Positions 1 to 64,000 of a stretch of 64,000 nt of DNA are shown piece by piece. Numbering within the stretch: position 1 is the first letter of the stretch; every line of letters starts with the position of its first letter. The position numbers and the translations under genes were made by a program. A model generated the notes under the pieces. It was not told the origin of the DNA, did not search any database, and saw only the letters and a program-made list of their open reading frames with translations. The DNA comes from Thermoplasmata archaeon (GTDB lineage Archaea > Thermoplasmatota > Thermoplasmata > Lutacidiplasmatales > UBA184): NCBI GenBank assembly GCA_022750155.1, contig JAKIWG010000006.1, positions 1-64,000 on the forward strand, in the 5' to 3' direction.

Positions 1-2
1 TC

Positions 3-95
3 CCGTTCTTCCCCATCGCGAGCGTGATCAAGCAATCGTTCCGGTTCGAGGCGTTCGGGCTGATGGGGCCCGAAGCGAACCACGAGTACGCCTGA
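3..95 (+). CDS. C-terminal end of an unidentified protein truncated by the window edge (...PFFPIASVIKQSFRFEAFGLMGPEANHEYA*)
   Basis: Open frame from window start to TGA at 93-95; no family recognised. Confidence 0.35.
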   Translation, partial: PFFPIASVIKQSFRFEAFGLMGPEANHEYA

Positions 96-131
96 GGCAC
101 ACCGTCGGGAGTGCCGGCTGGGCGACCCTTC

Positions 132-2222
132 TCACGCGAGCCGCGTGCCGCAATTCGGACAGAACACGTACGCGAGCTGGGGAAACACCCCGTGGCACTT
201 CGGGCAGCGGACCTGGGGCACCGAGGACGGACGGGGGGTCGCGACAGGGATGTAGGGGGGCGGTGGCGGCGGTGGGGGAGGAGGAGGCGGGGGTAGGTAA
301 GATATGGGAGGGGGAGGCGGCGGCGGAAGGACCAAGTGAGGGGGAAACCCCGAGGAGCTCGGGAGCGGAGAACCCACCGGATTCGACCCCCCGAGCGGGC
401 TCTGGGAGAACGGCGTGGGTGGGTACGCCGCCCCGGGGCCGGTCGACGGCATGAGGCCCCGATGCGGTGGGAGACCGAGCGCCTGCACGACGAGCGGGGT
501 GAGGATCCAGGGTGGAGCGAGCGGGCTTTCGATGATCGCACGGGCCTGCCCCGTGCTCACGCCGACCACCCCCTGCTCCTCCGAAGGCGGAGGTCGAGAA
601 TAGTGGAAGACGAACCACGCCTTCCTCTGCGGGATGACCGTCGGCGAGGGCTGGAGGTTCGCCCACGGAATCCGGAGCTCGGACCCGGGTCGCTGAAACA
701 CCACCCCTTGCGACGTAATCCCGACCGCCCGGATGCTGTTCTGGCGCACCGAGAAGATGAACAGCCCCGCCCACAAGGCCAGCAGGGGGAGGACGAGTAT
801 CAGTAGCCCGATTCCCGACCCGTCGAGGGAGAGGGCGAACGTGAATGGCAGGATCAGAAGGATGCCGATCACGAACGGTAGACCTATCGCGCCGGCCTGT
901 GTCTGGTACCAGTTCGCCGAGGGGACCCACTGGACGGGGGTGCCCGGCGGAGTATTGAACCCCTTCCAGACCCGCCGGAGCCGAACCGTTTGGGCCGTGA
1001 TCATGACGAGTTGGACGACGATCAGGAGCAGCGGGAGGAGCAGCACGGTCAGGACGACGCCCACGAGGTCGACGTTCACCTGGGGGCTCGGGTTGACGAG
1101 GATCGTCCAGCTCCCGTGGGAGTAGACCGAAGTGGATGTGTAGAGAGTGCCCGAGTTCTTCTCCCCGCTGAACAGGATCACATATCCATCGACCGAATCG
1201 TACGTGACCGCCATGCCGAAGCCGAGGCCCGCATCCGGAGTCCCGCTGGGGGAGATCTTGGTCCAACCCGCGGGCCCGAACGTCCAGCTGTCCCCGAGGA
1301 CCGTTCCGCTCGCGTATCCGCCGAACATCAGCAGATAGTTGTCCCCGGAGTCGAAGCATGCCGCCATGGCACGACGGGGGGCCGGGCCGGCGCCGAGCGC
1401 CGGGTTGAGCTCCGTCCAATTCCCGCCGTGGTAGGTCCAGGTATCGCCGAGCAGGGTCGCCGGTCCCAGGCCCCCGAAGAGCACGGAGTCGTTGGTGATG
1501 GGGTCGTATTGCAGCATCGCGTCGTATCGGCCCAGCGGGATCACCGAAGCCGGTCCGGGGTGCACCGGGCTCCACCGGTCCTTCGCGAACGTCCAGGTGT
1601 CCTGGTACGCCTCCGCCGACCCCCCCGGATCTCCCCCGAACAGAAGGAGGCCCCGGGCCGAATCGTCGTAGGTCATGCCGGCCATCCCACGGGCGGCGGG
1701 GGCCGGGCCGGTGACCGTCGTGAGGTCGGTCCAGTGTCCGGAGGCGAACGCCCAGGTATCGTTGAGGGAGGGCTGGCAGCTCAAGCTGACACATCCGCCG
1801 AAGAGGATCAACTGCTGGTCGGGGGCATCGTAGGTGAGAGAAGCTCCCCAGCGCGCCGACGGAGCGTTGAGGAGGGTACCGGTGAGGTTCGACCAGTTCC
1901 CCCGGGCGAACACCCACGTCGTGGCCACGGGAATCCCGGCGAGATTCCAGCCGCCGAACAGAAGCGAGTAGCCCCCCGAGAGGTTCGTTGCGAAGGAGGC
2001 GTACGCGGCCGGCGGTGGAGAGACCCCGTTCGAGACGTACGACGGCCCGGGGGCGACCGGGTGGACGATTGTCGTGGTCCCGGAGACGATGGGGGCTACT
2101 GGATGGGAAGCCGCCCCGGCCGCTACGAACCCGGGGACGATGAGCAGCGTGAGCACCGCAAGCAGCGCGCCCCACAGCGTGGCCCGACGCCGCGGCTCCG
2201 CGCGCAAGAATCCCCCGTCCAT
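132..2222 (-). CDS. Secreted/membrane kelch-repeat (beta-propeller) protein with TM segments, Pro-rich linker and C-terminal zinc ribbon
   Basis: Repeated 'YD...LLFGG...DTWTF..G.W' kelch units; signal-like N-terminus; TM stretches LVGVVLTVLLLPLLLIVVQLVM and FVIGILLILPFTFAL; C-terminal CPKC...CPNC. Start set at internal ATG (MDGGFLRAEP). Confidence 0.85.
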   Translation of the reverse strand: MDGGFLRAEPRRRATLWGALLAVLTLLIVPGFVAAGAASHPVAPIVSGTTTIVHPVAPGPSYVSNGVSPPPAAYASFATNLSGGYSLLFGGWNLAGIPVATTWVFARGNWSNLTGTLLNAPSARWGASLTYDAPDQQLILFGGCVSLSCQPSLNDTWAFASGHWTDLTTVTGPAPAARGMAGMTYDDSARGLLLFGGDPGGSAEAYQDTWTFAKDRWSPVHPGPASVIPLGRYDAMLQYDPITNDSVLFGGLGPATLLGDTWTYHGGNWTELNPALGAGPAPRRAMAACFDSGDNYLLMFGGYASGTVLGDSWTFGPAGWTKISPSGTPDAGLGFGMAVTYDSVDGYVILFSGEKNSGTLYTSTSVYSHGSWTILVNPSPQVNVDLVGVVLTVLLLPLLLIVVQLVMITAQTVRLRRVWKGFNTPPGTPVQWVPSANWYQTQAGAIGLPFVIGILLILPFTFALSLDGSGIGLLILVLPLLALWAGLFIFSVRQNSIRAVGITSQGVVFQRPGSELRIPWANLQPSPTVIPQRKAWFVFHYSRPPPSEEQGVVGVSTGQARAIIESPLAPPWILTPLVVQALGLPPHRGLMPSTGPGAAYPPTPFSQSPLGGSNPVGSPLPSSSGFPPHLVLPPPPPPPISYLPPPPPPPPPPPPPYIPVATPRPSSVPQVRCPKCHGVFPQLAYVFCPNCGTRLA

Positions 2223-2337
2223 GGCCCCCGGTGCGCCGACAGGAGAGATACGGCATCCGCTACAAGAATTCACCCGGCCGCGAATCGGCGGTTCGATGGG
2301 ATTCTTCCGAGGGCCGCGACCGGACCGTTCCATGCGT

Positions 2338-3186
2338 TCAGACCACCTGGCGGGGCCCGACCAGTCGGTCCGCGAGATGGATCCAACGTACGAAGGCGCG
2401 GCGAAGCAGGAACACCGCCCCCAGGAGCCCTACCGGCGCCAACAGCCCGACCCACGCGACGTATCCGATCCAATCGCTCGCGAACCCCGGGAATGCGAGC
2501 CCGACGCCGATCACCGCCTCCGGGGCGAAGATCGCGGGGAGGAGGAATGCTCCGGTTCGGTACGCCCGCGACCGATCGAGGTCGATCGCGGGGATACCCG
2601 AGCCCGAGATTGGTATCATGATCGCCCGGATCGCTCGGAGGTGGACCGCGACCTGGAGGGCCGAGAGCAGGACGGTCACGGCGAAGAACACGGTCTCCCC
2701 GATAGCCAACGCGTCCGGACCGGAGTCGGGACTCGCGGAGATGTCCCCGAGGACCAGGAGCATCACGAGGATCCCGACCCCGAACCCCGCGCTCGCGATC
2801 ACCCCGTAGAGGGTGTCGCGGAGCGCGAGCTCGGCCGGCCCGACCACCTCATCCCGCCAGGTGGAACCCACCGGAAGGTCGACCTCGAGTTCCCGGACCG
2901 CGGTGGTCCATCGGCGGAGCGCCACGATCCCGAGCGGGAGAAGGAGTAGGAAGGAGAGGAAGAACCCCGCGACCAGGAATCCGAGGACGATGACGCCCTG
3001 CGACGTGCTCACGCTGGGAGGCACGATGATGAACCCGGTGACCGGGATCAGCAGGATGAGCACGCCGAGCCAGGCCGTCGCGTAGAACGCGTACCAGCCG
3101 AGCGCGTGACGCGCGCTCACGACCGAGCGATAGAGGGCGGGCACGTGGCTCGAGTCGTCCTCGGCCATGATCGGTTCGGCGGCCAT
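2338..3186 (-). CDS. Multi-pass integral membrane protein, unknown function
   Basis: Several long hydrophobic segments; stop/start 5 bp from the neighbouring gene. Confidence 0.75.
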   Translation of the reverse strand: MAAEPIMAEDDSSHVPALYRSVVSARHALGWYAFYATAWLGVLILLIPVTGFIIVPPSVSTSQGVIVLGFLVAGFFLSFLLLLPLGIVALRRWTTAVRELEVDLPVGSTWRDEVVGPAELALRDTLYGVIASAGFGVGILVMLLVLGDISASPDSGPDALAIGETVFFAVTVLLSALQVAVHLRAIRAIMIPISGSGIPAIDLDRSRAYRTGAFLLPAIFAPEAVIGVGLAFPGFASDWIGYVAWVGLLAPVGLLGAVFLLRRAFVRWIHLADRLVGPRQVV

Positions 3187-3190
3187 CGCG

Positions 3191-3925
3191 TTAGGTCAGC
3201 GACCCCTGGAGCCGGACCGGCGCGCCGCACCGCTGGCACTTGGGCGAGGCGTGATCGATGGTCTCCAGGTCGGTCAGTGCCCCGCAGTATTCGCAGCTGA
3301 CGCGGTTCTCGAGCGCCTTGTCCACCAGGGTCTGGTACCGGGCGGCCCGGACCTCGCGAAGCGCGTGGATCCGGAAGGCGTCCTGCACGAACACGTACAC
3401 GAGCGGCGTCGCCGGGACACTGTCCCACTCGACCGAGCGCAATGGGCCCGCGCTCAACGGCGAGGCCGAGGCCGATCCGGGGTGACCGAGGTAGAAGTGG
3501 AGGTCCCCTTCGGTCCCGGGGCTCGCCGTGAAGTTCTGGATGTCGTCGTAGTTGGCGTACTGCAGGGTGGTCGAGAAGATCCCAGAGACCGCGAGCACCC
3601 GTCGGTTGGTGATCGCATAGGCGTGCCCCCGCCAGGACAGGTAGATCAGGAGCAGGGGGACGATGAGGATGAATGCCTCGAACCCCCAATAGCTCGGGTC
3701 GGAGGAGGCCACCGGGGAGGTAGCCCCGATGAGGCCGATGAAGAAGATGACCACGAAGAAGGTGGTCCACCCCCAATACATCGTGAGGAAGGCGGGCCGT
3801 GCCTCGAACAGGATCCGCTCGTCGGCCCGGAGCCAGCGGCGGGGAAACGCGCCCGGCCAGAGCGAATCCGGCCGGTGCATGAGCAGCTCGGTCTCGGTGC
3901 GCGGAACCCCTGCCGAACCGGCCAT
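3191..3925 (-). CDS. Membrane protein with PH-like (bPH2-type) domain and C-terminal zinc ribbon
   Basis: Two TM helices followed by 'YAITNRRVLAVSGIFSTTLQYANYDDIQNF' typical of bacterial-PH domains; CEYC...CQRC at C-terminus. Confidence 0.75.
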   Translation of the reverse strand: MAGSAGVPRTETELLMHRPDSLWPGAFPRRWLRADERILFEARPAFLTMYWGWTTFFVVIFFIGLIGATSPVASSDPSYWGFEAFILIVPLLLIYLSWRGHAYAITNRRVLAVSGIFSTTLQYANYDDIQNFTASPGTEGDLHFYLGHPGSASASPLSAGPLRSVEWDSVPATPLVYVFVQDAFRIHALREVRAARYQTLVDKALENRVSCEYCGALTDLETIDHASPKCQRCGAPVRLQGSLT

Positions 3926-4207
3926 TCGCCCGGGCGGGACCGAATTCGAGGGATAATAGCATGGACTCCGGACCGAAGGGGACAGTTCCAGCGAATCCGG
4001 GCCAACGCCCGGCGGTCGGCACGGGAGCGGTGAGTCCCGCCACACCCTGCCACGTCCCGGGCCGGTACGCGAGGATGTGGGGGCCGATGGGTGCCATCCG
4101 GGTCGCCCTCCCCTACCCACCCGGTTTCCTGCCCGCGAGAACCAGGTCCACCCCCTCGGGGGGACCAACCGAACGGAGGGTCCGGAGGTTCGACCGGTAC
4201 GATCGTC

Positions 4208-4930
4208 CTACGGGGAAGGGCGGTCGGGATACCCGACGAGGTCGTCGCCCTGCTCGAGGTCGAGGAGGTGTCCCATCCGCCGCCGTTTCGTCTCGAGGTA
4301 CGGCCGGTCGTGGGCGTTCGGTGGGACGATCACCGGTATTCGACCATTGATCTTCACCCCGTGCTCCTGCAGGTCCCGGATCTTGTCCGGGTTGTTGGTC
4401 AGGATGCGGATCGAATTGACGTGGAGCGAGCCGAGCATGTGGGCCGCGATCCCGTAGTCCCGCTCGTCCGGCCGGAACCCCAGGAGTTCGTTCGCCTGCA
4501 CGGTGTCGTAGCCGGAGTCCTGGAGCTGGTAGGCCCGGATCTTGTTCGCAAAGCCGATCCCCCGTCCCTCCTGCCGAAGGTAGAGGACGATGCCCGAATC
4601 CATCTTCCCGATCCGCTCGAGCGATTCGATCAGCTGGTCCCGGCAGTCGCACCGCAGCGAGCCGATGGCGTCCCCCGTGAGGCACTCGGAGTGGAGCCGG
4701 ACCGGAACGTCCTCCCCCTCCAGGATGTTGCCGTGGATGAACGCCGCGTGCTCCTTCTTGTCCGAATTGCTCCAGAAGGCCACGACCTGATAATCCCCGA
4801 ACCGGGTGGGCAACTCGGCGATCGCCACGATCCGGACGCAGGTATCCGGTGCGTCCGGGCACACATGGTCCTCGTTCTCCTTCAGGAGATCGCGGATGGC
4901 GTCGGGAGCGATGCCCATCAACGCTCTCAC
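4208..4930 (-). CDS. ribA: GTP cyclohydrolase II
   Basis: Motifs VRLHSECLTGDAIGSLRCDCRDQL, YLRQEGRGIG, ANELLGF, ILTNNPDKIRDL. Confidence 0.95.
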   Translation of the reverse strand: MRALMGIAPDAIRDLLKENEDHVCPDAPDTCVRIVAIAELPTRFGDYQVVAFWSNSDKKEHAAFIHGNILEGEDVPVRLHSECLTGDAIGSLRCDCRDQLIESLERIGKMDSGIVLYLRQEGRGIGFANKIRAYQLQDSGYDTVQANELLGFRPDERDYGIAAHMLGSLHVNSIRILTNNPDKIRDLQEHGVKINGRIPVIVPPNAHDRPYLETKRRRMGHLLDLEQGDDLVGYPDRPSP

Positions 4931-5011
4931 CGCCGTCGGGTTAAAACCCTGAGTGGGGGGCCGACGCCCTCGCGAGCGGACGCCCCCGGGGGCGTCGCCC
5001 CGTAGGCACCG

Positions 5012-6331
5012 TCACGGAATGTACGTCTGGAGCTCACCCGAAAAGCTTCCCGTGCCCAGAAGGGCGAGGTCGTCTCCGCTGAGTGAGGTTCCCGTTTCCA
5101 CCTCGAGCGACTGGGAGGCGCTCACGCTCGAACCGCCCCCCGTGGTCCAGCTCCCGGTGTACAATGAATAGGTGGCCAACACGCTCCCCGTGATGGACAG
5201 CACATTCACCGTCCACGTCGGGGATGGGTTGACGATCCCCCCGGTGGAGTGGACGATCTCGATCGCCATGTTGTTCCATACGAGGCCCCCGCCGGCGGCC
5301 TGGACGGTGAAGTTGTACCAGTACGACCCTCCGGCACTCGCCTCGGACGGGGTGGAAAGAGTGATCGACGACCCGAGGTTTCCTCCGCCACCTCCGCTGG
5401 TCCCGCCCCCTGGGATCAGCGAGCCGCACGCGGCGGTAGCGGTGGCCGAGGTCGTGAGCGTTCCGAGGGTCCCGTTCACCGACGCGGAGAACTGAGCGGC
5501 GCTCGTCGCACTCGAGCCGGCCGCGTACGAACAATCCGAGTAGAACACCTCCCACGCCGCCCCGGTTCCGAACCCGGAGACGGAGACCCCCCCCAAAAGC
5601 AGGAAGATCGCGTTGGCGTGCGTGTGGTTCTGCAGGAATGCCGCGCCGCCTGCGACCCCCGGCGCCGCCGCCGAAGCGGCCGCTCCCGAGTCGATCACGT
5701 CCGCGGGGATCGCGGACAACGAGGAGAAGCTGGCCTGGCACGAGCCCCCCGTGGCCACCGTGGCCAGCGCCGTCGCCTGGCCGTTGAGCACGATCACAAA
5801 GAGCATGCCGGTGGATCCGGTGTAGATGAACCACCAGAACGGGAGGGACCCGGACGACGCACCGCCGGCCCCGGCCGGAACGGTGAAGGAGGTCGGCGCA
5901 CCGCTCACCGGGACGACTGTGCAACCGGCGGCCGGTGCCAGATCCGAAGGCGTCCCGGCGAGAGGCTGCTGGAGGCCCAGCCCGATCGTGGCGGCGAGCG
6001 TCGGGTAGGTGCTCGAATAGCGACTGGCCGCCGAGGACGCCGCCGCCCGTGCCGAGGAGAACGAATCGCTGACTCCCGAGGACGTACTGGACGGCTTGAG
6101 TCCCGGTATCGCACCGGCGAAGTAGAGCCCGATGAACGCGAGGATGACCACCACCACGACGACCACGGCGACGATCATTCCGGTCCGCGGGCGCGCCGGG
6201 GCGGGCGAAGCTCCCCACGCGGGAGCGGCCGACGGGCTGACCCCCCCGGGAGGTGGTGCTTGCCCGCCGACCCGTGTCATGGCCGGCGCCGGCGACGGAG
6301 CCATCGTTCCATCAGGACTCGAAGGGTTCAT
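5012..6331 (-). CDS. Membrane-anchored extracellular protein (archaeal pilin/secreted type), unknown function
   Basis: Pro-rich N-terminus, single TM (GMIVAVVVVVVVILAFIGLYFAGAIPG), long Ser/Thr/Gly-rich ectodomain. Confidence 0.7.
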   Translation of the reverse strand: MNPSSPDGTMAPSPAPAMTRVGGQAPPPGGVSPSAAPAWGASPAPARPRTGMIVAVVVVVVVILAFIGLYFAGAIPGLKPSSTSSGVSDSFSSARAAASSAASRYSSTYPTLAATIGLGLQQPLAGTPSDLAPAAGCTVVPVSGAPTSFTVPAGAGGASSGSLPFWWFIYTGSTGMLFVIVLNGQATALATVATGGSCQASFSSLSAIPADVIDSGAAASAAAPGVAGGAAFLQNHTHANAIFLLLGGVSVSGFGTGAAWEVFYSDCSYAAGSSATSAAQFSASVNGTLGTLTTSATATAACGSLIPGGGTSGGGGGNLGSSITLSTPSEASAGGSYWYNFTVQAAGGGLVWNNMAIEIVHSTGGIVNPSPTWTVNVLSITGSVLATYSLYTGSWTTGGGSSVSASQSLEVETGTSLSGDDLALLGTGSFSGELQTYIP

Positions 6332-6526
6332 TCCTGACCTCAGGTTCGGGCGATGGGGTGCGGGTTGATGTGCCCATCGGTGGGGGCGTGTCACTCCCTG
6401 ACCCTCGGGCTGGGGGCCACCTTCCCCGCGACGGGGGACGATGGCCTCGCTCCCCACCAGAGGAACCGGTCGACGATCCATCCCCCGTCGCATGACCCGA
6501 GGGGGATGGGGCGGCCCCCCGCGGGC

Positions 6527-7006
6527 TCACGAGGGCCGGGCGGGTTCCGGAGGGCGGTGACGGCCGGACCGCGCCAGCGCGGGAAACCATCGTTCGAACA
6601 AGGGCCGGCCGAGCCAGAGCCCCGTGACGATCCCCAAGTCCGCCATCAGCAGGTCGAACGGATCGTAGAAGTCCGACAGCGCTTTGAGGCATCCGAGCGC
6701 CCCTACGACCGCGCCGAGACCGACGGAGAGCCCGAAGGACAGCCTCGGGGCCCCTTCGGCGAGGAGGGGGTAGGCCACGCCGAGACCCCCCGCGAGCACC
6801 CCGACGGCCACGAGCACGTCCCACGGGTCGGGGAGGTCGGTCGTGAGCTTGATGAGGGCGAGGACCACCGCATTGAGCGCGACGACGAGCTCGACCCCCC
6901 GGCGCCCCTGGAGGAAGTAGCCGAACCCCAGGGCGATCGGAAACTCGAGGACGAAGAGGTCCGTCATCTGGGGAGTGATCCCCGGGGAAAGGAGGAATCC
7001 GGTCAC
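6527..7006 (-). CDS. Small integral membrane protein, unknown function
   Basis: About four hydrophobic segments over 159 aa. Confidence 0.65.
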   Translation of the reverse strand: MTGFLLSPGITPQMTDLFVLEFPIALGFGYFLQGRRGVELVVALNAVVLALIKLTTDLPDPWDVLVAVGVLAGGLGVAYPLLAEGAPRLSFGLSVGLGAVVGALGCLKALSDFYDPFDLLMADLGIVTGLWLGRPLFERWFPALARSGRHRPPEPARPS

Positions 7007-7049
7007 GGTTCGGCTCCCGTCGGCGGCTCGCGGGTCGGGGCCGGCCCGG

Positions 7050-8702
7050 CTAGGCCCCCGAGAGCAGGGTCTCCAGCAGGCCCACGGGGGGACAGCCGAA
7101 GCTCAGCAGGCGGTCGTGGAACGCCCGGAGGGAACCGCCGAACGCCCCGGCGAGGAACTTCGTTCGGGCATCCAGGATGGCCAGCTTGCCGAGGGTGTAG
7201 CAGAAGTACTCCGGATTGAACGTCCCCCGGACCGCCTCGCGCTCCGCCGGCAGCGCCTCGAAATACGCTTCGCGCTGGAACAACTGCGTCGCCTCCGGCA
7301 GCGACATCCCCCCGGTGTGCAACCCGATCGACGCGATGAGCCGGCAGTCCCTCAACAGTGCGTCGTGGAGCTGGGCGACCTCGGCCTCCGGCGAGCCCGC
7401 CCCGAGGCCGGCCTCGACGGCGAGCTGCTCGGCGTAGTGCGCCCACCCTTCGGTGAAGGAGGCCGAGAGGTAGACCTTGCGGGTGAGCGAGGCCGCTCCC
7501 CGCCGGAAGTGCAGGAACTGCAGGTAGTGCCCGGGATAGACCTCGTGGACCGTGATGTTCCGGAGCATCGGGTCGTTCATCGAACGGAGCCACTGTTCCT
7601 GCCGCTCCGGGCTCCAAGTCGGGTCGACCGGCGTCACGAAATATATCCCCTCGTCGCCCGCCACGTCGAACGGACCGGGAGGGTTCATGCTCGCCGTGGA
7701 GAGCGCCCGACCGTACGACGGCGTCTCCTCGACGCGGCAGGAGGAGGGAGTGGGGATCGTCACGAGCTTCTGGGCCTCCACGAACTCACGGGTCTCGTTC
7801 ACGAACGCCTGGGCCTGGGGAACGAGGTTGGCGGCCGTCGTGTGCCGTCGGTACATCCCCTCGAGCAGGGCCTCCACCGTGACGGGCGGGACCGATCCGC
7901 GCGCGATCTCCTTCAACCGGGCCTGATTCCGGGCGAGGTCCGCCCGGCCGGACGCGAGCACCTCGGCGGTGGGGGTCCGGATCCCCTCCCGGACCCAGAG
8001 GAGGCGCTGGTATCGCTCGGCCCCGAGCGCGAACTCGTCGACGGCCCGGGGGAGCCACTCTTCCCGCAGTCGATGGAGGAAATCGAGGTCGGCGACCTCG
8101 GCCGGCGCCCGGGCCGCAGCGACCCGTCCGCCGAGCTCGGCCCCTCCCCGCCGGGCGGCCTCCTCGGCCTCCGCGAAATGGCTGGGCAGCCCGCCCCCCA
8201 TCGAGATCGCCAGCTGAACGAACGGCTTCGGGAGCTCCGGTCGAAGGCGGGCCCGCCCCTGGGCCATCAGCCGGGGCACCGCCTCCAGCGCACGGACCAT
8301 CGCCTCGACCCGGTCGGCCAAGGGGGCGTACTCGCGCACCATGTACGAAGTCAGGGAGACCGCGCCCACGAACGACATCGGGTTGCGTTCGAGGTCGAAC
8401 GATTCGGTCAGGTCGAACAGGGAGCTCTCCAGAAGCAGCTCGAGGAGCATCCGGTCGAGGCGACGGGGCTCCGAGAGACGGTCTTCCGGAACCGCCCTCA
8501 GCCGCTCGAGCAAACGGAGGCTGTGAGCGACCCATTCGGCCGTCGCCGAGGCGCTCAGGTCGGGGACCCGGCCATCGTACCGGTGCAGGCCGAGGAACAC
8601 GGCGTACCCCGGGGAGAGGTGGAACACGTGGTCCACGACCTCCGCCTCCAGGAGGCCGAGCTCCGAGCGGTCGGTGGACTCGAGGTCGGGACGTGCGCTC
8701 AT
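7050..8702 (-). CDS. DUF885 family protein (putative metallopeptidase-like)
   Basis: HEVYPGHYLQFLHFRR motif and overall DUF885-like sequence. Confidence 0.85.
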   Translation of the reverse strand: MSARPDLESTDRSELGLLEAEVVDHVFHLSPGYAVFLGLHRYDGRVPDLSASATAEWVAHSLRLLERLRAVPEDRLSEPRRLDRMLLELLLESSLFDLTESFDLERNPMSFVGAVSLTSYMVREYAPLADRVEAMVRALEAVPRLMAQGRARLRPELPKPFVQLAISMGGGLPSHFAEAEEAARRGGAELGGRVAAARAPAEVADLDFLHRLREEWLPRAVDEFALGAERYQRLLWVREGIRTPTAEVLASGRADLARNQARLKEIARGSVPPVTVEALLEGMYRRHTTAANLVPQAQAFVNETREFVEAQKLVTIPTPSSCRVEETPSYGRALSTASMNPPGPFDVAGDEGIYFVTPVDPTWSPERQEQWLRSMNDPMLRNITVHEVYPGHYLQFLHFRRGAASLTRKVYLSASFTEGWAHYAEQLAVEAGLGAGSPEAEVAQLHDALLRDCRLIASIGLHTGGMSLPEATQLFQREAYFEALPAEREAVRGTFNPEYFCYTLGKLAILDARTKFLAGAFGGSLRAFHDRLLSFGCPPVGLLETLLSGA

Positions 8703-8819
8703 GGATGGTTCGGGACCTGGAGTGCCCTCCCACTGGCCCCCCCCAGATAAGTACTGGGGCGGGTCGCCGCGCGCCCCATCCCGATATCAGCGGGGGGGGG
8801 TGTCCAAGGCGCACGCGCC

Positions 8820-9230
8820 TCAGTCGTTCCACGCCATTCGGCACTTGGGGCACCACGGCCCGTCCATCTCCGACCCGCACAGGAAGCAGCGGGAGGACGG
8901 GGCGCGGGGCCGCATCGCCGGGAGACTCGCCTCCGCATCCGGCTCGGGAAGCGGGGGTGGGGGACCGTGATCCACGGCCGTCTCGGGGGAGGTCGGAGGT
9001 CTCGGGACGACCTTTCGGGGGGGCACGGTCGGTGCGTGACCGGGGGGGGAGGGTTGGGTCTTGGGTCGCACGGGCGCTCCCGGAGCCACGTTCCGCGGGG
9101 GCGCTTTCGGAGCCGGTCGGTCGGGGGGGCGGGGGGGCGAGACCGGCCGCGGCGGCGCGACCGGTTCCTCCTCGGGTTCCTCGTCGGTCTCCGTCTTGTC
9201 GCGGCGGAGCCTACGGAACAGGTCGACCAT
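8820..9230 (-). CDS. Pro-rich protein with C-terminal zinc ribbon
   Basis: Acidic/Pro-rich linker then CFLCGSEMDGPWCPKC. Confidence 0.6.
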   Translation of the reverse strand: MVDLFRRLRRDKTETDEEPEEEPVAPPRPVSPPRPPDRPAPKAPPRNVAPGAPVRPKTQPSPPGHAPTVPPRKVVPRPPTSPETAVDHGPPPPLPEPDAEASLPAMRPRAPSSRCFLCGSEMDGPWCPKCRMAWND

Positions 9231-9335
9231 CGCTCGTAATCGGTGTTCGGGGGTTTAAGTCCCTCGCGTCGGTGGGCTCCGAGCGCCCGATTCGCGGCGG
9301 CATAGGGTTTTCCCGCAGGCGGGTTAGGACCGCCC

Positions 9336-9800
9336 ATGGCCCGTAGCCCATCGGAACGGTTGGCCGAGCTGGGATTGACCCTGCCTACCCCGCCGCGACC
9401 GGCCGGGTCCTACGCCCCCGTGGTCGTCGAGGGCAACCAGGCCTGGGTCTCGGGACAGATCGTCGCCCGCGACGGCAGCGTCCTGTTCCCAGGAAAGGTC
9501 GATTCCGAGGTGTCGGCGGCCCAGGCGCGCGAAGTGGCCCGCCTCGCGACGCTGCAGGCCCTCAGCGCGTTGTCCGATACGCTGGGTTCCATCGACCGCA
9601 TCCGACGGGTCCTCCGGGTCGGGGTCTACGTCGCGTCGACCCCGACGTTCACCCAGCAGCACGAGGTCGGCAACGGCGCCACCGAGCTGCTGATCGAACT
9701 GTTCGAGGAGGCCGGGCGGGCCGCGCGCGCGTCCGTCGGGGTCCAGGCGCTTCCCCTGAACGCGCCCGTCGAGGTCGAGATGCTCGTGGCGTTCGACTGA
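9336..9800 (+). CDS. RidA/YjgF/YER057c family protein
   Basis: RidA-like layout: 'PPRPAGSYAPVVVEGNQAWVSGQIVARDG...QAREVARLATLQALSALSDTLGSIDRIRRVLRV'. Confidence 0.85.
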   Translation: MARSPSERLAELGLTLPTPPRPAGSYAPVVVEGNQAWVSGQIVARDGSVLFPGKVDSEVSAAQAREVARLATLQALSALSDTLGSIDRIRRVLRVGVYVASTPTFTQQHEVGNGATELLIELFEEAGRAARASVGVQALPLNAPVEVEMLVAFD

Positions 9801-9809
9801 GAGGCCCCC

Positions 9810-10466
9810 GTGGAGCGAACCGCCTGGGGCGAGGTCTATCGGCACGGCAAGGATCTCTACACCCGCAACGCCCGACCCGGCGAGCGCGTGTACGGCGAGG
9901 ATCTCCTCACGGACCACGAGGTGGAGTACCGGCATTGGGACCCGTGGCGGTCGAAGTTGGCCGCGCTCCTCCTGAAGGCCGCTCCCCAGCCCTGGTTCGT
10001 CTCGCCGCGCTCGCTCCTCTATCTGGGCGGAGCCCACGGCACGACGGTGAGCCACCTTTCCGATGCCCTGCCCGACGCCTCGCTGTACGTCGTGGAGAAG
10101 AGCCCGGTCTCCTTCGCACCGCTCCTCGCCCTGTCGCGACGGCGCGCCAACCTCTACCCGCTGCTCGCCGATGCCCAGCTCCCCGAACGGTACCGGGCCG
10201 ACGTCGGCGAGGTGGACCTGCTCTACCAAGATGTCGCGCAGCGCACCCAGGCCCAGATCTTCGCCGAGAACGCCGAAGCCTGCCTCAGAGGAGGGGGCCG
10301 CGGCATCCTGATGCTGAAGGTGCGCTCGGTCACCCAACGACGGTCCGGTCCCTCCGTGGTCGCGGAGGCTCGGCGCACGCTCGAGCAACGCGGTTGGAAA
10401 GTTCGCGCGACGGAGGACCTCACGCCGTTCGCCCGCGACCACATCGCCCTGATGATCACCGGCTGA
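9810..10466 (+). CDS. flpA: Fibrillarin-like rRNA/tRNA 2'-O-methyltransferase
   Basis: YGEDLL...EYRHWDPWRSKLAALLLKA...LLYLGGAHGTTVSHLSD...YVVEKSPVSFAPLL...LLYQDVAQRTQAQIF. Confidence 0.92.
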   Translation: MERTAWGEVYRHGKDLYTRNARPGERVYGEDLLTDHEVEYRHWDPWRSKLAALLLKAAPQPWFVSPRSLLYLGGAHGTTVSHLSDALPDASLYVVEKSPVSFAPLLALSRRRANLYPLLADAQLPERYRADVGEVDLLYQDVAQRTQAQIFAENAEACLRGGGRGILMLKVRSVTQRRSGPSVVAEARRTLEQRGWKVRATEDLTPFARDHIALMITG

Positions 10467-10532
10467 GCGCAGCGTTCAGCGTTCGCCCGCCGGTGGGGCG
10501 CGAAATACACCGGGCCGCTCGTATCGGCGGCG

Positions 10533-12773
10533 GTGGCCATGCATCGATTCCGGAGCGTTCACGCGAGAGCCAGCCGGCGACTGGGCGAGCTCGCCGCGAT
10601 CCTGATCGCGGCGGCGGCGGCCGGTGGGTTCGCGCTCCTGCCTTCCGGAACTCCCCCCACCGCAGGGGCGGCCCGTGTCGACCCCGGAGCCACCGGCACC
10701 GCCTCCAGTCTCGCGATGGCGATCTCGCCCGGCTCGTGGACGATGATGGCGTCGACGTCGGCCCAGTTCTCCGTGGCCATCGTCGGGGCCCCGTCGGATT
10801 GTTCCGTCGCCGCCCTGAGCCCGACCTGGGGCCTTCCCGGGAACGCGGCGATCGACGGCTTCCTCAACCGGAGCGCCGGCCCCTCGGTGACGTTCACCGC
10901 CTTCGAGTCGGCGGCGGGCGGGCTCGTGGAACTCACCGTCGAGGGGTCGGTGGTGCTCGACTGCGCGGGGACCGAAGAGAGCGACTGGGCCGGCGGGAGC
11001 GCGTCGCTGACGATCGTCCCCACGGCCAGCCTCGCCGGCCCGTTCGCCACCCCCGACCCCGCTACGCCCGGTGCGCCCGTCCTCCTCAGCTGGCGTCTCG
11101 CCGGCGGACTCCCGCCGTACGAAGTGTCGGTCGCGTTCGGCGACGGCGCGCTCTCCACGTTCACCCAGGAGGTCTCCGGGCCCGGCGAGGTCGTCCACCG
11201 CTTCGCCGCCGGTTCGTACCAGCCGACGCTCTCCATCTTGGATAGCGTAGGTCACGGGATCCGGGGAACCATCGCCTCGCCGATCCCGGTCTCTTACGGT
11301 CTCGCGGTGACGATCGAAGGCCCGGGTCCCGTCGTCGACCGGGACCGGGCCTTCACATTGGCCGCGAACGTCACGGGCGGGCTGCCCCCATACAGCCTCC
11401 AATGGAAGGGCATCGGGGCGCCGTTCCTCGGGAGCACGTGGGGGCTCGCGATCCCGCGTCTGGGCACGTTCAACGCGACGCTCGACGTGACCGACCTGGA
11501 GGGAAACTACGCCCAGGTCTCGCTGAACCTCCACGTCGTCGCGCCCCCGTCCGTCAATGTGAGCGTGCCGGCCGCCGGGTGCGACGCCGGCGTCGCCTTC
11601 CCCGTCGTCTTCAACGTCTCGGGGGGTGCCGGACCGCTTCGGCTCTCGTGGGGGGTGACCCCGTCGGGGCCGAACGGGACGGCCACGCTCCCGTCGGACG
11701 GCGTGTTCCTCGAACCCGCCACCGCGGCGCTCGCGGGAGCGGCATGGATCTCCGCGTCCCTCGTGGACGCCCTCGGGTCCAACGAGTCGGTCCAATCGCC
11801 GCTCGCCCCCGTCCACCCCCTGCCGTCCACCCGGGTCTCGGTCTCGCCCGATACCGGCGAACCCGGGCAGGTGATCCGCCTGACGGCGGTGGTGACCGGC
11901 GGCACCCCGCCGTTCCGGTGGTCGATCCTCCCGTCGGGCCCCGTCGGGTCCCTCACCGCGGACTCCGGCCTGCTCGGGGCCGAGGGGACCGTGAGCTGGT
12001 CGGGCACCCTCGGCTCGACCGGGAACCTCTCGCTGCTCGCGATGGTCCTCGATGCCAACGGCATCGAGACCTCGGCCAACGGTTCGGTGCGGAGCCTCCC
12101 CGGGCTGCGTCCGGTCGTCGCCATCGCGACCCCGGCCCCCACCCCGGGAACCTCCGTCATCGTGGGCGGACTGCTGGACGGGGGCGTTCCCCCCTACCTC
12201 TACGGATGGTCGACCTCCGACGGGGAGTCGGCGGTAGGCAACCGCACCACCCCGGGACCGGTGACCTTCACCGCAACGCCCCGCGCCGCCGGCTACCTGA
12301 CGGTGACCCTGTGGATCTCGGACGCGCTGGGGGCGGAAGCGAACATCACGACCCAGGTCCTGGTCTCGGTTTCGGGTACGGCGCCGACCCCCGCGCTCCC
12401 CGCCGCCGGGGGCGGTGCGGCTCCGCCGTCCTGGCTCTGGGTCGCGGCCGGGCTGCTCGTGGTGGGCGGAGCATTCCTCGGGTGGAAGTTTCGTCGGCCC
12501 CCCGGCCGCTCGCCCCCTCCCCCGTCGCCGTCGGGGAGTGTCGGGATGGGGGTCGTCCGACGCCTATTGCAGGAGTCCGGCGAGCTCGACCGCGAGACCC
12601 TGAGCTTCCTCGCCGAAGAAGAGGGGATCCCCACCGAGGTGACCTCGGCGGCCGTCGAACGGTGGACGAGGGCGGGAAAGCTCCGAAGCGAAACCGGCAC
12701 CGAGGGTGAGACCCTCCTGCGGTGGGTGGGGTCGGTCGAGCCCATCTCCGCCGAGGGACGGGGTGCCCCATGA
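10533..12773 (+). CDS. Large PKD/Ig-like surface protein with C-terminal TM and cytoplasmic winged-helix-like domain
   Basis: Signal-like N-terminus, repeated 'GGxPPY/PF' PKD-type repeats, TM near C-terminus (WLWVAAGLLVVGGAFLGWKF), then ~65 aa helical HTH-like tail; ATGA overlap with next gene. Confidence 0.75.
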   Translation: MAMHRFRSVHARASRRLGELAAILIAAAAAGGFALLPSGTPPTAGAARVDPGATGTASSLAMAISPGSWTMMASTSAQFSVAIVGAPSDCSVAALSPTWGLPGNAAIDGFLNRSAGPSVTFTAFESAAGGLVELTVEGSVVLDCAGTEESDWAGGSASLTIVPTASLAGPFATPDPATPGAPVLLSWRLAGGLPPYEVSVAFGDGALSTFTQEVSGPGEVVHRFAAGSYQPTLSILDSVGHGIRGTIASPIPVSYGLAVTIEGPGPVVDRDRAFTLAANVTGGLPPYSLQWKGIGAPFLGSTWGLAIPRLGTFNATLDVTDLEGNYAQVSLNLHVVAPPSVNVSVPAAGCDAGVAFPVVFNVSGGAGPLRLSWGVTPSGPNGTATLPSDGVFLEPATAALAGAAWISASLVDALGSNESVQSPLAPVHPLPSTRVSVSPDTGEPGQVIRLTAVVTGGTPPFRWSILPSGPVGSLTADSGLLGAEGTVSWSGTLGSTGNLSLLAMVLDANGIETSANGSVRSLPGLRPVVAIATPAPTPGTSVIVGGLLDGGVPPYLYGWSTSDGESAVGNRTTPGPVTFTATPRAAGYLTVTLWISDALGAEANITTQVLVSVSGTAPTPALPAAGGGAAPPSWLWVAAGLLVVGGAFLGWKFRRPPGRSPPPPSPSGSVGMGVVRRLLQESGELDRETLSFLAEEEGIPTEVTSAAVERWTRAGKLRSETGTEGETLLRWVGSVEPISAEGRGAP

Positions 12774-13144
12774 ACGCGCCCTCGATCGCCTCCGCGACGA
12801 TCGCCCTCCTCCTCCCCGCAGTCCTCCTGCTCGGGTCGCTCGCGGTCCCGGTTCCGGGGGCGTTCGTCTCCGCGCACCCGGTGGTCACGGCCACCGACCA
12901 GGGGGCCGTCAATAATTTTTCCGCGGCCCTCCAGCGTATCGTCACCCTCCTCGGTCTCTCCGGCAGTGCGCTGCTCGCCATCGTCTGGGCCCGCGTCGCT
13001 CTCAGCTGGTTCTCCAACGACCTATCGAAGAAGATCCAGGCGAAGGACCGGGCCCGGGACGCCCTGGTCGGGACGCTGCTGTTCACGGCGGCGTTCACCG
13101 GGCTCGCCTGGGGTCTCGCGCGCTGGGTCCTCACCGGGAGCTGA
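12770..13144 (+). CDS. Small signal-peptide plus two-TM protein, candidate VirB2/CedA1-like pilin
   Basis: Signal sequence, hydrophobic helix, basic loop SNDLSKKIQAKDRARDA, second hydrophobic helix: VirB2/TraA/CedA1 topology; ATG overlaps upstream TGA. Confidence 0.65.
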   Translation: MNAPSIASATIALLLPAVLLLGSLAVPVPGAFVSAHPVVTATDQGAVNNFSAALQRIVTLLGLSGSALLAIVWARVALSWFSNDLSKKIQAKDRARDALVGTLLFTAAFTGLAWGLARWVLTGS

Positions 13145-13156
13145 CCGGGCGCATCC

Positions 13157-14290
13157 ATGGTCGGTTGGGGCAGCCCGGTCCGCGCGATCCTCTTCGCCCT
13201 GTTCGGCGCGCTGACCGGGGCGATCGCCGCGGTCACCGGTCCGACCTATGACGGACTGCTGGTGCCCGAACTTTCCGCCTCGGCCCTCTATCCGCCGCTC
13301 CCTCCCACTCCGGGCGCTCCCCCGACGTTCCTCACCGAGGCCGCTTCGTTCAGCACCTATCTGGTGGGGCAACTCGTGGACCCGGCCGTCGCCCTCGTGG
13401 CGTTCGGCGTGGGATTGGTCTACCTCGCCCGGGTCCTGATGCCGAAGCTCGGGGCGGGGATCGATTCCCTCGTTCCCCGATTGATCGTAGCCGTGATCGT
13501 CGCCAACTTCTCCGTGCCGATCGCCGGCGCACTGCTCGGGATCGCCGGCGCCACATACCCGGTCGTCGCGGGGTTCGACGGGGGAGCGTGGCAGCATTGG
13601 CAGAATCTCAACGGCTACGCCGGCGTCGGGTTCTCCTGGGACAACGGGGTTCTCGCCCTGGTGATCTCCTTCGCCCTCTTCTCGCTCGTGCTGATCCTCG
13701 CGGCCGCGGTGGCCCTTCGGGATGCGCTCCTCGGCGTGCTCCTCGTCGTCCTGCCCGTCCTCACGCTGCTCTGGCCGATCCCGACGCTGGCCCCCCTCGC
13801 CCGCCGGGCCTGGATTCTGTTCGGCGAGCTCGCGTTCCTCCCGTGCCTCGTCGTCATCCCGCTCGAGCTGGCCGTCGGTTCACCGAACATCCTCCTGCTC
13901 CTCGGCTACCTGACCGTCGCCGTCTCGGCACCCTCCCTTTTGTCGCTCGCCGGGGGCCAGCTCACGTCGGTGGGGTTTCCCTCCGGAGGGAGCGCCCTCA
14001 CCGGAGGGATCCAGCGCGGCCTCGCGGCGGGCTCGTCGAGCGTCAACGGATTCCTGCGGCCCCTCGCCAGCGCCCGCGCGCTCCAACGACCGGCCCAGTT
14101 GCTCCAGGGGGTGGGCACCGCGGGAGCCTCGGCCGCGCTCCCCGCGACGATCCCGATCCTCGCGGCCGACGTGCTCGGCCGGAGCACGGGGCATCTCCTG
14201 CACCACCTGCCCGGCGCCGTCCAGGGTCTCCGGGAGCGGGCGACCGGCTACCGACCGTGGGCGACCGGGATCCGGGGGGATGACCCGTGA
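13157..14290 (+). CDS. Polytopic membrane protein, candidate VirB6/CedA-like channel component
   Basis: Multiple long hydrophobic segments over 377 aa followed by a hydrophilic tail; operon position between VirB2-like and VirB4-like genes. Confidence 0.65.
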   Translation: MVGWGSPVRAILFALFGALTGAIAAVTGPTYDGLLVPELSASALYPPLPPTPGAPPTFLTEAASFSTYLVGQLVDPAVALVAFGVGLVYLARVLMPKLGAGIDSLVPRLIVAVIVANFSVPIAGALLGIAGATYPVVAGFDGGAWQHWQNLNGYAGVGFSWDNGVLALVISFALFSLVLILAAAVALRDALLGVLLVVLPVLTLLWPIPTLAPLARRAWILFGELAFLPCLVVIPLELAVGSPNILLLLGYLTVAVSAPSLLSLAGGQLTSVGFPSGGSALTGGIQRGLAAGSSSVNGFLRPLASARALQRPAQLLQGVGTAGASAALPATIPILAADVLGRSTGHLLHHLPGAVQGLRERATGYRPWATGIRGDDP

Positions 14291-15063
14291 CCGCCGATCG
14301 TGGGAGACCTCTCGTCGTCGCGCTCCCGGAACCGACGGGACGCCCGCTACGGCTCGGCCCGTTTCCCTCCGCGCGCGGCGCGCTCAAGTTCGTCACCTAC
14401 GCGGCCGTCGGGGGGGTCGTGGCGACCCTGCTCGGGCCGCTCGCATGGGTTCCGTTCGTCGCGGGAGGGTTCGTGTTCGGCTCGTACCAGCCCGAGGGTC
14501 GGGCCCTCGACCGAAGGTTCGCCGATTATTGCCGATGGCAGTGGCGCTCCCGGGGCGCAGGGGCTCCGCCGCCGGAGGCTCAGGTCCGCGGCGGGACGAT
14601 CCGGGTCGCCGGGGGGCGATTCCTGGCGGTCCTCGCCACGGGGGGCGTCCCGGTCGCGTTTCTTCCCCCGGACGACGCGCGCCGGCGGTTCGAGCACTAC
14701 CGTGCGATCCTGCGCTCGGTGGACGAGGGGCTCTTCCTCCGCGTGGGGGTCGAACCCCTCTCGCACCACCCGTTCCTGGGTCGGCGGGCCGCAGGATCGA
14801 CCCCGGCCGAGGGGGCCGCGTTCGCCGGCTACGACGAGCTCGTGCGGCTGCTCTGCCGGCGGCGATCCATCCGACGCGTGGATGTCTACCTGTTCGGCCG
14901 GTCCCACGCGCCGACGGCCCTGCCGAAGCTCGAGGCCCAGGTCTCGGCGGTCCGAAAGGGACTGGAGGAGATGGGGGTCGTCGCCCGAAGGCTTCGGGGG
15001 CGCGAGCTCTCCCACGCCGTCGCACGGGGCGGATTCCACCCGGTGCTCGAGGGGCCGAAGTGA
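14287..15063 (+). CDS. N-terminal 2-TM protein with C-terminal soluble domain (PrgI/VirB3- or VirB4-N-like candidate)
   Basis: Hydrophobic hairpin ALKFVTYAAVGGVVATLLGPLAWVPFVAGGFVFGSY then ~190 aa alpha/beta domain; ATGA overlap with upstream gene. Confidence 0.6.
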   Translation: MTADRGRPLVVALPEPTGRPLRLGPFPSARGALKFVTYAAVGGVVATLLGPLAWVPFVAGGFVFGSYQPEGRALDRRFADYCRWQWRSRGAGAPPPEAQVRGGTIRVAGGRFLAVLATGGVPVAFLPPDDARRRFEHYRAILRSVDEGLFLRVGVEPLSHHPFLGRRAAGSTPAEGAAFAGYDELVRLLCRRRSIRRVDVYLFGRSHAPTALPKLEAQVSAVRKGLEEMGVVARRLRGRELSHAVARGGFHPVLEGPK

Positions 15064-15413
15064 CCGCGACCCGCACGTTCTCGGCGGAGGTCGAGCCGCT
15101 CACGACGAGCGCGGGGTTTGCCGTGCTCGCCGGGTTCCTCTCGACCGTCGACCCGTACTTCACCGGGCTCGCCCTGGTGCTGGCGGCGTTCACCGCGAGC
15201 CTGTGGGTCGCGCGCGTCGTGCCGGCGGGAGGGGGACGCGGTTCCCTCCGCCGGAATCCGACCCTGGCGGCCGGCGTCGGCCTCCTCCTCGTCACCTGGG
15301 GGTCGGTCCTGGGCGAGGCCCGGTGGATCGCCGGGTGGGCGGGCCTCTGCCTCGGCGCATCGAGCGGCCTCCTCTGGTGGGCCGCCCGTCGGCTCCCCCC
15401 GGGGTCGCGATGA
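15060..15413 (+). CDS. Small multi-TM protein (VirB3-like candidate)
   Basis: 117 aa with 3-4 hydrophobic segments; GTGA overlap upstream and ATGA overlap with the ATPase gene. Confidence 0.6.
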   Translation: MTATRTFSAEVEPLTTSAGFAVLAGFLSTVDPYFTGLALVLAAFTASLWVARVVPAGGGRGSLRRNPTLAAGVGLLLVTWGSVLGEARWIAGWAGLCLGASSGLLWWAARRLPPGSR

Positions 15414-17107
15414 CCACCCGGTCCCGGAAGGGGGAAGTCGTGGAGGAGGGGGCGGGATGGCTCCGCCGGGGCGCCCGGTTCGACGCCCCGCTGCTGGTCC
15501 AGACGCTGCCGAGCGAGGTCCCCTTCGGGTTCCTCGGCCGGGCTCTCCCCACATCCGCTCCCCTCGAGCTTCGGATGCAACTCCACCGGATCGATGCCCA
15601 CGCGGCCATCGAGATGCTCCACTCGGCCCACGCCGTCGCCGAGGCGGAGCTCGCGACCGGCGAGGGAGCGAGCGGTCGAAGGCCCCCGCAACTCGCCCGC
15701 GAATCCGAGAGCGCCGAGGAGCTCGGGCGGCGCGTGGCGGCCCGCGAGCAGGAGCTCTGGCGGGTGGGGATCGGCCTGCATGCCCTCGGGCAGCAGCGCC
15801 GCCGGGCGGAAAGATTCCGCTCCGAACTGGCCCGTCGGCTGTCGGTGCTCGGGTTCCGGACCCGGGTCCCGGAGTACGAGAGCGCCTCGGCGCTCGCCCC
15901 TCCCGACCTTACCGGCCAGGAGGCCCGGCCCTCGGGGTACTGGCACACGCTCCATACCGATGGGGTCGCCGCGTTCTTCCCGTTCGTCGACGAGACGATC
16001 GCCGAACCCGGAGGGGTGCTCGTGGGCCTGCTCCTCGAGGACGCGTCGCCGGTGTTCCTCGACCGCTGGAGGCACGCGAGCCATTCGTGGGGGATCTTCG
16101 GGACGACCGGATCCGGAAAGTCGTTCGCCACCGCGCTCACGGTCACCCGCAGCCGATGGCTCCGGCCCGAGCTCGAGGTGTTCATCCTCGACCCCCTGGG
16201 GGAGTTCGGGGGGTTCGCGAGGGCGCTCGGAGGGAGCGTGCTCACGGTCGGAGCCGGGAGCGACGTCCGATGGAACCCGCTCGATCCGGCCAGCACGGGG
16301 GGGGACCGGGCCGAGAAGGCCGCCCGGGTCGGGGCGCTCCTGCGGACGCTCTTCCCGAGCCTCGCCGACGAGGAGGTCGCGGCCCTCGATGGGGCGGTGA
16401 GCCGGCTGTTCCGTTCCGGGCCGGAGGTGCCCGTGCTCTCGGACCTCGCCCGGGCCCTGAAGGAGGGGGGCTCCCCCCCCGACCGGCTTCTCGGCCTGTT
16501 CGACATCTTCACCGACGGTTCGCTGAGCTACCTGGACGGTCCCACCACGGCGAGCTGGGGTCGCTCGCCGGTCAGCATCGACCTCTCCGGGGTCTCCGAC
16601 GCCCACCGTCCGTTCCACCTGGCGTACCTGTTCGATGCGGTCTACGGACGCATCCGCGCTACGAACGGACCGAAGCTGCTCGTCGTCGACGAGGCCCACC
16701 TGCTGGCCGCCCATCCGGCGACCTCGGCCTACTTCGACCGGCTCGTCCGGCACGTTCGTCATTTCGGTGCGGGAGTGGTGGTCCTGAGCCAGAATCCGGA
16801 CGACTTCCTCTCCCACGAATCCGGTCGCTCCCTGCTGAGGAACCTCCGGGCGACGGTGCTCCTGAGGCTCCCGCACGTCTCCCCGGAATGCCGCGAGTTC
16901 TTCGGGCTGACCGACGCGGAATCCGAGTGGCTCCCCCGGGCGCGGCTCCCGAGGGAGGCCGGCTACTCCGAAGGGCTGCTCCGGTTCGGGGAGGCCCACC
17001 TGCCGATCGCGCTCGTCGCGTCGACGCCCGAGTACGAGTTCCTCACCCGCGCCCTCGGATCCCCCTCCCCCGTTCCCGCGGCGCCCGTCGACCCCGGGGG
17101 CCGATAG
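15410..17107 (+). CDS. VirB4/HerA-type conjugation/DNA-transfer ATPase (CedB-like)
   Basis: Walker A GIFGTTGSGKSFATALTV, VFILDPLGEFGG, Walker B KLLVVDEAHLLAAHP, sensor-like GAGVVVLSQNPDDFL. Confidence 0.85.
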   Translation: MTTRSRKGEVVEEGAGWLRRGARFDAPLLVQTLPSEVPFGFLGRALPTSAPLELRMQLHRIDAHAAIEMLHSAHAVAEAELATGEGASGRRPPQLARESESAEELGRRVAAREQELWRVGIGLHALGQQRRRAERFRSELARRLSVLGFRTRVPEYESASALAPPDLTGQEARPSGYWHTLHTDGVAAFFPFVDETIAEPGGVLVGLLLEDASPVFLDRWRHASHSWGIFGTTGSGKSFATALTVTRSRWLRPELEVFILDPLGEFGGFARALGGSVLTVGAGSDVRWNPLDPASTGGDRAEKAARVGALLRTLFPSLADEEVAALDGAVSRLFRSGPEVPVLSDLARALKEGGSPPDRLLGLFDIFTDGSLSYLDGPTTASWGRSPVSIDLSGVSDAHRPFHLAYLFDAVYGRIRATNGPKLLVVDEAHLLAAHPATSAYFDRLVRHVRHFGAGVVVLSQNPDDFLSHESGRSLLRNLRATVLLRLPHVSPECREFFGLTDAESEWLPRARLPREAGYSEGLLRFGEAHLPIALVASTPEYEFLTRALGSPSPVPAAPVDPGGR

Positions 17108-17128
17108 GATTTCGCTTCGAGCGTCTCC

Positions 17129-17136
17129 CTATATAC
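17129..17136 (+). promoter_or_regulatory. TATA-box-like element (ctatatac) about 25 nt upstream of the GTG at 17160
   Basis: AT-rich octamer in a GC-rich context at archaeal promoter spacing; predicts a near-leaderless mRNA. Confidence 0.5.
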
Positions 17137-17159
17137 GGGCCGAGCGCCGACTCGCCCCC

Positions 17160-17729
17160 GTGCCGCAGGACGAGGCGTCGGCCGACCGGCCTCCCCGACG
17201 CCGCGAATCCTGGAGCCTGACGACCCTTGTCGAGGAGGTCGCCGGGCGGCCGATCACCGAATTCCAGGAACCGGGACGCCCGGTCCATCCCTACATCCAG
17301 GTGAAGTTCCCCCCGAACGCGCCGGCCCGGTCGGCACGCCCCGGCTCTTCCCCGGGGTCCGGGTACGACGCCCCGTCCCCGGTGCCGGAGGAGGAAGAGG
17401 GAGGCCCGGTCGGCCGCGTATTCCCGCCGCTCACCGGCGCCACCGGTCGCGCCTTGCACGGCCCCGACCAGGAGCACCATGCGCCCACGTTGCGCTCGGT
17501 GACCTCTGGCTCGGGGAACGGTGGTCCGGGCGCCCCCTCGCACCCCCCGGGCCCCTCCCGACGGCCCGAGCGGATCTACCTTCACTACCTGCTGCTCCAC
17601 CTCGACCGGTTGAGCGGCCCGGCGCTGAGGTACCTCAAGCTCGCCGTCGACGAGGAGGTCTCGCATCGGGACGCGCCGCCGGAGGCCACCCCGCCGACCG
17701 AGACATCGTCTCCTCCCGAACGCGCCTGA
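17160..17729 (+). CDS. Hypothetical protein with disordered Pro/Ser/Gly-rich middle and helical C-terminus
   Basis: GTG start behind TATA-like box, ORF extends to 17729; no family recognised. Confidence 0.5.
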   Translation: MPQDEASADRPPRRRESWSLTTLVEEVAGRPITEFQEPGRPVHPYIQVKFPPNAPARSARPGSSPGSGYDAPSPVPEEEEGGPVGRVFPPLTGATGRALHGPDQEHHAPTLRSVTSGSGNGGPGAPSHPPGPSRRPERIYLHYLLLHLDRLSGPALRYLKLAVDEEVSHRDAPPEATPPTETSSPPERA

Positions 17730-18459
17730 GCTCGGCGGCCCGTCCCGGGTCGAGCTCCACCCCGATCGCGTTCCGCCCGAGGCGCGTGGCGGCCCACAGG
17801 GTCGTGCCGGAACCCGCGAACGGGTCGAGCACCGTGTCCCCGGCCACCGAGAACATCCGGATCAATCGCTCGGGGATCTCCGGCGGGAACGCCCCAGAGC
17901 GGCCGTCGGCGGAACGCTGGGGGATCCCCCGGATGTCCCCCCACACCTGCGAGAACCAGCGGTCCCGTTCCGCCTTGGTGAACCGGCTATCGTAGCGTCC
18001 CGGATCTCCCCGGGGGAAGCGGCGGTTGCGCCCGCGTCGGAACAGCAGGATGAACTCGCAGTCGAGGGTCACGTACGCGTTCGGGGGCAGGAAACCCGAT
18101 CCGAGGAAGGCGTTCGGCCGGTTCGTCGGTTTCTTCCAGAGAACGTACGGGAGCGCTCGGAACCCCGCCGCCCGGCACGCGAGGGTCGCCTGCGCGTGAT
18201 TCGGCCAGAGTTGGAACTCTCCGTCGGAGGAGCGAAGGGCGTCTCCGATGTTCAGGGCGAAGATACCCCCCTCGATCAGGACCCGGTGGCACTCCTTCCA
18301 TGCCCGGCCCAGGAGCGAATGCATCGCCTCGTAGGAATGGGCCCCCTGCTCGGCGAACTGCCGGTCCCATTGGGGAATCATCGGGTACGGGGGAGAGGTG
18401 ACGACCAGCGCGACGGTGCCGTCGGCGACCGATCCCAGGTGTTCGGCCGACCCCTCCAC
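17635..18459 (-). CDS. DNA methyltransferase of the (N4-cytosine / N6-adenine) TSPPY type, no cognate restriction gene seen
   Basis: Motif IV ALVVTSPPYPM precedes motif I DTVLDPFAGSGTTLWAA: beta-type order. Confidence 0.88.
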   Translation of the reverse strand: MEGSAEHLGSVADGTVALVVTSPPYPMIPQWDRQFAEQGAHSYEAMHSLLGRAWKECHRVLIEGGIFALNIGDALRSSDGEFQLWPNHAQATLACRAAGFRALPYVLWKKPTNRPNAFLGSGFLPPNAYVTLDCEFILLFRRGRNRRFPRGDPGRYDSRFTKAERDRWFSQVWGDIRGIPQRSADGRSGAFPPEIPERLIRMFSVAGDTVLDPFAGSGTTLWAATRLGRNAIGVELDPGRAAELRRVREETMSRSAGWPPAARPDARPPRRRRA

Positions 18460-18548
18460 GATCTCGATGGATGGCCGGGCGAGCGTGGTCGTCGCCTCGG
18501 GGTCGCGAAGCGGTCGAGGGTTAATAGTCTGGGCCGCTCGACCGCCGC

Positions 18549-19853
18549 ATGCGGCTCGACCGGCCGGTCCTGCAGGTCGCGCTCGACTTTGAGAACCTCT
18601 CCCGGGCCCTGCCCGCCGCCCGGGAGGCGGTCGAGGGCGGGGCCGACTGGGTCGAGGCCGGGACCCCGCTCATCAAGAGCGAGGGACTGGACGCGGTCCG
18701 ACAGCTGAAGAAGGCGTTCCCGGGCCACCGGATCGTCGCCGACATGAAGGTGATGGACACCGGGGCGTTCGAGGTCGAGATCGCGGCCAAGGCCGGGGCC
18801 GATATCGTCACGGTCCTGGGGACGGCGGACGACGACACGATCGCCGACGCGGTCCGAGGCGGCGAGAAGTACGGCGCGGAGGTCGTCGTCGACCTGCTGA
18901 ACGTCGCGGACCCGTTGGCCCGAGCGAAGCGGGTCGCCGAGCTCGGGGCGGCCGCGGTCTATTGGCACATCGGGATCGACATGCAGATGGCGGGGAAGAC
19001 CCCGTTCGAGGTCCTCGCCCACCTGGCCCAAGGTTCTCCCATCCCCATCGGGGTCGCGGGGGGTCTCAACAGCGAGAGCGTCGCGGCCGCGGCCCGGGCG
19101 GGCGCGCGGATCCTGATCGTCGGGGGCGCCATCACCAAGAGCGCCCAGATCACCGAGGCGACGCGACGGATCCGCTCGGCGATCGACTCCGAGAAGGAGG
19201 TCGCCACGGAACTGTTCCGGCGCTACTCGGGAGCGGACGTCCGGGCCGCTTTCCTCAAGGTCTCCACTCCGAACCTCTCGGACGCGATGCAGCGTCAGGG
19301 CGCACTCCACGGCCTCGCCCCCCACCTGAAGGACCCGAGCGTCCGGATCGCCGGACCGGCCGTGACCGTGGTCACCCGGGACGGGGACTGGGCGAAACCG
19401 GTGGAGGCCATCGACCGGGCGGGGCCCGGCGACGTCCTCGTGGTGGACGCCGGGAGCGGGCAGACCGCGGTCTGGGGCGAGCTCGCCAGCTGGAGCGCCC
19501 ACGGCCGCAAGCTCTGCGGGGTCGTGATCGACGGGGCCGCGCGGGATATCGACGCGATCCTGGAGCTGGGTTTCCCGGTGTTCAGCCGCTATGTCTCGCC
19601 CAACGCCGGCGAGCCGAAGGGGCTCGGGGAGATCGGGGTGGATGTGGTCGTGGGAGGCCAGAGGGTCCGACCCGGTGACTGGATCGTCGGGGACCTCAGC
19701 GGGCTCGTCGTCGTGCCCCGGGAGCGGGCCTCGGAGATCGCGAACCGAGCGCTCGATGTCCTCGAGCACGAGAATCGCGTCCGCGAAGAGATCCAGCGAG
19801 GGTCCACCCTGTCGGCCGTTCAGAAGCTCGAGCGGTGGGAACGGGTCGGCTGA
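18549..19853 (+). CDS. Bifunctional 3-hexulose-6-phosphate synthase (OMP-decarboxylase fold) fused to RraA-like domain
   Basis: N-terminal LQVALDFENL...VEAGTPLIKSEG...VADMKVMDTGAFEVEIAAKAGAD; C-terminal RraA-like VSTPNLSDAMQRQG...VIDGAARDIDAI. Confidence 0.9.
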   Translation: MRLDRPVLQVALDFENLSRALPAAREAVEGGADWVEAGTPLIKSEGLDAVRQLKKAFPGHRIVADMKVMDTGAFEVEIAAKAGADIVTVLGTADDDTIADAVRGGEKYGAEVVVDLLNVADPLARAKRVAELGAAAVYWHIGIDMQMAGKTPFEVLAHLAQGSPIPIGVAGGLNSESVAAAARAGARILIVGGAITKSAQITEATRRIRSAIDSEKEVATELFRRYSGADVRAAFLKVSTPNLSDAMQRQGALHGLAPHLKDPSVRIAGPAVTVVTRDGDWAKPVEAIDRAGPGDVLVVDAGSGQTAVWGELASWSAHGRKLCGVVIDGAARDIDAILELGFPVFSRYVSPNAGEPKGLGEIGVDVVVGGQRVRPGDWIVGDLSGLVVVPRERASEIANRALDVLEHENRVREEIQRGSTLSAVQKLERWERVG

Positions 19854-19978
19854 CCGGCTTAGCCCGTCGTCGAGGCCTCGCCCTCGTCGGCGGAGCATCC
19901 CGCGCGATCGGAAAGGACCCCCACCTTTCCCCCCCCTCGGGAAACCCCTATAGGTCCGCGGTCCCAACGGAGACTTGC

Positions 19979-20053
19979 GCTCCCGTAGTCTAGTCCGGTC
20001 AAGGATATCGGGCCTTCGACCCGACAACGTGGGTTCGAATCCCGCCGGGAGCA
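19979..20053 (+). tRNA. tRNA-Glu (anticodon TTC), CCA not encoded
   Basis: GCTCCCG/CGGGAGC acceptor, anticodon arm TCGGG-CCTTCGA-CCCGA, T-arm GTGGG-TTCGAAT-CCCGC; TATA-like cctatagg at 19947. Confidence 0.93.
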
Positions 20054-20397
20054 CTCCTACTCCCAGGCGACCCGACCAACCCCGAGAAGAGTCCGTGCTC
20101 ATTGAAGGGATCCTACGGGCGGTCAACGGCGTCGTCTTGGTAGTCGTCTCAGTGCAGCACTTCCGGGCGACCAAGGAGTAACTGAGCCACCGAACGGTCA
20201 AGCCGTAACCGAGGGAGGTCGGGTCCGCGAGTTCTCGGGGGTAGGTCATCGACCAATATCTCGTCGATGTTCTGGCCTTCCGGAGGGGTTCCTCCAGGCC
20301 GTTCGATGACAACGAATAAGCCCCGGGGCTCTCTCGCGCTCTCCACTCCGGTTGGAAGGTCAGAGACCCAACCGGGGGCGATGACTGGGTAGGTCCC

Positions 20398-21540
20398 GTG
20401 GCGTCCTCCCGTACTCGGAATCGTCGCGCATCTCGCTGGTGGCGGACGCTCGCCTCCTGGCCGGGACGGAACTCCCGACGCCCGAGCAGGGTGCGCGTCG
20501 AGGCCGGCCGGCTGGCCCAGGTCCTCCTGGGACTGTTCTCGATCGGGTTCGCCATCGTCGTCCTCGCTGGCCCGCAGCTCTCCCTGACGGGTCTGCTGTA
20601 CCTCCTCGGGGAAGCCGTAGCGGTACTCTCCGCCCAAACGGTCCTCGCCGGGGGCCGGCTCCTCACGAAGGCCGGGGAACGATCCTGGTGGAGATTGATC
20701 CGATCGTGGGGGATTGTGGGAGTGGGGGTGATCGCCGTCGCGTTGAGCGTCTTTGCGATCCTCGACCCCACGCTCGAAGCCACGGCCGTCGTGTTTGTCC
20801 TGGCCCTGGCGGTGATCTCCCAGGGCTTGGGAAGGGCCATGCAATCCACGGGTGTGACCCTCCCTCGGTGGCTGCGCGGGTCGACCCTCGCCACCGGGGT
20901 CTTCAGTGTCGTGCTCGTCGTCGCCTCGGTCGCGTTCTACGGGTTCGCGCTCACGAGCTTCGCAATCCTCGTGGGCGTCATCCTGCTCATCAGCGGGATC
21001 GAGACGGTCGTCGCGGGGGTACATCCGACCGACCCGCGCCAGTTCGTGCTCCTCAAGCTGATCCTCTTCTCCTCGTTCTACGGCCTCGTCCTGATCAACT
21101 GGATCGACCTGCCGGACAACAAGGTCGTCCCGGCGTATGGGCTCTGGTTGATCCTGACGTACATGGCGCCGTTTGGGGTGTTGATCGTCTTCCAGGGGCT
21201 GGAGGCGTGGCCGCTCGCCACCAGTCTCGGCCTGCTGGTCTCGCTGAACAACGACCTGGGCTACTTCTTCATCGGGAATCTGATCTTCGGGACCCACGTC
21301 CCCCTGGCCCCATGGATCGCCGGGCAATTGGGCTTCGAAGGTTCACAAGTCGTGACGGTCTTCGACGGCGGGTTCTTCACCCTCAACGTGACGTCATGGA
21401 TGATGGGCCTGTCCATCTACGCCAGGGTCGCCGTAGTCGCCGCCATCCTCTACCACTGGTGGCGACACCCGGGTGAGATCGTGGCGCGGGCGGCTCTCCC
21501 CCTGGAGGGCTCTGTGGCGGTGGTCGGAGAAGAGGGGTGA
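20398..21540 (+). CDS. Multi-pass membrane protein, DUF308/HdeD-like N-terminal half
   Basis: Repeated hydrophobic helices, 'LLISGIETVVAGVHP' HdeD-like element. Confidence 0.7.
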   Translation: MASSRTRNRRASRWWRTLASWPGRNSRRPSRVRVEAGRLAQVLLGLFSIGFAIVVLAGPQLSLTGLLYLLGEAVAVLSAQTVLAGGRLLTKAGERSWWRLIRSWGIVGVGVIAVALSVFAILDPTLEATAVVFVLALAVISQGLGRAMQSTGVTLPRWLRGSTLATGVFSVVLVVASVAFYGFALTSFAILVGVILLISGIETVVAGVHPTDPRQFVLLKLILFSSFYGLVLINWIDLPDNKVVPAYGLWLILTYMAPFGVLIVFQGLEAWPLATSLGLLVSLNNDLGYFFIGNLIFGTHVPLAPWIAGQLGFEGSQVVTVFDGGFFTLNVTSWMMGLSIYARVAVVAAILYHWWRHPGEIVARAALPLEGSVAVVGEEG

Positions 21541-21598
21541 CGCCATCGGGTACAGACGTCAGGCGGGGAGAGTCCGGGTCGCTTCGAATGGTAGCGAA

Positions 21599-21643
21599 TG
21601 GGTTCGCTCCCCTAAGAAATGGGTCTACATCCCGCCGGGAGCA
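21599..21643 (+). repeat. tRNA-Glu 3'-end-like repeat, copy 2 of 3 (candidate attachment-site remnant)
   Basis: 21620-21643 matches tRNA 20030-20053 at 20/24; 21599-21643 matches 22469-22513 at 37/45. Confidence 0.75.
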
Positions 21644-21751
21644 TTGACCGAACCCGCAGGAAACTCACGGCGACCGTCCCCGACCGTGCGTCCATCTCCC
21701 GCGTCCGGCGGCGTCGATGGGCTCAAATATCCAGTTTACGTTTAAACGCAC

Positions 21752-21964
21752 ATGGTCGTTCGGACGATCACCGTGACGGACGAAGCCTATCGCCGACTTC
21801 GGGCCCACAAGGGAGACGCCGAGAGCTTCTCGGATGTGGTCCTCCGACTGACCCGACGGAAGCCCCTTTCCGATTTCGCCGGTGTCCTGAGCCACGAAAC
21901 GGCTTCCGCGCTGAGAGCTGCCGTGGTCGAGGATCGAGCGGAACGTCGACGACTGGACCGGTAG
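21752..21964 (+). CDS. VapB-like antitoxin (DUF217-type)
   Basis: MVVRTITVTDEAYRRLRAHKGDAESFSDVVLRLTRRKPLSDFAGVLS; directly upstream of PIN toxin. Confidence 0.85.
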   Translation: MVVRTITVTDEAYRRLRAHKGDAESFSDVVLRLTRRKPLSDFAGVLSHETASALRAAVVEDRAERRRLDR

Positions 21965-21965
21965 G

Positions 21966-22382
21966 ATGCTGCTCGACGCGAGCTTCCTGATCGATCTGAT
22001 GGAAGGCCAGCCCGAGGCCGTCGCGCTGGCGGCCGCGATCGATTCGGAAGGTGCTCGGCTTCGACTGCCCACCCCGGTACTCTTTGAGCTGTGGGTGGGC
22101 GCGTCACGGGTCGGGGGACGGACAAGCGACCGCGAACAGCTCGAACTTCTCGAGACCTCCTATGAGGCCGTGGAGCTCGCTGCCGCCGATGCCCGGTCGG
22201 CCGGGACCCTCCAGGCGACCCTCCGTCGAGCGGGACGCGCGCTCGGGACGGTGGACGCCCAGCTCGCGGGAATGGCCCTCGCTCGTTCGGAGGAGCTGGT
22301 CACCGGCGACGAACTCATCATGGGCATCGGACACGGCGTTCCCGTCCGCGCATATCGGAGGAAGAAGTCGGGCGGAACCTGA
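21966..22382 (+). CDS. VapC PIN-domain toxin
   Basis: MLLDASFLIDLMEG N-terminus, conserved acidic positions (E near 45, ...TVDAQLAGMALARSEELVTGDE). Confidence 0.9.
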   Translation: MLLDASFLIDLMEGQPEAVALAAAIDSEGARLRLPTPVLFELWVGASRVGGRTSDREQLELLETSYEAVELAAADARSAGTLQATLRRAGRALGTVDAQLAGMALARSEELVTGDELIMGIGHGVPVRAYRRKKSGGT

Positions 22383-22468
22383 TCCTTGGCGGGGGGCCCC
22401 CCGGGAGCGATCTCCCTCTCCGCGCGCCGCCCGCATAGGGTCCGAAGTGCCGCCGCCGAGCGGGTCGT

Positions 22469-22513
22469 TGGGTTCGCATCCATCAGAAATGGGTAGGCCT
22501 CCCGCCGGGAGCA
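22469..22513 (+). repeat. tRNA-Glu 3'-end-like repeat, copy 3 of 3
   Basis: 22490-22513 matches tRNA 20030-20053 at 20/24; ends in the same CCCGCCGGGAGCA. Confidence 0.75.
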
Positions 22514-22690
22514 TCCCCCTCGATTTGTCCTGACGAGATCCACTGGTCCGAACGGTGGCCAGAGATCGCGGTTTACGGGGGCGGGGAGCGGCGAGGCTGG
22601 GAACCTTCGAATCCGGAATCCGGGAGGGCGATCAATCGGATGCGGGCTGCCGAGCCCCCACGGGCAGGGACGACGCGCGGGTGGCGCCGA

Positions 22691-22891
22691 CTACTCCTTC
22701 CTGAAGACCTCGGCCTCGGCGAGCCGAAACGCGGTGAGCCGCTGGTTCTCGTCCCGTTCCACGAATGGGTAGAACGACCTGGGGTCCTTACCTCCGGCTT
22801 CGAGTCTCTGCTGCAGGACCTTCAACTGGGCCATGTAGCCGTCGAATGCTTCAACGAATTCGGCAAGCTTCTTCTGTCGATCCATCGGCAT
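22691..22891 (-). CDS. Small hypothetical protein
   Basis: MPMDRQKKLAEFVEAFDGYMAQLKVLQQRLEAGGKDPRSFYPFVERDENQRLTAFRLAEAEVFRKE: protein-like composition, unlike GC-artifact ORFs. Confidence 0.5.
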   Translation of the reverse strand: MPMDRQKKLAEFVEAFDGYMAQLKVLQQRLEAGGKDPRSFYPFVERDENQRLTAFRLAEAEVFRKE

Positions 22892-23212
22892 ACGGGCCGC
22901 TACGATTCGAGCGGCATGAATCTTTCCTCGCCCTCGTAATGGCTGAAGTGGCTGGACCTGGCTCTTCCATCCGAACAGGTCGGGGAGGAGGACGTGCCGG
23001 AGGTACCTAGGAAGACCTTTGGCTCGTAAGGGACACGGTGCGCGACACTTCACCTACGTGCCGTCTCTCCTATGGCGGCACACGGAATCGGTGGTCCCGC
23101 GACCCCCGAGTGGGGGAATATGACCTGTTCCAAAGTGCCCGCCGGAGCGTCTCACCGTCCAAGGGGCGGTGCCAATCGATCGGTTCTTCCGACCCGGACC
23201 GGATCCCGCGGA

Positions 23213-24367
23213 TCAGTCGTGGACGCCGACCAACTCGCCCCCGCGAAGGATCGGAGTGCCATCGATCGCCAGGTCGGCCTTGCGGATCGGGGAGTATGCC
23301 ACGAATCGGGAGCCGCGGTTGTGACCCCCCATCTCGGAATTCCGTCCGATGGTCAGGGAGACCACGCCGCGTTCCTGGTCGAAGAGGAGGGGGATGGAGG
23401 TCGTCGATGGATTCAGCCCGATCGAGATCAGCCCCGGGCGCTCCTTCCCCTGGGCCGCGGCCCGGTACGCCTTACGAAACTCCGCCTCGCCCCGCTCGAA
23501 CGAGTAGTCGGTAAGCTTTCCGTTCCGGAAACTCCACCGGCCGCCGCTGAGCGGGATCTGATTCGGGGCCTCCGAAGAGAACGCCACCCCGCCGGGCCCA
23601 TCGCTGATGAAGGTCCCGTCGGCAAACCGTTCGTCGACCGTGACCACCGCGGCGCCGCTAGGGACCACCTGCACCACGTTGCCCGCCCGGACATCGTCGT
23701 CATCGAGGACGCCGTCGTCGACCCTCGGGGGTCGGCCCGCCAGCCTGAGCGTGAGATCAGTACCGTTCTTGTGGGTGATACGGATCGACTTGCCGGTTCG
23801 GAGCCACTTCGCCAGGTACCGCCCATCCCGTCGCATCGGACGGGGGTCGACGGTCGCTCCCTCGATGAGCTCGGAGCGCCAGCTCGAGAGATCCACTCCG
23901 TACCGATGGGCCCAGACCTCGCTGGTACGACCGAGGTCCCAGCGGATCGACCGGATCCCCGAGCGCTGGACCAGGCGGAACCACTCGTGGTCGTTGGCCA
24001 TGATCCGGCTGCGGACCGAAGCGGGAAGTGCCTCCTCTCGCGTCGTGTCGTACGGCCCCCAGAGGTAGACGTGAGCGTCGCTTGCCTTCAGCGTCGCCCA
24101 CTCGTGGGCGCCGACCTGCCCCAGGTGGGCGGCGGGCGCCTCGGAGACGCTCTTCCAGTAGGTGGCTTCGTCCTCCACCACAAGCAGGGGACGCGCCCCC
24201 AGAATGCGCGCCTCCAGTACGAGGCTATCGGCCCAGGCTTGGGTTCCACTCCAGGTCTCCACCAACAACTTCTCGCCGCGCCGCAGGAGGAGGGAGTTCC
24301 GTAGGACGTTTCGGGCGAACGCCCGACGGGTAGACTCCGGGTAGTCGCCCAGCACGGCACCTCCCAT
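23213..24367 (-). CDS. Aminopeptidase-like protein, M29 (AmpS/aminopeptidase T) family, somewhat divergent
   Basis: Layout with GTDLTLRLAGR and C-terminal DQERGVVSLTIGRNSEMGGHNRGSRF; not all M29 motifs evident. Confidence 0.65.
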   Translation of the reverse strand: MGGAVLGDYPESTRRAFARNVLRNSLLLRRGEKLLVETWSGTQAWADSLVLEARILGARPLLVVEDEATYWKSVSEAPAAHLGQVGAHEWATLKASDAHVYLWGPYDTTREEALPASVRSRIMANDHEWFRLVQRSGIRSIRWDLGRTSEVWAHRYGVDLSSWRSELIEGATVDPRPMRRDGRYLAKWLRTGKSIRITHKNGTDLTLRLAGRPPRVDDGVLDDDDVRAGNVVQVVPSGAAVVTVDERFADGTFISDGPGGVAFSSEAPNQIPLSGGRWSFRNGKLTDYSFERGEAEFRKAYRAAAQGKERPGLISIGLNPSTTSIPLLFDQERGVVSLTIGRNSEMGGHNRGSRFVAYSPIRKADLAIDGTPILRGGELVGVHD

Positions 24368-24435
24368 GGTTCATCAGAGTATTTAACCCGAAGGATATTT
24401 AGGACTCTAATCCATCCACCCCACCGAGGACGGCC

Positions 24436-24711
24436 TTGCGGGCAAGGAAAGTGGTCAATAGGGTCTACCAAGGCCGGACATATTATCGGTGGCTGCTCTC
24501 GATCGCCCCGAAGGACGTCCAGCGGCTCGGCTGGGTGGACGGTCAGGCATTGAAGAGCTACGTGCGGGGCTCGACGCTGACCATCGAACCGGGCGTCGCC
24601 GGTGGACCGGTCCGAAGGGCCACTCGGTCCTCCGATCTCGAGGGGAGCGTCCGCCGCCGATCTCTCGGTCCCCGGCAGGACCCGGCCGCTCCCTCCCGGA
24701 TCCGCGAATAG
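24436..24711 (+). CDS. AbrB-like (swapped-hairpin) small DNA-binding protein
   Basis: TTG start; 'YYRWLLSIAPKDVQRLGWVDGQALKSYVRGSTLTIEP' AbrB-like core. Confidence 0.6.
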   Translation: MRARKVVNRVYQGRTYYRWLLSIAPKDVQRLGWVDGQALKSYVRGSTLTIEPGVAGGPVRRATRSSDLEGSVRRRSLGPRQDPAAPSRIRE

Positions 24712-24917
24712 TAGCGGCCCAACGCTGGAGGACCCGCGAGCGGCCCCCTGAGCGACGTGGGAGGGTTAGCAGTACGGCGAGGAGAACGCAACCGGCGTGT
24801 TCCGTCACCGATGTCGAAGTTAGTACTCTAATTGTTTCGCATTTGTTATTTTTAGGCACCTAAACATGAGTTCGGTTAAGTAGGGGTCCTCCATTCGTAG
24901 GCTCGAAGTGAGCCATC

Positions 24918-25631
24918 ATGCAGCTGGAAGGAAAGAGTGCGGTCGTCTACGGCGCGAGCAACCCGAACGGCGCCCTCGTCGCCCGTGCGTTCGCGAGGGA
25001 GGGGGCAACGGTCTACCTGGGCGGCCGAGCGATCAACCCGCTTCAGCTGGTCGCCACCGAGATACTGGACGCCGGCGGCTCGGCGGAGGTCGCACGAGTT
25101 GATCCGCTCGACCAGGCGTCCGTCTCCGAGCACCTGCACCAGATCGTCATCAAGCACGGAACGGTCGACCTCAGCTTCAACCTGGCATACCTGGGGATCG
25201 ACGGCGCCACTCGTCTGTGCAACCTGACCGACGAGCAATTCCTCGCCGCGTCGTTCACTCGGGTGCGGTCGAACTTCGTGACCATGGCGGCCGCGGCCAG
25301 CGAGATGGCCTACCAAGGCCGGGGGGTCATCCTGGCCAGCGCCGCGCCGGAGCGGGGTTCGCTGGAGGGCAAGACGGCCGGGCAGCTCATCGGGAGCGCG
25401 GCCGTCGAAGCGCTTTGCCAGCAACTGTCGTTGGACGTCGGCTCCTACGGGGTCCAAGTCGCCTATCTCGCGAAGGCGCCGGGGTCAGAGGAAGAAGCGC
25501 TGGAGCAGATCGCCCGTACTCTCTCGACCTTGCCCGCGACCGCTGCCTCAACCTCCGAGATCGCTCTGAGAGGGCGCCTTTCGAACCACGCCTCCGGGGC
25601 CAGGGTACCCGCGGGCGTCGCGACCGGCTGA
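24918..25631 (+). CDS. Short-chain dehydrogenase/reductase-fold protein with degenerate catalytic motif
   Basis: Rossmann start GKSAVVYGASNPNGALVARAFAREGATVYLGGR; no YxxxK at the expected place. Confidence 0.8.
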   Translation: MQLEGKSAVVYGASNPNGALVARAFAREGATVYLGGRAINPLQLVATEILDAGGSAEVARVDPLDQASVSEHLHQIVIKHGTVDLSFNLAYLGIDGATRLCNLTDEQFLAASFTRVRSNFVTMAAAASEMAYQGRGVILASAAPERGSLEGKTAGQLIGSAAVEALCQQLSLDVGSYGVQVAYLAKAPGSEEEALEQIARTLSTLPATAASTSEIALRGRLSNHASGARVPAGVATG

Positions 25632-25961
25632 TTCCGGCGCTGCTGGGCGACCTCCAGGGTGCCCAGCCCCCCCATCGGTCGCCTGGGCACCCGAGTCCCA
25701 CGGGCCGATCCAGATCCCCAACCCGACAGGGACGCCGGAGGAATCGAGACGACGAGGGTCCCCCTGGCCCGGATCCGAGTCCTCCGGTGGCCACCGTGGA
25801 CACATTGGAGCGGTCTCCGAGCCGGACGAATCCTCCGGTCGAGCCCGTCGAACACGCCTGGCCCCGAACCGCGGGGACACGGACTCCACCGAGTAACGGA
25901 GTTCTCGCAGAGTATCGCCGCCGGCGGTCTAAATACCGTATTCCCGTCCCAGCGGTCGTCG

Positions 25962-28568
25962 ATGAGCGCGGCGTTCACCCCAAGCAAGCCCATGCTGATT
26001 CCCCGGCGGTTCGGACGATTACGGCCGCTGTTCCTCCCCGTGGTCTTCGGCCTGATCCTCCTGATGCTATGCCCGTCCGTCCCCGGGCCACTTCACGCCG
26101 TCCCGGGCAAGGCTTCGACGGTGGGTAGCGCCTCTCACGTCACAGGGTCGGACTTAGTGACCGAGGCCAGAAACTCGCTCCATACCCCACTGGCCCACGC
26201 GGGCCCCGCCCGGCCCCCGGGCAATGGGTCGACCGCTCCCTCCTGGTATCCTGCGGCCGGGTTCGGTTCTTCGACCTCGAACCCGGCCCCTCGACGCGAT
26301 ATGCAGATGACCTACGATGCCGCCGACGGCTACGTCCTCATGTTCGGCGGTGCCGGCGCGGTCCTCTACAACGAGACCTGGGTGTTCCAGAACGACTCCT
26401 GGCGTGAAATCTTCCCTGCCGTCTCCCCCCTACCGACCGGAGGGGGAGAGATGGTCTACGATGCCCACGACGGATACGTAGTGCTATTCGGCGGTCAGGT
26501 GAATGGCGCGGTGGTGTCCAACCAGACCTGGGAGTTCCTCGGAGGGAACTGGACGCAATTGTTCCCTTCGGTCTCTCCCCCGGCTCGCCAACTCGCCGGG
26601 CTCACGTACGACGCGGTGGACGGGTTCGTCCTGCTGTTCGGCGGGAACGACAACGAGAACATCTCCTACTCCGACACCTGGTCGTTCGCGGGCGGGAGCT
26701 GGACCAACCGGACGTCCTCCGTCGGGACCGGACCCTCGCCGCGGTCCACTTCGATGACCTACGACGCCACGGATGGGTACGTGCTCCTGTTCGGAGGGGC
26801 GCCTACGGTGGGTGCCGCGTTCGGCGACACGTGGAAGTTCGATCGGGGGAACTGGTCGGTGGTAAATCCAACCTCTTCCCCATATGCCCGTTGGCCTGCC
26901 CCCATGGCGTATGATGCGGCCGACGGCTACGTCCTGCTGTTCGGGAGCATCGGCGTCCAGGGGGCCAACGGATACCAGAACGACACCTGGGAGTATCGGG
27001 GCGGGGCCTGGAGCGAAGTGTTCGGTGCCTACACGCCGAGCGGACGCTGGGTGAGCGCGATGACCTATGACCCGGCAATCCGCGCGGTCGTCCTATACGG
27101 GGGATATCTTCAACCGAACGACCTGGGGGACACCTGGACCTTTTCCGCGGGGAACTGGACCGCATGGGAGCCGGCCGCGGGAGCGACCCCCCCGGCCCGG
27201 TCGGATCCTGCCATGGCCTTCGACGCGGCCGACGGATACGTCCTGCTGTTCGGGGGGCAGGGCGCCTCCGGCCTCCTCAACGACACCTGGAGCTACGCGG
27301 GCGGGACCTGGACCCCTCTCTCCCTGGGCCATTCGCCCACGCCCCGCAGTGGCTCGGCCATGGTCTACGACTCGACCGACCACTACCTCCTCCTGTTCGG
27401 AGGGTCGGGCGCTTCCGGCCCACTCAACGATAGCTGGCGCTTCTCGAATGGCAGCTGGCAGGTTATCCCACCGGCGGGGGGGGTCTCCCCGCCGGCGCGG
27501 GCGAACGCCTCGATCGCCGACGACGCGCGCGACGGGTACGTGGTCCTGTACGGCGGGCTCGCCGGGGGGGACCTACCGGATACCTGGAGCTATGCCGCCG
27601 GCGCCTGGCACCGACTCACGCCGAGCTCCGCACCCTCCGCCCGGAGCGGTGCGGCGATGGCGTACGATCCCGTGACGGGGCGCGTGATCCTCTTCGGGGG
27701 GATGATGTCGACCAGCACGAGTCCCCCCAATTTCTCGCAGTTCTCTGAAACCTGGGCCTTCACCAACGGTCATTGGAGCCTGCTCAACGTCAGCGGAGCG
27801 CCGAGCCCGCGCGATGGAGCCGGTCTGGCCTACCTACCGACCGCGAGGGCGCTGATCCTGTACGGCGGCAATATCGGGCCCCCCGGCAGCCCCGGCACGG
27901 ACACGTGGGCGTTCAACGGTACCAATTGGACGAACCTGTTCCCGTCGGTCGACCCCGGCCCGGCCAGCTACTTCGGCTTCGGGTGGGAGGCGACTTCCGG
28001 CGCCATCGCCCTCTTCGGCTCGTCGGTCCCGGGGGCCGGGCTGCCGATCACCTGGCAGTTCAGCTACGGCACGTCGAACAACTCCTCGGGGTACCCCGCG
28101 GCGCCGCTCCGGGTCACGACGAGCGTGCTGCGGGCCTCGGGAGGTCCTCCGGAGTTGGTCGTCCTCACCGCCGTGATCACGGGGGGAACCCTCCCTTACA
28201 CACTGCAATGGATCTTTGGGGACGGCACCCAAGGTTCTGCGCGCCCGGATGCGGCGGTCTCCCATACCTACCCCGGAGCCGGCCGCTTCACGGCCGTCTT
28301 GATCGTACAGGACGGGTCTGGACAGCGAGCGCAGACCTCGACACCCATCCAGGTGGCTCCCCCAGCTGGCCCGGGGTCTCCCAACGGTCCCCTGGGCGGA
28401 GAGGTCGCCGGGCTCCTCGCAGTGCTGGGGGCAGCGCTCGTGGGCGGAGCCGTCGCCACCACCTACCTGTACCACCGGTACCGGCTTCGCGAACTCGAGC
28501 GTCGGGAAGGGGAAACGCTCGTTCGGGAACTCCGGAAATCTCAGGAGGGGGCTCCCGGGCCGCCCTGA
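25962..28568 (+). CDS. Secreted kelch-repeat protein with PKD domain, C-terminal TM and short cytoplasmic tail
   Basis: About 10 'YDAADGYVLLFGG..GA.LNDTWSYAGGTW' repeats; PKD 'TLPYTLQWIFGDGTQGSARPDAAVSHTYPGAGRFTAVLIVQD'; C-terminal TM. Start at internal ATG (MSAAFTPS). Confidence 0.88.
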   Translation: MSAAFTPSKPMLIPRRFGRLRPLFLPVVFGLILLMLCPSVPGPLHAVPGKASTVGSASHVTGSDLVTEARNSLHTPLAHAGPARPPGNGSTAPSWYPAAGFGSSTSNPAPRRDMQMTYDAADGYVLMFGGAGAVLYNETWVFQNDSWREIFPAVSPLPTGGGEMVYDAHDGYVVLFGGQVNGAVVSNQTWEFLGGNWTQLFPSVSPPARQLAGLTYDAVDGFVLLFGGNDNENISYSDTWSFAGGSWTNRTSSVGTGPSPRSTSMTYDATDGYVLLFGGAPTVGAAFGDTWKFDRGNWSVVNPTSSPYARWPAPMAYDAADGYVLLFGSIGVQGANGYQNDTWEYRGGAWSEVFGAYTPSGRWVSAMTYDPAIRAVVLYGGYLQPNDLGDTWTFSAGNWTAWEPAAGATPPARSDPAMAFDAADGYVLLFGGQGASGLLNDTWSYAGGTWTPLSLGHSPTPRSGSAMVYDSTDHYLLLFGGSGASGPLNDSWRFSNGSWQVIPPAGGVSPPARANASIADDARDGYVVLYGGLAGGDLPDTWSYAAGAWHRLTPSSAPSARSGAAMAYDPVTGRVILFGGMMSTSTSPPNFSQFSETWAFTNGHWSLLNVSGAPSPRDGAGLAYLPTARALILYGGNIGPPGSPGTDTWAFNGTNWTNLFPSVDPGPASYFGFGWEATSGAIALFGSSVPGAGLPITWQFSYGTSNNSSGYPAAPLRVTTSVLRASGGPPELVVLTAVITGGTLPYTLQWIFGDGTQGSARPDAAVSHTYPGAGRFTAVLIVQDGSGQRAQTSTPIQVAPPAGPGSPNGPLGGEVAGLLAVLGAALVGGAVATTYLYHRYRLRELERREGETLVRELRKSQEGAPGPP

Positions 28569-28575
28569 CCCCCCG

Positions 28576-29940
28576 ATGGCCTGCGCCCCGCCGCTTCGAC
28601 CTCCCCCCGCCCGCTCGGGCCGTTGGCCCGGAGGGATTCTACTCGCCGTGATCATCGTCTTCCTCTCCCCGCCCGGCGGACCGACCCCCACCGTGGGGTC
28701 TGCCACGCCGGGAGGCAATGGATCGACCGCGACCTCCTGCGAGACCGGGCTGGTGGTGATCTCCGTACCCACCCAAGGGCCGGCCCCGTTGCTCGTGCAG
28801 TTCTCGGCGATCGTGAACTCGCCCGCCCACACCGGGTTCTCGTGGTCGTTCGGGGATGGGGCGATGGTCGTCGGAACCAACGGGTCCGAACATTCCCTCG
28901 TCCACCTCTACCAGTCGGCTGGCAACTACCTGGCGAACGTGACGGCCGCCGGCCCCAACGGGACCCTGAGCTGCTCGATCGGCATCGTCGTGACGCGCGG
29001 CGGTCTTGAGGCCCACATCTTCGAGTCTCCTCATTCGGGCACAGTCCCCTTCACGGCTCACTTTGTGGGGTCGGCCTCGAACGGCACCGACACGTACCAC
29101 GAGTTCCTATGGGATTTCGGCGACGGTGGGCAGGGGTCCGGGGTCTCCCTCAACTACACGTTCCGGACCTCGGGGAACTACACGGTTTCATTGAGGGTCG
29201 ACGATAGCTCCGGGGCCTCGGCCATCGCCACGGTCCGCATCCTGGCCCTCCCCAATCCCTCCCGGTCGCCCTCGCTGGGCGATCCGAACGCAGGGGGCTT
29301 GGGCGGGCTCAACGGCCCGTTACTGTGGGAGGGGGTGACGGTCAGTGCCGCGGTGATCGTGGGCGTGGGACTCTTCGCGCTCGCACTCGCACGACGAGGA
29401 GCCGCTCGGTCACTCGCCCCCGGGCTCGAGAGGGTGGGGCCGTCGGCCGATGCCCGCAATCGGGTCGAGACGGCCCCGCTTGCGCCTACCCCGCCCATCG
29501 AGATCCCCGGGGCCGCGGAGACTGTGGAAGTAACGGCTCCCCCGGCTCGCACTGCAGGTTCTGTCCCACCTCGCGCCGCGGTGGGAGGTGGGACCGGTGT
29601 ATCCGTCGAGTCCGTACGGCTCTCCCAACGGATCATTCGGCATCTCGGACGGTCCGGGATACTGGCTCAAGAGGGGACGGTGGGCCGTGAGTTCACGCAA
29701 CGAGGGATGGCCGAGGCCCTCGGGGTCCGGCAGGGACCTCTGTCGAACGTCCTTCGACGGCTGGTAGCAGCCGGTGTCGTCACCGAAGAGTTGCGCCACG
29801 TCCGAGGCGCACCTCGCCGCGTCAAGGCCTACCGACTGAGTGCCGAGGGCAGGGCCCTCGCCCTCGAGATCCGTGCCGGGGAATCGGAACGATTGGGGCG
29901 AACGCTCCAACCGTCTGAACCTACGCGGATCCCCCGCTGA
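28576..29940 (+). CDS. PKD-domain surface receptor with TM and cytoplasmic MarR-like winged helix
   Basis: Two PKD repeats (FSWSFGDGAMV; FLWDFGDGGQGSG), TM TVSAAVIVGVGLFALALA, wHTH RLSQRIIRHLGRSG...LSNVLRRLVAAGVVTEELRHV...AYRLSAEGRAL. Confidence 0.85.
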   Translation: MACAPPLRPPPARSGRWPGGILLAVIIVFLSPPGGPTPTVGSATPGGNGSTATSCETGLVVISVPTQGPAPLLVQFSAIVNSPAHTGFSWSFGDGAMVVGTNGSEHSLVHLYQSAGNYLANVTAAGPNGTLSCSIGIVVTRGGLEAHIFESPHSGTVPFTAHFVGSASNGTDTYHEFLWDFGDGGQGSGVSLNYTFRTSGNYTVSLRVDDSSGASAIATVRILALPNPSRSPSLGDPNAGGLGGLNGPLLWEGVTVSAAVIVGVGLFALALARRGAARSLAPGLERVGPSADARNRVETAPLAPTPPIEIPGAAETVEVTAPPARTAGSVPPRAAVGGGTGVSVESVRLSQRIIRHLGRSGILAQEGTVGREFTQRGMAEALGVRQGPLSNVLRRLVAAGVVTEELRHVRGAPRRVKAYRLSAEGRALALEIRAGESERLGRTLQPSEPTRIPR

Positions 29941-30235
29941 GAACCATCCCGAGTCCGGCGACGGCCCAGACCATGGGTGACTCCCGATCACCGGGCCGCG
30001 GATCCGATCTGGTCTCGATATCTCGAGGCCCGGCGAGGGGCCGGTTTTTCCCATCCACTATCGGGCGGGGGCGAGAATCGACGAGGCTCGTCGAGGGGAG
30101 GATCATCGATAGGATCGAGCTCCACAGGATCCGCCCCAGCCTGGCCCGGGAGGTCACCGCCCGATGGGCACAGGGCCGGGAATCATCCGCCGACGAGCGC
30201 CGCCCTTCGGCGCGAGATCACCAGGGCGGGGCTCC

Positions 30236-30991
30236 TCAATTGTCGCTGACCGAAACCGACCCGGTGCCGATGCTCTTGAAGAACGCGTGCGCTCCGTGGT
30301 ACGTGCCGATGATCTGGAAGTTCCCGACGGTGTTGTCGAAGGCAGTGAACCGCACCGTGCAGCTCCCCGAGACGAGGGTGCAGACGCCGTGGTTGGAGAA
30401 CTTCCCGATCGCCCCGGCGCCTGAGTAGGTCGAGAACGTCACCGTCCCCGTCGGCGCGGTCGAGCGGTTCGCCAGATCCGTGACGTTCGCGGTACAGTGG
30501 GTCGAGCCCCCGGCTCCGAACGTCTGCGGGCTGCACGAGACCGCCACCCGCGTGCCGTCGTAGTTCGTGACGCGGAGCGAGATCGTCCCGGAGACCAGTT
30601 TGTAGGTGTATCCGCAACCGGTGCGGCTGCAATGCTGGGTGGCGTTCACGTACACGTCCGTGGAACCGAGGACCACCTTGCCGGTGTTCGCATCGATCCC
30701 GAACGCGGTGCCTTGCACGTGATCGATCGTGCCCGAGCGGTTGACCACCATCGCCGAGTAGGTCCCGATCGTGGCGTTCGTCTCCCCGGGGAGTCTAAAC
30801 CCGATCGAGCCGAACACGCTCGTGACGGCGTATCCGCTACCCGCCGTTCCGTTGAGCACGAAGTAGCACGACGTGAGCTGGCTGCAGGAGGTCGCTGTCC
30901 CGGTGACGGAGGCCGAGCCGGCGGCGGTGGGAACGACCGCGAGGAGGAGCAGCACGACGGAGGGCACGAGGAGCGTACCGAGGAGCTTCAC
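30236..30991 (-). CDS. Secreted protein with Ig-like repeat
   Basis: Signal peptide MKLLGTLLVPSVVLLLLAVVPTAAGSA; Ig-like TAPTGTVTFSTYSGAGAIG. Confidence 0.75.
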   Translation of the reverse strand: MKLLGTLLVPSVVLLLLAVVPTAAGSASVTGTATSCSQLTSCYFVLNGTAGSGYAVTSVFGSIGFRLPGETNATIGTYSAMVVNRSGTIDHVQGTAFGIDANTGKVVLGSTDVYVNATQHCSRTGCGYTYKLVSGTISLRVTNYDGTRVAVSCSPQTFGAGGSTHCTANVTDLANRSTAPTGTVTFSTYSGAGAIGKFSNHGVCTLVSGSCTVRFTAFDNTVGNFQIIGTYHGAHAFFKSIGTGSVSVSDN

Positions 30992-31140
30992 GGGACCCCA
31001 CTGGGGCCCGTTGCCGATAAACCCATCGAGGCGACCAGGAGGCGGTCTCCCCGGGCGGAGGAACGCTCCTGCATCGGGGTGCGGGTTCCTAGGCGTTCGG
31101 TGAGGTATCGCTCGGGCGGGGACCCGCAGTCGTAAGAAGT

Positions 31141-31500
31141 GTGGGGGGAGAAAGGATTCCCGTTATCCTTCGTGGTGCGGACCTGGTCGATCGGGTCTAC
31201 AAGGCAGAGATTCCCGCACTGAGAGCGGCCCTTGAGAAGTTGAGAAAGGAGTTCTCGGGGCTCGGTCCGAAAACGGACTGGACCGAGCTGCGGATCGATC
31301 CGGTGCTCGCGCATGCGAGGTCCCTGGAACGGTTGCTGAACGCGCGCGAGCACGCTCGGGAGGTTGCGCGGCTGAGACGGAGCGTGGTGCTGTTTCACGC
31401 CGACCTGGTGTATCTCCGTGAAAACGTGCGGGGCCCGAAGCGGATCCTCGAACTGGAGAGGAACGCTTCGTCGAGGCGGGAAAGGAAGCGGCCGGACTGA
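31141..31500 (+). CDS. Small coiled-coil hypothetical protein
   Basis: GTG start; Leu/Glu/Arg-rich heptad-like composition, unlike artifact ORFs. Confidence 0.5.
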   Translation: MGGERIPVILRGADLVDRVYKAEIPALRAALEKLRKEFSGLGPKTDWTELRIDPVLAHARSLERLLNAREHAREVARLRRSVVLFHADLVYLRENVRGPKRILELERNASSRRERKRPD

Positions 31501-31613
31501 GCCTCCCCCACGAGACATCGGACCGGGGATCGACGGGAGGCCGCCACGACCGGAGCCGTGGCCCTCTCGTGCGGCGGGGACCCCTACTCCGCCTCGCCAG
31601 ACTTGCGCCAACC

Positions 31614-32879
31614 TCAGTCGGCGGACCGCCGGTCGGACCCGCGCTCGCCGCGCCCTCGGGCCCCCTCCCCGTGCGAGGCCCCGTGGGTTCGGTCCCCATC
31701 GTGGCCTCCGAGGCCGCACCCGCCGAAGTAGTCGGCAATGAACAGCAACCCCTTCGGGCTGACGAAGTGGTTTCCCAACGGGGTGATGTTCCCGGTGAGA
31801 AGGTTCAGCGTCCCGACGAGCGGGTTGCCGTTGTCGCTGGGCTCGCCGACGAACACCGTCCCCGCGGGCCAGCCTGTCGTGTTGAGGGCCAGGAGGGTGT
31901 TGGCCTTCGCGTCGACCACGTAAAGCGTCCCCGCGCTGCAGGTGGCGACCGCCATGCCGTCGAGCGGAGGGATGTTTCCGGACCGGTTGTCGAGGACCGG
32001 GAGGACGTGGAGCAAGGGGTGGTTGCCGAGGTGGGAGGCGAAGACGATCTGTCCATCGGCCTGACCGATCGTCGCGAGTTCTCCTGCGAACCGGGGGCTG
32101 GAGGCGGGCATGATGAAGTTCGTGTCGGGGTCGGTCAAGGCGAGCGACACCGTCGAGTGGGTGAGGACGTTGAGCGCCGAGCTGTCGTCGAAGAACACCG
32201 GCGTCAGCTGCGCGACCAGGGTCGAACGGTGGAGGGTGACCAGGTAGTCCGTCGCCTGGGTCGTGTCGTTCGGGTTCGAATGGGCGACATAGATCACCCC
32301 GGCGCGGACCGCGATGCTGTCGGTACCGCCGTTGCCGGAGACGGCTGGGTCGGGACTGTACGTGTAGGTCGCGACCCCCCCGGTCGCCGGGTCGATGAGG
32401 AGCAGCCCGGAGTGGTCGTCCTCGTTGACGGTGGCGATCAATGTACCCATCCACCGGTCCGCGCTCAGCCCGTCGACCTTTCCCGTAACGTTCAGGGTGC
32501 GCACGATCGCCCCGCTGATCCGGTCGTACCCGACCACGGTGCTGTAGGTCGGACCGCCCGGGGATCCGGGGGTGCCGTTGGGGTTGACCCCGTTCTGGTA
32601 GGCGGTATAGATTACGTCTCGGCCGTGGTCGAGCCCCCGGAGGGCAAGGTGGGTGATGTCGTCCGGTCCCTTGGCCCAAGCGGGGGGTCCCGAGACGAAC
32701 GTCGACTGCGGAAGCGTCGCGGGAGGTGCCCCGTGCCCCCCGGCATGTCCCACGAGCTGGCCTAAGGCGTTCGGAGCGGCGGGCGCGGCGGGCGCCGCGA
32801 GGAACCCCCCCGTCGAGGCGATTATGGCGATGGATAACGCCGTGTACCCGAGGACCCGCGAGACCCGTTTGCCGAGCAT
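31614..32879 (-). CDS. Secreted NHL/YVTN-type beta-propeller protein
   Basis: Signal-like N-terminus after MLGKRVSRVLGYTALSIAII; repeated strands with 'TLYVVDAKANTLLALNTTGWPAGTVFVG'. Confidence 0.65.
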   Translation of the reverse strand: MLGKRVSRVLGYTALSIAIIASTGGFLAAPAAPAAPNALGQLVGHAGGHGAPPATLPQSTFVSGPPAWAKGPDDITHLALRGLDHGRDVIYTAYQNGVNPNGTPGSPGGPTYSTVVGYDRISGAIVRTLNVTGKVDGLSADRWMGTLIATVNEDDHSGLLLIDPATGGVATYTYSPDPAVSGNGGTDSIAVRAGVIYVAHSNPNDTTQATDYLVTLHRSTLVAQLTPVFFDDSSALNVLTHSTVSLALTDPDTNFIMPASSPRFAGELATIGQADGQIVFASHLGNHPLLHVLPVLDNRSGNIPPLDGMAVATCSAGTLYVVDAKANTLLALNTTGWPAGTVFVGEPSDNGNPLVGTLNLLTGNITPLGNHFVSPKGLLFIADYFGGCGLGGHDGDRTHGASHGEGARGRGERGSDRRSAD

Positions 32880-33042
32880 GCCTTCGGATTCTCGGGGGTC
32901 CCTGAATAGTCTGCCCCGGTAGATTCCGGAGCCCACCGAAGAGTCCGGGGGCGCACGGGGTTTTCCGAAGGGCCGTTGGCCATCGGCGTCGCGGTCCCGT
33001 AGTCCCTGTCACCGGGAGGGGTCGTCGGGGCTGACGCGACGG

Positions 33043-33330
33043 CTACCGGGACGCGGTCCAGACCATGGCGCCCAGACCGGTCGCTTCGCACAGCCCGATC
33101 CCAAACAGGAACGGGACGAACGAATCCGGAATGATGGGCATCGCCGAAAGGTCCGAGAACACCGTGAGGGCGCTCTGGGCGATGAACGCCCCGGCGAACA
33201 CGAGCAAGGCGAGGCCGAACGGGCTCTTCGCCTCGGTGTAGAGTCGCCGATACAGCGCGAACAGGCCGACGGCGAGCGCGATGCTGACGAGGCCAAGCAG
33301 GATGCTGGCCTCCATCAGGAGGCCCGTCAT
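33043..33330 (-). CDS. Small three-TM membrane protein, partner of upstream wHTH regulator
   Basis: MTGLLMEASILLGLVSIALAVGLFALYRR...; ATGA overlap with upstream ORF. Confidence 0.7.
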   Translation of the reverse strand: MTGLLMEASILLGLVSIALAVGLFALYRRLYTEAKSPFGLALLVFAGAFIAQSALTVFSDLSAMPIIPDSFVPFLFGIGLCEATGLGAMVWTASR

Positions 33331-33683
33331 TGGACCCCTTGGGAACTTCGGCCAAGCGGCGTCCCGGCCCGCGCGGGCCGGTGACGGGGGCGTCCGGAGC
33401 AATCGATCGCCTCCCAAACTAGGTCGAAGTGCTCCGCCAGGTAGGGCGAGAGCTCGTAGGGAGGAGCATACGCACCGGGGACGGTGCGGGCGACCACGTG
33501 GTTCTGTTCCAAGAGCCGCAGGTGGTGTCGGACGGTTCGGTAGTCCAGATCTAGGGTGGAGGAAAGCTGGTGGGCGTTCGCCGGCGATCGTCGCAACTCC
33601 TCCAGGAGCCGACGCCGGTTCGGGCCCCCGCGAGTGCCAGCGAGGAGGTACCACATCAGGGAACGGAAGGCCGGGTTCAGCAT
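33327..33683 (-). CDS. ArsR-like winged-helix transcriptional regulator
   Basis: NRRRLLEELRRSPANAHQLSSTLDLDYRTVRHHLRLLEQNHVVART. Confidence 0.85.
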   Translation of the reverse strand: MLNPAFRSLMWYLLAGTRGGPNRRRLLEELRRSPANAHQLSSTLDLDYRTVRHHLRLLEQNHVVARTVPGAYAPPYELSPYLAEHFDLVWEAIDCSGRPRHRPARAGTPLGRSSQGVQ

Positions 33684-33752
33684 CGCCGACGACCGGGGGG
33701 TGCGAGGAGGGCGCCGCTTATGACGGGCGCCCTCCCGTTGGTTGGCCGCTTC

Positions 33753-34940
33753 TTAGAACGCGACCAGGCCCTCCGCCGTGGACGGCAGCCCATAGACACT
33801 GGCCGTCTTGACCAGGGCGCCGTGGGCCGCCAGGGCAAACTCGTCGATCTCCCCTGCCGCCGAGGCGTAGGCGAGCAGGTAGTTGCCATTGGAAGTGGTC
33901 ACCGCGAGGTCGGTCGGACCCGACCCCGTGGTCCCGCCGACCGACGCCTGGAGGATGAGGGTGCCATTCAGGCTCACCTGGTAGGTCGAAATGGACGCGT
34001 TGTGCGCATTGGACGTGTAGGCGAACCTCCCTCCCTCGGCGATGGCGACCCAGCACGCGGCCGACTGGTGGTCCGGGACGGTCCCGCTGATCACCGAGAC
34101 GCCTGCGGTCCCGGAGACGGCGTATGAGGAGAGGGCGCCGGGGCCCGCGTCGCTCACCACGAGGTGGCCGTTCGGGGTGAACGCGAACCCGTACGGAGTG
34201 CTGCCGTTCGAGGGGGTCGTCGTCGGTCCCGTGGCGTAGCCCCGCGAACCGACTGCGTACGTGTCGAGGAGGCTCGTCGCTTTCTCGGTCACAACGAGCG
34301 CCTGCCCCCCCGGACTGAACGAGACCTGGGCGGCCCCGGTCGCGTTCGGCGAGCTCAGCGGCCGGTGGGAGCCGGGGAGAGCCGCAAGATGGCCCGACGA
34401 CGACAGCCAGAAGCCTGCGATATCTCCGGCCACCGTGGCGTTCCCGACATTGAGGACATAGACCAACGAACCGTGGATGGCCAGACTGACAGGGCGTACC
34501 CCGCCCGATGCCGCCCGGTCCATGAACGTGAGCAGGGGGCCCGAGCTGGTTGGGGCGTGGACTCGGAACACGGAGATCTGATTGCTGCCGTCGTCGACGA
34601 CCAAGAGCCAGCGGTCATTGGCGGTGAGGGCCAGGGCGCCCTGATCTGCGAGACTCGAACCCGAACCGGCACCGTGTGTGGCGAACGTCCCGGCCCTGAT
34701 TAGCGCGCCGGCGTGCCCGATCCGGTATGCAACGACGGAGTTGCCGCTCGCGTTGTTCGTCATCGTGAACACCGCACTGCCCCAGGCGGTCCCGGAGGAG
34801 GCGGGGGCCGGACCCACCAAGGGCGGCGAGCGGGCGAGCGCGACGGTGGGCACGATCAGCAGGAACAGCGCGGACAAGGTCAACCAGACATGGACACTCG
34901 GGGGTTTCATGGCGAGCGAGGCACGCGATGCTCCCGTCAT
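33753..34940 (-). CDS. Secreted lactonase-like seven-bladed beta-propeller
   Basis: Signal peptide, 'NSVVAYRIGHAGALIRAGTFATHG', 'VSFSPGGQALVVTEKATSLLDTYAV', 'PYGFAFTPNGHLVVSDA'. Confidence 0.8.
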   Translation of the reverse strand: MTGASRASLAMKPPSVHVWLTLSALFLLIVPTVALARSPPLVGPAPASSGTAWGSAVFTMTNNASGNSVVAYRIGHAGALIRAGTFATHGAGSGSSLADQGALALTANDRWLLVVDDGSNQISVFRVHAPTSSGPLLTFMDRAASGGVRPVSLAIHGSLVYVLNVGNATVAGDIAGFWLSSSGHLAALPGSHRPLSSPNATGAAQVSFSPGGQALVVTEKATSLLDTYAVGSRGYATGPTTTPSNGSTPYGFAFTPNGHLVVSDAGPGALSSYAVSGTAGVSVISGTVPDHQSAACWVAIAEGGRFAYTSNAHNASISTYQVSLNGTLILQASVGGTTGSGPTDLAVTTSNGNYLLAYASAAGEIDEFALAAHGALVKTASVYGLPSTAEGLVAF

Positions 34941-35310
34941 ACCCCTACGTCAGAACCGCTCCCCAATCGGACCAAACTGCCACCAGTTCCCGGCCAGAGG
35001 CCGGCCCCAACTCTACCCTGGAAATGCGCCCCCGAGGTTCGGGCCGACGATTGGTCGGGCCCGGTAGCAGGGGGCGATTTGAGCGAATCGAATCTTCCGA
35101 GGCGGGGGTCGACCAGAATCCCGCGGCCGAAATGGGCATCACGCTCCGCGCGACGCCAAGGATTCCATGAGGCAAACAAGGGAGAGGACGGACCGCTCAC
35201 GGTGCGTCGTATCGGAACGCTTCCCCCGGCCAGCGTTGTGCCTAACTCCCAGAGCCACGGCGCCGGTTACCAAGATCTCATCGCGAGGCGCGTCGAGTAC
35301 TGGAGCGGGA

Positions 35311-36003
35311 TTAGTATGCGGCGCCCACGGCCCGGGCCAGGAACCGGTTCAAGGGGTCGAGGCTCTTGCATTGGGCGACGAACCGGTCCTCGAACCCCGG
35401 CGCAATGACTTCGGAGTCCTTCATGGGAAGTCCCGAGGTGAAACCCTTGCGCTTGAGGTCGCTCACGAATGGGTGATCGGGGTCGAATCCCGGGGGCGGG
35501 CGTTTTAGCGATTCCCCCTCGACCTCGGGAACCGACGCACGGACTTTACGCCACTCCGGGGTCCGGTCCACGATGGAGTGCCGGATCTGGTCGAGCATCG
35601 CCTTCTCGGGCTGCCACATTCCGGCGTATACCCAGGATTCCGACGGCGCGAGGTGAAGGAAGAAACCGGGGAGGTGTTCGGCCCCCTCGCGAGTCGCTTC
35701 GTGCATGAAATGGATCCCGACCGAAGTCCGATAGGGACTCTTGTCCTTCGAAAACCGAGTGTCCCTGTAGATCCGCATGATCGAGCCCCCCACGGGCCGC
35801 GGGTCGGCGAGGAGGTGCCGGCTCACCTTGCCGAGCTTTGGGCCGACGCTCCGGACGAACGCGAGCGATGGCGCTTGGACCTGCTCCAGGTATCGGCTCT
35901 TGTTCGCGTTGAACCACCCGCGATCATTGTTCTTCGCAAGCTCACGCAGGAACCGGAAGAACTCCGACGAAAAGCCGCTCTTCGCTACGGGTTCAACGTC
36001 CAT
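35311..36003 (-). CDS. DUF2461 (TIGR02453) family protein
   Basis: FFRFLRELAKNNDRGWFNANKSRYLEQ...RIYRDTRFSKDKSPYRTSVGIHF...PGFFLHLAPSESWVYAGMW. Confidence 0.92.
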   Translation of the reverse strand: MDVEPVAKSGFSSEFFRFLRELAKNNDRGWFNANKSRYLEQVQAPSLAFVRSVGPKLGKVSRHLLADPRPVGGSIMRIYRDTRFSKDKSPYRTSVGIHFMHEATREGAEHLPGFFLHLAPSESWVYAGMWQPEKAMLDQIRHSIVDRTPEWRKVRASVPEVEGESLKRPPPGFDPDHPFVSDLKRKGFTSGLPMKDSEVIAPGFEDRFVAQCKSLDPLNRFLARAVGAAY

Positions 36004-36063
36004 GGGAGCACCCCCGGGGTTCACCTGGGAGTGCGAATGGACGTTCATCGACCGTACTAATCG

Positions 36064-36306
36064 TCAATGTCCGGGGGAGCCGGGCGTGGGAAACATCGGG
36101 GCGAACGGCCGGGCATCGAAGAGGACGGTGATCGACTGGATCTTGTCGTCCTGTACGTGGTGCCACTCCGCGACCAGGGCGGTGCCCGCTGGGGTGCTGG
36201 TCACGAGATCGTACCACATGCAGACGTCTTTGCCATCCACGAACACGTGGCGGATGTCCACGCGCTCGACCATTCCATGCAGTCGCTTCAGTGACTCGAG
36301 GTAGGG
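36064..36306 (-). pseudogene. 5'-truncated SnoaL/NTF2-like protein remnant
   Basis: Frame reads (stop)DGIVPLDRPEPYLESLKRLHGMVERVDIRHVFVDGKDVCMWYDLVTSTPAGTALVAEWHHVQDDKIQSITVLFDARPFA: C-terminal part of a SnoaL-type domain. Confidence 0.6.
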
Positions 36307-36473
36307 CTCTGGACGGTCGAGAGGTACGATACCATCTCACGCCTCGCGGCGAAGACGCGATCTTCATCCTCCTCGCGTTTCTCCGATACGGAACCCTTCA
36401 CGGCGCGGGGACCCAATCATCGGGAGACCTCCCCGAGGCGAGCCGACCCGGCCCTCGGGTCCGACGCGGATAA
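36291..36473 (+). pseudogene. C-terminal remnant of a winged-helix regulator
   Basis: GREVRYHLTPRGEDAIFILLAFLRYG resembles the wing and C-terminal helix of a wHTH; no N-terminal HTH. Confidence 0.45.
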
Positions 36474-36500
36474 GTAGCGACCGTTTCCTCCACGCTGAGA

Positions 36501-37109
36501 ATGGCGACGAAGTTCTGCACGCAGTGTGGAGGGGGAAACCTCCCGCAGGCGAGCTTCTGTCAGTACTGCGGAAGCGCCCTCATGGCCGGGCCGGGCGCAC
36601 CGCTTGCCGGCGCCTTGTCCCCCTCGAACAATCCGCCTCCTCCTCCGCCTCCCGGGCCCTGGGGCGGGTCCTCGTACCCGGTCGGCGGGTCCGCACCCCC
36701 GAAGCGCCGGCGGTGGGGATTGATCGTCGTGGGTGCGGTAGTAGCCCTGCTTGTGATTGGGGGAATCGCGTTCCTGTTCCTACCCTCGTCGCCGGACGTT
36801 GTCGTGACCGGGATCAACTTCAGCTCGCCGGACAACGCGTGCGGGCTCAATGGGCTCGTCGACAATGGGTTCAACGCGAGCAGCGGCGACTCGATCGAAC
36901 TCACCTACGATATCTCCGGAAACAATACGACCGGCAACGCCACCGCCCCCTGCACGATCCATTCCGTTTCGACCTCCACCCCGGGATTCAGCGTGACGGG
37001 GGCAGACGTCCCCTTGATGGTACCGGCAAACGCTATGCAACTGCTCTCGTTCTCGGTCAATGTGCCGGACTCGGGCTACACCGGAGTGCTCTCGCTCGTC
37101 GTCACCTGA
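36501..37109 (+). CDS. N-terminal zinc-ribbon, Pro-rich linker, TM and extracellular beta domain
   Basis: FCTQCGGGNLPQASFCQYCG; PPPPPPPGPWGG; TM WGLIVVGAVVALLVIGGIAFLFL. Confidence 0.82.
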   Translation: MATKFCTQCGGGNLPQASFCQYCGSALMAGPGAPLAGALSPSNNPPPPPPPGPWGGSSYPVGGSAPPKRRRWGLIVVGAVVALLVIGGIAFLFLPSSPDVVVTGINFSSPDNACGLNGLVDNGFNASSGDSIELTYDISGNNTTGNATAPCTIHSVSTSTPGFSVTGADVPLMVPANAMQLLSFSVNVPDSGYTGVLSLVVT

Positions 37110-37145
37110 TCCCCCGTCGTCGTTCGGCTTCCCCGCGCCCGCGCT

Positions 37146-39959
37146 TCAAGGAACCTCGATTCGCCCCGAGGGGGTTCCATCGTGGGCCGCCTCTGAACGA
37201 TCCGAAGCCCCGCCCGGTGCGGATTCGGGACCGGCGTGACCGCCGAGGCTCCCCGTGATTGGACGCGCCCATGGGGTGGTCGGCGGGGGGCTCTTCCCCG
37301 ACCGCTTCCGCCCCAGGGGCCCGAAGACGAACCATGCCACCGCCACCCCGACGACCAGGCCGCCGGCCACCAGGAGAATCGACATTGTACTGATCCCTCC
37401 AGCCGAGGAGCCGCTCGTCGGGCTCTGTGCGTACACTATGGTCACCTGGACGGTCTGGCCCTGGACGTAGATCACTCCGGCCGCAACGACCGCCAGGTAG
37501 CCAGCCACTTTTCCCGCGAGGTAATTGTACGACCCATTCGGGAGGGCGGTGACGACGGAGCTCCCCAACCCTCCGAACACCGTCGAACCGAGGACGATAG
37601 ACCACTGGGTCCCCACGGCGAGCCCATACTCGGTGAAGGTGACCGGGAACAGAAACGCCGTGAACAGAACCAGGATTGTGATGTTGGTCCTTTCGTCCAG
37701 ATACGGGCCCGCCGCGGGCTCGGCGACGGTGTACCCGGCCACGGTAGGGATCCGGAACTGATAGGTCGCACCCGGGCCGTTCGCTTGGGGAATCACGATG
37801 GTCAAAGCGGGCGAGGTGAAGGTCTGGCCGTTGAGTACTACGGACCACGGGAAGTTGTGGAGGCCGCTCGCAGTGAACGTGAGGGTGTAGCCGAACCACA
37901 GGGTGGTCAGCGGATATCGGTCGATGTTCGAGGCGTTGATCTCAAGGGGGCTGTCCACGAGGCCGTCTGGGTTCGGCCAGACCTGGCCCGGACCCGAGTA
38001 GAGGTCGGGACCCGTGTGATTCCCCCAGTAATTCCCCCCTTCGGGGTAGCCGGCGTCCCAATGGACCACTTGCGCCGAAGGAGGATTCGACCATCCCGCA
38101 TCCCCTACGAAGTTGTTGTGGTACACCCAGACTCCGCTGTTGCCATCGACCATGAAGCCTACCTGGTCGTCGTAAAACCAGTTGCCAGCCGCGGTCGTGT
38201 TGACATCGTCGACGAGCCTCAGTCCCATGGTCGAAAGCGAGCCGTTGTTGTTCAGTAGCTGGAGGTCCGTGCAGTTCGAAATGGCAAGCGCGTCCCCGAC
38301 ATGGGTGGCATTGTTCTGATCGATGACACTCGCAGACACGAAGGTAGCGAGGATCCCGGTCCCGTTCGCCTGCTGGGTGAATCCCCCGGGATTGTACTGA
38401 ACGGTGAGGCCGGAGGAGTGATTGAGCAGCAACCCCACGTTGCCCGCGTGGTCGATGGTGTTGTTCTCGACCACTGCCGAGTTCACCCCAGAGAGGTTGA
38501 CCGCCGAGTAGCCTGCGCGGGAGTCGAGGTTGAACTCGAACACCAGGTTCTGCGTTGAATCGGCCTCGATCCCCGCATGGTCCGCACCGGACACGTTGTT
38601 GTTTTCGACGGTGGCCTGGCTATCGTCAGATAGCCAGACGGCCGCGGGGAGGCCGGCCGAACCAGAGAAATCGTTGTAGGTCACCCTGAGGGTGGAACTG
38701 AGGGCGTCCTGGAACGCAACGGAATCCCCTCGCGCCGCGTTTCCCTCCACGCGGACGTTCCGGTCGCTGCACATCGATAGGGCCGACGAGGAGGTTCGGT
38801 TTCCATTCAACAATAGGTTCGACTGCACGGTGACGTTCGACGAGAACCCAACCCAGGTCGCCACCGAACGGAAAGAAGAGAGGTTGTTCGAGGCCACCAC
38901 CAGGTTCGTGGTGTTCCCGACCATGACCGCGTGCTGAGCCCCGGTGAACTGACTGGACGTCAGGCTGACGTTGAGGTCGTGTTCGAGATATGCGCCGGTG
39001 GTGAATCCGGAAAAGGTCTCCGAGGTGAACGTCGCCCCCGTGGTGCCGAGGATGGCTATCCCCTCGATTCCCCCGCTGCCGGTGTTCAGCGATCCGGAGA
39101 CGGTGTTCCCATTTTCGACGTGTATGGCCATCTGGCTCAGCGTCAGCGTGTTCGATCGGACGAACGAGAAGGAAACACCCTTCTCAACAATCCCGTGACC
39201 AGTCGAGGACAGTTCGTTGGCTATCAGGTTCACATGGTCTGACCGGAGCACCTCGACCCCCACCGCTGAACCGTTCGCCTGATTCCCCGTGATAGACACC
39301 ACAGAGGAATCGACTATCCCTATCGCGTTCCCGCTCGAGTTGGAAAGCACATTGTTGAGGACGCTGACATTGACGTCACCGCCATAGGTGGTCCCGTTCA
39401 TGCCGGAGCCTGTATTCCCCACCACGCTGAGGTTGACGGAGTCCTCGGCGTCGACGGACCACCCGGCTCCAGTGAGATGATTTCCGGTTACGACCGCCCC
39501 CTGCACCGCCTCGAGTAGGATTCCTGTGGTGGTGGATTCGACGGAGAGGTTCTCGACGACGAGCCGATCGACGTTGAACCCGATGAAGGCCGCATCCGTG
39601 CCATTGACTTGGGTCAGTGTCATTCCATTCCCGTTGAGCACGCTACCGTTCCGTTCGTCGAGTATGGACCCTGTGAACGACGCGGTCAGAGTGTAGGTAT
39701 GACCCGCTACCTGAATCGGTGCGGAGGCGTTGCTCACATTGCCGTCCGGCAGAATGATCGTCCCGTAGGTCGAAGGATGAATCACGGGCTCGGAGGAAAG
39801 CGCACGGGGCCCCGGGGGGTCGGGACCTTGCGGCGATGTGACGACTCGCAGGGGCTGAAAAGGGGCTGAACCGGACGGGACTTTCGTCCAGGTGTGACCG
39901 ATCCCTCCCAACGCCAGGGAGGCAAGGATGAGGGCGACCACAATCGTCGGGGGTCGCAT
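37146..39959 (-). CDS. NosD-like right-handed parallel beta-helix surface protein with C-terminal TM
   Basis: Many ~22-residue repeats such as 'NTISGS..NN.VT.NNL'; periplasmic copper-binding/NosD-type repeats; C-terminal TM ISTMSILLVAGGLVVGVAVAWFVFG. Confidence 0.88.
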   Translation of the reverse strand: MRPPTIVVALILASLALGGIGHTWTKVPSGSAPFQPLRVVTSPQGPDPPGPRALSSEPVIHPSTYGTIILPDGNVSNASAPIQVAGHTYTLTASFTGSILDERNGSVLNGNGMTLTQVNGTDAAFIGFNVDRLVVENLSVESTTTGILLEAVQGAVVTGNHLTGAGWSVDAEDSVNLSVVGNTGSGMNGTTYGGDVNVSVLNNVLSNSSGNAIGIVDSSVVSITGNQANGSAVGVEVLRSDHVNLIANELSSTGHGIVEKGVSFSFVRSNTLTLSQMAIHVENGNTVSGSLNTGSGGIEGIAILGTTGATFTSETFSGFTTGAYLEHDLNVSLTSSQFTGAQHAVMVGNTTNLVVASNNLSSFRSVATWVGFSSNVTVQSNLLLNGNRTSSSALSMCSDRNVRVEGNAARGDSVAFQDALSSTLRVTYNDFSGSAGLPAAVWLSDDSQATVENNNVSGADHAGIEADSTQNLVFEFNLDSRAGYSAVNLSGVNSAVVENNTIDHAGNVGLLLNHSSGLTVQYNPGGFTQQANGTGILATFVSASVIDQNNATHVGDALAISNCTDLQLLNNNGSLSTMGLRLVDDVNTTAAGNWFYDDQVGFMVDGNSGVWVYHNNFVGDAGWSNPPSAQVVHWDAGYPEGGNYWGNHTGPDLYSGPGQVWPNPDGLVDSPLEINASNIDRYPLTTLWFGYTLTFTASGLHNFPWSVVLNGQTFTSPALTIVIPQANGPGATYQFRIPTVAGYTVAEPAAGPYLDERTNITILVLFTAFLFPVTFTEYGLAVGTQWSIVLGSTVFGGLGSSVVTALPNGSYNYLAGKVAGYLAVVAAGVIYVQGQTVQVTIVYAQSPTSGSSAGGISTMSILLVAGGLVVGVAVAWFVFGPLGRKRSGKSPPPTTPWARPITGSLGGHAGPESAPGGASDRSEAAHDGTPSGRIEVP

Positions 39960-40208
39960 CGACCTCGTTCTGCCGAGGCCGTGATAAGGTTAACCGGATT
40001 GTAGGAGAGCGACCCACGGAGCGCCAGGTTCCCTGTCCCGAGGAACCCTCGAACCCTTCAGCCTTCCAACGGCGGCCACCGGCGTGAAAAACGTCGGCCA
40101 ATACGGCCAAACGAACCTGGGCCTGGGAATACCTGAAAGCTCGATGGAGTATGGGCGTAACTGGAATAGTACATAGTTTCAGTATGCATCGTTAAGTCAT
40201 CGGAGTGG

Positions 40209-41249
40209 TTGTTCCGGCTCCCGGGGAGCCTCGTGGAAGGACGGAAACTGCAACTGGCCGGCGGCTCGACCTACGTGGTCTCGCTGCCCAAGAGGTGGGT
40301 CACGAACGCTGGGCTGAAGGCCGGCGACACGCTCTTCCTGGAGACCCCCGCCGACGGTGCAGTGGTGGTCCGGCATCACGTCGTAGACAAACCCGCGGTC
40401 CGCCGGAAGGTTTTCCACGAGAAGGGGGAGGAGGCACGGGAACACCTGCTCCGCAAGCTGATTGGTGCGTACGTTTCCGGGTTCGGCCTCATCGAGGTCC
40501 GCTTCCCCTCCGAGCGGGGGCCTTTCGTCCGCCGCGTGGCGAGAGAGTTCTGCCGACTCGTGATCGGCCCGGAAGTGATCGAGGAAAGCCGGGGCAGCCT
40601 GGTCATCCAGGACCTCTCCGACGCCACCGAGCTCAGCGCCGAGAAGTGCCTCCGGCGGATGCACCTCACCGTTCGAGCCATGCTGGAGGACGCCATCCTG
40701 GCTCTCAAGACGTCCACCTCGGCCCTCGCCCATGACGTCGCCCAACGCGACCAGGACGTGGACCGACTGTACTGGATGGTCGCCAAGCAGTACCACCTGA
40801 CCCAGACCTCTTCCAACGCCGGGGCGGATCGGTCCGCCTACCTGGCCGGCCACAGCTATCGGTTGGTGGCGAAGCTACTGGAACGGATCGGCGATCATGC
40901 CGAGCGAATCGCCGGCACCTTCTCCATACTCACGACCGGCAAGGCGATCGATCCGAAGCTGACCAAGGACCTCGATGAAGCCACGGCGTCTGCCGTCGCG
41001 ATTCTCGACAAGGCGTTCACGGCGTTGCTTCAGGGCGACGTCGACGGTGCCAACGATGCCATCGACGATCGGGCTGAACACCAACGGCTGATCGATGCCC
41101 TCTCCCACCGGGTGGCCACCCGCAAGGGCGAGGAGCTCCTCGCACTCGGCACCGTGGTGGACAGCCTCGGCCGAACCGCCAGCTATGCGGCCGACATCGC
41201 CGAGCAGGCGATCGATCTCGCGGTTCTCATGACCCCGGAAGCGGGCTGA
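40209..41249 (+). CDS. phoU: Phosphate uptake regulator: AbrB-like N-terminus plus PhoU domains
   Basis: TTG start; RKLQLAGGSTYVVSLPKRWVTNAGLKAGDTLFL (AbrB) then PhoU helices with RLVAKLLERIGDHAERIA. Confidence 0.88.
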   Translation: MFRLPGSLVEGRKLQLAGGSTYVVSLPKRWVTNAGLKAGDTLFLETPADGAVVVRHHVVDKPAVRRKVFHEKGEEAREHLLRKLIGAYVSGFGLIEVRFPSERGPFVRRVAREFCRLVIGPEVIEESRGSLVIQDLSDATELSAEKCLRRMHLTVRAMLEDAILALKTSTSALAHDVAQRDQDVDRLYWMVAKQYHLTQTSSNAGADRSAYLAGHSYRLVAKLLERIGDHAERIAGTFSILTTGKAIDPKLTKDLDEATASAVAILDKAFTALLQGDVDGANDAIDDRAEHQRLIDALSHRVATRKGEELLALGTVVDSLGRTASYAADIAEQAIDLAVLMTPEAG

Positions 41250-41291
41250 ACGGAATCCTCCGTCCTGTCGAAAGCGCCAGGGACCGGTGGG

Positions 41292-42377
41292 CTATCCATC
41301 GGATTCGGCCGTGGTACCGGTTGAGCCTCTGGCGGATGTCGGGGACTGGGACGTCCGGCGGAGGAAGGAGCGTCGGGCGGGCGGAGGCGTCGAGGCCGGC
41401 CCGGGAGCGGTCCCCCCAGAGGTCGGCACCATGTTTTCCTCGGTCCCCTCGCCCGAGGGACGCTCGGACTTGCGCGCGGCAAGCGCCGACCTGACGATCT
41501 CCCCGTCGACGCGATAGGCGCGGTGTTCCACCCCGTATTCGATCGACAGGTCCGCGATCTCAAGAATTCGGCGCGGATTCCCTCCCGCGGCCTCGGCGAT
41601 GATCGCGACCGCTTCTTTGTCGAATGGATAGAGCGGGTCGATCTCCTCGACCACTCGCTTGCCGAGCAGCTTCTTAGCGAGGAGCAGGGCCGCCTCATCG
41701 GCGGTCATTTTCGGCACGAAGAACGTCCGGTTGATCCTCGAGGCCAGCGCAGGCCGGTTCTTGATGATCCAATCGAGGTACCCCTGATAGCAGCCGAACA
41801 TCACGAGCACACCGGGCTTGATCGAGTCGAACACCTCTTGGAGAGTTTTCCCGAATGCATCGAGCTCCGGTGTCTTCGACAGGTTATGGAGGTCGTTGAG
41901 CAGGAGAACCGCCGGTGCGTTCTCATTGAGAGCCAGTCCGATGGTCTTGCCGGCCTGAATCGGGTCGTACTTCTCGTCGGAAACCTTCTGCAGCGCGGTA
42001 ACCTCTCGAAACCAAGCCGGATAGCTGAACCCCTTGGGAACCCCCGCGAGCTTGGCAGCCTTCAGTATCTCGCCCGCGAGCCCCCGAAGGATCCAGTTGG
42101 TCTGAGAGGTCACGTCGAAGTAGACTGTGAACGTCTTTCTCTCGCGCGCCTCAGCGGCCGTGAGGAGGAGGCGCTCGGTCTTCCCTGTCCCGTGGGAACC
42201 GACGATGGCGACGACCACCCGATTCTCCCGCTCCCAGATCTCGTCGCGGATTGCCTGCAGGTTCTGGTCGATGTCCAGATTGACATGATACACGCCGATG
42301 TCCTGGAGGCTCTCGCTAGCCAATTCCCGAAACGGGTTGCTGGTGAGGCCGTATCGTTCGAAGGTCGAGATCGGCAT
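41292..42377 (-). CDS. AAA ATPase (ExeA/Orc-like), part of pilus locus
   Basis: FERYGLTSNPFRELASE...VVVAIVGSHGTGKTERLLL...AVLLLNDLHNL; start at internal ATG (MPISTFER). Confidence 0.85.
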   Translation of the reverse strand: MPISTFERYGLTSNPFRELASESLQDIGVYHVNLDIDQNLQAIRDEIWERENRVVVAIVGSHGTGKTERLLLTAAEARERKTFTVYFDVTSQTNWILRGLAGEILKAAKLAGVPKGFSYPAWFREVTALQKVSDEKYDPIQAGKTIGLALNENAPAVLLLNDLHNLSKTPELDAFGKTLQEVFDSIKPGVLVMFGCYQGYLDWIIKNRPALASRINRTFFVPKMTADEAALLLAKKLLGKRVVEEIDPLYPFDKEAVAIIAEAAGGNPRRILEIADLSIEYGVEHRAYRVDGEIVRSALAARKSERPSGEGTEENMVPTSGGTAPGPASTPPPARRSFLRRTSQSPTSARGSTGTTAESDG

Positions 42378-42391
42378 GGAACGACCGTGGG

Positions 42392-43021
42392 TCAGAGGAC
42401 CCGCCTCCGGAGGTCGATGGCCAGCCGCTTGCCATCGAACTCGTAGTAGATGTTGCGGTCGATGAACTTTCCGTCCATCCACTTCGGGATGCGCAAGTAC
42501 CTCACAATCCCCTCCGGCCCCTCCTTGCTATGGAACTGGATAACGCCGTCGGCGAGGTGCATGGCGACGGCCTCGGATTGGGCCTCGAACATGCCCCGGT
42601 CCGTGGCCAATACGATCGTAGTTCGCTTCTCGTGGCAGAGCGCGCGAAGGCGGCGAACGAGGGCCGCGAAGCTAGGCCCGGGCAGTTCAAGGGTGAGGAA
42701 GGAGAACGAATCGACGGCCAATAGACCCCCATTCGCCCCGAACTCTCCCAGATTGTCGAGTGCGTCCCGCTCAAAGATCTCGAGCTTGGGTTCTCCCCAC
42801 GGGTCGAGCTTCCCCTCCGTCACCAGGAGTTGCTGCAACTCCTCCCGGTCCCTGGAGATCACGAATGTAACGGGATGCTCCTGCCGTAGGGCGGCGAGAG
42901 CCAACTTGCGCACGAAAAAACTCTTTGCTCCGTCGGCCCCGGACTCGATGACCACAAGACGCGCGTCGGCAAGCTCAGGAATGATGGTGTCGAGGCCGGG
43001 AACCTCGACGGGAATCCCCAT
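42392..43021 (-). CDS. KaiC/FlaH(ArlH)-like protein with degenerate Walker A
   Basis: RecA-like fold sequence; ESGADGAKSFF in place of GxxGxGKS/T; Walker B-like GGLLAVDSFSFL; adjacent to pilus genes. Confidence 0.75.
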   Translation of the reverse strand: MGIPVEVPGLDTIIPELADARLVVIESGADGAKSFFVRKLALAALRQEHPVTFVISRDREELQQLLVTEGKLDPWGEPKLEIFERDALDNLGEFGANGGLLAVDSFSFLTLELPGPSFAALVRRLRALCHEKRTTIVLATDRGMFEAQSEAVAMHLADGVIQFHSKEGPEGIVRYLRIPKWMDGKFIDRNIYYEFDGKRLAIDLRRRVL

Positions 43022-43139
43022 GCGGCGCGGAAGGGTGCATGGCCCATAAGGCTGGCATCGGTAATGTATGAGTCTCCCCGGGTATCTACGCAAACTATGG
43101 TGGGGAGCTACTTTTACTCACCGAGCCCGTGGTTCGGCC

Positions 43140-43949
43140 ATGTCCAAGTTTCGTCACGATTCCCGGGCCCTATCAGAAATCGTGGGGTCCCTCATGCTCG
43201 TCCTCATCGTGGTCGTTGCCGCCACCGCGTTAGCGGTGTTCGTTCAGAGCTACCAGAAGAACCTGCAGGCGGAGCAGGCATTGGCCCAAGCGAAGAGTTT
43301 GGAGTCGTTGAAGGTCCTCCGAGTGGCCCCAACCGAAAACGGGACGAACGGAACGTGGGCGACCCTGAATTTCACCGTCGCGAGCCTGTACGTGAACCCG
43401 TCGACGATCACCGGAGTGAGCATCAACAACATGCCCGTCAGGAACTTCACCGCGCTCCACCTCAACCTGGCCTCTGGGAACTGGACCGCGGAGGTCGTCG
43501 CGGCGGGGGGGCAGTTGACGCTCTACCCCAGGGAACAGGTCTACCTCCAGGTCGACGGGCAGGGCGGGAACCTCTCGTCGTTCTACTCCCAGTCGTTGAG
43601 AGTGCCCATCTCGGCGTCGATCAGCGTCCAGATCCTCACGGCTTACCAGAATGTCTTCTCGGGGTTGTTCATCCCCCCGACGGCGATCGCTCTCGTCCAG
43701 ACGCTCCAGACCTGGAACTCGAGCGCCATGAGCTACAACCAGACCCCCCTGCTCGATGGAAGCAATTCATTCCAGCCAGGAAATGGGACGATTGTCGCGT
43801 GGTCTTGGAACATCACGCCGGGGAATATTCTTCTGTTCGGTGAGAAACAGGTGGCGCGGATGTTGAATTCGGTGACACACTACACTATCCGGTTGACGGT
43901 AACGAACGCCGAGGGGCTACAGGGCATCGACTCGATCAGGTATGTCTGA
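43140..43949 (+). CDS. Archaeal type IV pilin-like protein
   Basis: RALSEIVGSLMLVLIVVVAATALAVFVQSYQ: class III-type signal/pilin N-terminus. Confidence 0.85.
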   Translation: MSKFRHDSRALSEIVGSLMLVLIVVVAATALAVFVQSYQKNLQAEQALAQAKSLESLKVLRVAPTENGTNGTWATLNFTVASLYVNPSTITGVSINNMPVRNFTALHLNLASGNWTAEVVAAGGQLTLYPREQVYLQVDGQGGNLSSFYSQSLRVPISASISVQILTAYQNVFSGLFIPPTAIALVQTLQTWNSSAMSYNQTPLLDGSNSFQPGNGTIVAWSWNITPGNILLFGEKQVARMLNSVTHYTIRLTVTNAEGLQGIDSIRYV

Positions 43950-44033
43950 CGGCAACCTTTCCCGAAGCGGGTTCAGCCATCACTGGGACCGCCGACCTGG
44001 CCGGACTGGCGCTTTCACAGGAGCCGCCGGACC

Positions 44034-45470
44034 CTAGCCGGGGAACACGACCGCGAACGAAATCGCAGTGGCGGCCATCAGGGCGAGGGAGTGCAGAAGG
44101 CCGTAGCGCGCCTTACCTTCCGTGAAGGCTCCGATGATTACCCCGGTTCCCATCGAATTGATGAGCATCAGGTCGAAGAACCGCTGCTTCAGGGCCGCCG
44201 GACTCAGTCGGGGGACACTTGCCGCCGAAACCCCGCCGGAGCCGGACGCGCCGGCACTATTGAGCGGGTTTCCGTTGAGGAAGCTGATGTTGATCGACCC
44301 GAGCGTGGGAGCGATGAACAACAAGGAAAAGAGCACTGCCATCAGGACGCCGAAGGCGATGTACAACACGGCCACGGGCAATACGAGTTGGTTGTTGCGC
44401 TCGATCTCGATCTTGATGAAGTCGTCCATGTCCTTGGCCGCGCGGTAGACGACGACGGAGGTTTCGCCTCCCACCGCCGAGGCATCCGAAATCAACCCTG
44501 CGTATCGGTTGATGAGGGCGCTTCGCATCGGAGTCACCATCGTCTGCAGGACCACGTCGAAGGGGCGCCCCATCCGGATCCCATCCGCGGCGATCCGCAG
44601 GTCCTTGCGCATGATGTTCCCGCTGGTCTTCGCGAGCTCTACGATGCACTTCGCCGGGTCGATCCCGCCCCGCATGGCGTCGGCCATCTCGAACAGGAAC
44701 TGGGCGAATGCACGCTCGTACGTACGTCGTCGACGTTTTTCCCGACGGGCGTCCATGGCGAACGCCAGAAGCCCGATGAAGAGCCCGATGATGACCACGT
44801 ACTCAGGGGCGAGCAGCGGCTCGCCGGGTGTTCCGGTGACGAAGATCAGACCGATCATGACAAAGACGAACGCCGCCACGGCGGGGATGTAGAGTACGAT
44901 GTACTCCTTCTGGATCGGGTGCGTCGCGAAATACTTGTGGAACGTGAACCGGCGGGTTCGCTTCAGGTAGAGCACGTAGCCCCCCGCGGCCGCCGCCACG
45001 ACGGCCGCTCCCACCCCGATTTCGAGCAGGAGTGCCCGGCTGTTGAGGACGACGAACGGGTTCGGCGGGGGGACCGTCGTATTGATGGTGAAACCCCAGG
45101 AGTACTCCGCGTGGTTTCCGGCGGAGTCGGTCACGTCGACGGTGACGGTGTGGTTTCCCGGCTGGAGCTTGAGGACCGCCGGGGGGGTGTAGCTGATCTC
45201 GCTCGCGGTGATCACCGTGCCCTCGATGTTCGTCACATCGAGCCCATCTACGATCATGGTCACTCCGACGGGAAAGATGCGGCCGGCGCTGTCGGTGTAC
45301 GTCGCCGAGATGTTGGGGGTCTGGGTGTGCGAAATGGCTGCCGGCGCCGGGTTCACCGGAGTGATGATGATCGGGCCTGCCGCTGCGCGCGCACCCTGGG
45401 CATTTTGTCCGGCGAGGAGCAGGATGATGAGAAGGGCGAGGAGCAGCCAGGACCTTGCCATGGGATTCAC
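44034..45470 (-). CDS. TadC/FlaJ-type pilus platform protein with N-terminal extracellular Ig-like domain
   Basis: T2SSF-like EMADAMRGGIDPAKCIVELAKTSGNIMRKDLR...GLISDASAVGGETSVVVYRAAKDM; N-terminal NPAPAAISHTQTPNISATYTD...VDVTDSAGNHAEYSWGF. Confidence 0.85.
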   Translation of the reverse strand: MNPMARSWLLLALLIILLLAGQNAQGARAAAGPIIITPVNPAPAAISHTQTPNISATYTDSAGRIFPVGVTMIVDGLDVTNIEGTVITASEISYTPPAVLKLQPGNHTVTVDVTDSAGNHAEYSWGFTINTTVPPPNPFVVLNSRALLLEIGVGAAVVAAAAGGYVLYLKRTRRFTFHKYFATHPIQKEYIVLYIPAVAAFVFVMIGLIFVTGTPGEPLLAPEYVVIIGLFIGLLAFAMDARREKRRRRTYERAFAQFLFEMADAMRGGIDPAKCIVELAKTSGNIMRKDLRIAADGIRMGRPFDVVLQTMVTPMRSALINRYAGLISDASAVGGETSVVVYRAAKDMDDFIKIEIERNNQLVLPVAVLYIAFGVLMAVLFSLLFIAPTLGSINISFLNGNPLNSAGASGSGGVSAASVPRLSPAALKQRFFDLMLINSMGTGVIIGAFTEGKARYGLLHSLALMAATAISFAVVFPG

Positions 45471-46429
45471 TCCGCGCGGGCGTATGCCATCGAAATCAGG
45501 ATCGTCGTCATCCCCACCGAAAGTGGGACCAGTCCGAAGGTCAGCAGCAGAAGGAGGGCATTGGCGTCCAAGCCCCCCACGGTGCTGCCGAAGGCATCGA
45601 TGAGGAACGCCCCGACCGCGATCATGAGCACGCCGATCAGGACGAGACTCGAGTACATGTCGACGTACGTCTGAAGGCGCTCGATGAACTCCTTCTGGAC
45701 CGAACGCTTGAGCTTCAGGACGTCGTCCGACTTGTTCCGAAGGTACTCGTCCAGGTTGCCCCCCTGGTGGATCATGTTCCCGAGATCCCAGAACGACTCC
45801 CGGAGCGATTCGGACGGCGACTCCTTCGCGGTTTCGGCCAAGGCCGTGATGAGATCCTTCCCCTGAATGTCGGTCTTGTAGACGATCTTCTGGAACTCAG
45901 CGGTCATTGCCGGGTCGTGGTCCCTGCGGGCCATCCTGCGGACCAGCTCGATAGGGGACATGCCCGTGCTGGCCATGACCGAGAGTTCGCTCAACGTGAA
46001 CGGGAGTTCGCGCTCTAGCTGACCCTTGCGATTCGATACCCGCGTCCCCACGAGGCTCTGAAAGCCTCCCACGACGGCGACGGCGGTGAGCCCGGTAATC
46101 CCGCCCACATACTCGTACCAGGCCGGTGACGGCACGAGCAGGAGGAAAAGAGGAACGGTCACCGCCGCCGTGACCGCGACCGCAATGAGCGTGGTGACGA
46201 GCAGTACGGAACGATGCATCCCCGGAGTGGCGTGGACGCCGGCCTGTCGAAGTCGGTCCGCGAGGATCTCCGCATCCTCACCCCGGTCGAATCGTTCGCC
46301 GAGATGGCGATAGCAGAAGGCGCGGTACCTCCGCAGGAACCGTTCCTGGGCGGTCGAAGGGGCCTCACCACCGAGGCCGACGGCCTTCCCTTCCTTCGCC
46401 GATACCGAAGTGCGCCTGAAGATGTTCAT
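45467..46429 (-). CDS. TadB/FlaJ-type pilus platform protein
   Basis: ELPFTLSELSVMASTGMSPIELVRRMARR...LGNMIHQGGNLDEYLRNKSDDVLKLKRSVQKEFIERLQTY; ATGA overlap with ATPase gene. Confidence 0.87.
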   Translation of the reverse strand: MNIFRRTSVSAKEGKAVGLGGEAPSTAQERFLRRYRAFCYRHLGERFDRGEDAEILADRLRQAGVHATPGMHRSVLLVTTLIAVAVTAAVTVPLFLLLVPSPAWYEYVGGITGLTAVAVVGGFQSLVGTRVSNRKGQLERELPFTLSELSVMASTGMSPIELVRRMARRDHDPAMTAEFQKIVYKTDIQGKDLITALAETAKESPSESLRESFWDLGNMIHQGGNLDEYLRNKSDDVLKLKRSVQKEFIERLQTYVDMYSSLVLIGVLMIAVGAFLIDAFGSTVGGLDANALLLLLTFGLVPLSVGMTTILISMAYARAE

Positions 46430-48234
46430 CGACCGAGCGCCTGATTCTCCAGCTGGCGAAGGGCACCACTCGGATCGACGTAGTACTGAGCGATCGCGCG
46501 GCTGACGTCCTTGTAGTAGGTCATGTTGAGGCGGCTCATCAACTCCAGATAGGTCGCTTTGCGGCGAACCTCTGCATCGAGGGAATCGAGGTCCTTTCCT
46601 GTCAACTGGGCGATCTTCTCCAGGACGAAGCTTCGCCCCAGGTAGGTCATCGTGTCTTCGGAGGGGGCCCAACGGAACACCTCGTTCGTGAGCAGCTCGT
46701 TGGTCACCGCATCCACTTCCAGAACCTCGGTGATGCTCATCAGTCGGCGAACGCGAGCATTCTTGACCGCCACCTGGGCAGGGAACGCCACGGTGTCAAG
46801 GGCCTGGAAGAGGACCCGAGGGATGTTCATCGGCTCGTTCTCGATCCGGTGGAGGAGCTCCGCGATGGAACCGGCGTGGATCGTAGACATCGAGGCGTGA
46901 CCCACCGAGATCGCCTGGAAGAGCGTGAACGACTCCGCCCCCCGGACCTCCCCGACGATCACATACTCCGGTCTCTGCCTCAGCGCGGCGACTAGCAAGT
47001 CGAAGAGTGTGACGCTCCCCATCGCCTTGGCCCCGCCGCCGGAGATTCCTGACGCTCCGCCGGAGATTCCCGAGGCCGCACCGCTCGACATCCCGTAACC
47101 GGTCCGCGCAACCGACTGGATCCAGTTCTGATGGTCGATGTGGATTTCCGGTGTGTCTTCGATGGAGACTATCTTGTCCTCGGGCCGGATGAACATGCTG
47201 ATGGCGTTGAGCAATGTCGTCTTGCCGCTTGCCGTTCCCCCGGAGATGAGGATCGACCGGTGGTGCTCGACCAAGGTCCAGAAGTAGGCGAGCTCGAGAG
47301 CGGAAGCCGAGCCAAAACGCAGGAGATCGATGGGAGAGACCGGGTCGTAGGAGAACTTACGAATGCTGAACGTCGAGCCTTTTCGCGTCACCTCCGTTCC
47401 GAGGGTCAGGTTGATCCTGCTGCCATCGCGGAGCGTGGCATCGAGGATCGGCTGGTAGATCGAGATGTGCTTCCCCGAAATCTGTGCCAGTCGGAAGATG
47501 TACTTGTTCAGCTCCAGATCGCCGGTGAAGTTCACGTTGGTCTTTACGGAGCCAAAGACGCGGTGGAACACGTAGAGGGGCGTGGCTGGACCGAGGCAGC
47601 TGATGTCCTCCAAGAACGGATCGCGTAACACCGCGTCCGTCCTCCCCAGGCCGACGAACTCCCGCTGGAGGTAGTACAATAGCACGGGCCGGCGCTTTTC
47701 CGAAACGTCGATATCATAGAGATCCAGTGCTGCGAGGAACCGCCCCCTGAGGTAGGCCCGCAACTCCGGGGATTGCTCTAGGCTCTGCCCCTCGGTCACC
47801 GGAAGCTCCTCCTGGGCCATCAGCGCCTCCATCTTGTCGCGGATCCGGCCGATCGTCTCGAACTCTTGCCCCTTCAACGTCGGCTCGAGGACGCTGTATT
47901 GGAACTCGCCGTCCCGCTCATTGAAGACGATATGGACGAACGCGTAGGGGGGGTTCACCGGGTAGGTGATGTCGACCGCCCGGCGGTCGGTGACCAGCTG
48001 TTTTCGCATGTATCCCAACTCCGCCTGGACGAGCATCTTGTCGGCGACCACGTTTTTCTTGACGAAGAGGGAGTCCAATGCGGCCGATTCCCGGCGGCGG
48101 GTCGCCAAGTCCTTCGGCTTGAACTTCGAGAGGTCTACGCGCGGACGTGGGGGAAGGTTTCGGTCCCGCGTATCCGCGCTGGACGTGGAGGGTGCCCCTA
48201 CCGAATTCATCGGCAACACCACTCTGCTCCCCAA
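46426..48234 (-). CDS. Type IV pilus/archaellum-type secretion ATPase (TadA/FlaI/GspE family)
   Basis: ILISGGTASGKTTLLNAISMFIRPEDKIVSIEDTPEIHI...LVAALRQRPEYVIVGEVRGAESFTLFQAISVGHASMSTIHAGS. Confidence 0.95.
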   Translation of the reverse strand: MGSRVVLPMNSVGAPSTSSADTRDRNLPPRPRVDLSKFKPKDLATRRRESAALDSLFVKKNVVADKMLVQAELGYMRKQLVTDRRAVDITYPVNPPYAFVHIVFNERDGEFQYSVLEPTLKGQEFETIGRIRDKMEALMAQEELPVTEGQSLEQSPELRAYLRGRFLAALDLYDIDVSEKRRPVLLYYLQREFVGLGRTDAVLRDPFLEDISCLGPATPLYVFHRVFGSVKTNVNFTGDLELNKYIFRLAQISGKHISIYQPILDATLRDGSRINLTLGTEVTRKGSTFSIRKFSYDPVSPIDLLRFGSASALELAYFWTLVEHHRSILISGGTASGKTTLLNAISMFIRPEDKIVSIEDTPEIHIDHQNWIQSVARTGYGMSSGAASGISGGASGISGGGAKAMGSVTLFDLLVAALRQRPEYVIVGEVRGAESFTLFQAISVGHASMSTIHAGSIAELLHRIENEPMNIPRVLFQALDTVAFPAQVAVKNARVRRLMSITEVLEVDAVTNELLTNEVFRWAPSEDTMTYLGRSFVLEKIAQLTGKDLDSLDAEVRRKATYLELMSRLNMTYYKDVSRAIAQYYVDPSGALRQLENQALGR

Positions 48235-48444
48235 GATTAAGCGATGGCCACGGGAACTCCATAGTCTACGTAATTCACGATTCTACCGGAACCTCGTACC
48301 AGACATACGGTAACGTCCCGAATTTACCTCGAGGACCGGGTTCTACTTCGGCGACGGCTATGAGGCAATATTCGGTTCGATCGACCGCAGAGAGGCGCAC
48401 GACTAGGTCGCGAGTCCCCCTGCGGAAAAAAAGGGAAGGAACGA

Positions 48445-49662
48445 ATGAAGGCGAGAGAGATTAGCCGACAGACAAAGCGCCGGAACTTCCGGAAGCTTCA
48501 CCAGAAGACGGAAGCTGTTTCCCCGGTGGTCGCAACGTTGATCCTGATCCTCGTTGCGGTCGCCGCGGCAGCGGCCCTGTATCTCTGGTTGAGCGGGTGG
48601 CAGGCCGGCATCACCAAGGGAATCGGTTCGCCGAACGCGCAGTACAGCATTACGATTGGCGGCAGCACGACGGTCTACCCCTTTGACCAGACCATCGTGC
48701 CTTGGTTCGAGCAGAACAACTCGAACGTCGTCGTTTCGGACAACCCCGGGGGCTCGGGCGCGGGCATCCTCGCGGTCTGCGCTGGCCAGGTTGACATCGG
48801 AGCGGCGTCCCGAGCGATCACCGCGACCGACATTGCTGCGTGCCCGGCACTGCAGAACGCAGTCCAGACGCGCATTGGCATCGCTGCCATCGTCTCGATT
48901 GTGTCGAAGACCAACACTGTGGGCTTCACGGCCGCTTCCGCCATGGCGCAGAGGGAACTCGCATCCATCTGGCAGACCAACGGTGGCGGGAACCTCAACC
49001 TCGCCGGAATCCCGGTCGCTGGCGGCAGCTACGGACTGAAGGCGGGGGCCCCCTCGGGAACCGCCACGTGCCCGAACGGCGTCGGACCCTGCTACCTCTG
49101 GTCGGACGTTGCCACGAACTACGGAGCCGTCAACTGCGAGGGCCTCGTTGTCACGGCCTGCACGTTCTCGGCCTCGGCAAGCCCGATCCACCTGTGGGAC
49201 CGCGCTGACAACAGCGGAACCGAAGCGAACTTCGCGGGCAAGCTGCTCGGCCAGGGCAAGTGCGGATCGGATCAGCAGGTCCAGAGCTGCGGTATCATCA
49301 CCAGCAACTCCGGCGGCGGATCTGCCACCGGCAACCCGGCGGTCACGGCGGCGGTCGCGGCGGACCCCGTCGGACTCGGGTTCACCGACATCGGTCAGAT
49401 CGGAACCAGCACCTTCGCGCTCGGCTTCGAGAACAACAGCCAGGCGGCTCCGGTCTTCGCGACCACCACGACTATCAAGCTGGCAGCGAACGGCCCGATC
49501 GCCGCGCCCTATGCGGGCGCGTACGGCGGCTGGACCCCCCTGGAGTACATCACGATTGGACCAGCGACCGGAGAAATCCAGCGCTTCATCCAGTTCGCGA
49601 TGGACCCCAATGTGAACCAGCTCGCGACCGCCTCTAACGGGTACATCAGCGTCTACGCGTAG
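48445..49662 (+). CDS. Archaeal pilin N-terminal domain fused to PstS-like phosphate-binding domain
   Basis: TEAVSPVVATLILILVAVAAAAALYLWLSGW (pilin) followed by ITIGGSTTVYPFDQTIVPWFEQ, DNPGGSGAGILAVCAGQVDIGAASRAI, WDRADNSGTEANF (PstS motifs). Confidence 0.9.
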   Translation: MKAREISRQTKRRNFRKLHQKTEAVSPVVATLILILVAVAAAAALYLWLSGWQAGITKGIGSPNAQYSITIGGSTTVYPFDQTIVPWFEQNNSNVVVSDNPGGSGAGILAVCAGQVDIGAASRAITATDIAACPALQNAVQTRIGIAAIVSIVSKTNTVGFTAASAMAQRELASIWQTNGGGNLNLAGIPVAGGSYGLKAGAPSGTATCPNGVGPCYLWSDVATNYGAVNCEGLVVTACTFSASASPIHLWDRADNSGTEANFAGKLLGQGKCGSDQQVQSCGIITSNSGGGSATGNPAVTAAVAADPVGLGFTDIGQIGTSTFALGFENNSQAAPVFATTTTIKLAANGPIAAPYAGAYGGWTPLEYITIGPATGEIQRFIQFAMDPNVNQLATASNGYISVYA

Positions 49663-49688
49663 GGTCGAAACGGAGCGCGGACGACCGG

Positions 49689-49735
49689 ACCCCCGAGCCC
49701 CACCTCGGGGGTCAACCCATTCCAGCCTCCTTTTT
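49689..49735 (+). terminator. Hairpin plus T-tract downstream of the pilin-PstS gene
   Basis: Perfect 9-bp inverted repeat acccccgag-ccccac-ctcgggggt (49689-49712) followed by ttttt at 49731-49735. Confidence 0.6.
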
Positions 49736-49798
49736 CTCCATTCAGATGCAAGCCGTCGTTGGCCCGGATTCAAAAGCCCCTGAGGTCTTAGGCCCGGG

Positions 49799-50092
49799 AT
49801 GGCTTCCGGCCCGTTCCAGACCACCTGGATCACCCCATCCGGCCCGATGCACTGTGGTGGTTGTGACATGGCGGAGATTCAGCCCGGGCGCAGGGCGTTG
49901 CGTTTCTTGGGGGGCCCGGGACGGCTCAAGCGTCTCGCCGGGACGTGGTATCACGGGTGGGGATGCTTGGCTCAACACGCGGAGCGACTGATGGTCGACG
50001 AGGAGCGGTACGGCCCGGCGGTCGCGGAAACGTACAGGGAGCTTGAGATCTGGGCTCGCCAGCAGGATCGGGCCGCTCACCGCATGGTGTAG
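49799..50092 (+). CDS. Small Cys/His-containing hypothetical protein
   Basis: MHCGGCDMAEIQPGRRALRFLGGPGRLKRLAGTWYHGWGCLAQHAERLMVDEERYGPAVAETYRELEIWARQ: protein-like composition. Confidence 0.55.
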   Translation: MASGPFQTTWITPSGPMHCGGCDMAEIQPGRRALRFLGGPGRLKRLAGTWYHGWGCLAQHAERLMVDEERYGPAVAETYRELEIWARQQDRAAHRMV

Positions 50093-50199
50093 GCGCTCTC
50101 GGTCCACCTCAGTCTTCTTTATACCGGGAACCGGTCCGGCTCTGCGCAGACCCCGGCCCGGATTCTCCGGCCGTCGTCGTCGGCGAGCAGGAACAAGAT

Positions 50200-51051
50200 A
50201 TGCAGCGAACTTACCCCAGAGAACCGCGAGCGGGTCGAGACGCCGTCAAGCCCGGGCGTTGGGTCTCGGCCACGAGCACCACCGCCTTCGCCGTGACGCT
50301 CCTTCTGCTGGTCGCGCCCGCGACGCTGGGCGCCCACGCCGTGGTCCTGACCGCCCCGTATTCCGGGGCGAAGACCACCTCCTCCGAATCCTTGTCGGTT
50401 TCCGGCTGCGCGCACGCCGGGGTCCCCACGAGGGGCTACTTCCACGGGAGCACCGGGATCGGGGGTCTGCGGGTCTGGAGCACGTCGCAGAGTTGCTCGG
50501 CGGGCTACGGGTACGGGTCGACCTCCTCGACCTCGTTCATCTCCACGGTCCCCGTCACGCTGGCCCACTCGAAGGCCACCGTGGTCGCCGTCGTCCTGCT
50601 GCGGGCATGGGTGGCCGCCCACCTGACGCCCGGGACGTGCACGACGGGAAGCGGGAACTATTCGTCCTGCTCCGAGAGCGCGTATGCGAGCCTCTACGGG
50701 TACGTCTACCTGGCTGACATGACGAGCGGGGCGACGTGGTACCCCGCCAACTACCTCCTCGGCACCGCGCAGAGCATTTACCAGGGCTACTACTGCTACC
50801 TCGGAAACTGTTCGAGCTACACGAGCAACTACACCGTGCCGTTCCAGACGAGCTCCTCGACCTCCCTGACGATCAACGTCACGGGAGCCACGACGACCGA
50901 CAGTTTCGCCCTCGTCGTCGACTTCAGCAGCTACGCGGACTCGTACGTGAGCGCGTACGGCGCCACGCTCTCCGGTGCCAAGGCGTCGGCCACCGTCAAC
51001 GCGGCATCCTCCGGAGAGCACATCGACCTCGCGTCGATCACAATATCCTGA
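50200..51051 (+). CDS. Secreted protein, unknown function
   Basis: Signal-like TTAFAVTLLLLVAPATLGAHA; Ser/Thr/Tyr-rich ectodomain. Confidence 0.7.
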   Translation: MQRTYPREPRAGRDAVKPGRWVSATSTTAFAVTLLLLVAPATLGAHAVVLTAPYSGAKTTSSESLSVSGCAHAGVPTRGYFHGSTGIGGLRVWSTSQSCSAGYGYGSTSSTSFISTVPVTLAHSKATVVAVVLLRAWVAAHLTPGTCTTGSGNYSSCSESAYASLYGYVYLADMTSGATWYPANYLLGTAQSIYQGYYCYLGNCSSYTSNYTVPFQTSSSTSLTINVTGATTTDSFALVVDFSSYADSYVSAYGATLSGAKASATVNAASSGEHIDLASITIS

Positions 51052-51128
51052 GCCCGCGCGGATCGCGCTCCCAGGGTCCACCGCGGGCCGGACTTCGGGG
51101 GGGACTCCGGGCGACCCCGCGATCCTGC

Positions 51129-51881
51129 TCAGACGACCTTGATGTAGACCAGGGTCGTCGGACCGGCCGCTGAGCCGACGGGCGAACCGATCAACGCGCT
51201 GGCGGACGAAGCGCAGCCGGACTTTGACGCGGCGAGCGTGGTGGCCTGAACGAACGTCGTCACGGCGTAGGAGTGACCCGCCGTGAGCCCCGCGATGAAG
51301 ACCACGAGGTAGAGCCCTGTCGTCCCGGCGACGACGAGGCCCTTGTTCTGGAGGACGTGTTGGTAGATCTGGTGCGTTCCGTGGCCCACCGTGACCTGAG
51401 GTGAGACCGAGACATCGGTGACGTACCCGTAGAGGGCGATCCGCGCCCCCGCGAACGTGCTCAGGTGGGTCGGGCTGGCGACGCAGGTGGTGTTGAGCAC
51501 GACCGCCCATGTGACGTTCCAAAGGATGATGACCGAATGGTTCCCGCTCGTGCACGTCGCCGGACACGAGAACGAGACGTTCTGGACGCCAGACCAAGCC
51601 TGGATCTTGTGGGCTCCGCCGCCGGAGGAGGTCGACTGCTGGCTCTGGTGGGCGACCCCGGTCGTGGGGTTGAAGCTCGGAGAGATCGCGAGGACGTTCG
51701 AACCGCTGCCGGACGCGGCCAGGACCAGCGAACCGGTGAAGGCGAAGCCGCCGTACGTGGTGTACGGTGCGACCGCTTTGAACAGCGGGGGTCCCGCCGA
51801 GGCGACGGGGGCGATGAGTACGAGGGCGAGGACCAGGCCGAAAGCGGGGAATGCCCAGGTGGATCGGCGTATTCGCGTCAT
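51129..51881 (-). CDS. Secreted protein, unknown function, possible paralogue of 50200-51051
   Basis: MTRIRRSTWAFPAFGLVLALVLIAPVASAG signal peptide; similar layout around 'ALYGYVTD'. Confidence 0.7.
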   Translation of the reverse strand: MTRIRRSTWAFPAFGLVLALVLIAPVASAGPPLFKAVAPYTTYGGFAFTGSLVLAASGSGSNVLAISPSFNPTTGVAHQSQQSTSSGGGAHKIQAWSGVQNVSFSCPATCTSGNHSVIILWNVTWAVVLNTTCVASPTHLSTFAGARIALYGYVTDVSVSPQVTVGHGTHQIYQHVLQNKGLVVAGTTGLYLVVFIAGLTAGHSYAVTTFVQATTLAASKSGCASSASALIGSPVGSAAGPTTLVYIKVV

Positions 51882-51976
51882 CGGACCCCGGAACCCGCGG
51901 CCGCTAGTTGAACGTTCGCACGGGAGCGGACGGTACCCGATCCCCGCCCAGCGTCCGACGAGCTGAGCCGTGCCCG

Positions 51977-53293
51977 CTACGGGGATCTCATCGAGCGGGT
52001 CGGGCGAAGGGCCGCGGCTCGGGCCCGTCTCCGAAGGTCTTGTCCGAGCCTTTCCCCGAGCGGTGTCAACCGGTAGACCTTCATCCTTCTCGGCTTTCCG
52101 CTCACATGGCGGACGTCTTCCGTGATCGCCCCCGCGTCCCGCAAACGTCGGAGGACGTTGCTGAGGCGATTCTGGGGGACCCCGAGCGCGTCCGCCATCC
52201 CTCCCTGCGTGAAGGCGTCGGTAGCCACCGCGTCGTTCGCGAGGGCCCCTTGCATCGAGAGGTGGACGACCACCCGTTGGGAGAGACGCAGGGTCTCGAC
52301 CGGGAGATCGGGTTCGCGGGCCAGTGGGACGGGGTCGGGCACGCCGCCGGGGAACGGGCGTGGGCTCGCGGGCTCGGGCGCGACCGGAGCTACCCTCGCG
52401 AGCGGGGTCGGATCGGATGGAGTGGGGCGGTCGAACGCGGCACCCGCAGGAGCGCCCTGCGGAGAGCCCCGCGCGCTGCCCCGAAGTGGACCCGAGCGGT
52501 TTCTCGAGGTCATGAAGAGGGCGGCGACCACGACCCCGAGCGCTGAACCTCCCAATGCGAACACCCACCCGGGCTCGCCGAGGATCGTGAACGGGGGCGC
52601 GGCCGTCGGTCGGCCGGGCCCGGGGGAATCCGCGGATACGTTCACCCAGACCGAGACCGTCGACCGGGTGCCTGCGCTGTCGGTCACGTTCAAGAGTATG
52701 CGATAGTGCCCCGGGGTCTGGAACGTATAGGTCACCTGCAGACCGCTCCCTTCGTCCCCGTCGTCGAACCACCACACGGCACTGAGGTAGGTCCCGGTTC
52801 CGCCCTGCACGGTGGCGGTGAACGTGACGTTCAGGGGGGCTTGGCCGACCGGCGGCGAAGCCATCGCGGTGGCCGTCAGCGTCGGGCGGAGCACCGTCAC
52901 GGAGGTGGTGCAGACGGACCGGCCCTGGCTCGAATCGACGACGACGGAAACGTTGTACACGCCGGGGGAGGCGAATCGATGCAGGGGAGAGGCATACAGC
53001 GGGCCGCTCCCGTTGTAGTAAGCCCCGTCCCCGAAACTCCAGGAGAACATCGGAGGGGTCTGCGAGGAGATCTGGACCGAGAAATTGGTCAGGAGCGGGG
53101 CGAATCCGCGGGACGGGCTCGCGGTCAGCGTCGCGGGGGCGCAGGTCGCCCCCGCATGCTCGGCCGGCCCGGTCGCCCCGAGGGGTGGAACGCCAAGCAG
53201 GAGCAACCCGGCGCCGAGACAGACCCACGCGGCGGCGCGGCGCGCGACACCGGCGGGATTCCGATCTCGGGGTGGACGATCCGTAGTGCTCAC
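51977..53293 (-). CDS. PKD-domain surface receptor with TM and cytoplasmic MarR-like winged helix (paralogue of 28576-29940)
   Basis: GTG start overlapping upstream TGA (GTGA); PKD FSWSFGDGAYYNG and AVWWFDDGDEGSG; TM; RLSQRVVVHLSMQG...LSNVLRRLRDAGAITEDVRHVSGKPRRMKVYRL. Confidence 0.82.
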   Translation of the reverse strand: MSTTDRPPRDRNPAGVARRAAAWVCLGAGLLLLGVPPLGATGPAEHAGATCAPATLTASPSRGFAPLLTNFSVQISSQTPPMFSWSFGDGAYYNGSGPLYASPLHRFASPGVYNVSVVVDSSQGRSVCTTSVTVLRPTLTATAMASPPVGQAPLNVTFTATVQGGTGTYLSAVWWFDDGDEGSGLQVTYTFQTPGHYRILLNVTDSAGTRSTVSVWVNVSADSPGPGRPTAAPPFTILGEPGWVFALGGSALGVVVAALFMTSRNRSGPLRGSARGSPQGAPAGAAFDRPTPSDPTPLARVAPVAPEPASPRPFPGGVPDPVPLAREPDLPVETLRLSQRVVVHLSMQGALANDAVATDAFTQGGMADALGVPQNRLSNVLRRLRDAGAITEDVRHVSGKPRRMKVYRLTPLGERLGQDLRRRARAAALRPTRSMRSP

Positions 53294-54642
53294 CGCGCCC
53301 GGGCAATCAGCTCCGGGTCGATGTCGTCCTGAGTCAAGTGGTACACGAGTCGGTACCCCGCCTCGGTCCGGGCGCGAGACCACCGGCGCTCGGCGACTAG
53401 AGCCGTCCCCGCGAGGGCGACCAGCCCGAGCACGAGAAGGACCGGAGAGGCCCAGCCGCCGGTCCCCACGGCGGGAAGCAAGCCCCCGCCGGGCGTGCCG
53501 CCGGACGCGGACGCCCCGACCGAGACCGGAGGCAACGTCTCGGACCAAACGTGGCCGACGCCGTCCCGCACGGTCAGCCGCGGGGTGAAACTCCCCGCGC
53601 TCGCATAGGTGTGGGTGGAGAGGCCGCCATTCACCCCGGAGCCGGAGGTGCCGTCCCCGAAGAACCACTCGAGGGAGTACGGCGGAGATCCGCCGGAGAT
53701 CTGGGTCTGGAAGGCGACGGTGAGCGGACCGCCTCCGGGGGGCGACGCTTGGTGAGTATGGACCATCAGCGGAGGCGAGGCCGTTACGTCGACCGCCGCG
53801 GTGGCACCGGCCAGGGCCCCGTCCGCATCGGTCATCAACGCCGAGGCAGAGTAGTTCCCCGTGCGATTGTACACCCATGAAAGGGTCCAGATGCCGGTCC
53901 AGTTGACCGAGGCGTTGGTCACACACTTTCCGGGCTCGGGGCAGATCGTCATCCGATATGGCGAGGCCCCGCCGAGGACTTCCCCGGTGAGATTGTAGGT
54001 CGAGGGAGCGCCCCCCGGGCTGACCACGAGCTCGAAGATGGGGGCGACCACCTGGACGAGGAGCCAGTAGGTGGAGAACGCACCGGACGCATTCGATAGT
54101 GTTCCGGTGAGGTTGTAGGTGCCTCCCGCCGTGTACGTGTAGTAGAAGGAGTAGGCGCCGAGACCGGACCAGTTGCGGGTCACCGTGCACGACCCGGAGA
54201 CCGGACAGACCGTGAGCGTGAACGGTCCCGAGCCGTTCGGCACCGGTCCGAGACACCCTGAGGTGTAGAACCCGCCGCTCCAGTTCCCGCCGCAGGCCGT
54301 TGCCTGCAGATACGTCTTCAGCGGAGCGAAGCCGTAGGTGGGCGTCGCGAGGATTTCCAAGGCGAACGGGTTCGTTGAACTGCTGGGGGATCCCCCCGAG
54401 GTCGGGCCCCCCGAAGAGGAGTTCCCCGAGCCGTTGGCGATGCTGTTGGCGGACCCGCCGGAGGAGTGGTTGAACGGGCCGTCGAACGCCCCCCGGACGT
54501 CCACGGCCGGGGGGGCGAGGGGGCGAGTCGGAAAGGCCGTGCCCGCGAGCACCAGGGAAAGGAGGGGGAGGATGGCAAGGGCGACCCATGGTGCCGGGTG
54601 CGGAGCCCACCTAGGGCGACGGGGCCGGCACATCGCGGTCAT
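53290..54642 (-). CDS. PKD-domain surface protein with C-terminal TM and short cytoplasmic tail
   Basis: Signal/TM N-terminus; PKD SLEWFFGDGTSGSGVNGGLSTHTYASAGSFTPRLTVRDG; TM VLLVLGLVALAGTALVAERR. Confidence 0.8.
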   Translation of the reverse strand: MTAMCRPRRPRWAPHPAPWVALAILPLLSLVLAGTAFPTRPLAPPAVDVRGAFDGPFNHSSGGSANSIANGSGNSSSGGPTSGGSPSSSTNPFALEILATPTYGFAPLKTYLQATACGGNWSGGFYTSGCLGPVPNGSGPFTLTVCPVSGSCTVTRNWSGLGAYSFYYTYTAGGTYNLTGTLSNASGAFSTYWLLVQVVAPIFELVVSPGGAPSTYNLTGEVLGGASPYRMTICPEPGKCVTNASVNWTGIWTLSWVYNRTGNYSASALMTDADGALAGATAAVDVTASPPLMVHTHQASPPGGGPLTVAFQTQISGGSPPYSLEWFFGDGTSGSGVNGGLSTHTYASAGSFTPRLTVRDGVGHVWSETLPPVSVGASASGGTPGGGLLPAVGTGGWASPVLLVLGLVALAGTALVAERRWSRARTEAGYRLVYHLTQDDIDPELIARAR

Positions 54643-54723
54643 CGGACTCCTTGGGGGCGGCCGCGGTTAAGAACCCCCGCCCGAGATACGACGTGGGTAC
54701 ACCGCGAGGCGGCCGGGCGAGGT

Positions 54724-55551
54724 CTACTTCGACCCCGTTCGGGGGGCACCGTGGGACGCGGTCGCCGCATCGGCCAGCCCTGCCAGGATCGGCCCCCGTG
54801 CCCGCCAGGCGCGCCGCTCGGCCGTCCAGTACCGGGTCTGGTGGCGGGTGAAACGGGCGCACCGGTGGGTCCATGGGAACGGATACTGGACGTCCCAGAG
54901 GACGAGGGGCTCCGGTTCGGCCAGCGGGAGGGCGAGGCGCCGGTGCCCCTCCAGTGCCCGGGAGAGCTCCGCCGCGGTCAGCCGTCCCGCCTCCAGCGCC
55001 CGCAGTGCCGAGACCATCTTTCGCACCATCCCCCAGACGAAGGAGGGTGCGCGGATCTCGATCTCGATCACCTCCGGGTCCCGCCCGATCGTCACTCCGG
55101 TGACCTCCCGCCACAGGGGGACCGACCCGGGTACCTTTCGGCCGAAGGAGCGGACGTCGATCCGCCCCACCAGGCGCTGCGCCCACTCCCGGTACCGATC
55201 GCCGACCGTCGGCGGGCCGACCTCGAAGAATCGGTACACCCGCGATTCGGCCGCGCGGACGTTCCAGTTGGAGGGGGCCGGGGCGGCGTGGGTGAAGAAC
55301 ATCTCCGGCGCGACCCCGTTGAGCGCTCTCAGCAAATCCCCCGGCGGGAGCGGGGAGGTGAGGAGCAGGGCGTTGCCGACGGCGCTGACCCCGCGGTCGG
55401 TCCGGCTCGCCACGGGGACCCCGCGGGGATCCTGGGGCGTCGCGATCCCCAATCGGCCGAGGCCCTCCTGGAGCACCCCCTCGACGGTCCGGTGACCGGG
55501 CTGTCGGGCCCAGCCGGCGAATGGGCGGCCGTCGTACCCGAAGCGGACCAG
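54724..55551 (-). CDS. truA: tRNA pseudouridine synthase A; probable N-terminal extension without a canonical start codon
   Basis: WLVRFGYDGRPFAGWARQPGHRTVEGVLQEGL...VASRTDRGVSAVGNAL...RVYRFF...MVRKMVSAL; first ATG/GTG/TTG in frame is GTG at 55476, inside the domain. Confidence 0.85.
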   Translation of the reverse strand: MVRFGYDGRPFAGWARQPGHRTVEGVLQEGLGRLGIATPQDPRGVPVASRTDRGVSAVGNALLLTSPLPPGDLLRALNGVAPEMFFTHAAPAPSNWNVRAAESRVYRFFEVGPPTVGDRYREWAQRLVGRIDVRSFGRKVPGSVPLWREVTGVTIGRDPEVIEIEIRAPSFVWGMVRKMVSALRALEAGRLTAAELSRALEGHRRLALPLAEPEPLVLWDVQYPFPWTHRCARFTRHQTRYWTAERRAWRARGPILAGLADAATASHGAPRTGSK

Positions 55552-55585
55552 CCACCTCGTAGGGGCCGTCGTGGTGATCCCCCGA

Positions 55586-56215
55586 TCAGGACCGAGGGCG
55601 CTTCGCCTTGACCGGGAGGGCCGCGGCCGGCGGGGCGTCGGGGACGACCACCGGGGCCACGGCTTCGCTCGGCCCCGTCGGGCGCTCCAGAAGCCGTCGG
55701 AACGTGTCGAAGTGCCGGATGAACGGGTCGGCGCGACGGCGCTCCTCGAGCTCGCCCAACGCGATCTCGTAGAGCGCCTTGGACTTCGCGTCCCCTTCGC
55801 GAGCGCGGACCGCGTACACGCAGAGCAACTGGTACTGGGCGAGGACGATCGCGTCGGTGCGCGGCGTGCTCATGTCCCCCTTCCGGGGTCGGTAGACCTT
55901 GTCGATCGGGATCTTCGCCGCGATCGCCTTGCGGTGGGAGAACCCGAGGTACCTCCCCTGCCCAACCACGCGCGTCACCTCCCCGACCTTGCCCTGGAAG
56001 CTGTTTGTGAGCCGGTCGACCTCGCGCCAGCACCACAGTCCGAACCCGTAGTCCCCTTCGAGGTACGCCTCCCACGCCTGGCCGTACAGGTTCGCCTCCT
56101 GCTCCTCGGCGGAGAGCTCCGGGAGCAGGGCGGCCCTCCAATCGGCGATGAGCACGTCCACGCGCATCGTCGGGGAGAGCTCCCGGAACGTCGGCACCGG
56201 CGCGGGTTCCGTCAC
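55586..56215 (-). CDS. Hypothetical protein, unknown function
   Basis: 209-aa ORF with globular composition; stop 34 bp from the TruA N-terminal coding extension. Confidence 0.7.
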   Translation of the reverse strand: MTEPAPVPTFRELSPTMRVDVLIADWRAALLPELSAEEQEANLYGQAWEAYLEGDYGFGLWCWREVDRLTNSFQGKVGEVTRVVGQGRYLGFSHRKAIAAKIPIDKVYRPRKGDMSTPRTDAIVLAQYQLLCVYAVRAREGDAKSKALYEIALGELEERRRADPFIRHFDTFRRLLERPTGPSEAVAPVVVPDAPPAAALPVKAKRPRS

Positions 56216-56266
56216 GGCCCCCGCGACCGCACCCGGAAGATAGCGTCTTCCGGGTCGGAGACCGGT

Positions 56267-57823
56267 TCACGCGGGCTCGGCGTTCTGTTGGACCCGGACC
56301 CCGCCACGCCACGTCTCGGCGACGGCTCCGCGTCCGGCTTCGACGGCCCGCTCCAGGGAATCGGTCCGAAGGAGGAGGAGGTCGCCGGGAGCCCCGACCT
56401 CCAGCGACCCCAAGCCAGGCTCCTCCAGCGCGGCCCCCCCGCCGACGGTGTACAGTTGGATCGCGGCCTCGGCGGTCAACTGCTCGGAGGCCGCCGGCAC
56501 CCATCGGCCGATGCTCCGGTCCCCCCGGTGGACCGCAGCGGCGATCCCGGTCCACGGGTCGAGCGGCTCCACGGGCGCGTCGCTCGACCCGGCGAGCCGG
56601 TACCCCCGCTCCGAGAGCGATCGGAACGCGTAGGCGAATCGGGCCCTCACGGCGCCGAGCCGCTCCGGGAGCCACGAGTCGCTCACGACGAACCGGGGCT
56701 GGACGACTAGGTGTGGTCGCACGCGGTCGAGAAGGGGGTAGAGGTTCGGGGGGAGCAGGGAGGCGTGCTCGATGCGGGGGGTGGGGCCCCCGTAGCCGAG
56801 TTGCAGGAGCCGAAGCGCCCGGTAGACCGCCCGGTCGCCGATGGCGTGGATGGCGACCTGCAGACCGAGCTCTCCGGCGATCGCGATCTCGTCGGCGAGC
56901 TCGTCGGAGGATCCGACCGGGAACCCGACCTCGTCCGGCCGGTCGGTGTACGGCTCCGAGAGCCACGCCGTATGGGCGCCGAACGACCCGTCGCTGATCG
57001 CCTTCACCCCGCTCAACCGGACCAGGCCCCCGGCCCATTCCCTCGGCCCGCTCGAGACCTCTCTTCGTGCAGACACGTCGACGTAGAATCGGACCCGCAC
57101 CGGGGGAGGGGCGGAGGTCGCCCTCTCGGCGAAGGAGCGGAGCTCGACCGCCCCCACGGACATCGAGGCGACCGTCGTCAGGCCGAACGACGAGGCCTCG
57201 AGGAGGATCCGGTCCGCCTCCTCCGGGCGCGCCGAAAGGGCCCGCTGGCGGATCGGGCCGAGGCCGGTCATCGCCTCGTCGAGGAGGACGCCGGTCGTGC
57301 CACCCTGGGGATCGTGGACGATGCGTCCCCCGGCCGGATCGTCGGTGGAAGGAGCGACCCGAAGGGCAGAGAGCACTGGAGCGTTCACGAGAGCGGCGTG
57401 GCCGCATACCCGGTAGAGCACGACTTCGCGTTCCGGGAAGGCCCGGTCGAGTGCTTCGCGGGTCGGGTACGTTCCCCCCTCCATCCGCTCCTGGTCCCAG
57501 CCCCGCCCGATCACGGGACCGGCGGGATGGTCGACCGCCCAGGCCGTACATCGCTCGACGATCTCCCGTTCGCTTCGGACCCCGGCGAGTCGGACGCCGA
57601 CCCGCTCGAGGGCGATCCCGCTCAGGTGCAGATGGGCGTCGATGAGGCCGGGGATCACGAAGTGGCCGTGGAGGTCGACCCGGTCGGCGGCGTTCGGAGC
57701 GGCCCGGCGGACCTCCGCGTCCGTCCCGGCCGCCACCACGCGGCTCCCGTCGAGGACGACCGCTTCCACGAAGCGGTGGCCCGTGAAGACCCGGCCCCCG
57801 TGAAACAGCGTGCCGCCCCCCAT
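56267..57823 (-). CDS. Amidohydrolase family (YtcJ/Amidohydro_3-like)
   Basis: HFVIPGLIDAHLHLSGI, GLQVAIHAIGDRAVYRALRLL, RIEHASLLPPN, SSDAPVEPLDPWTGIAAAVHR. Confidence 0.92.
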   Translation of the reverse strand: MGGGTLFHGGRVFTGHRFVEAVVLDGSRVVAAGTDAEVRRAAPNAADRVDLHGHFVIPGLIDAHLHLSGIALERVGVRLAGVRSEREIVERCTAWAVDHPAGPVIGRGWDQERMEGGTYPTREALDRAFPEREVVLYRVCGHAALVNAPVLSALRVAPSTDDPAGGRIVHDPQGGTTGVLLDEAMTGLGPIRQRALSARPEEADRILLEASSFGLTTVASMSVGAVELRSFAERATSAPPPVRVRFYVDVSARREVSSGPREWAGGLVRLSGVKAISDGSFGAHTAWLSEPYTDRPDEVGFPVGSSDELADEIAIAGELGLQVAIHAIGDRAVYRALRLLQLGYGGPTPRIEHASLLPPNLYPLLDRVRPHLVVQPRFVVSDSWLPERLGAVRARFAYAFRSLSERGYRLAGSSDAPVEPLDPWTGIAAAVHRGDRSIGRWVPAASEQLTAEAAIQLYTVGGGAALEEPGLGSLEVGAPGDLLLLRTDSLERAVEAGRGAVAETWRGGVRVQQNAEPA

Positions 57824-57915
57824 CGGTCGTTCCCCACCCAACCGACTGGCCTTTACCCTGTGGGGGGAGCGGGGGCTCCCTCGTGGGCTGCGGGCCGGCC
57901 GCGGGCGCCCTCGGC

Positions 57916-59400
57916 CTACACGTCGAGGTAGCGGTAGAACTCGTACGGGTGCGGCCGCAGGTTGAGCTGGAGCTGCTCCTCCCGCTTCATCTCGTGCCAG
58001 ATGTCGAGGACCGAGCTCCCGAAGACGGGTCGCAGGAACGCGTCGTCCGACGAGAGGCACTCGAGCGCCTCCCCGAGCGACCCGGGGAGCTCCCGGATCC
58101 CCAACTCCTTGCGGCGCGCCGGGGCGAGCTTGTAGATGTCCATGTCGACTGGCGCCGGTGGCTCGAGCTTCCGCCGGATCCCGTCGAGACCGGCGAGGGC
58201 CAGGGCGGCCTCGGTCAGGTAGATGTTCGCCGCGGAGTCCGGCGTCCGATACTCGACCCGCTTGGCGGCCGGTCTCCCGCGGTGGTAGAACGGGATGCGG
58301 ACGTTCGCCGACCGGTTCGACCGGCTCCAGGCAATGAACACGGGGGCCTCGTAGCCCGGGACCAGACGTCGGTAGGAGTTCGTCGTCGGGTTGGTGATCG
58401 CGCAGAGCGCCCGCGAGTGCTCGAGCAGCCCGCCGACGTAGTATCGGCACGTCTGGCTGACCTCGGCGTACGGGTCCTGCGCGTCGAAGAACGTGTTCTG
58501 GCCGGCGCTCCAGAGCGACTGGTTCATGTGCATGCCGATCCCGTTGTCGCCGAAGATCGGCTTCGGCATGAACGAGGCGACCTTGCCGTGCTGGTGGGCC
58601 ACGTTCTTGATCACGTAATGGACGTCTTGGACGTGGTCGGCGGCCGGCAGCATGTCGTCGAACCGGATGTTGATCTCGCCCTGCCCCGCCGTCGCCACCT
58701 CGTGGTGGTGGGCATCCATCGTGATGTGGAAGCTGTCGGCGAGGATGTTGCAGATCTCGCTCCGCATCCCCTCGAGCGCGTCGTGGGGCGCGGCCCGATG
58801 GTATCCCTCTTTGAAACGGATCGACCCGTGGCCGTCGGCCGTCTGCCACGGCGCTTCCGAGCTGTCGATGGCGTAGCCGGCGCCCCCCCAGGCGTCGCGG
58901 ACCGCGTGGGCTGAGGGGAGCAGCCGGACCGAATCGAATACGAAGAACTCGACCTCCGGCCCCCAGTACGACCGGTCGTAGCCGTGCTGGGCCAGCACTT
59001 CTCCCGCGCGGCGGGCGATCCCCCGCGGGTCGTGGGAGTATGCCTCCTTGCTCGCGCCCACCAGGATGTCGCAAATGAAGCGGGCCGTACCCCCGTGCTC
59101 CGACTGCCACGGTACCACTCCGAACGTCGAGGAGTCCGGCACGAGGATCATGTCGGACTCGAAGATCTCCCGGAATCCGCGGACCGAGGAGCCATCCAGC
59201 TTGGGGACTCCGGAGACGAACGACTCGGGCTCGAGGGTATCGGACGGGATGTGGATGTGGTTGAACCCGCCCAGGAGGTCGGTGTAGAACAGCTCGGTCC
59301 ATCGGAGCTTTTGGGCCCGGACCTGATCGAGCACCTCCGCACCGCGTGCGAGCCGGTCGTCCTGCTCCATGGTCCCACTGCGTCCGGTTGCCTGTGCCAT
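57916..59400 (-). CDS. glnA: Glutamine synthetase type I
   Basis: YWGPEVEFFVFDSV, AHHHEVATAGQGEINIRFD, MPKPIFGDNGIGMHMNQSLW, NRSANVRIPF, EYRTPDSAANIYL. Confidence 0.97.
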   Translation of the reverse strand: MAQATGRSGTMEQDDRLARGAEVLDQVRAQKLRWTELFYTDLLGGFNHIHIPSDTLEPESFVSGVPKLDGSSVRGFREIFESDMILVPDSSTFGVVPWQSEHGGTARFICDILVGASKEAYSHDPRGIARRAGEVLAQHGYDRSYWGPEVEFFVFDSVRLLPSAHAVRDAWGGAGYAIDSSEAPWQTADGHGSIRFKEGYHRAAPHDALEGMRSEICNILADSFHITMDAHHHEVATAGQGEINIRFDDMLPAADHVQDVHYVIKNVAHQHGKVASFMPKPIFGDNGIGMHMNQSLWSAGQNTFFDAQDPYAEVSQTCRYYVGGLLEHSRALCAITNPTTNSYRRLVPGYEAPVFIAWSRSNRSANVRIPFYHRGRPAAKRVEYRTPDSAANIYLTEAALALAGLDGIRRKLEPPAPVDMDIYKLAPARRKELGIRELPGSLGEALECLSSDDAFLRPVFGSSVLDIWHEMKREEQLQLNLRPHPYEFYRYLDV

Positions 59401-59515
59401 GACGTCCCCGGCCTCCCGACGAGGTCCCTCTACTTCAATGCGACCCCGGCGAGATTGGACACACGTCCATCTATTGGGTAGAAAACGTTAATTTCATCCG
59501 ACATGTTATTCCGCT
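59401..59515. promoter_or_regulatory. Divergent promoter region between glnA and Lrp-like regulator
   Basis: 115-bp intergenic with AT-rich stretch (gtagaaaacgttaatttcat) and 'acgtccatc' repeated at ~59464 and ~59525. Confidence 0.55.
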
Positions 59516-60010
59516 GTGAGACGAACGTCCATCCTCGACGGGCTCGACCGGGCGATCCTGACGGAACTGAACATCGATGCCCGGCGCAGCCACCGTGAGA
59601 TCGCCCATCGTCTGAAGGTCTCCCCCACGACCATCAGCAATCGCGTCGGGCGGCTCGAGCACGACGGGGTGATCAAGGGCTACATTCCGGTCCTCGACGA
59701 CGAGCTCGTCGGATGGGACCTTTCCGCCACGATCGGGATCCGCATCTCCAAGGGCAAGCTGCGGGAAGTGGAGGAGCGATTGGCGAAGGACCCGAGGGCC
59801 TACGCGATCTACGACGTCACCGGCGACTTCGACGCGCTCCTCATCGGCCGATTCCGGGACCGACGCGACCTCGACCGGTTCGTCAAGCACGCCCTGCAGG
59901 ACCCCCAGGTCGAACGCACGAACACCCAGGTCGTGCTCAATCGGGTGAAGGAGGACCGGCGCGTTCCGGTCTCGACCCGCCCGGACGAGCGTCCCCCCGG
60001 AAACGCCTAA
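59516..60010 (+). CDS. Lrp/AsnC family transcriptional regulator
   Basis: LDGLDRAILTELNIDARRSHREIAHRLKVSPTTISNRVGRLEHDGVIKGY. Confidence 0.93.
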   Translation: MRRTSILDGLDRAILTELNIDARRSHREIAHRLKVSPTTISNRVGRLEHDGVIKGYIPVLDDELVGWDLSATIGIRISKGKLREVEERLAKDPRAYAIYDVTGDFDALLIGRFRDRRDLDRFVKHALQDPQVERTNTQVVLNRVKEDRRVPVSTRPDERPPGNA

Positions 60011-60047
60011 GAGCTCCGGGCCTCGTGTCCGGAGTGGGGGGAGGGCG

Positions 60048-60863
60048 ATGAGCTGGGGATTGCAGAACCGCCTGTCCCGGATGTTTCCGACCCGTTCGGG
60101 TCACACCGTGATGCTGGCGGTCGACCACGGCTATTTCATGGGACCGACCCGCCGGCTCGAGAATGCGCGCGCCACGATCACCCCCCTCGCGCCGTACGCC
60201 GACGCCCTCGCGCTCACGCGCGGGATCCTCCGGACGAGCGTGCCGAGCGATTGCCCCACTCCGATCGTCCTTCGGGTGAGCGGCGGGGCGACGATCCTCC
60301 AGGAGGACCTCTCCGATGAGACGATCACGACGCCGATCGCTGAGGCCGTCCGCCTGAACTCGAGCGCCGTCGCGCTCTCGGTGTTCGTCGGGTCCCCTCA
60401 CGAGCACCAGACCCTCGCCTCCCTCGCGGACCTCGTCTCCGACGGGGAGGAGGCGGGCATGCCGGTGATGGCCATCACGGCCGTAGGCAAGGAGCTCGAC
60501 AAGCGGGACGCCCGCTACCTCTCCCTCGCCTGCCGAGTGTCGGCCGAGCTCGGTGCCCATCTGGTCAAGACGTACTACTGCGACGGGTTCGAGAAGGTGG
60601 TCGAATCCTGTCCTGTGCCGCTGGTCGTCGCGGGGGGCCCGAAGATGGAGAACGACCGGCAGGCGCTGGAGCTCGCGCACAGCGCGATTTCGCTCGGCGC
60701 GAAGGGGATCGACATGGGCCGAAACATCTGGCAATCGGACCATCCCGTCGCGATGCTCAAGGCGCTCCGCGCCGTCGTCCACGACCAGGCCACCGTGGAC
60801 GAGGCGCTCGACGTCCTGAACGGCGAGAAAGACCGCCACGTGCCCCATCCGCTGGCGACCTGA
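60048..60863 (+). CDS. LsrF/FbaB-type class I aldolase family protein
   Basis: VMLAVDHGYFMGP...ADALALTRGILRT...HLVKTYYCDGFEKVVESCPVPLVVAGGPK...GAKGIDMGRNIWQ. Confidence 0.88.
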   Translation: MSWGLQNRLSRMFPTRSGHTVMLAVDHGYFMGPTRRLENARATITPLAPYADALALTRGILRTSVPSDCPTPIVLRVSGGATILQEDLSDETITTPIAEAVRLNSSAVALSVFVGSPHEHQTLASLADLVSDGEEAGMPVMAITAVGKELDKRDARYLSLACRVSAELGAHLVKTYYCDGFEKVVESCPVPLVVAGGPKMENDRQALELAHSAISLGAKGIDMGRNIWQSDHPVAMLKALRAVVHDQATVDEALDVLNGEKDRHVPHPLAT

Positions 60864-60926
60864 GCCGTCGAGGGGATCGGCCGATTCGCAGACCTTATCC
60901 CCGCCGTCCGATACGAAGGCGGGCCT

Positions 60927-61011
60927 GCGGGGATTGCCAAGCTTGGTCAAAGGCGCCAGATTCAGGGTCTGGTCTCGTAGGAGTTCGTGGGTTCGAATCC
61001 CTCTCCCCGCA
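60927..61011 (+). tRNA. tRNA-Leu (anticodon CAG), CCA not encoded
   Basis: GCGGGGA/TCCCCGC acceptor, anticodon arm CCAGA-TTCAGGG-TCTGG, long variable arm, T-loop TTCGAAT. Confidence 0.93.
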
Positions 61012-61343
61012 CCCGAACTTCTTGGGATTGCGCCCTCGACACCTACGGCCGAGAGTCCCAATCCCGTCCTAGACGAACCCGGGGGGCGCCTCCGAATTCT
61101 CCGTACCCGACCCTGGTGGGAATGGTGGACGCATCGAATCGCAACGGGTTTCGACCCCGTGGAAACGCCGGGTCGGAGGGGCGGAGGATCCCGGCCCCCC
61201 TTCGGGCTCGTCCTCCGCTCCGCCCCCTGGAAGAGGAGTCCCGGGCGCGCGCTGACTTCAAGGATTCTCACCGCGATGCGCACTCGCGCATCGGCGTGCG
61301 CACTCGGCCCTCGGACGACTCCTCGCTCCGGGGGGGACCGAGC

Positions 61344-61353
61344 GATATATATC
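61344..61353 (+). promoter_or_regulatory. TATA box (gatatatatc) for the phosphoesterase gene
   Basis: Strong TATA-like sequence ~28 nt upstream of ATG at 61377; predicts leaderless transcript. Confidence 0.6.
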
Positions 61354-61376
61354 GGGAATCCGACGATTTCCCTACC

Positions 61377-62450
61377 ATGCCCGCGCGAGGCCGCTCGGCC
61401 CCCCGACCGGCCGCCGCCGTCCCCGGCGCATGGCCGATCTCAAGCATCGTGATCGTCTTCCAGGAGAATCACACCTACGACAACTACTTCGGGACCTACC
61501 CGAGGGGCGACGGGACCTCCGGAAAGCCGATCGCCCTTCCCGCGGTCCCCGGGGGTCCTCCCAGCGTCACGCCGTTCCACGCGTCCAACCCTCCGTCGAG
61601 CGACCTCAACCACAGCTGGCCGACGGCCCACGCCGACTACGACGGCGGCAAGATGGACGGGTTCGTCTACGCGGAGCGGACCTCGGAGACGATGGGAGTC
61701 TACTACGGGAGCGACATCCCGCGGTACTTCGCCGCCGCCGACGAGTACGTGCTCTGCGACCGGTACTTCTCCTCCGTCATGAGCCAGAGCGCGCCCAACC
61801 ACCTCCACCTCCTGGCCGGGACCGCGGGTGGACTCCTCGACAACCACGTTCCGGCGACGTTGCCGTTTCCGCCCATCTTCGAGCAGCTGGACGCGAAGAA
61901 TGTCTCCTGGGGACTCTACAGCGACTACACGAACTGGTACACGAGCTTCGACTACGTCCAGCGGAACGCCCCGGCGCGGGCGCGAATTCGGTCGGCCGCG
62001 CAGTTCGAGAAGGACCTGGCGGGGGGAAGCCTCCCCCAGGTATCTTGGATCATGGGGGCCGGCCACAATGCCACGGAGCACCCCACCGAGGACATCACGG
62101 TCGGCGAAACGTTGGTCGCCGACCAGATCGTCAACCCGATCGGACGGAGCGGTTACTGGAAGGGCGTGGCGATCTTCATCACATGGGACGACTACGGCGG
62201 ACGCTACGACCACGTCGCCCCACCCGTCGTCGACCAGTGGGGCTACGGGTTCCGGGTCCCCTGCCTGGTCGTTTCCCCTTACGCCCGGCCCGCCTTCATC
62301 GACTCGACGGTCCACGACCACACGTCGATCCTCCGGTTCGTGGAGAACCAGTACGGATTGACCCCACTGAGCACGCGGGACCGGAACGCGGACGACATGA
62401 CCTCGGCGTTCGATTTCACCGTCCCGGGACGGCCGTTCGTGCCGATCTGA
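61377..62450 (+). CDS. Phosphoesterase family (phospholipase C / acid phosphatase, PF04185-like)
   Basis: [68 protein letters not shown]. Confidence 0.92.
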
Positions 62451-62587
62451 CCGTTAGGCAGGGCCCCCAGCGCCTGACCCGCGCCGTCCGTGCCCTCGCG
62501 ACCCTTGTGCGGGGCTCGAGGTTTCCACGTGGGAGCATGCCCTCGAGTGAGGGGTCGAGCAATCCACCGATCCGCGGCCCGTACTCC

Positions 62588-63418
62588 CTAGGCCGGCGGC
62601 GCGTAGACACACGCCGCGGCCGATGCCGGATGTGCCAGCGCCTCGGCCGGCTGGACGATCCCGTTCATGAAGTAGGCATATTGCACGGTGGTCGGGAACT
62701 GCGCGTCGCCGCCGATCCACGCATCGTTCGCGTCGAAGTAGTCCCGGTAGACCACGCCGAAGTTGGAGCACGGGTCGCCGACCTCCGGGTTCGAAGAATC
62801 CGCACGGGGGTCGACCACGAGTTCGGCGATCTCATGGGAGAGCGCGAGGGCGTAGACGTCCGCGGCGTCGTCCAACGTGAACCCGGACCCGCCCGCATTC
62901 ACGGTGAGGTACGGTAGACTGGCGAGGCTGTGGTACCCGAGTATCCCGAGCGTCCCTCGGGCGTCGGTGTTCAGCACACCGGTCGGGGGATTGAAGACGG
63001 CGAGCGCGTCGGTCGAAGGGACGGCGTTCCCCCTCGCGTACTGGTTCAGCCACCCTTGGAGGTCGGCGTCCCCATAGGTGTAGAATCCACTGGCGGCGTC
63101 CTTCGATCCCCCAAGCGGGGCCGAGAGGATCCCGAGATTCGGGTCGACGGCGACCTGGTTCGGACCGTACAGTCGGGCGTACGCGGAGGTGTGCGGCACG
63201 ATTCGGCGGGCGTACTCGACCGCCCGCGTGTAGTCTCCCGCGTTGACCGCGAAGGTCGACCCGTTTGGCGCCTGAAAGGTCAGCTGGACGAAATGGATCG
63301 TGCCCATGAACAGGGAGCCCACGGGGCTGGAGCGGACGCCGGCCATCGGCGCGCCGGCCCCGAGGCGTGCCCTGGCGGTCGACGTCTTGAGCGCGCGGGT
63401 GCCGCATCTTCGCTCCAT
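62588..63418 (-). CDS. Hypothetical protein with SHEIAE metalloprotease-like motif
   Basis: YALALSHEIAELVVDPRADSSNPEVGDPC; ORF start uncertain (MERRCG or MAGVRSS). Confidence 0.65.
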   Translation of the reverse strand: MERRCGTRALKTSTARARLGAGAPMAGVRSSPVGSLFMGTIHFVQLTFQAPNGSTFAVNAGDYTRAVEYARRIVPHTSAYARLYGPNQVAVDPNLGILSAPLGGSKDAASGFYTYGDADLQGWLNQYARGNAVPSTDALAVFNPPTGVLNTDARGTLGILGYHSLASLPYLTVNAGGSGFTLDDAADVYALALSHEIAELVVDPRADSSNPEVGDPCSNFGVVYRDYFDANDAWIGGDAQFPTTVQYAYFMNGIVQPAEALAHPASAAACVYAPPA

Positions 63419-63845
63419 ACTCCCCGAATCCGAACGCGGGATTTGAATCCTCTCCGTGGAGATCCCGGATCCGTGGGCCCGGGGTCGGGACGTGCGATGC
63501 TCCGACGCCCCGCCACGACGTTTTCGGCTCGAGGAGGCCGGCCCCACGGTCGGCCGCGTCTCGGCTCCCAAACCCCATCCACTTCCCAGCGTGGCCATTG
63601 ACCGGGGGCACAGCTCGGATCAGGGCGCCGCACGCCCGCCCATGTCGAGTGGGTCCGGGGCTGGTCGGACCGGGGCGGCGCGGCGCGCCCTCCTCCTCAC
63701 CACGACGTGTCCCGAGCCCCATCGACCCACAGATCGAGCGGGGCGAAGTCGCCGAACGACGCGGCCACCAGACGGCGCCCGCGAGGGTCCCCGGTGACGG
63801 CGCGGTCTGCGTCAACCCCAAGAGGTCGGCCACGGTGCCCCACCG

Positions 63846-64000
63846 ATGCCCGTCGGGTTCGAGATCGAGGGGCACGTGGCGTGGATCACCCTTAACCGGC
63901 CCGAAGCGCTGAACGCGATCGACCCGGAGTCCCACGCCGACCTTGTGGCCGCGTGGAAGCGATTCCGTCACGATGAGGCGCTCCGGGTCGCGGTCTTGAC
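63846..64000 (+). CDS. Enoyl-CoA hydratase/isomerase family, truncated by window end
   Basis: MPVGFEIEGHVAWITLNRPEALNAIDPESHADLVAAWKRFRHDEALRVAVL. Confidence 0.85.
   Translation, partial: MPVGFEIEGHVAWITLNRPEALNAIDPESHADLVAAWKRFRHDEALRVAVL

Follow-up and report, generated by a model that had tools for sequence, protein, structure and literature searches.

A pilin-PstS fusion gene paired with its own type IV pilus-type ATPase in Thermoplasmata, and its genetic links to phosphate uptake

The window analysed here is a stretch of 64,000 nucleotides from a Thermoplasmata archaeon (positions 1 to 64,000 of contig JAKIWG010000006.1, GenBank assembly GCA_022750155.1). On its forward strand, at 48445..49662, a single open reading frame with no internal stop encodes a protein of 405 amino acids that begins as a pilin and continues as a PstS-type protein. 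Residues 1-24 (48445..48516, +) form a positively charged class III (prepilin) signal peptide, recognised by TIGR02537. A hydrophobic pilin helix, highly conserved among 21 fusions, follows at residues 25-52 (48517..48600, +), and a PstS-type domain, predicted to bind phosphate, occupies residues 67-405 (48643..49659, +), as shown by PF12849 and by alignments. The archaellin/pilin N-terminus model TIGR02537 scored 33.2 bits (cut-off 20); Pfam Pilin_N reached 17.4 bits, under its cut-off of 25.2. The charged N-region, the SP motif and the hydrophobic helix are together those of an archaeal type IV pilin, and prepilin cleavage is predicted, on the analogy of archaeal prepilins, after Ala24 (KTEA/VSPVVATL).

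The head of the protein has, by sequence, the type II fold of periplasmic binding proteins. PF12849 (PBP_like_2) matched residues 64-387 with 80.7 bits (cut-off 27), and TIGR02136, the PstS family model, gave a clear match of 81 bits that is under its strict cut-off of 206.6; the head is thus related to the curated PstS set of that model but lies outside it. Its top matches in the PDB are PstS proteins (best profile match to a solved PstS 5.7e-24), and the pilin segment matches Iho670. An AlphaFold model computed with the window and its orthologue as input had a pLDDT of 32, too low to be of use.

An orthologue 74% identical over the full length of the fusion was found at locus L037 (contig JABCYU010000096.1, Euryarchaeota MAG). 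When 400 genomes belonging to this archaeal class were searched by profile, the number of genomes with a fusion rose to 28, namely the window, the L037 orthologue and 26 others; within the 400, the fusion is present in three genera of the window's family and in two further families (represented by G396 and G389). Since the fusion recurs in this way, an artefact of assembly or reading frame, or chance, was ruled out as its source. The intact frame, the two models over their cut-offs and the orthologue bear out the continuity of pilin N-terminus and PstS domain proposed in the first-pass annotation.

The same annotation had called for a comparison of phosphate-contact residues. The side-chain ligands of E. 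coli PstS, T10, S38, D56, R135, S139 and T141, are identical in the fusion at five of the six positions: T10, S38, R135, S139 and T141 align with T75, S104, R253, S257 and T259. The exception is D56, which is replaced by Ser122; this serine and the five aligned residues are the predicted ligands of the fusion. This substitution could point to another ligand, for example a different oxyanion, in some or all of the fusions, and so could the divergent sequences, the insertions of about 50-150 amino acids in most other fusions and the loss of Arg123, beside the ligand loop, in most relatives. Arg123 is kept in the window, in the L037 orthologue and in G396; it is Lys in G389 and Ser, Phe, Thr or Ala in most of the others. 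However, the S122-R123 motif is also the S-R of the solved PstS proteins 4h1x, 1twy and 4gd5, so that Ser122 appears to be a trait of another PstS subclass and no ligand loss. Given this motif, the five retained ligands and the linkage to PhoU and pst genes described below, we consider a ligand other than phosphate very improbable. On these comparisons of ligands, Arg123 and insertions, phosphate specificity is likely for the window fusion; for the longer forms it is more doubtful.

The fusion gene is divergent from a block of type IV pilus (T4P) genes at 40209-48234 of the window. Nearest to it is a T4P/archaellum-type assembly ATPase (46426..48234, -), assigned by PF00437 (117.5 bits) and by a tree. 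Two platform membrane proteins follow: one of T2SSF/TadB/ArlJ-like type (45467..46432, -; PF00482, 49.2 bits), listed as an open reading frame of 45467-46672 whose start is likely to be near 46432, and a second with an N-terminal Ig-like domain (44034..45470, -; PF00482, 40.6 bits, and a weak Big_13 match). A second pilin-like protein (43068..43949, +) has a SEIVGSLMLVLIVV N-terminus, with PF07790 at 26.1 bits (cut-off 25.2) and TIGR02537 above its cut-off, and a PKD-like C-terminus with a weak match. Then come a KaiC-like ATPase (42392..43093, -; PF06745, 28.0 bits, cut-off 26.6) and an AAA protein (41292..42482, -), which is under the cut-off of PF13401 and, as synteny shows, is conserved in the block. 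At the far end is an AbrB/MazE-PhoU regulator of phosphate-signalling type (40209..41249, +; PF01895, 76 bits; PF04014, 31 bits), which scored 77.5 bits with TIGR02135, under that model's cut-off.

Gene order in the block is maintained in relatives, most of the genes being 50-75% identical. The L037 orthologue adjoins the same type of ATPase, 92% identical to that of the window. With the ArlI model NF058587 the window ATPase scored 392 bits, under the cut-off of 550, and no archaellin gene was seen in the block. An archaeal prepilin peptidase is encoded elsewhere in the window assembly, on contig C51 (PF06847, 32.2 bits, cut-off 29.9). The divergent promoter showed no sign of a common operator: of 21 such regions, at most seven contained any one 9-mer.

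Several neighbouring genes were recorded besides. Downstream of the fusion, 50200-51051 (+) encodes a secreted-looking protein of 283 amino acids without a Pfam match; neighbours 70% and 36% identical to it are found in L037 and L125, respectively, and it perhaps belongs to the system in some species. Adjoining the PhoU gene at 37146-39959 (-) is a NosD/beta-helix surface protein of 937 amino acids, homologues of which adjoin the block in L040, L055 and L119. Elsewhere in the window assembly, about 27 kb from the block, contig C38 carries a second AbrB-PhoU-like protein (L137, 6825-7811), 39% identical to that of the block, and contig C43 (L139) carries a tandem pair of T4P-type ATPases, the usual pair in the class, with about 40% identity to that of the window.

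The fusion and the block ATPase are found together almost throughout. In 24 genomes, wherever the contig permits, the fusion stands head to head with an ATPase of the same clade; in G025 the two are about 10 kb apart. Among 81 genomes in which a close ATPase was defined as one with 60% identity or more to that of the window, 14 had both fusion and close ATPase, three the fusion only, one the ATPase only and 63 neither (Fisher p 5e-12, a rough guide, as related genomes are not independent). The three lone fusions are all on contigs shorter than 5.5 kb, and the lone ATPase is a fragment at a contig edge. All remaining ATPases in these genomes are at most 47% identical to the window's. In a tree of 39 ATPases all 21 neighbours of fusions form one clade (support 100/100, branch 3.36), which spans three families of the class. 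The fusion and its ATPase clade are thus almost inseparable, and this dedicated clade and the conserved synteny strongly support the link to a T4P-type machine that had been suggested from the window. Two genomes have two pilin-PstS fusions each, G005 (contigs C146 and C107) and G223 (C15 and C9), and G005 also has two close ATPases.

Association with a machine does not in itself say whether the fusion is assembled. A pilin left unassembled is a membrane-anchored protein, an N-terminal helix also anchors the ordinary PstS of relatives, and other pilins exist in the genome; the class III helix might therefore just tether PstS to the membrane while the neighbouring pilus is made of those other pilins. 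The conservation of the helix speaks against this. Among 21 fusions its median pairwise identity is 96%; three sections of the PstS domain reach 61%, 37% and 48%, and the N-terminal anchors of ordinary PstS vary freely. Such conservation appears to exceed the needs of a plain anchor; it would be better accounted for if the helix packs into the core of a filament or is recognised by the machine, and it argues for assembly of the fusion by its own machine. The other, ordinary small pilins of the window assembly lie on a separate contig (C51) and have a different helix motif (VSPIIATILLVAITVV). With the near-inseparable ATPase clade added, a role of the helix as anchor only seems unlikely.

The genetic evidence for phosphate comes from the relatives. 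The first-pass annotation was correct that PstCAB genes are absent from the 64-kb window, but in 10 genomes pst genes flank the block. They are on the fusion side in G008, G010, G264, G389 and G396. The order in G010, G264 and G008 is fusion, ordinary PstS, PstC and PstA in the same direction, with PstB added in G008. In G012, G043, G030, G046 and G286 a PstS-C-A-B operon is found at the other end of the block, just past PhoU. After the fusion, G389 and G396 encode in the same direction a protein that joins PstC and PstA (TIGR02138 at 384 and 405 bits, TIGR00974 at 361 and 340 bits); genes for PhoU and PstB accompany it. In these two distant families the pilin-PstS fusion therefore sits in the pstS slot. 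We infer that adjacency to pst genes in 10 of about 28 genomes of about 1.8 Mb is far above chance. Together with the PhoU gene of the block, these operons strongly support the proposed connection of the fusion with phosphate. Some relatives, G010, G264 and G234 among them, also have an ordinary membrane-anchored PstS alongside their Pst permease, so the principal receptor may be a protein other than the fusion. The PstC-PstA proteins are single chains of 1071-1076 amino acids with about 490 additional N-terminal residues (L117, 10444-13656; L118, 4437-7664).

PstB was found in 27 of the 28 genomes with a fusion, the exception being the window's own (G000; GC about 67%, 2.1 Mb). In this assembly PstC gave weak general-permease matches only, and the best match to PstB, 1.3e-41 compared with 1e-96 or better in relatives, was taken to be another ABC protein. 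PiT and NptA gave no match in it, and it contains no second PBP_like_2 protein besides the fusion. The assembly is 93.7% complete, so that about 6% is missing, and the nearest of the other fusion genomes, G234, has a complete ordinary pst operon away from the block. An assembly gap or a recent loss is likely to explain the missing genes, because 27 of the 28 fusion genomes have PstB; a true loss of Pst in the window organism was not accepted, in view of the same genomes, the closest one included, and of the missing part of the assembly.

The missing permease would suit an adhesive or sensory pilus, whose heads bind surface mineral or organic phosphate or report phosphate and feed no transporter. 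The PKD domain on the second pilin of the block points the same way, as does the nearest solved pilin match, Iho670, which makes an adhesive filament (PMC4187195). Against it stand PstB in all but one of the fusion genomes, the pst genes adjoining the block in 10 of them and the fusion in the pstS slot in G389 and G396, and we regard such a pilus as improbable.

The reading that we favour, and hold to be rather probable, is that its own T4P-type machine assembles the fusion into a structure at the cell surface which captures phosphate for Pst. The archaeal prepilin peptidase of the genome would cut the cytoplasmic signal off the fusion, and the dedicated machine (the ATPase and two platform proteins) would take up the bared pilin helix. 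Many copies could then be built into an array close to the membrane, like a bindosome, or into a short pilus; in this surface structure the PstS heads would trap inorganic phosphate and pass it to the Pst ABC permease, the whole process presumably being under phosphate control linked to PhoU. Because phosphate must reach the permease in the membrane, we consider a long pilus less likely than a short or envelope-embedded, bindosome-like structure. A true extracellular filament made mostly of phosphate receptors, with its own T4P machine and PhoU control, is a possibility that we consider rather unlikely; if real, it would be a nutrient-scavenging pilus in which phosphate capture reaches past the cell surface. 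The 'phosphate bindosome or phosphate-capturing filament' envisaged from the window would be either of these, and synteny, the ATPase clade, PhoU and the adjoining pst genes now lend that idea genetic support.

PstS proteins of the usual kind are lipoproteins, are periplasmic or have a simple membrane anchor. The fusion shares with the PstS of Pst transporters the fold family, most of the predicted phosphate-contact residues and, in G389 and G396, the operon position; unlike them it has a prepilin-type N-terminus. Pseudomonas aeruginosa is reported to have PstS on surface appendages at low phosphate; neither a fusion to a pilin nor a T4P machine of its own is known to us there. Two proteins of the present set, L058 (1478-3229) and L130 (7936-9630), combine a PstS-like domain with a region resembling a NosD-type tail and have no pilin N-terminus; they would present a PstS-like head at the cell surface in another way.

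The closest functional parallel is the Sulfolobus solfataricus bindosome, in which binding proteins with class III signals are displayed by means of a T4P-type ATPase and a platform protein (PMC2910488, PMC4187195). Both systems have a receptor with a class III signal, a T4P-type machine and, presumably in the present case too, an ABC transporter as partner. The Bas system, described from S. solfataricus only, handles sugars with the BasEF machine and three small pilins, BasABC; the present one is euryarchaeal and has a PstS receptor whose gene is tied to those of a machine of its own and of PhoU. The BasE model gave 179.7 bits on the window ATPase (cut-off 1000) and the BasF model 17.8 (cut-off 1300); since both are far under their cut-offs, the Bas bindosome is a functional analogue, and the window system is no homologous member of it. 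The Iho670 fibre of Ignicoccus hospitalis is a filament built from one large T4P-type pilin of 33 kDa (PMC4187195). Its pilin helix matches that of the fusion, but it is adhesive and its head is no substrate-binding protein.

As class III-signal binding proteins occur in both crenarchaeotes and euryarchaeotes (PMC4187195), one fused receptor taken alone has precedents. The novelty lies in the use of PstS as receptor, in an ATPase clade exclusive to it and in the surrounding phosphate genes. A census of archaeal T4P (PMC4858521) mentions neither phosphate nor PstS, and no report of PstS combined with a class III signal peptide was found in the literature searched. The bindosome idea has so far concerned one organism and sugars; here, in a different archaeal lineage, a probable counterpart for phosphate is tied to its own machine by synteny across three families and adjoins genes for transport and regulation. 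The recurrent pairing of fusion and machine, often next to phosphate transporter genes, makes it probable that these cells capture phosphate by means of pilus-type machinery. These high-GC archaea probably live in acidic, phosphate-poor soils. With a soluble, assayable ligand, the question of nutrient uptake by way of archaeal pili becomes directly testable.
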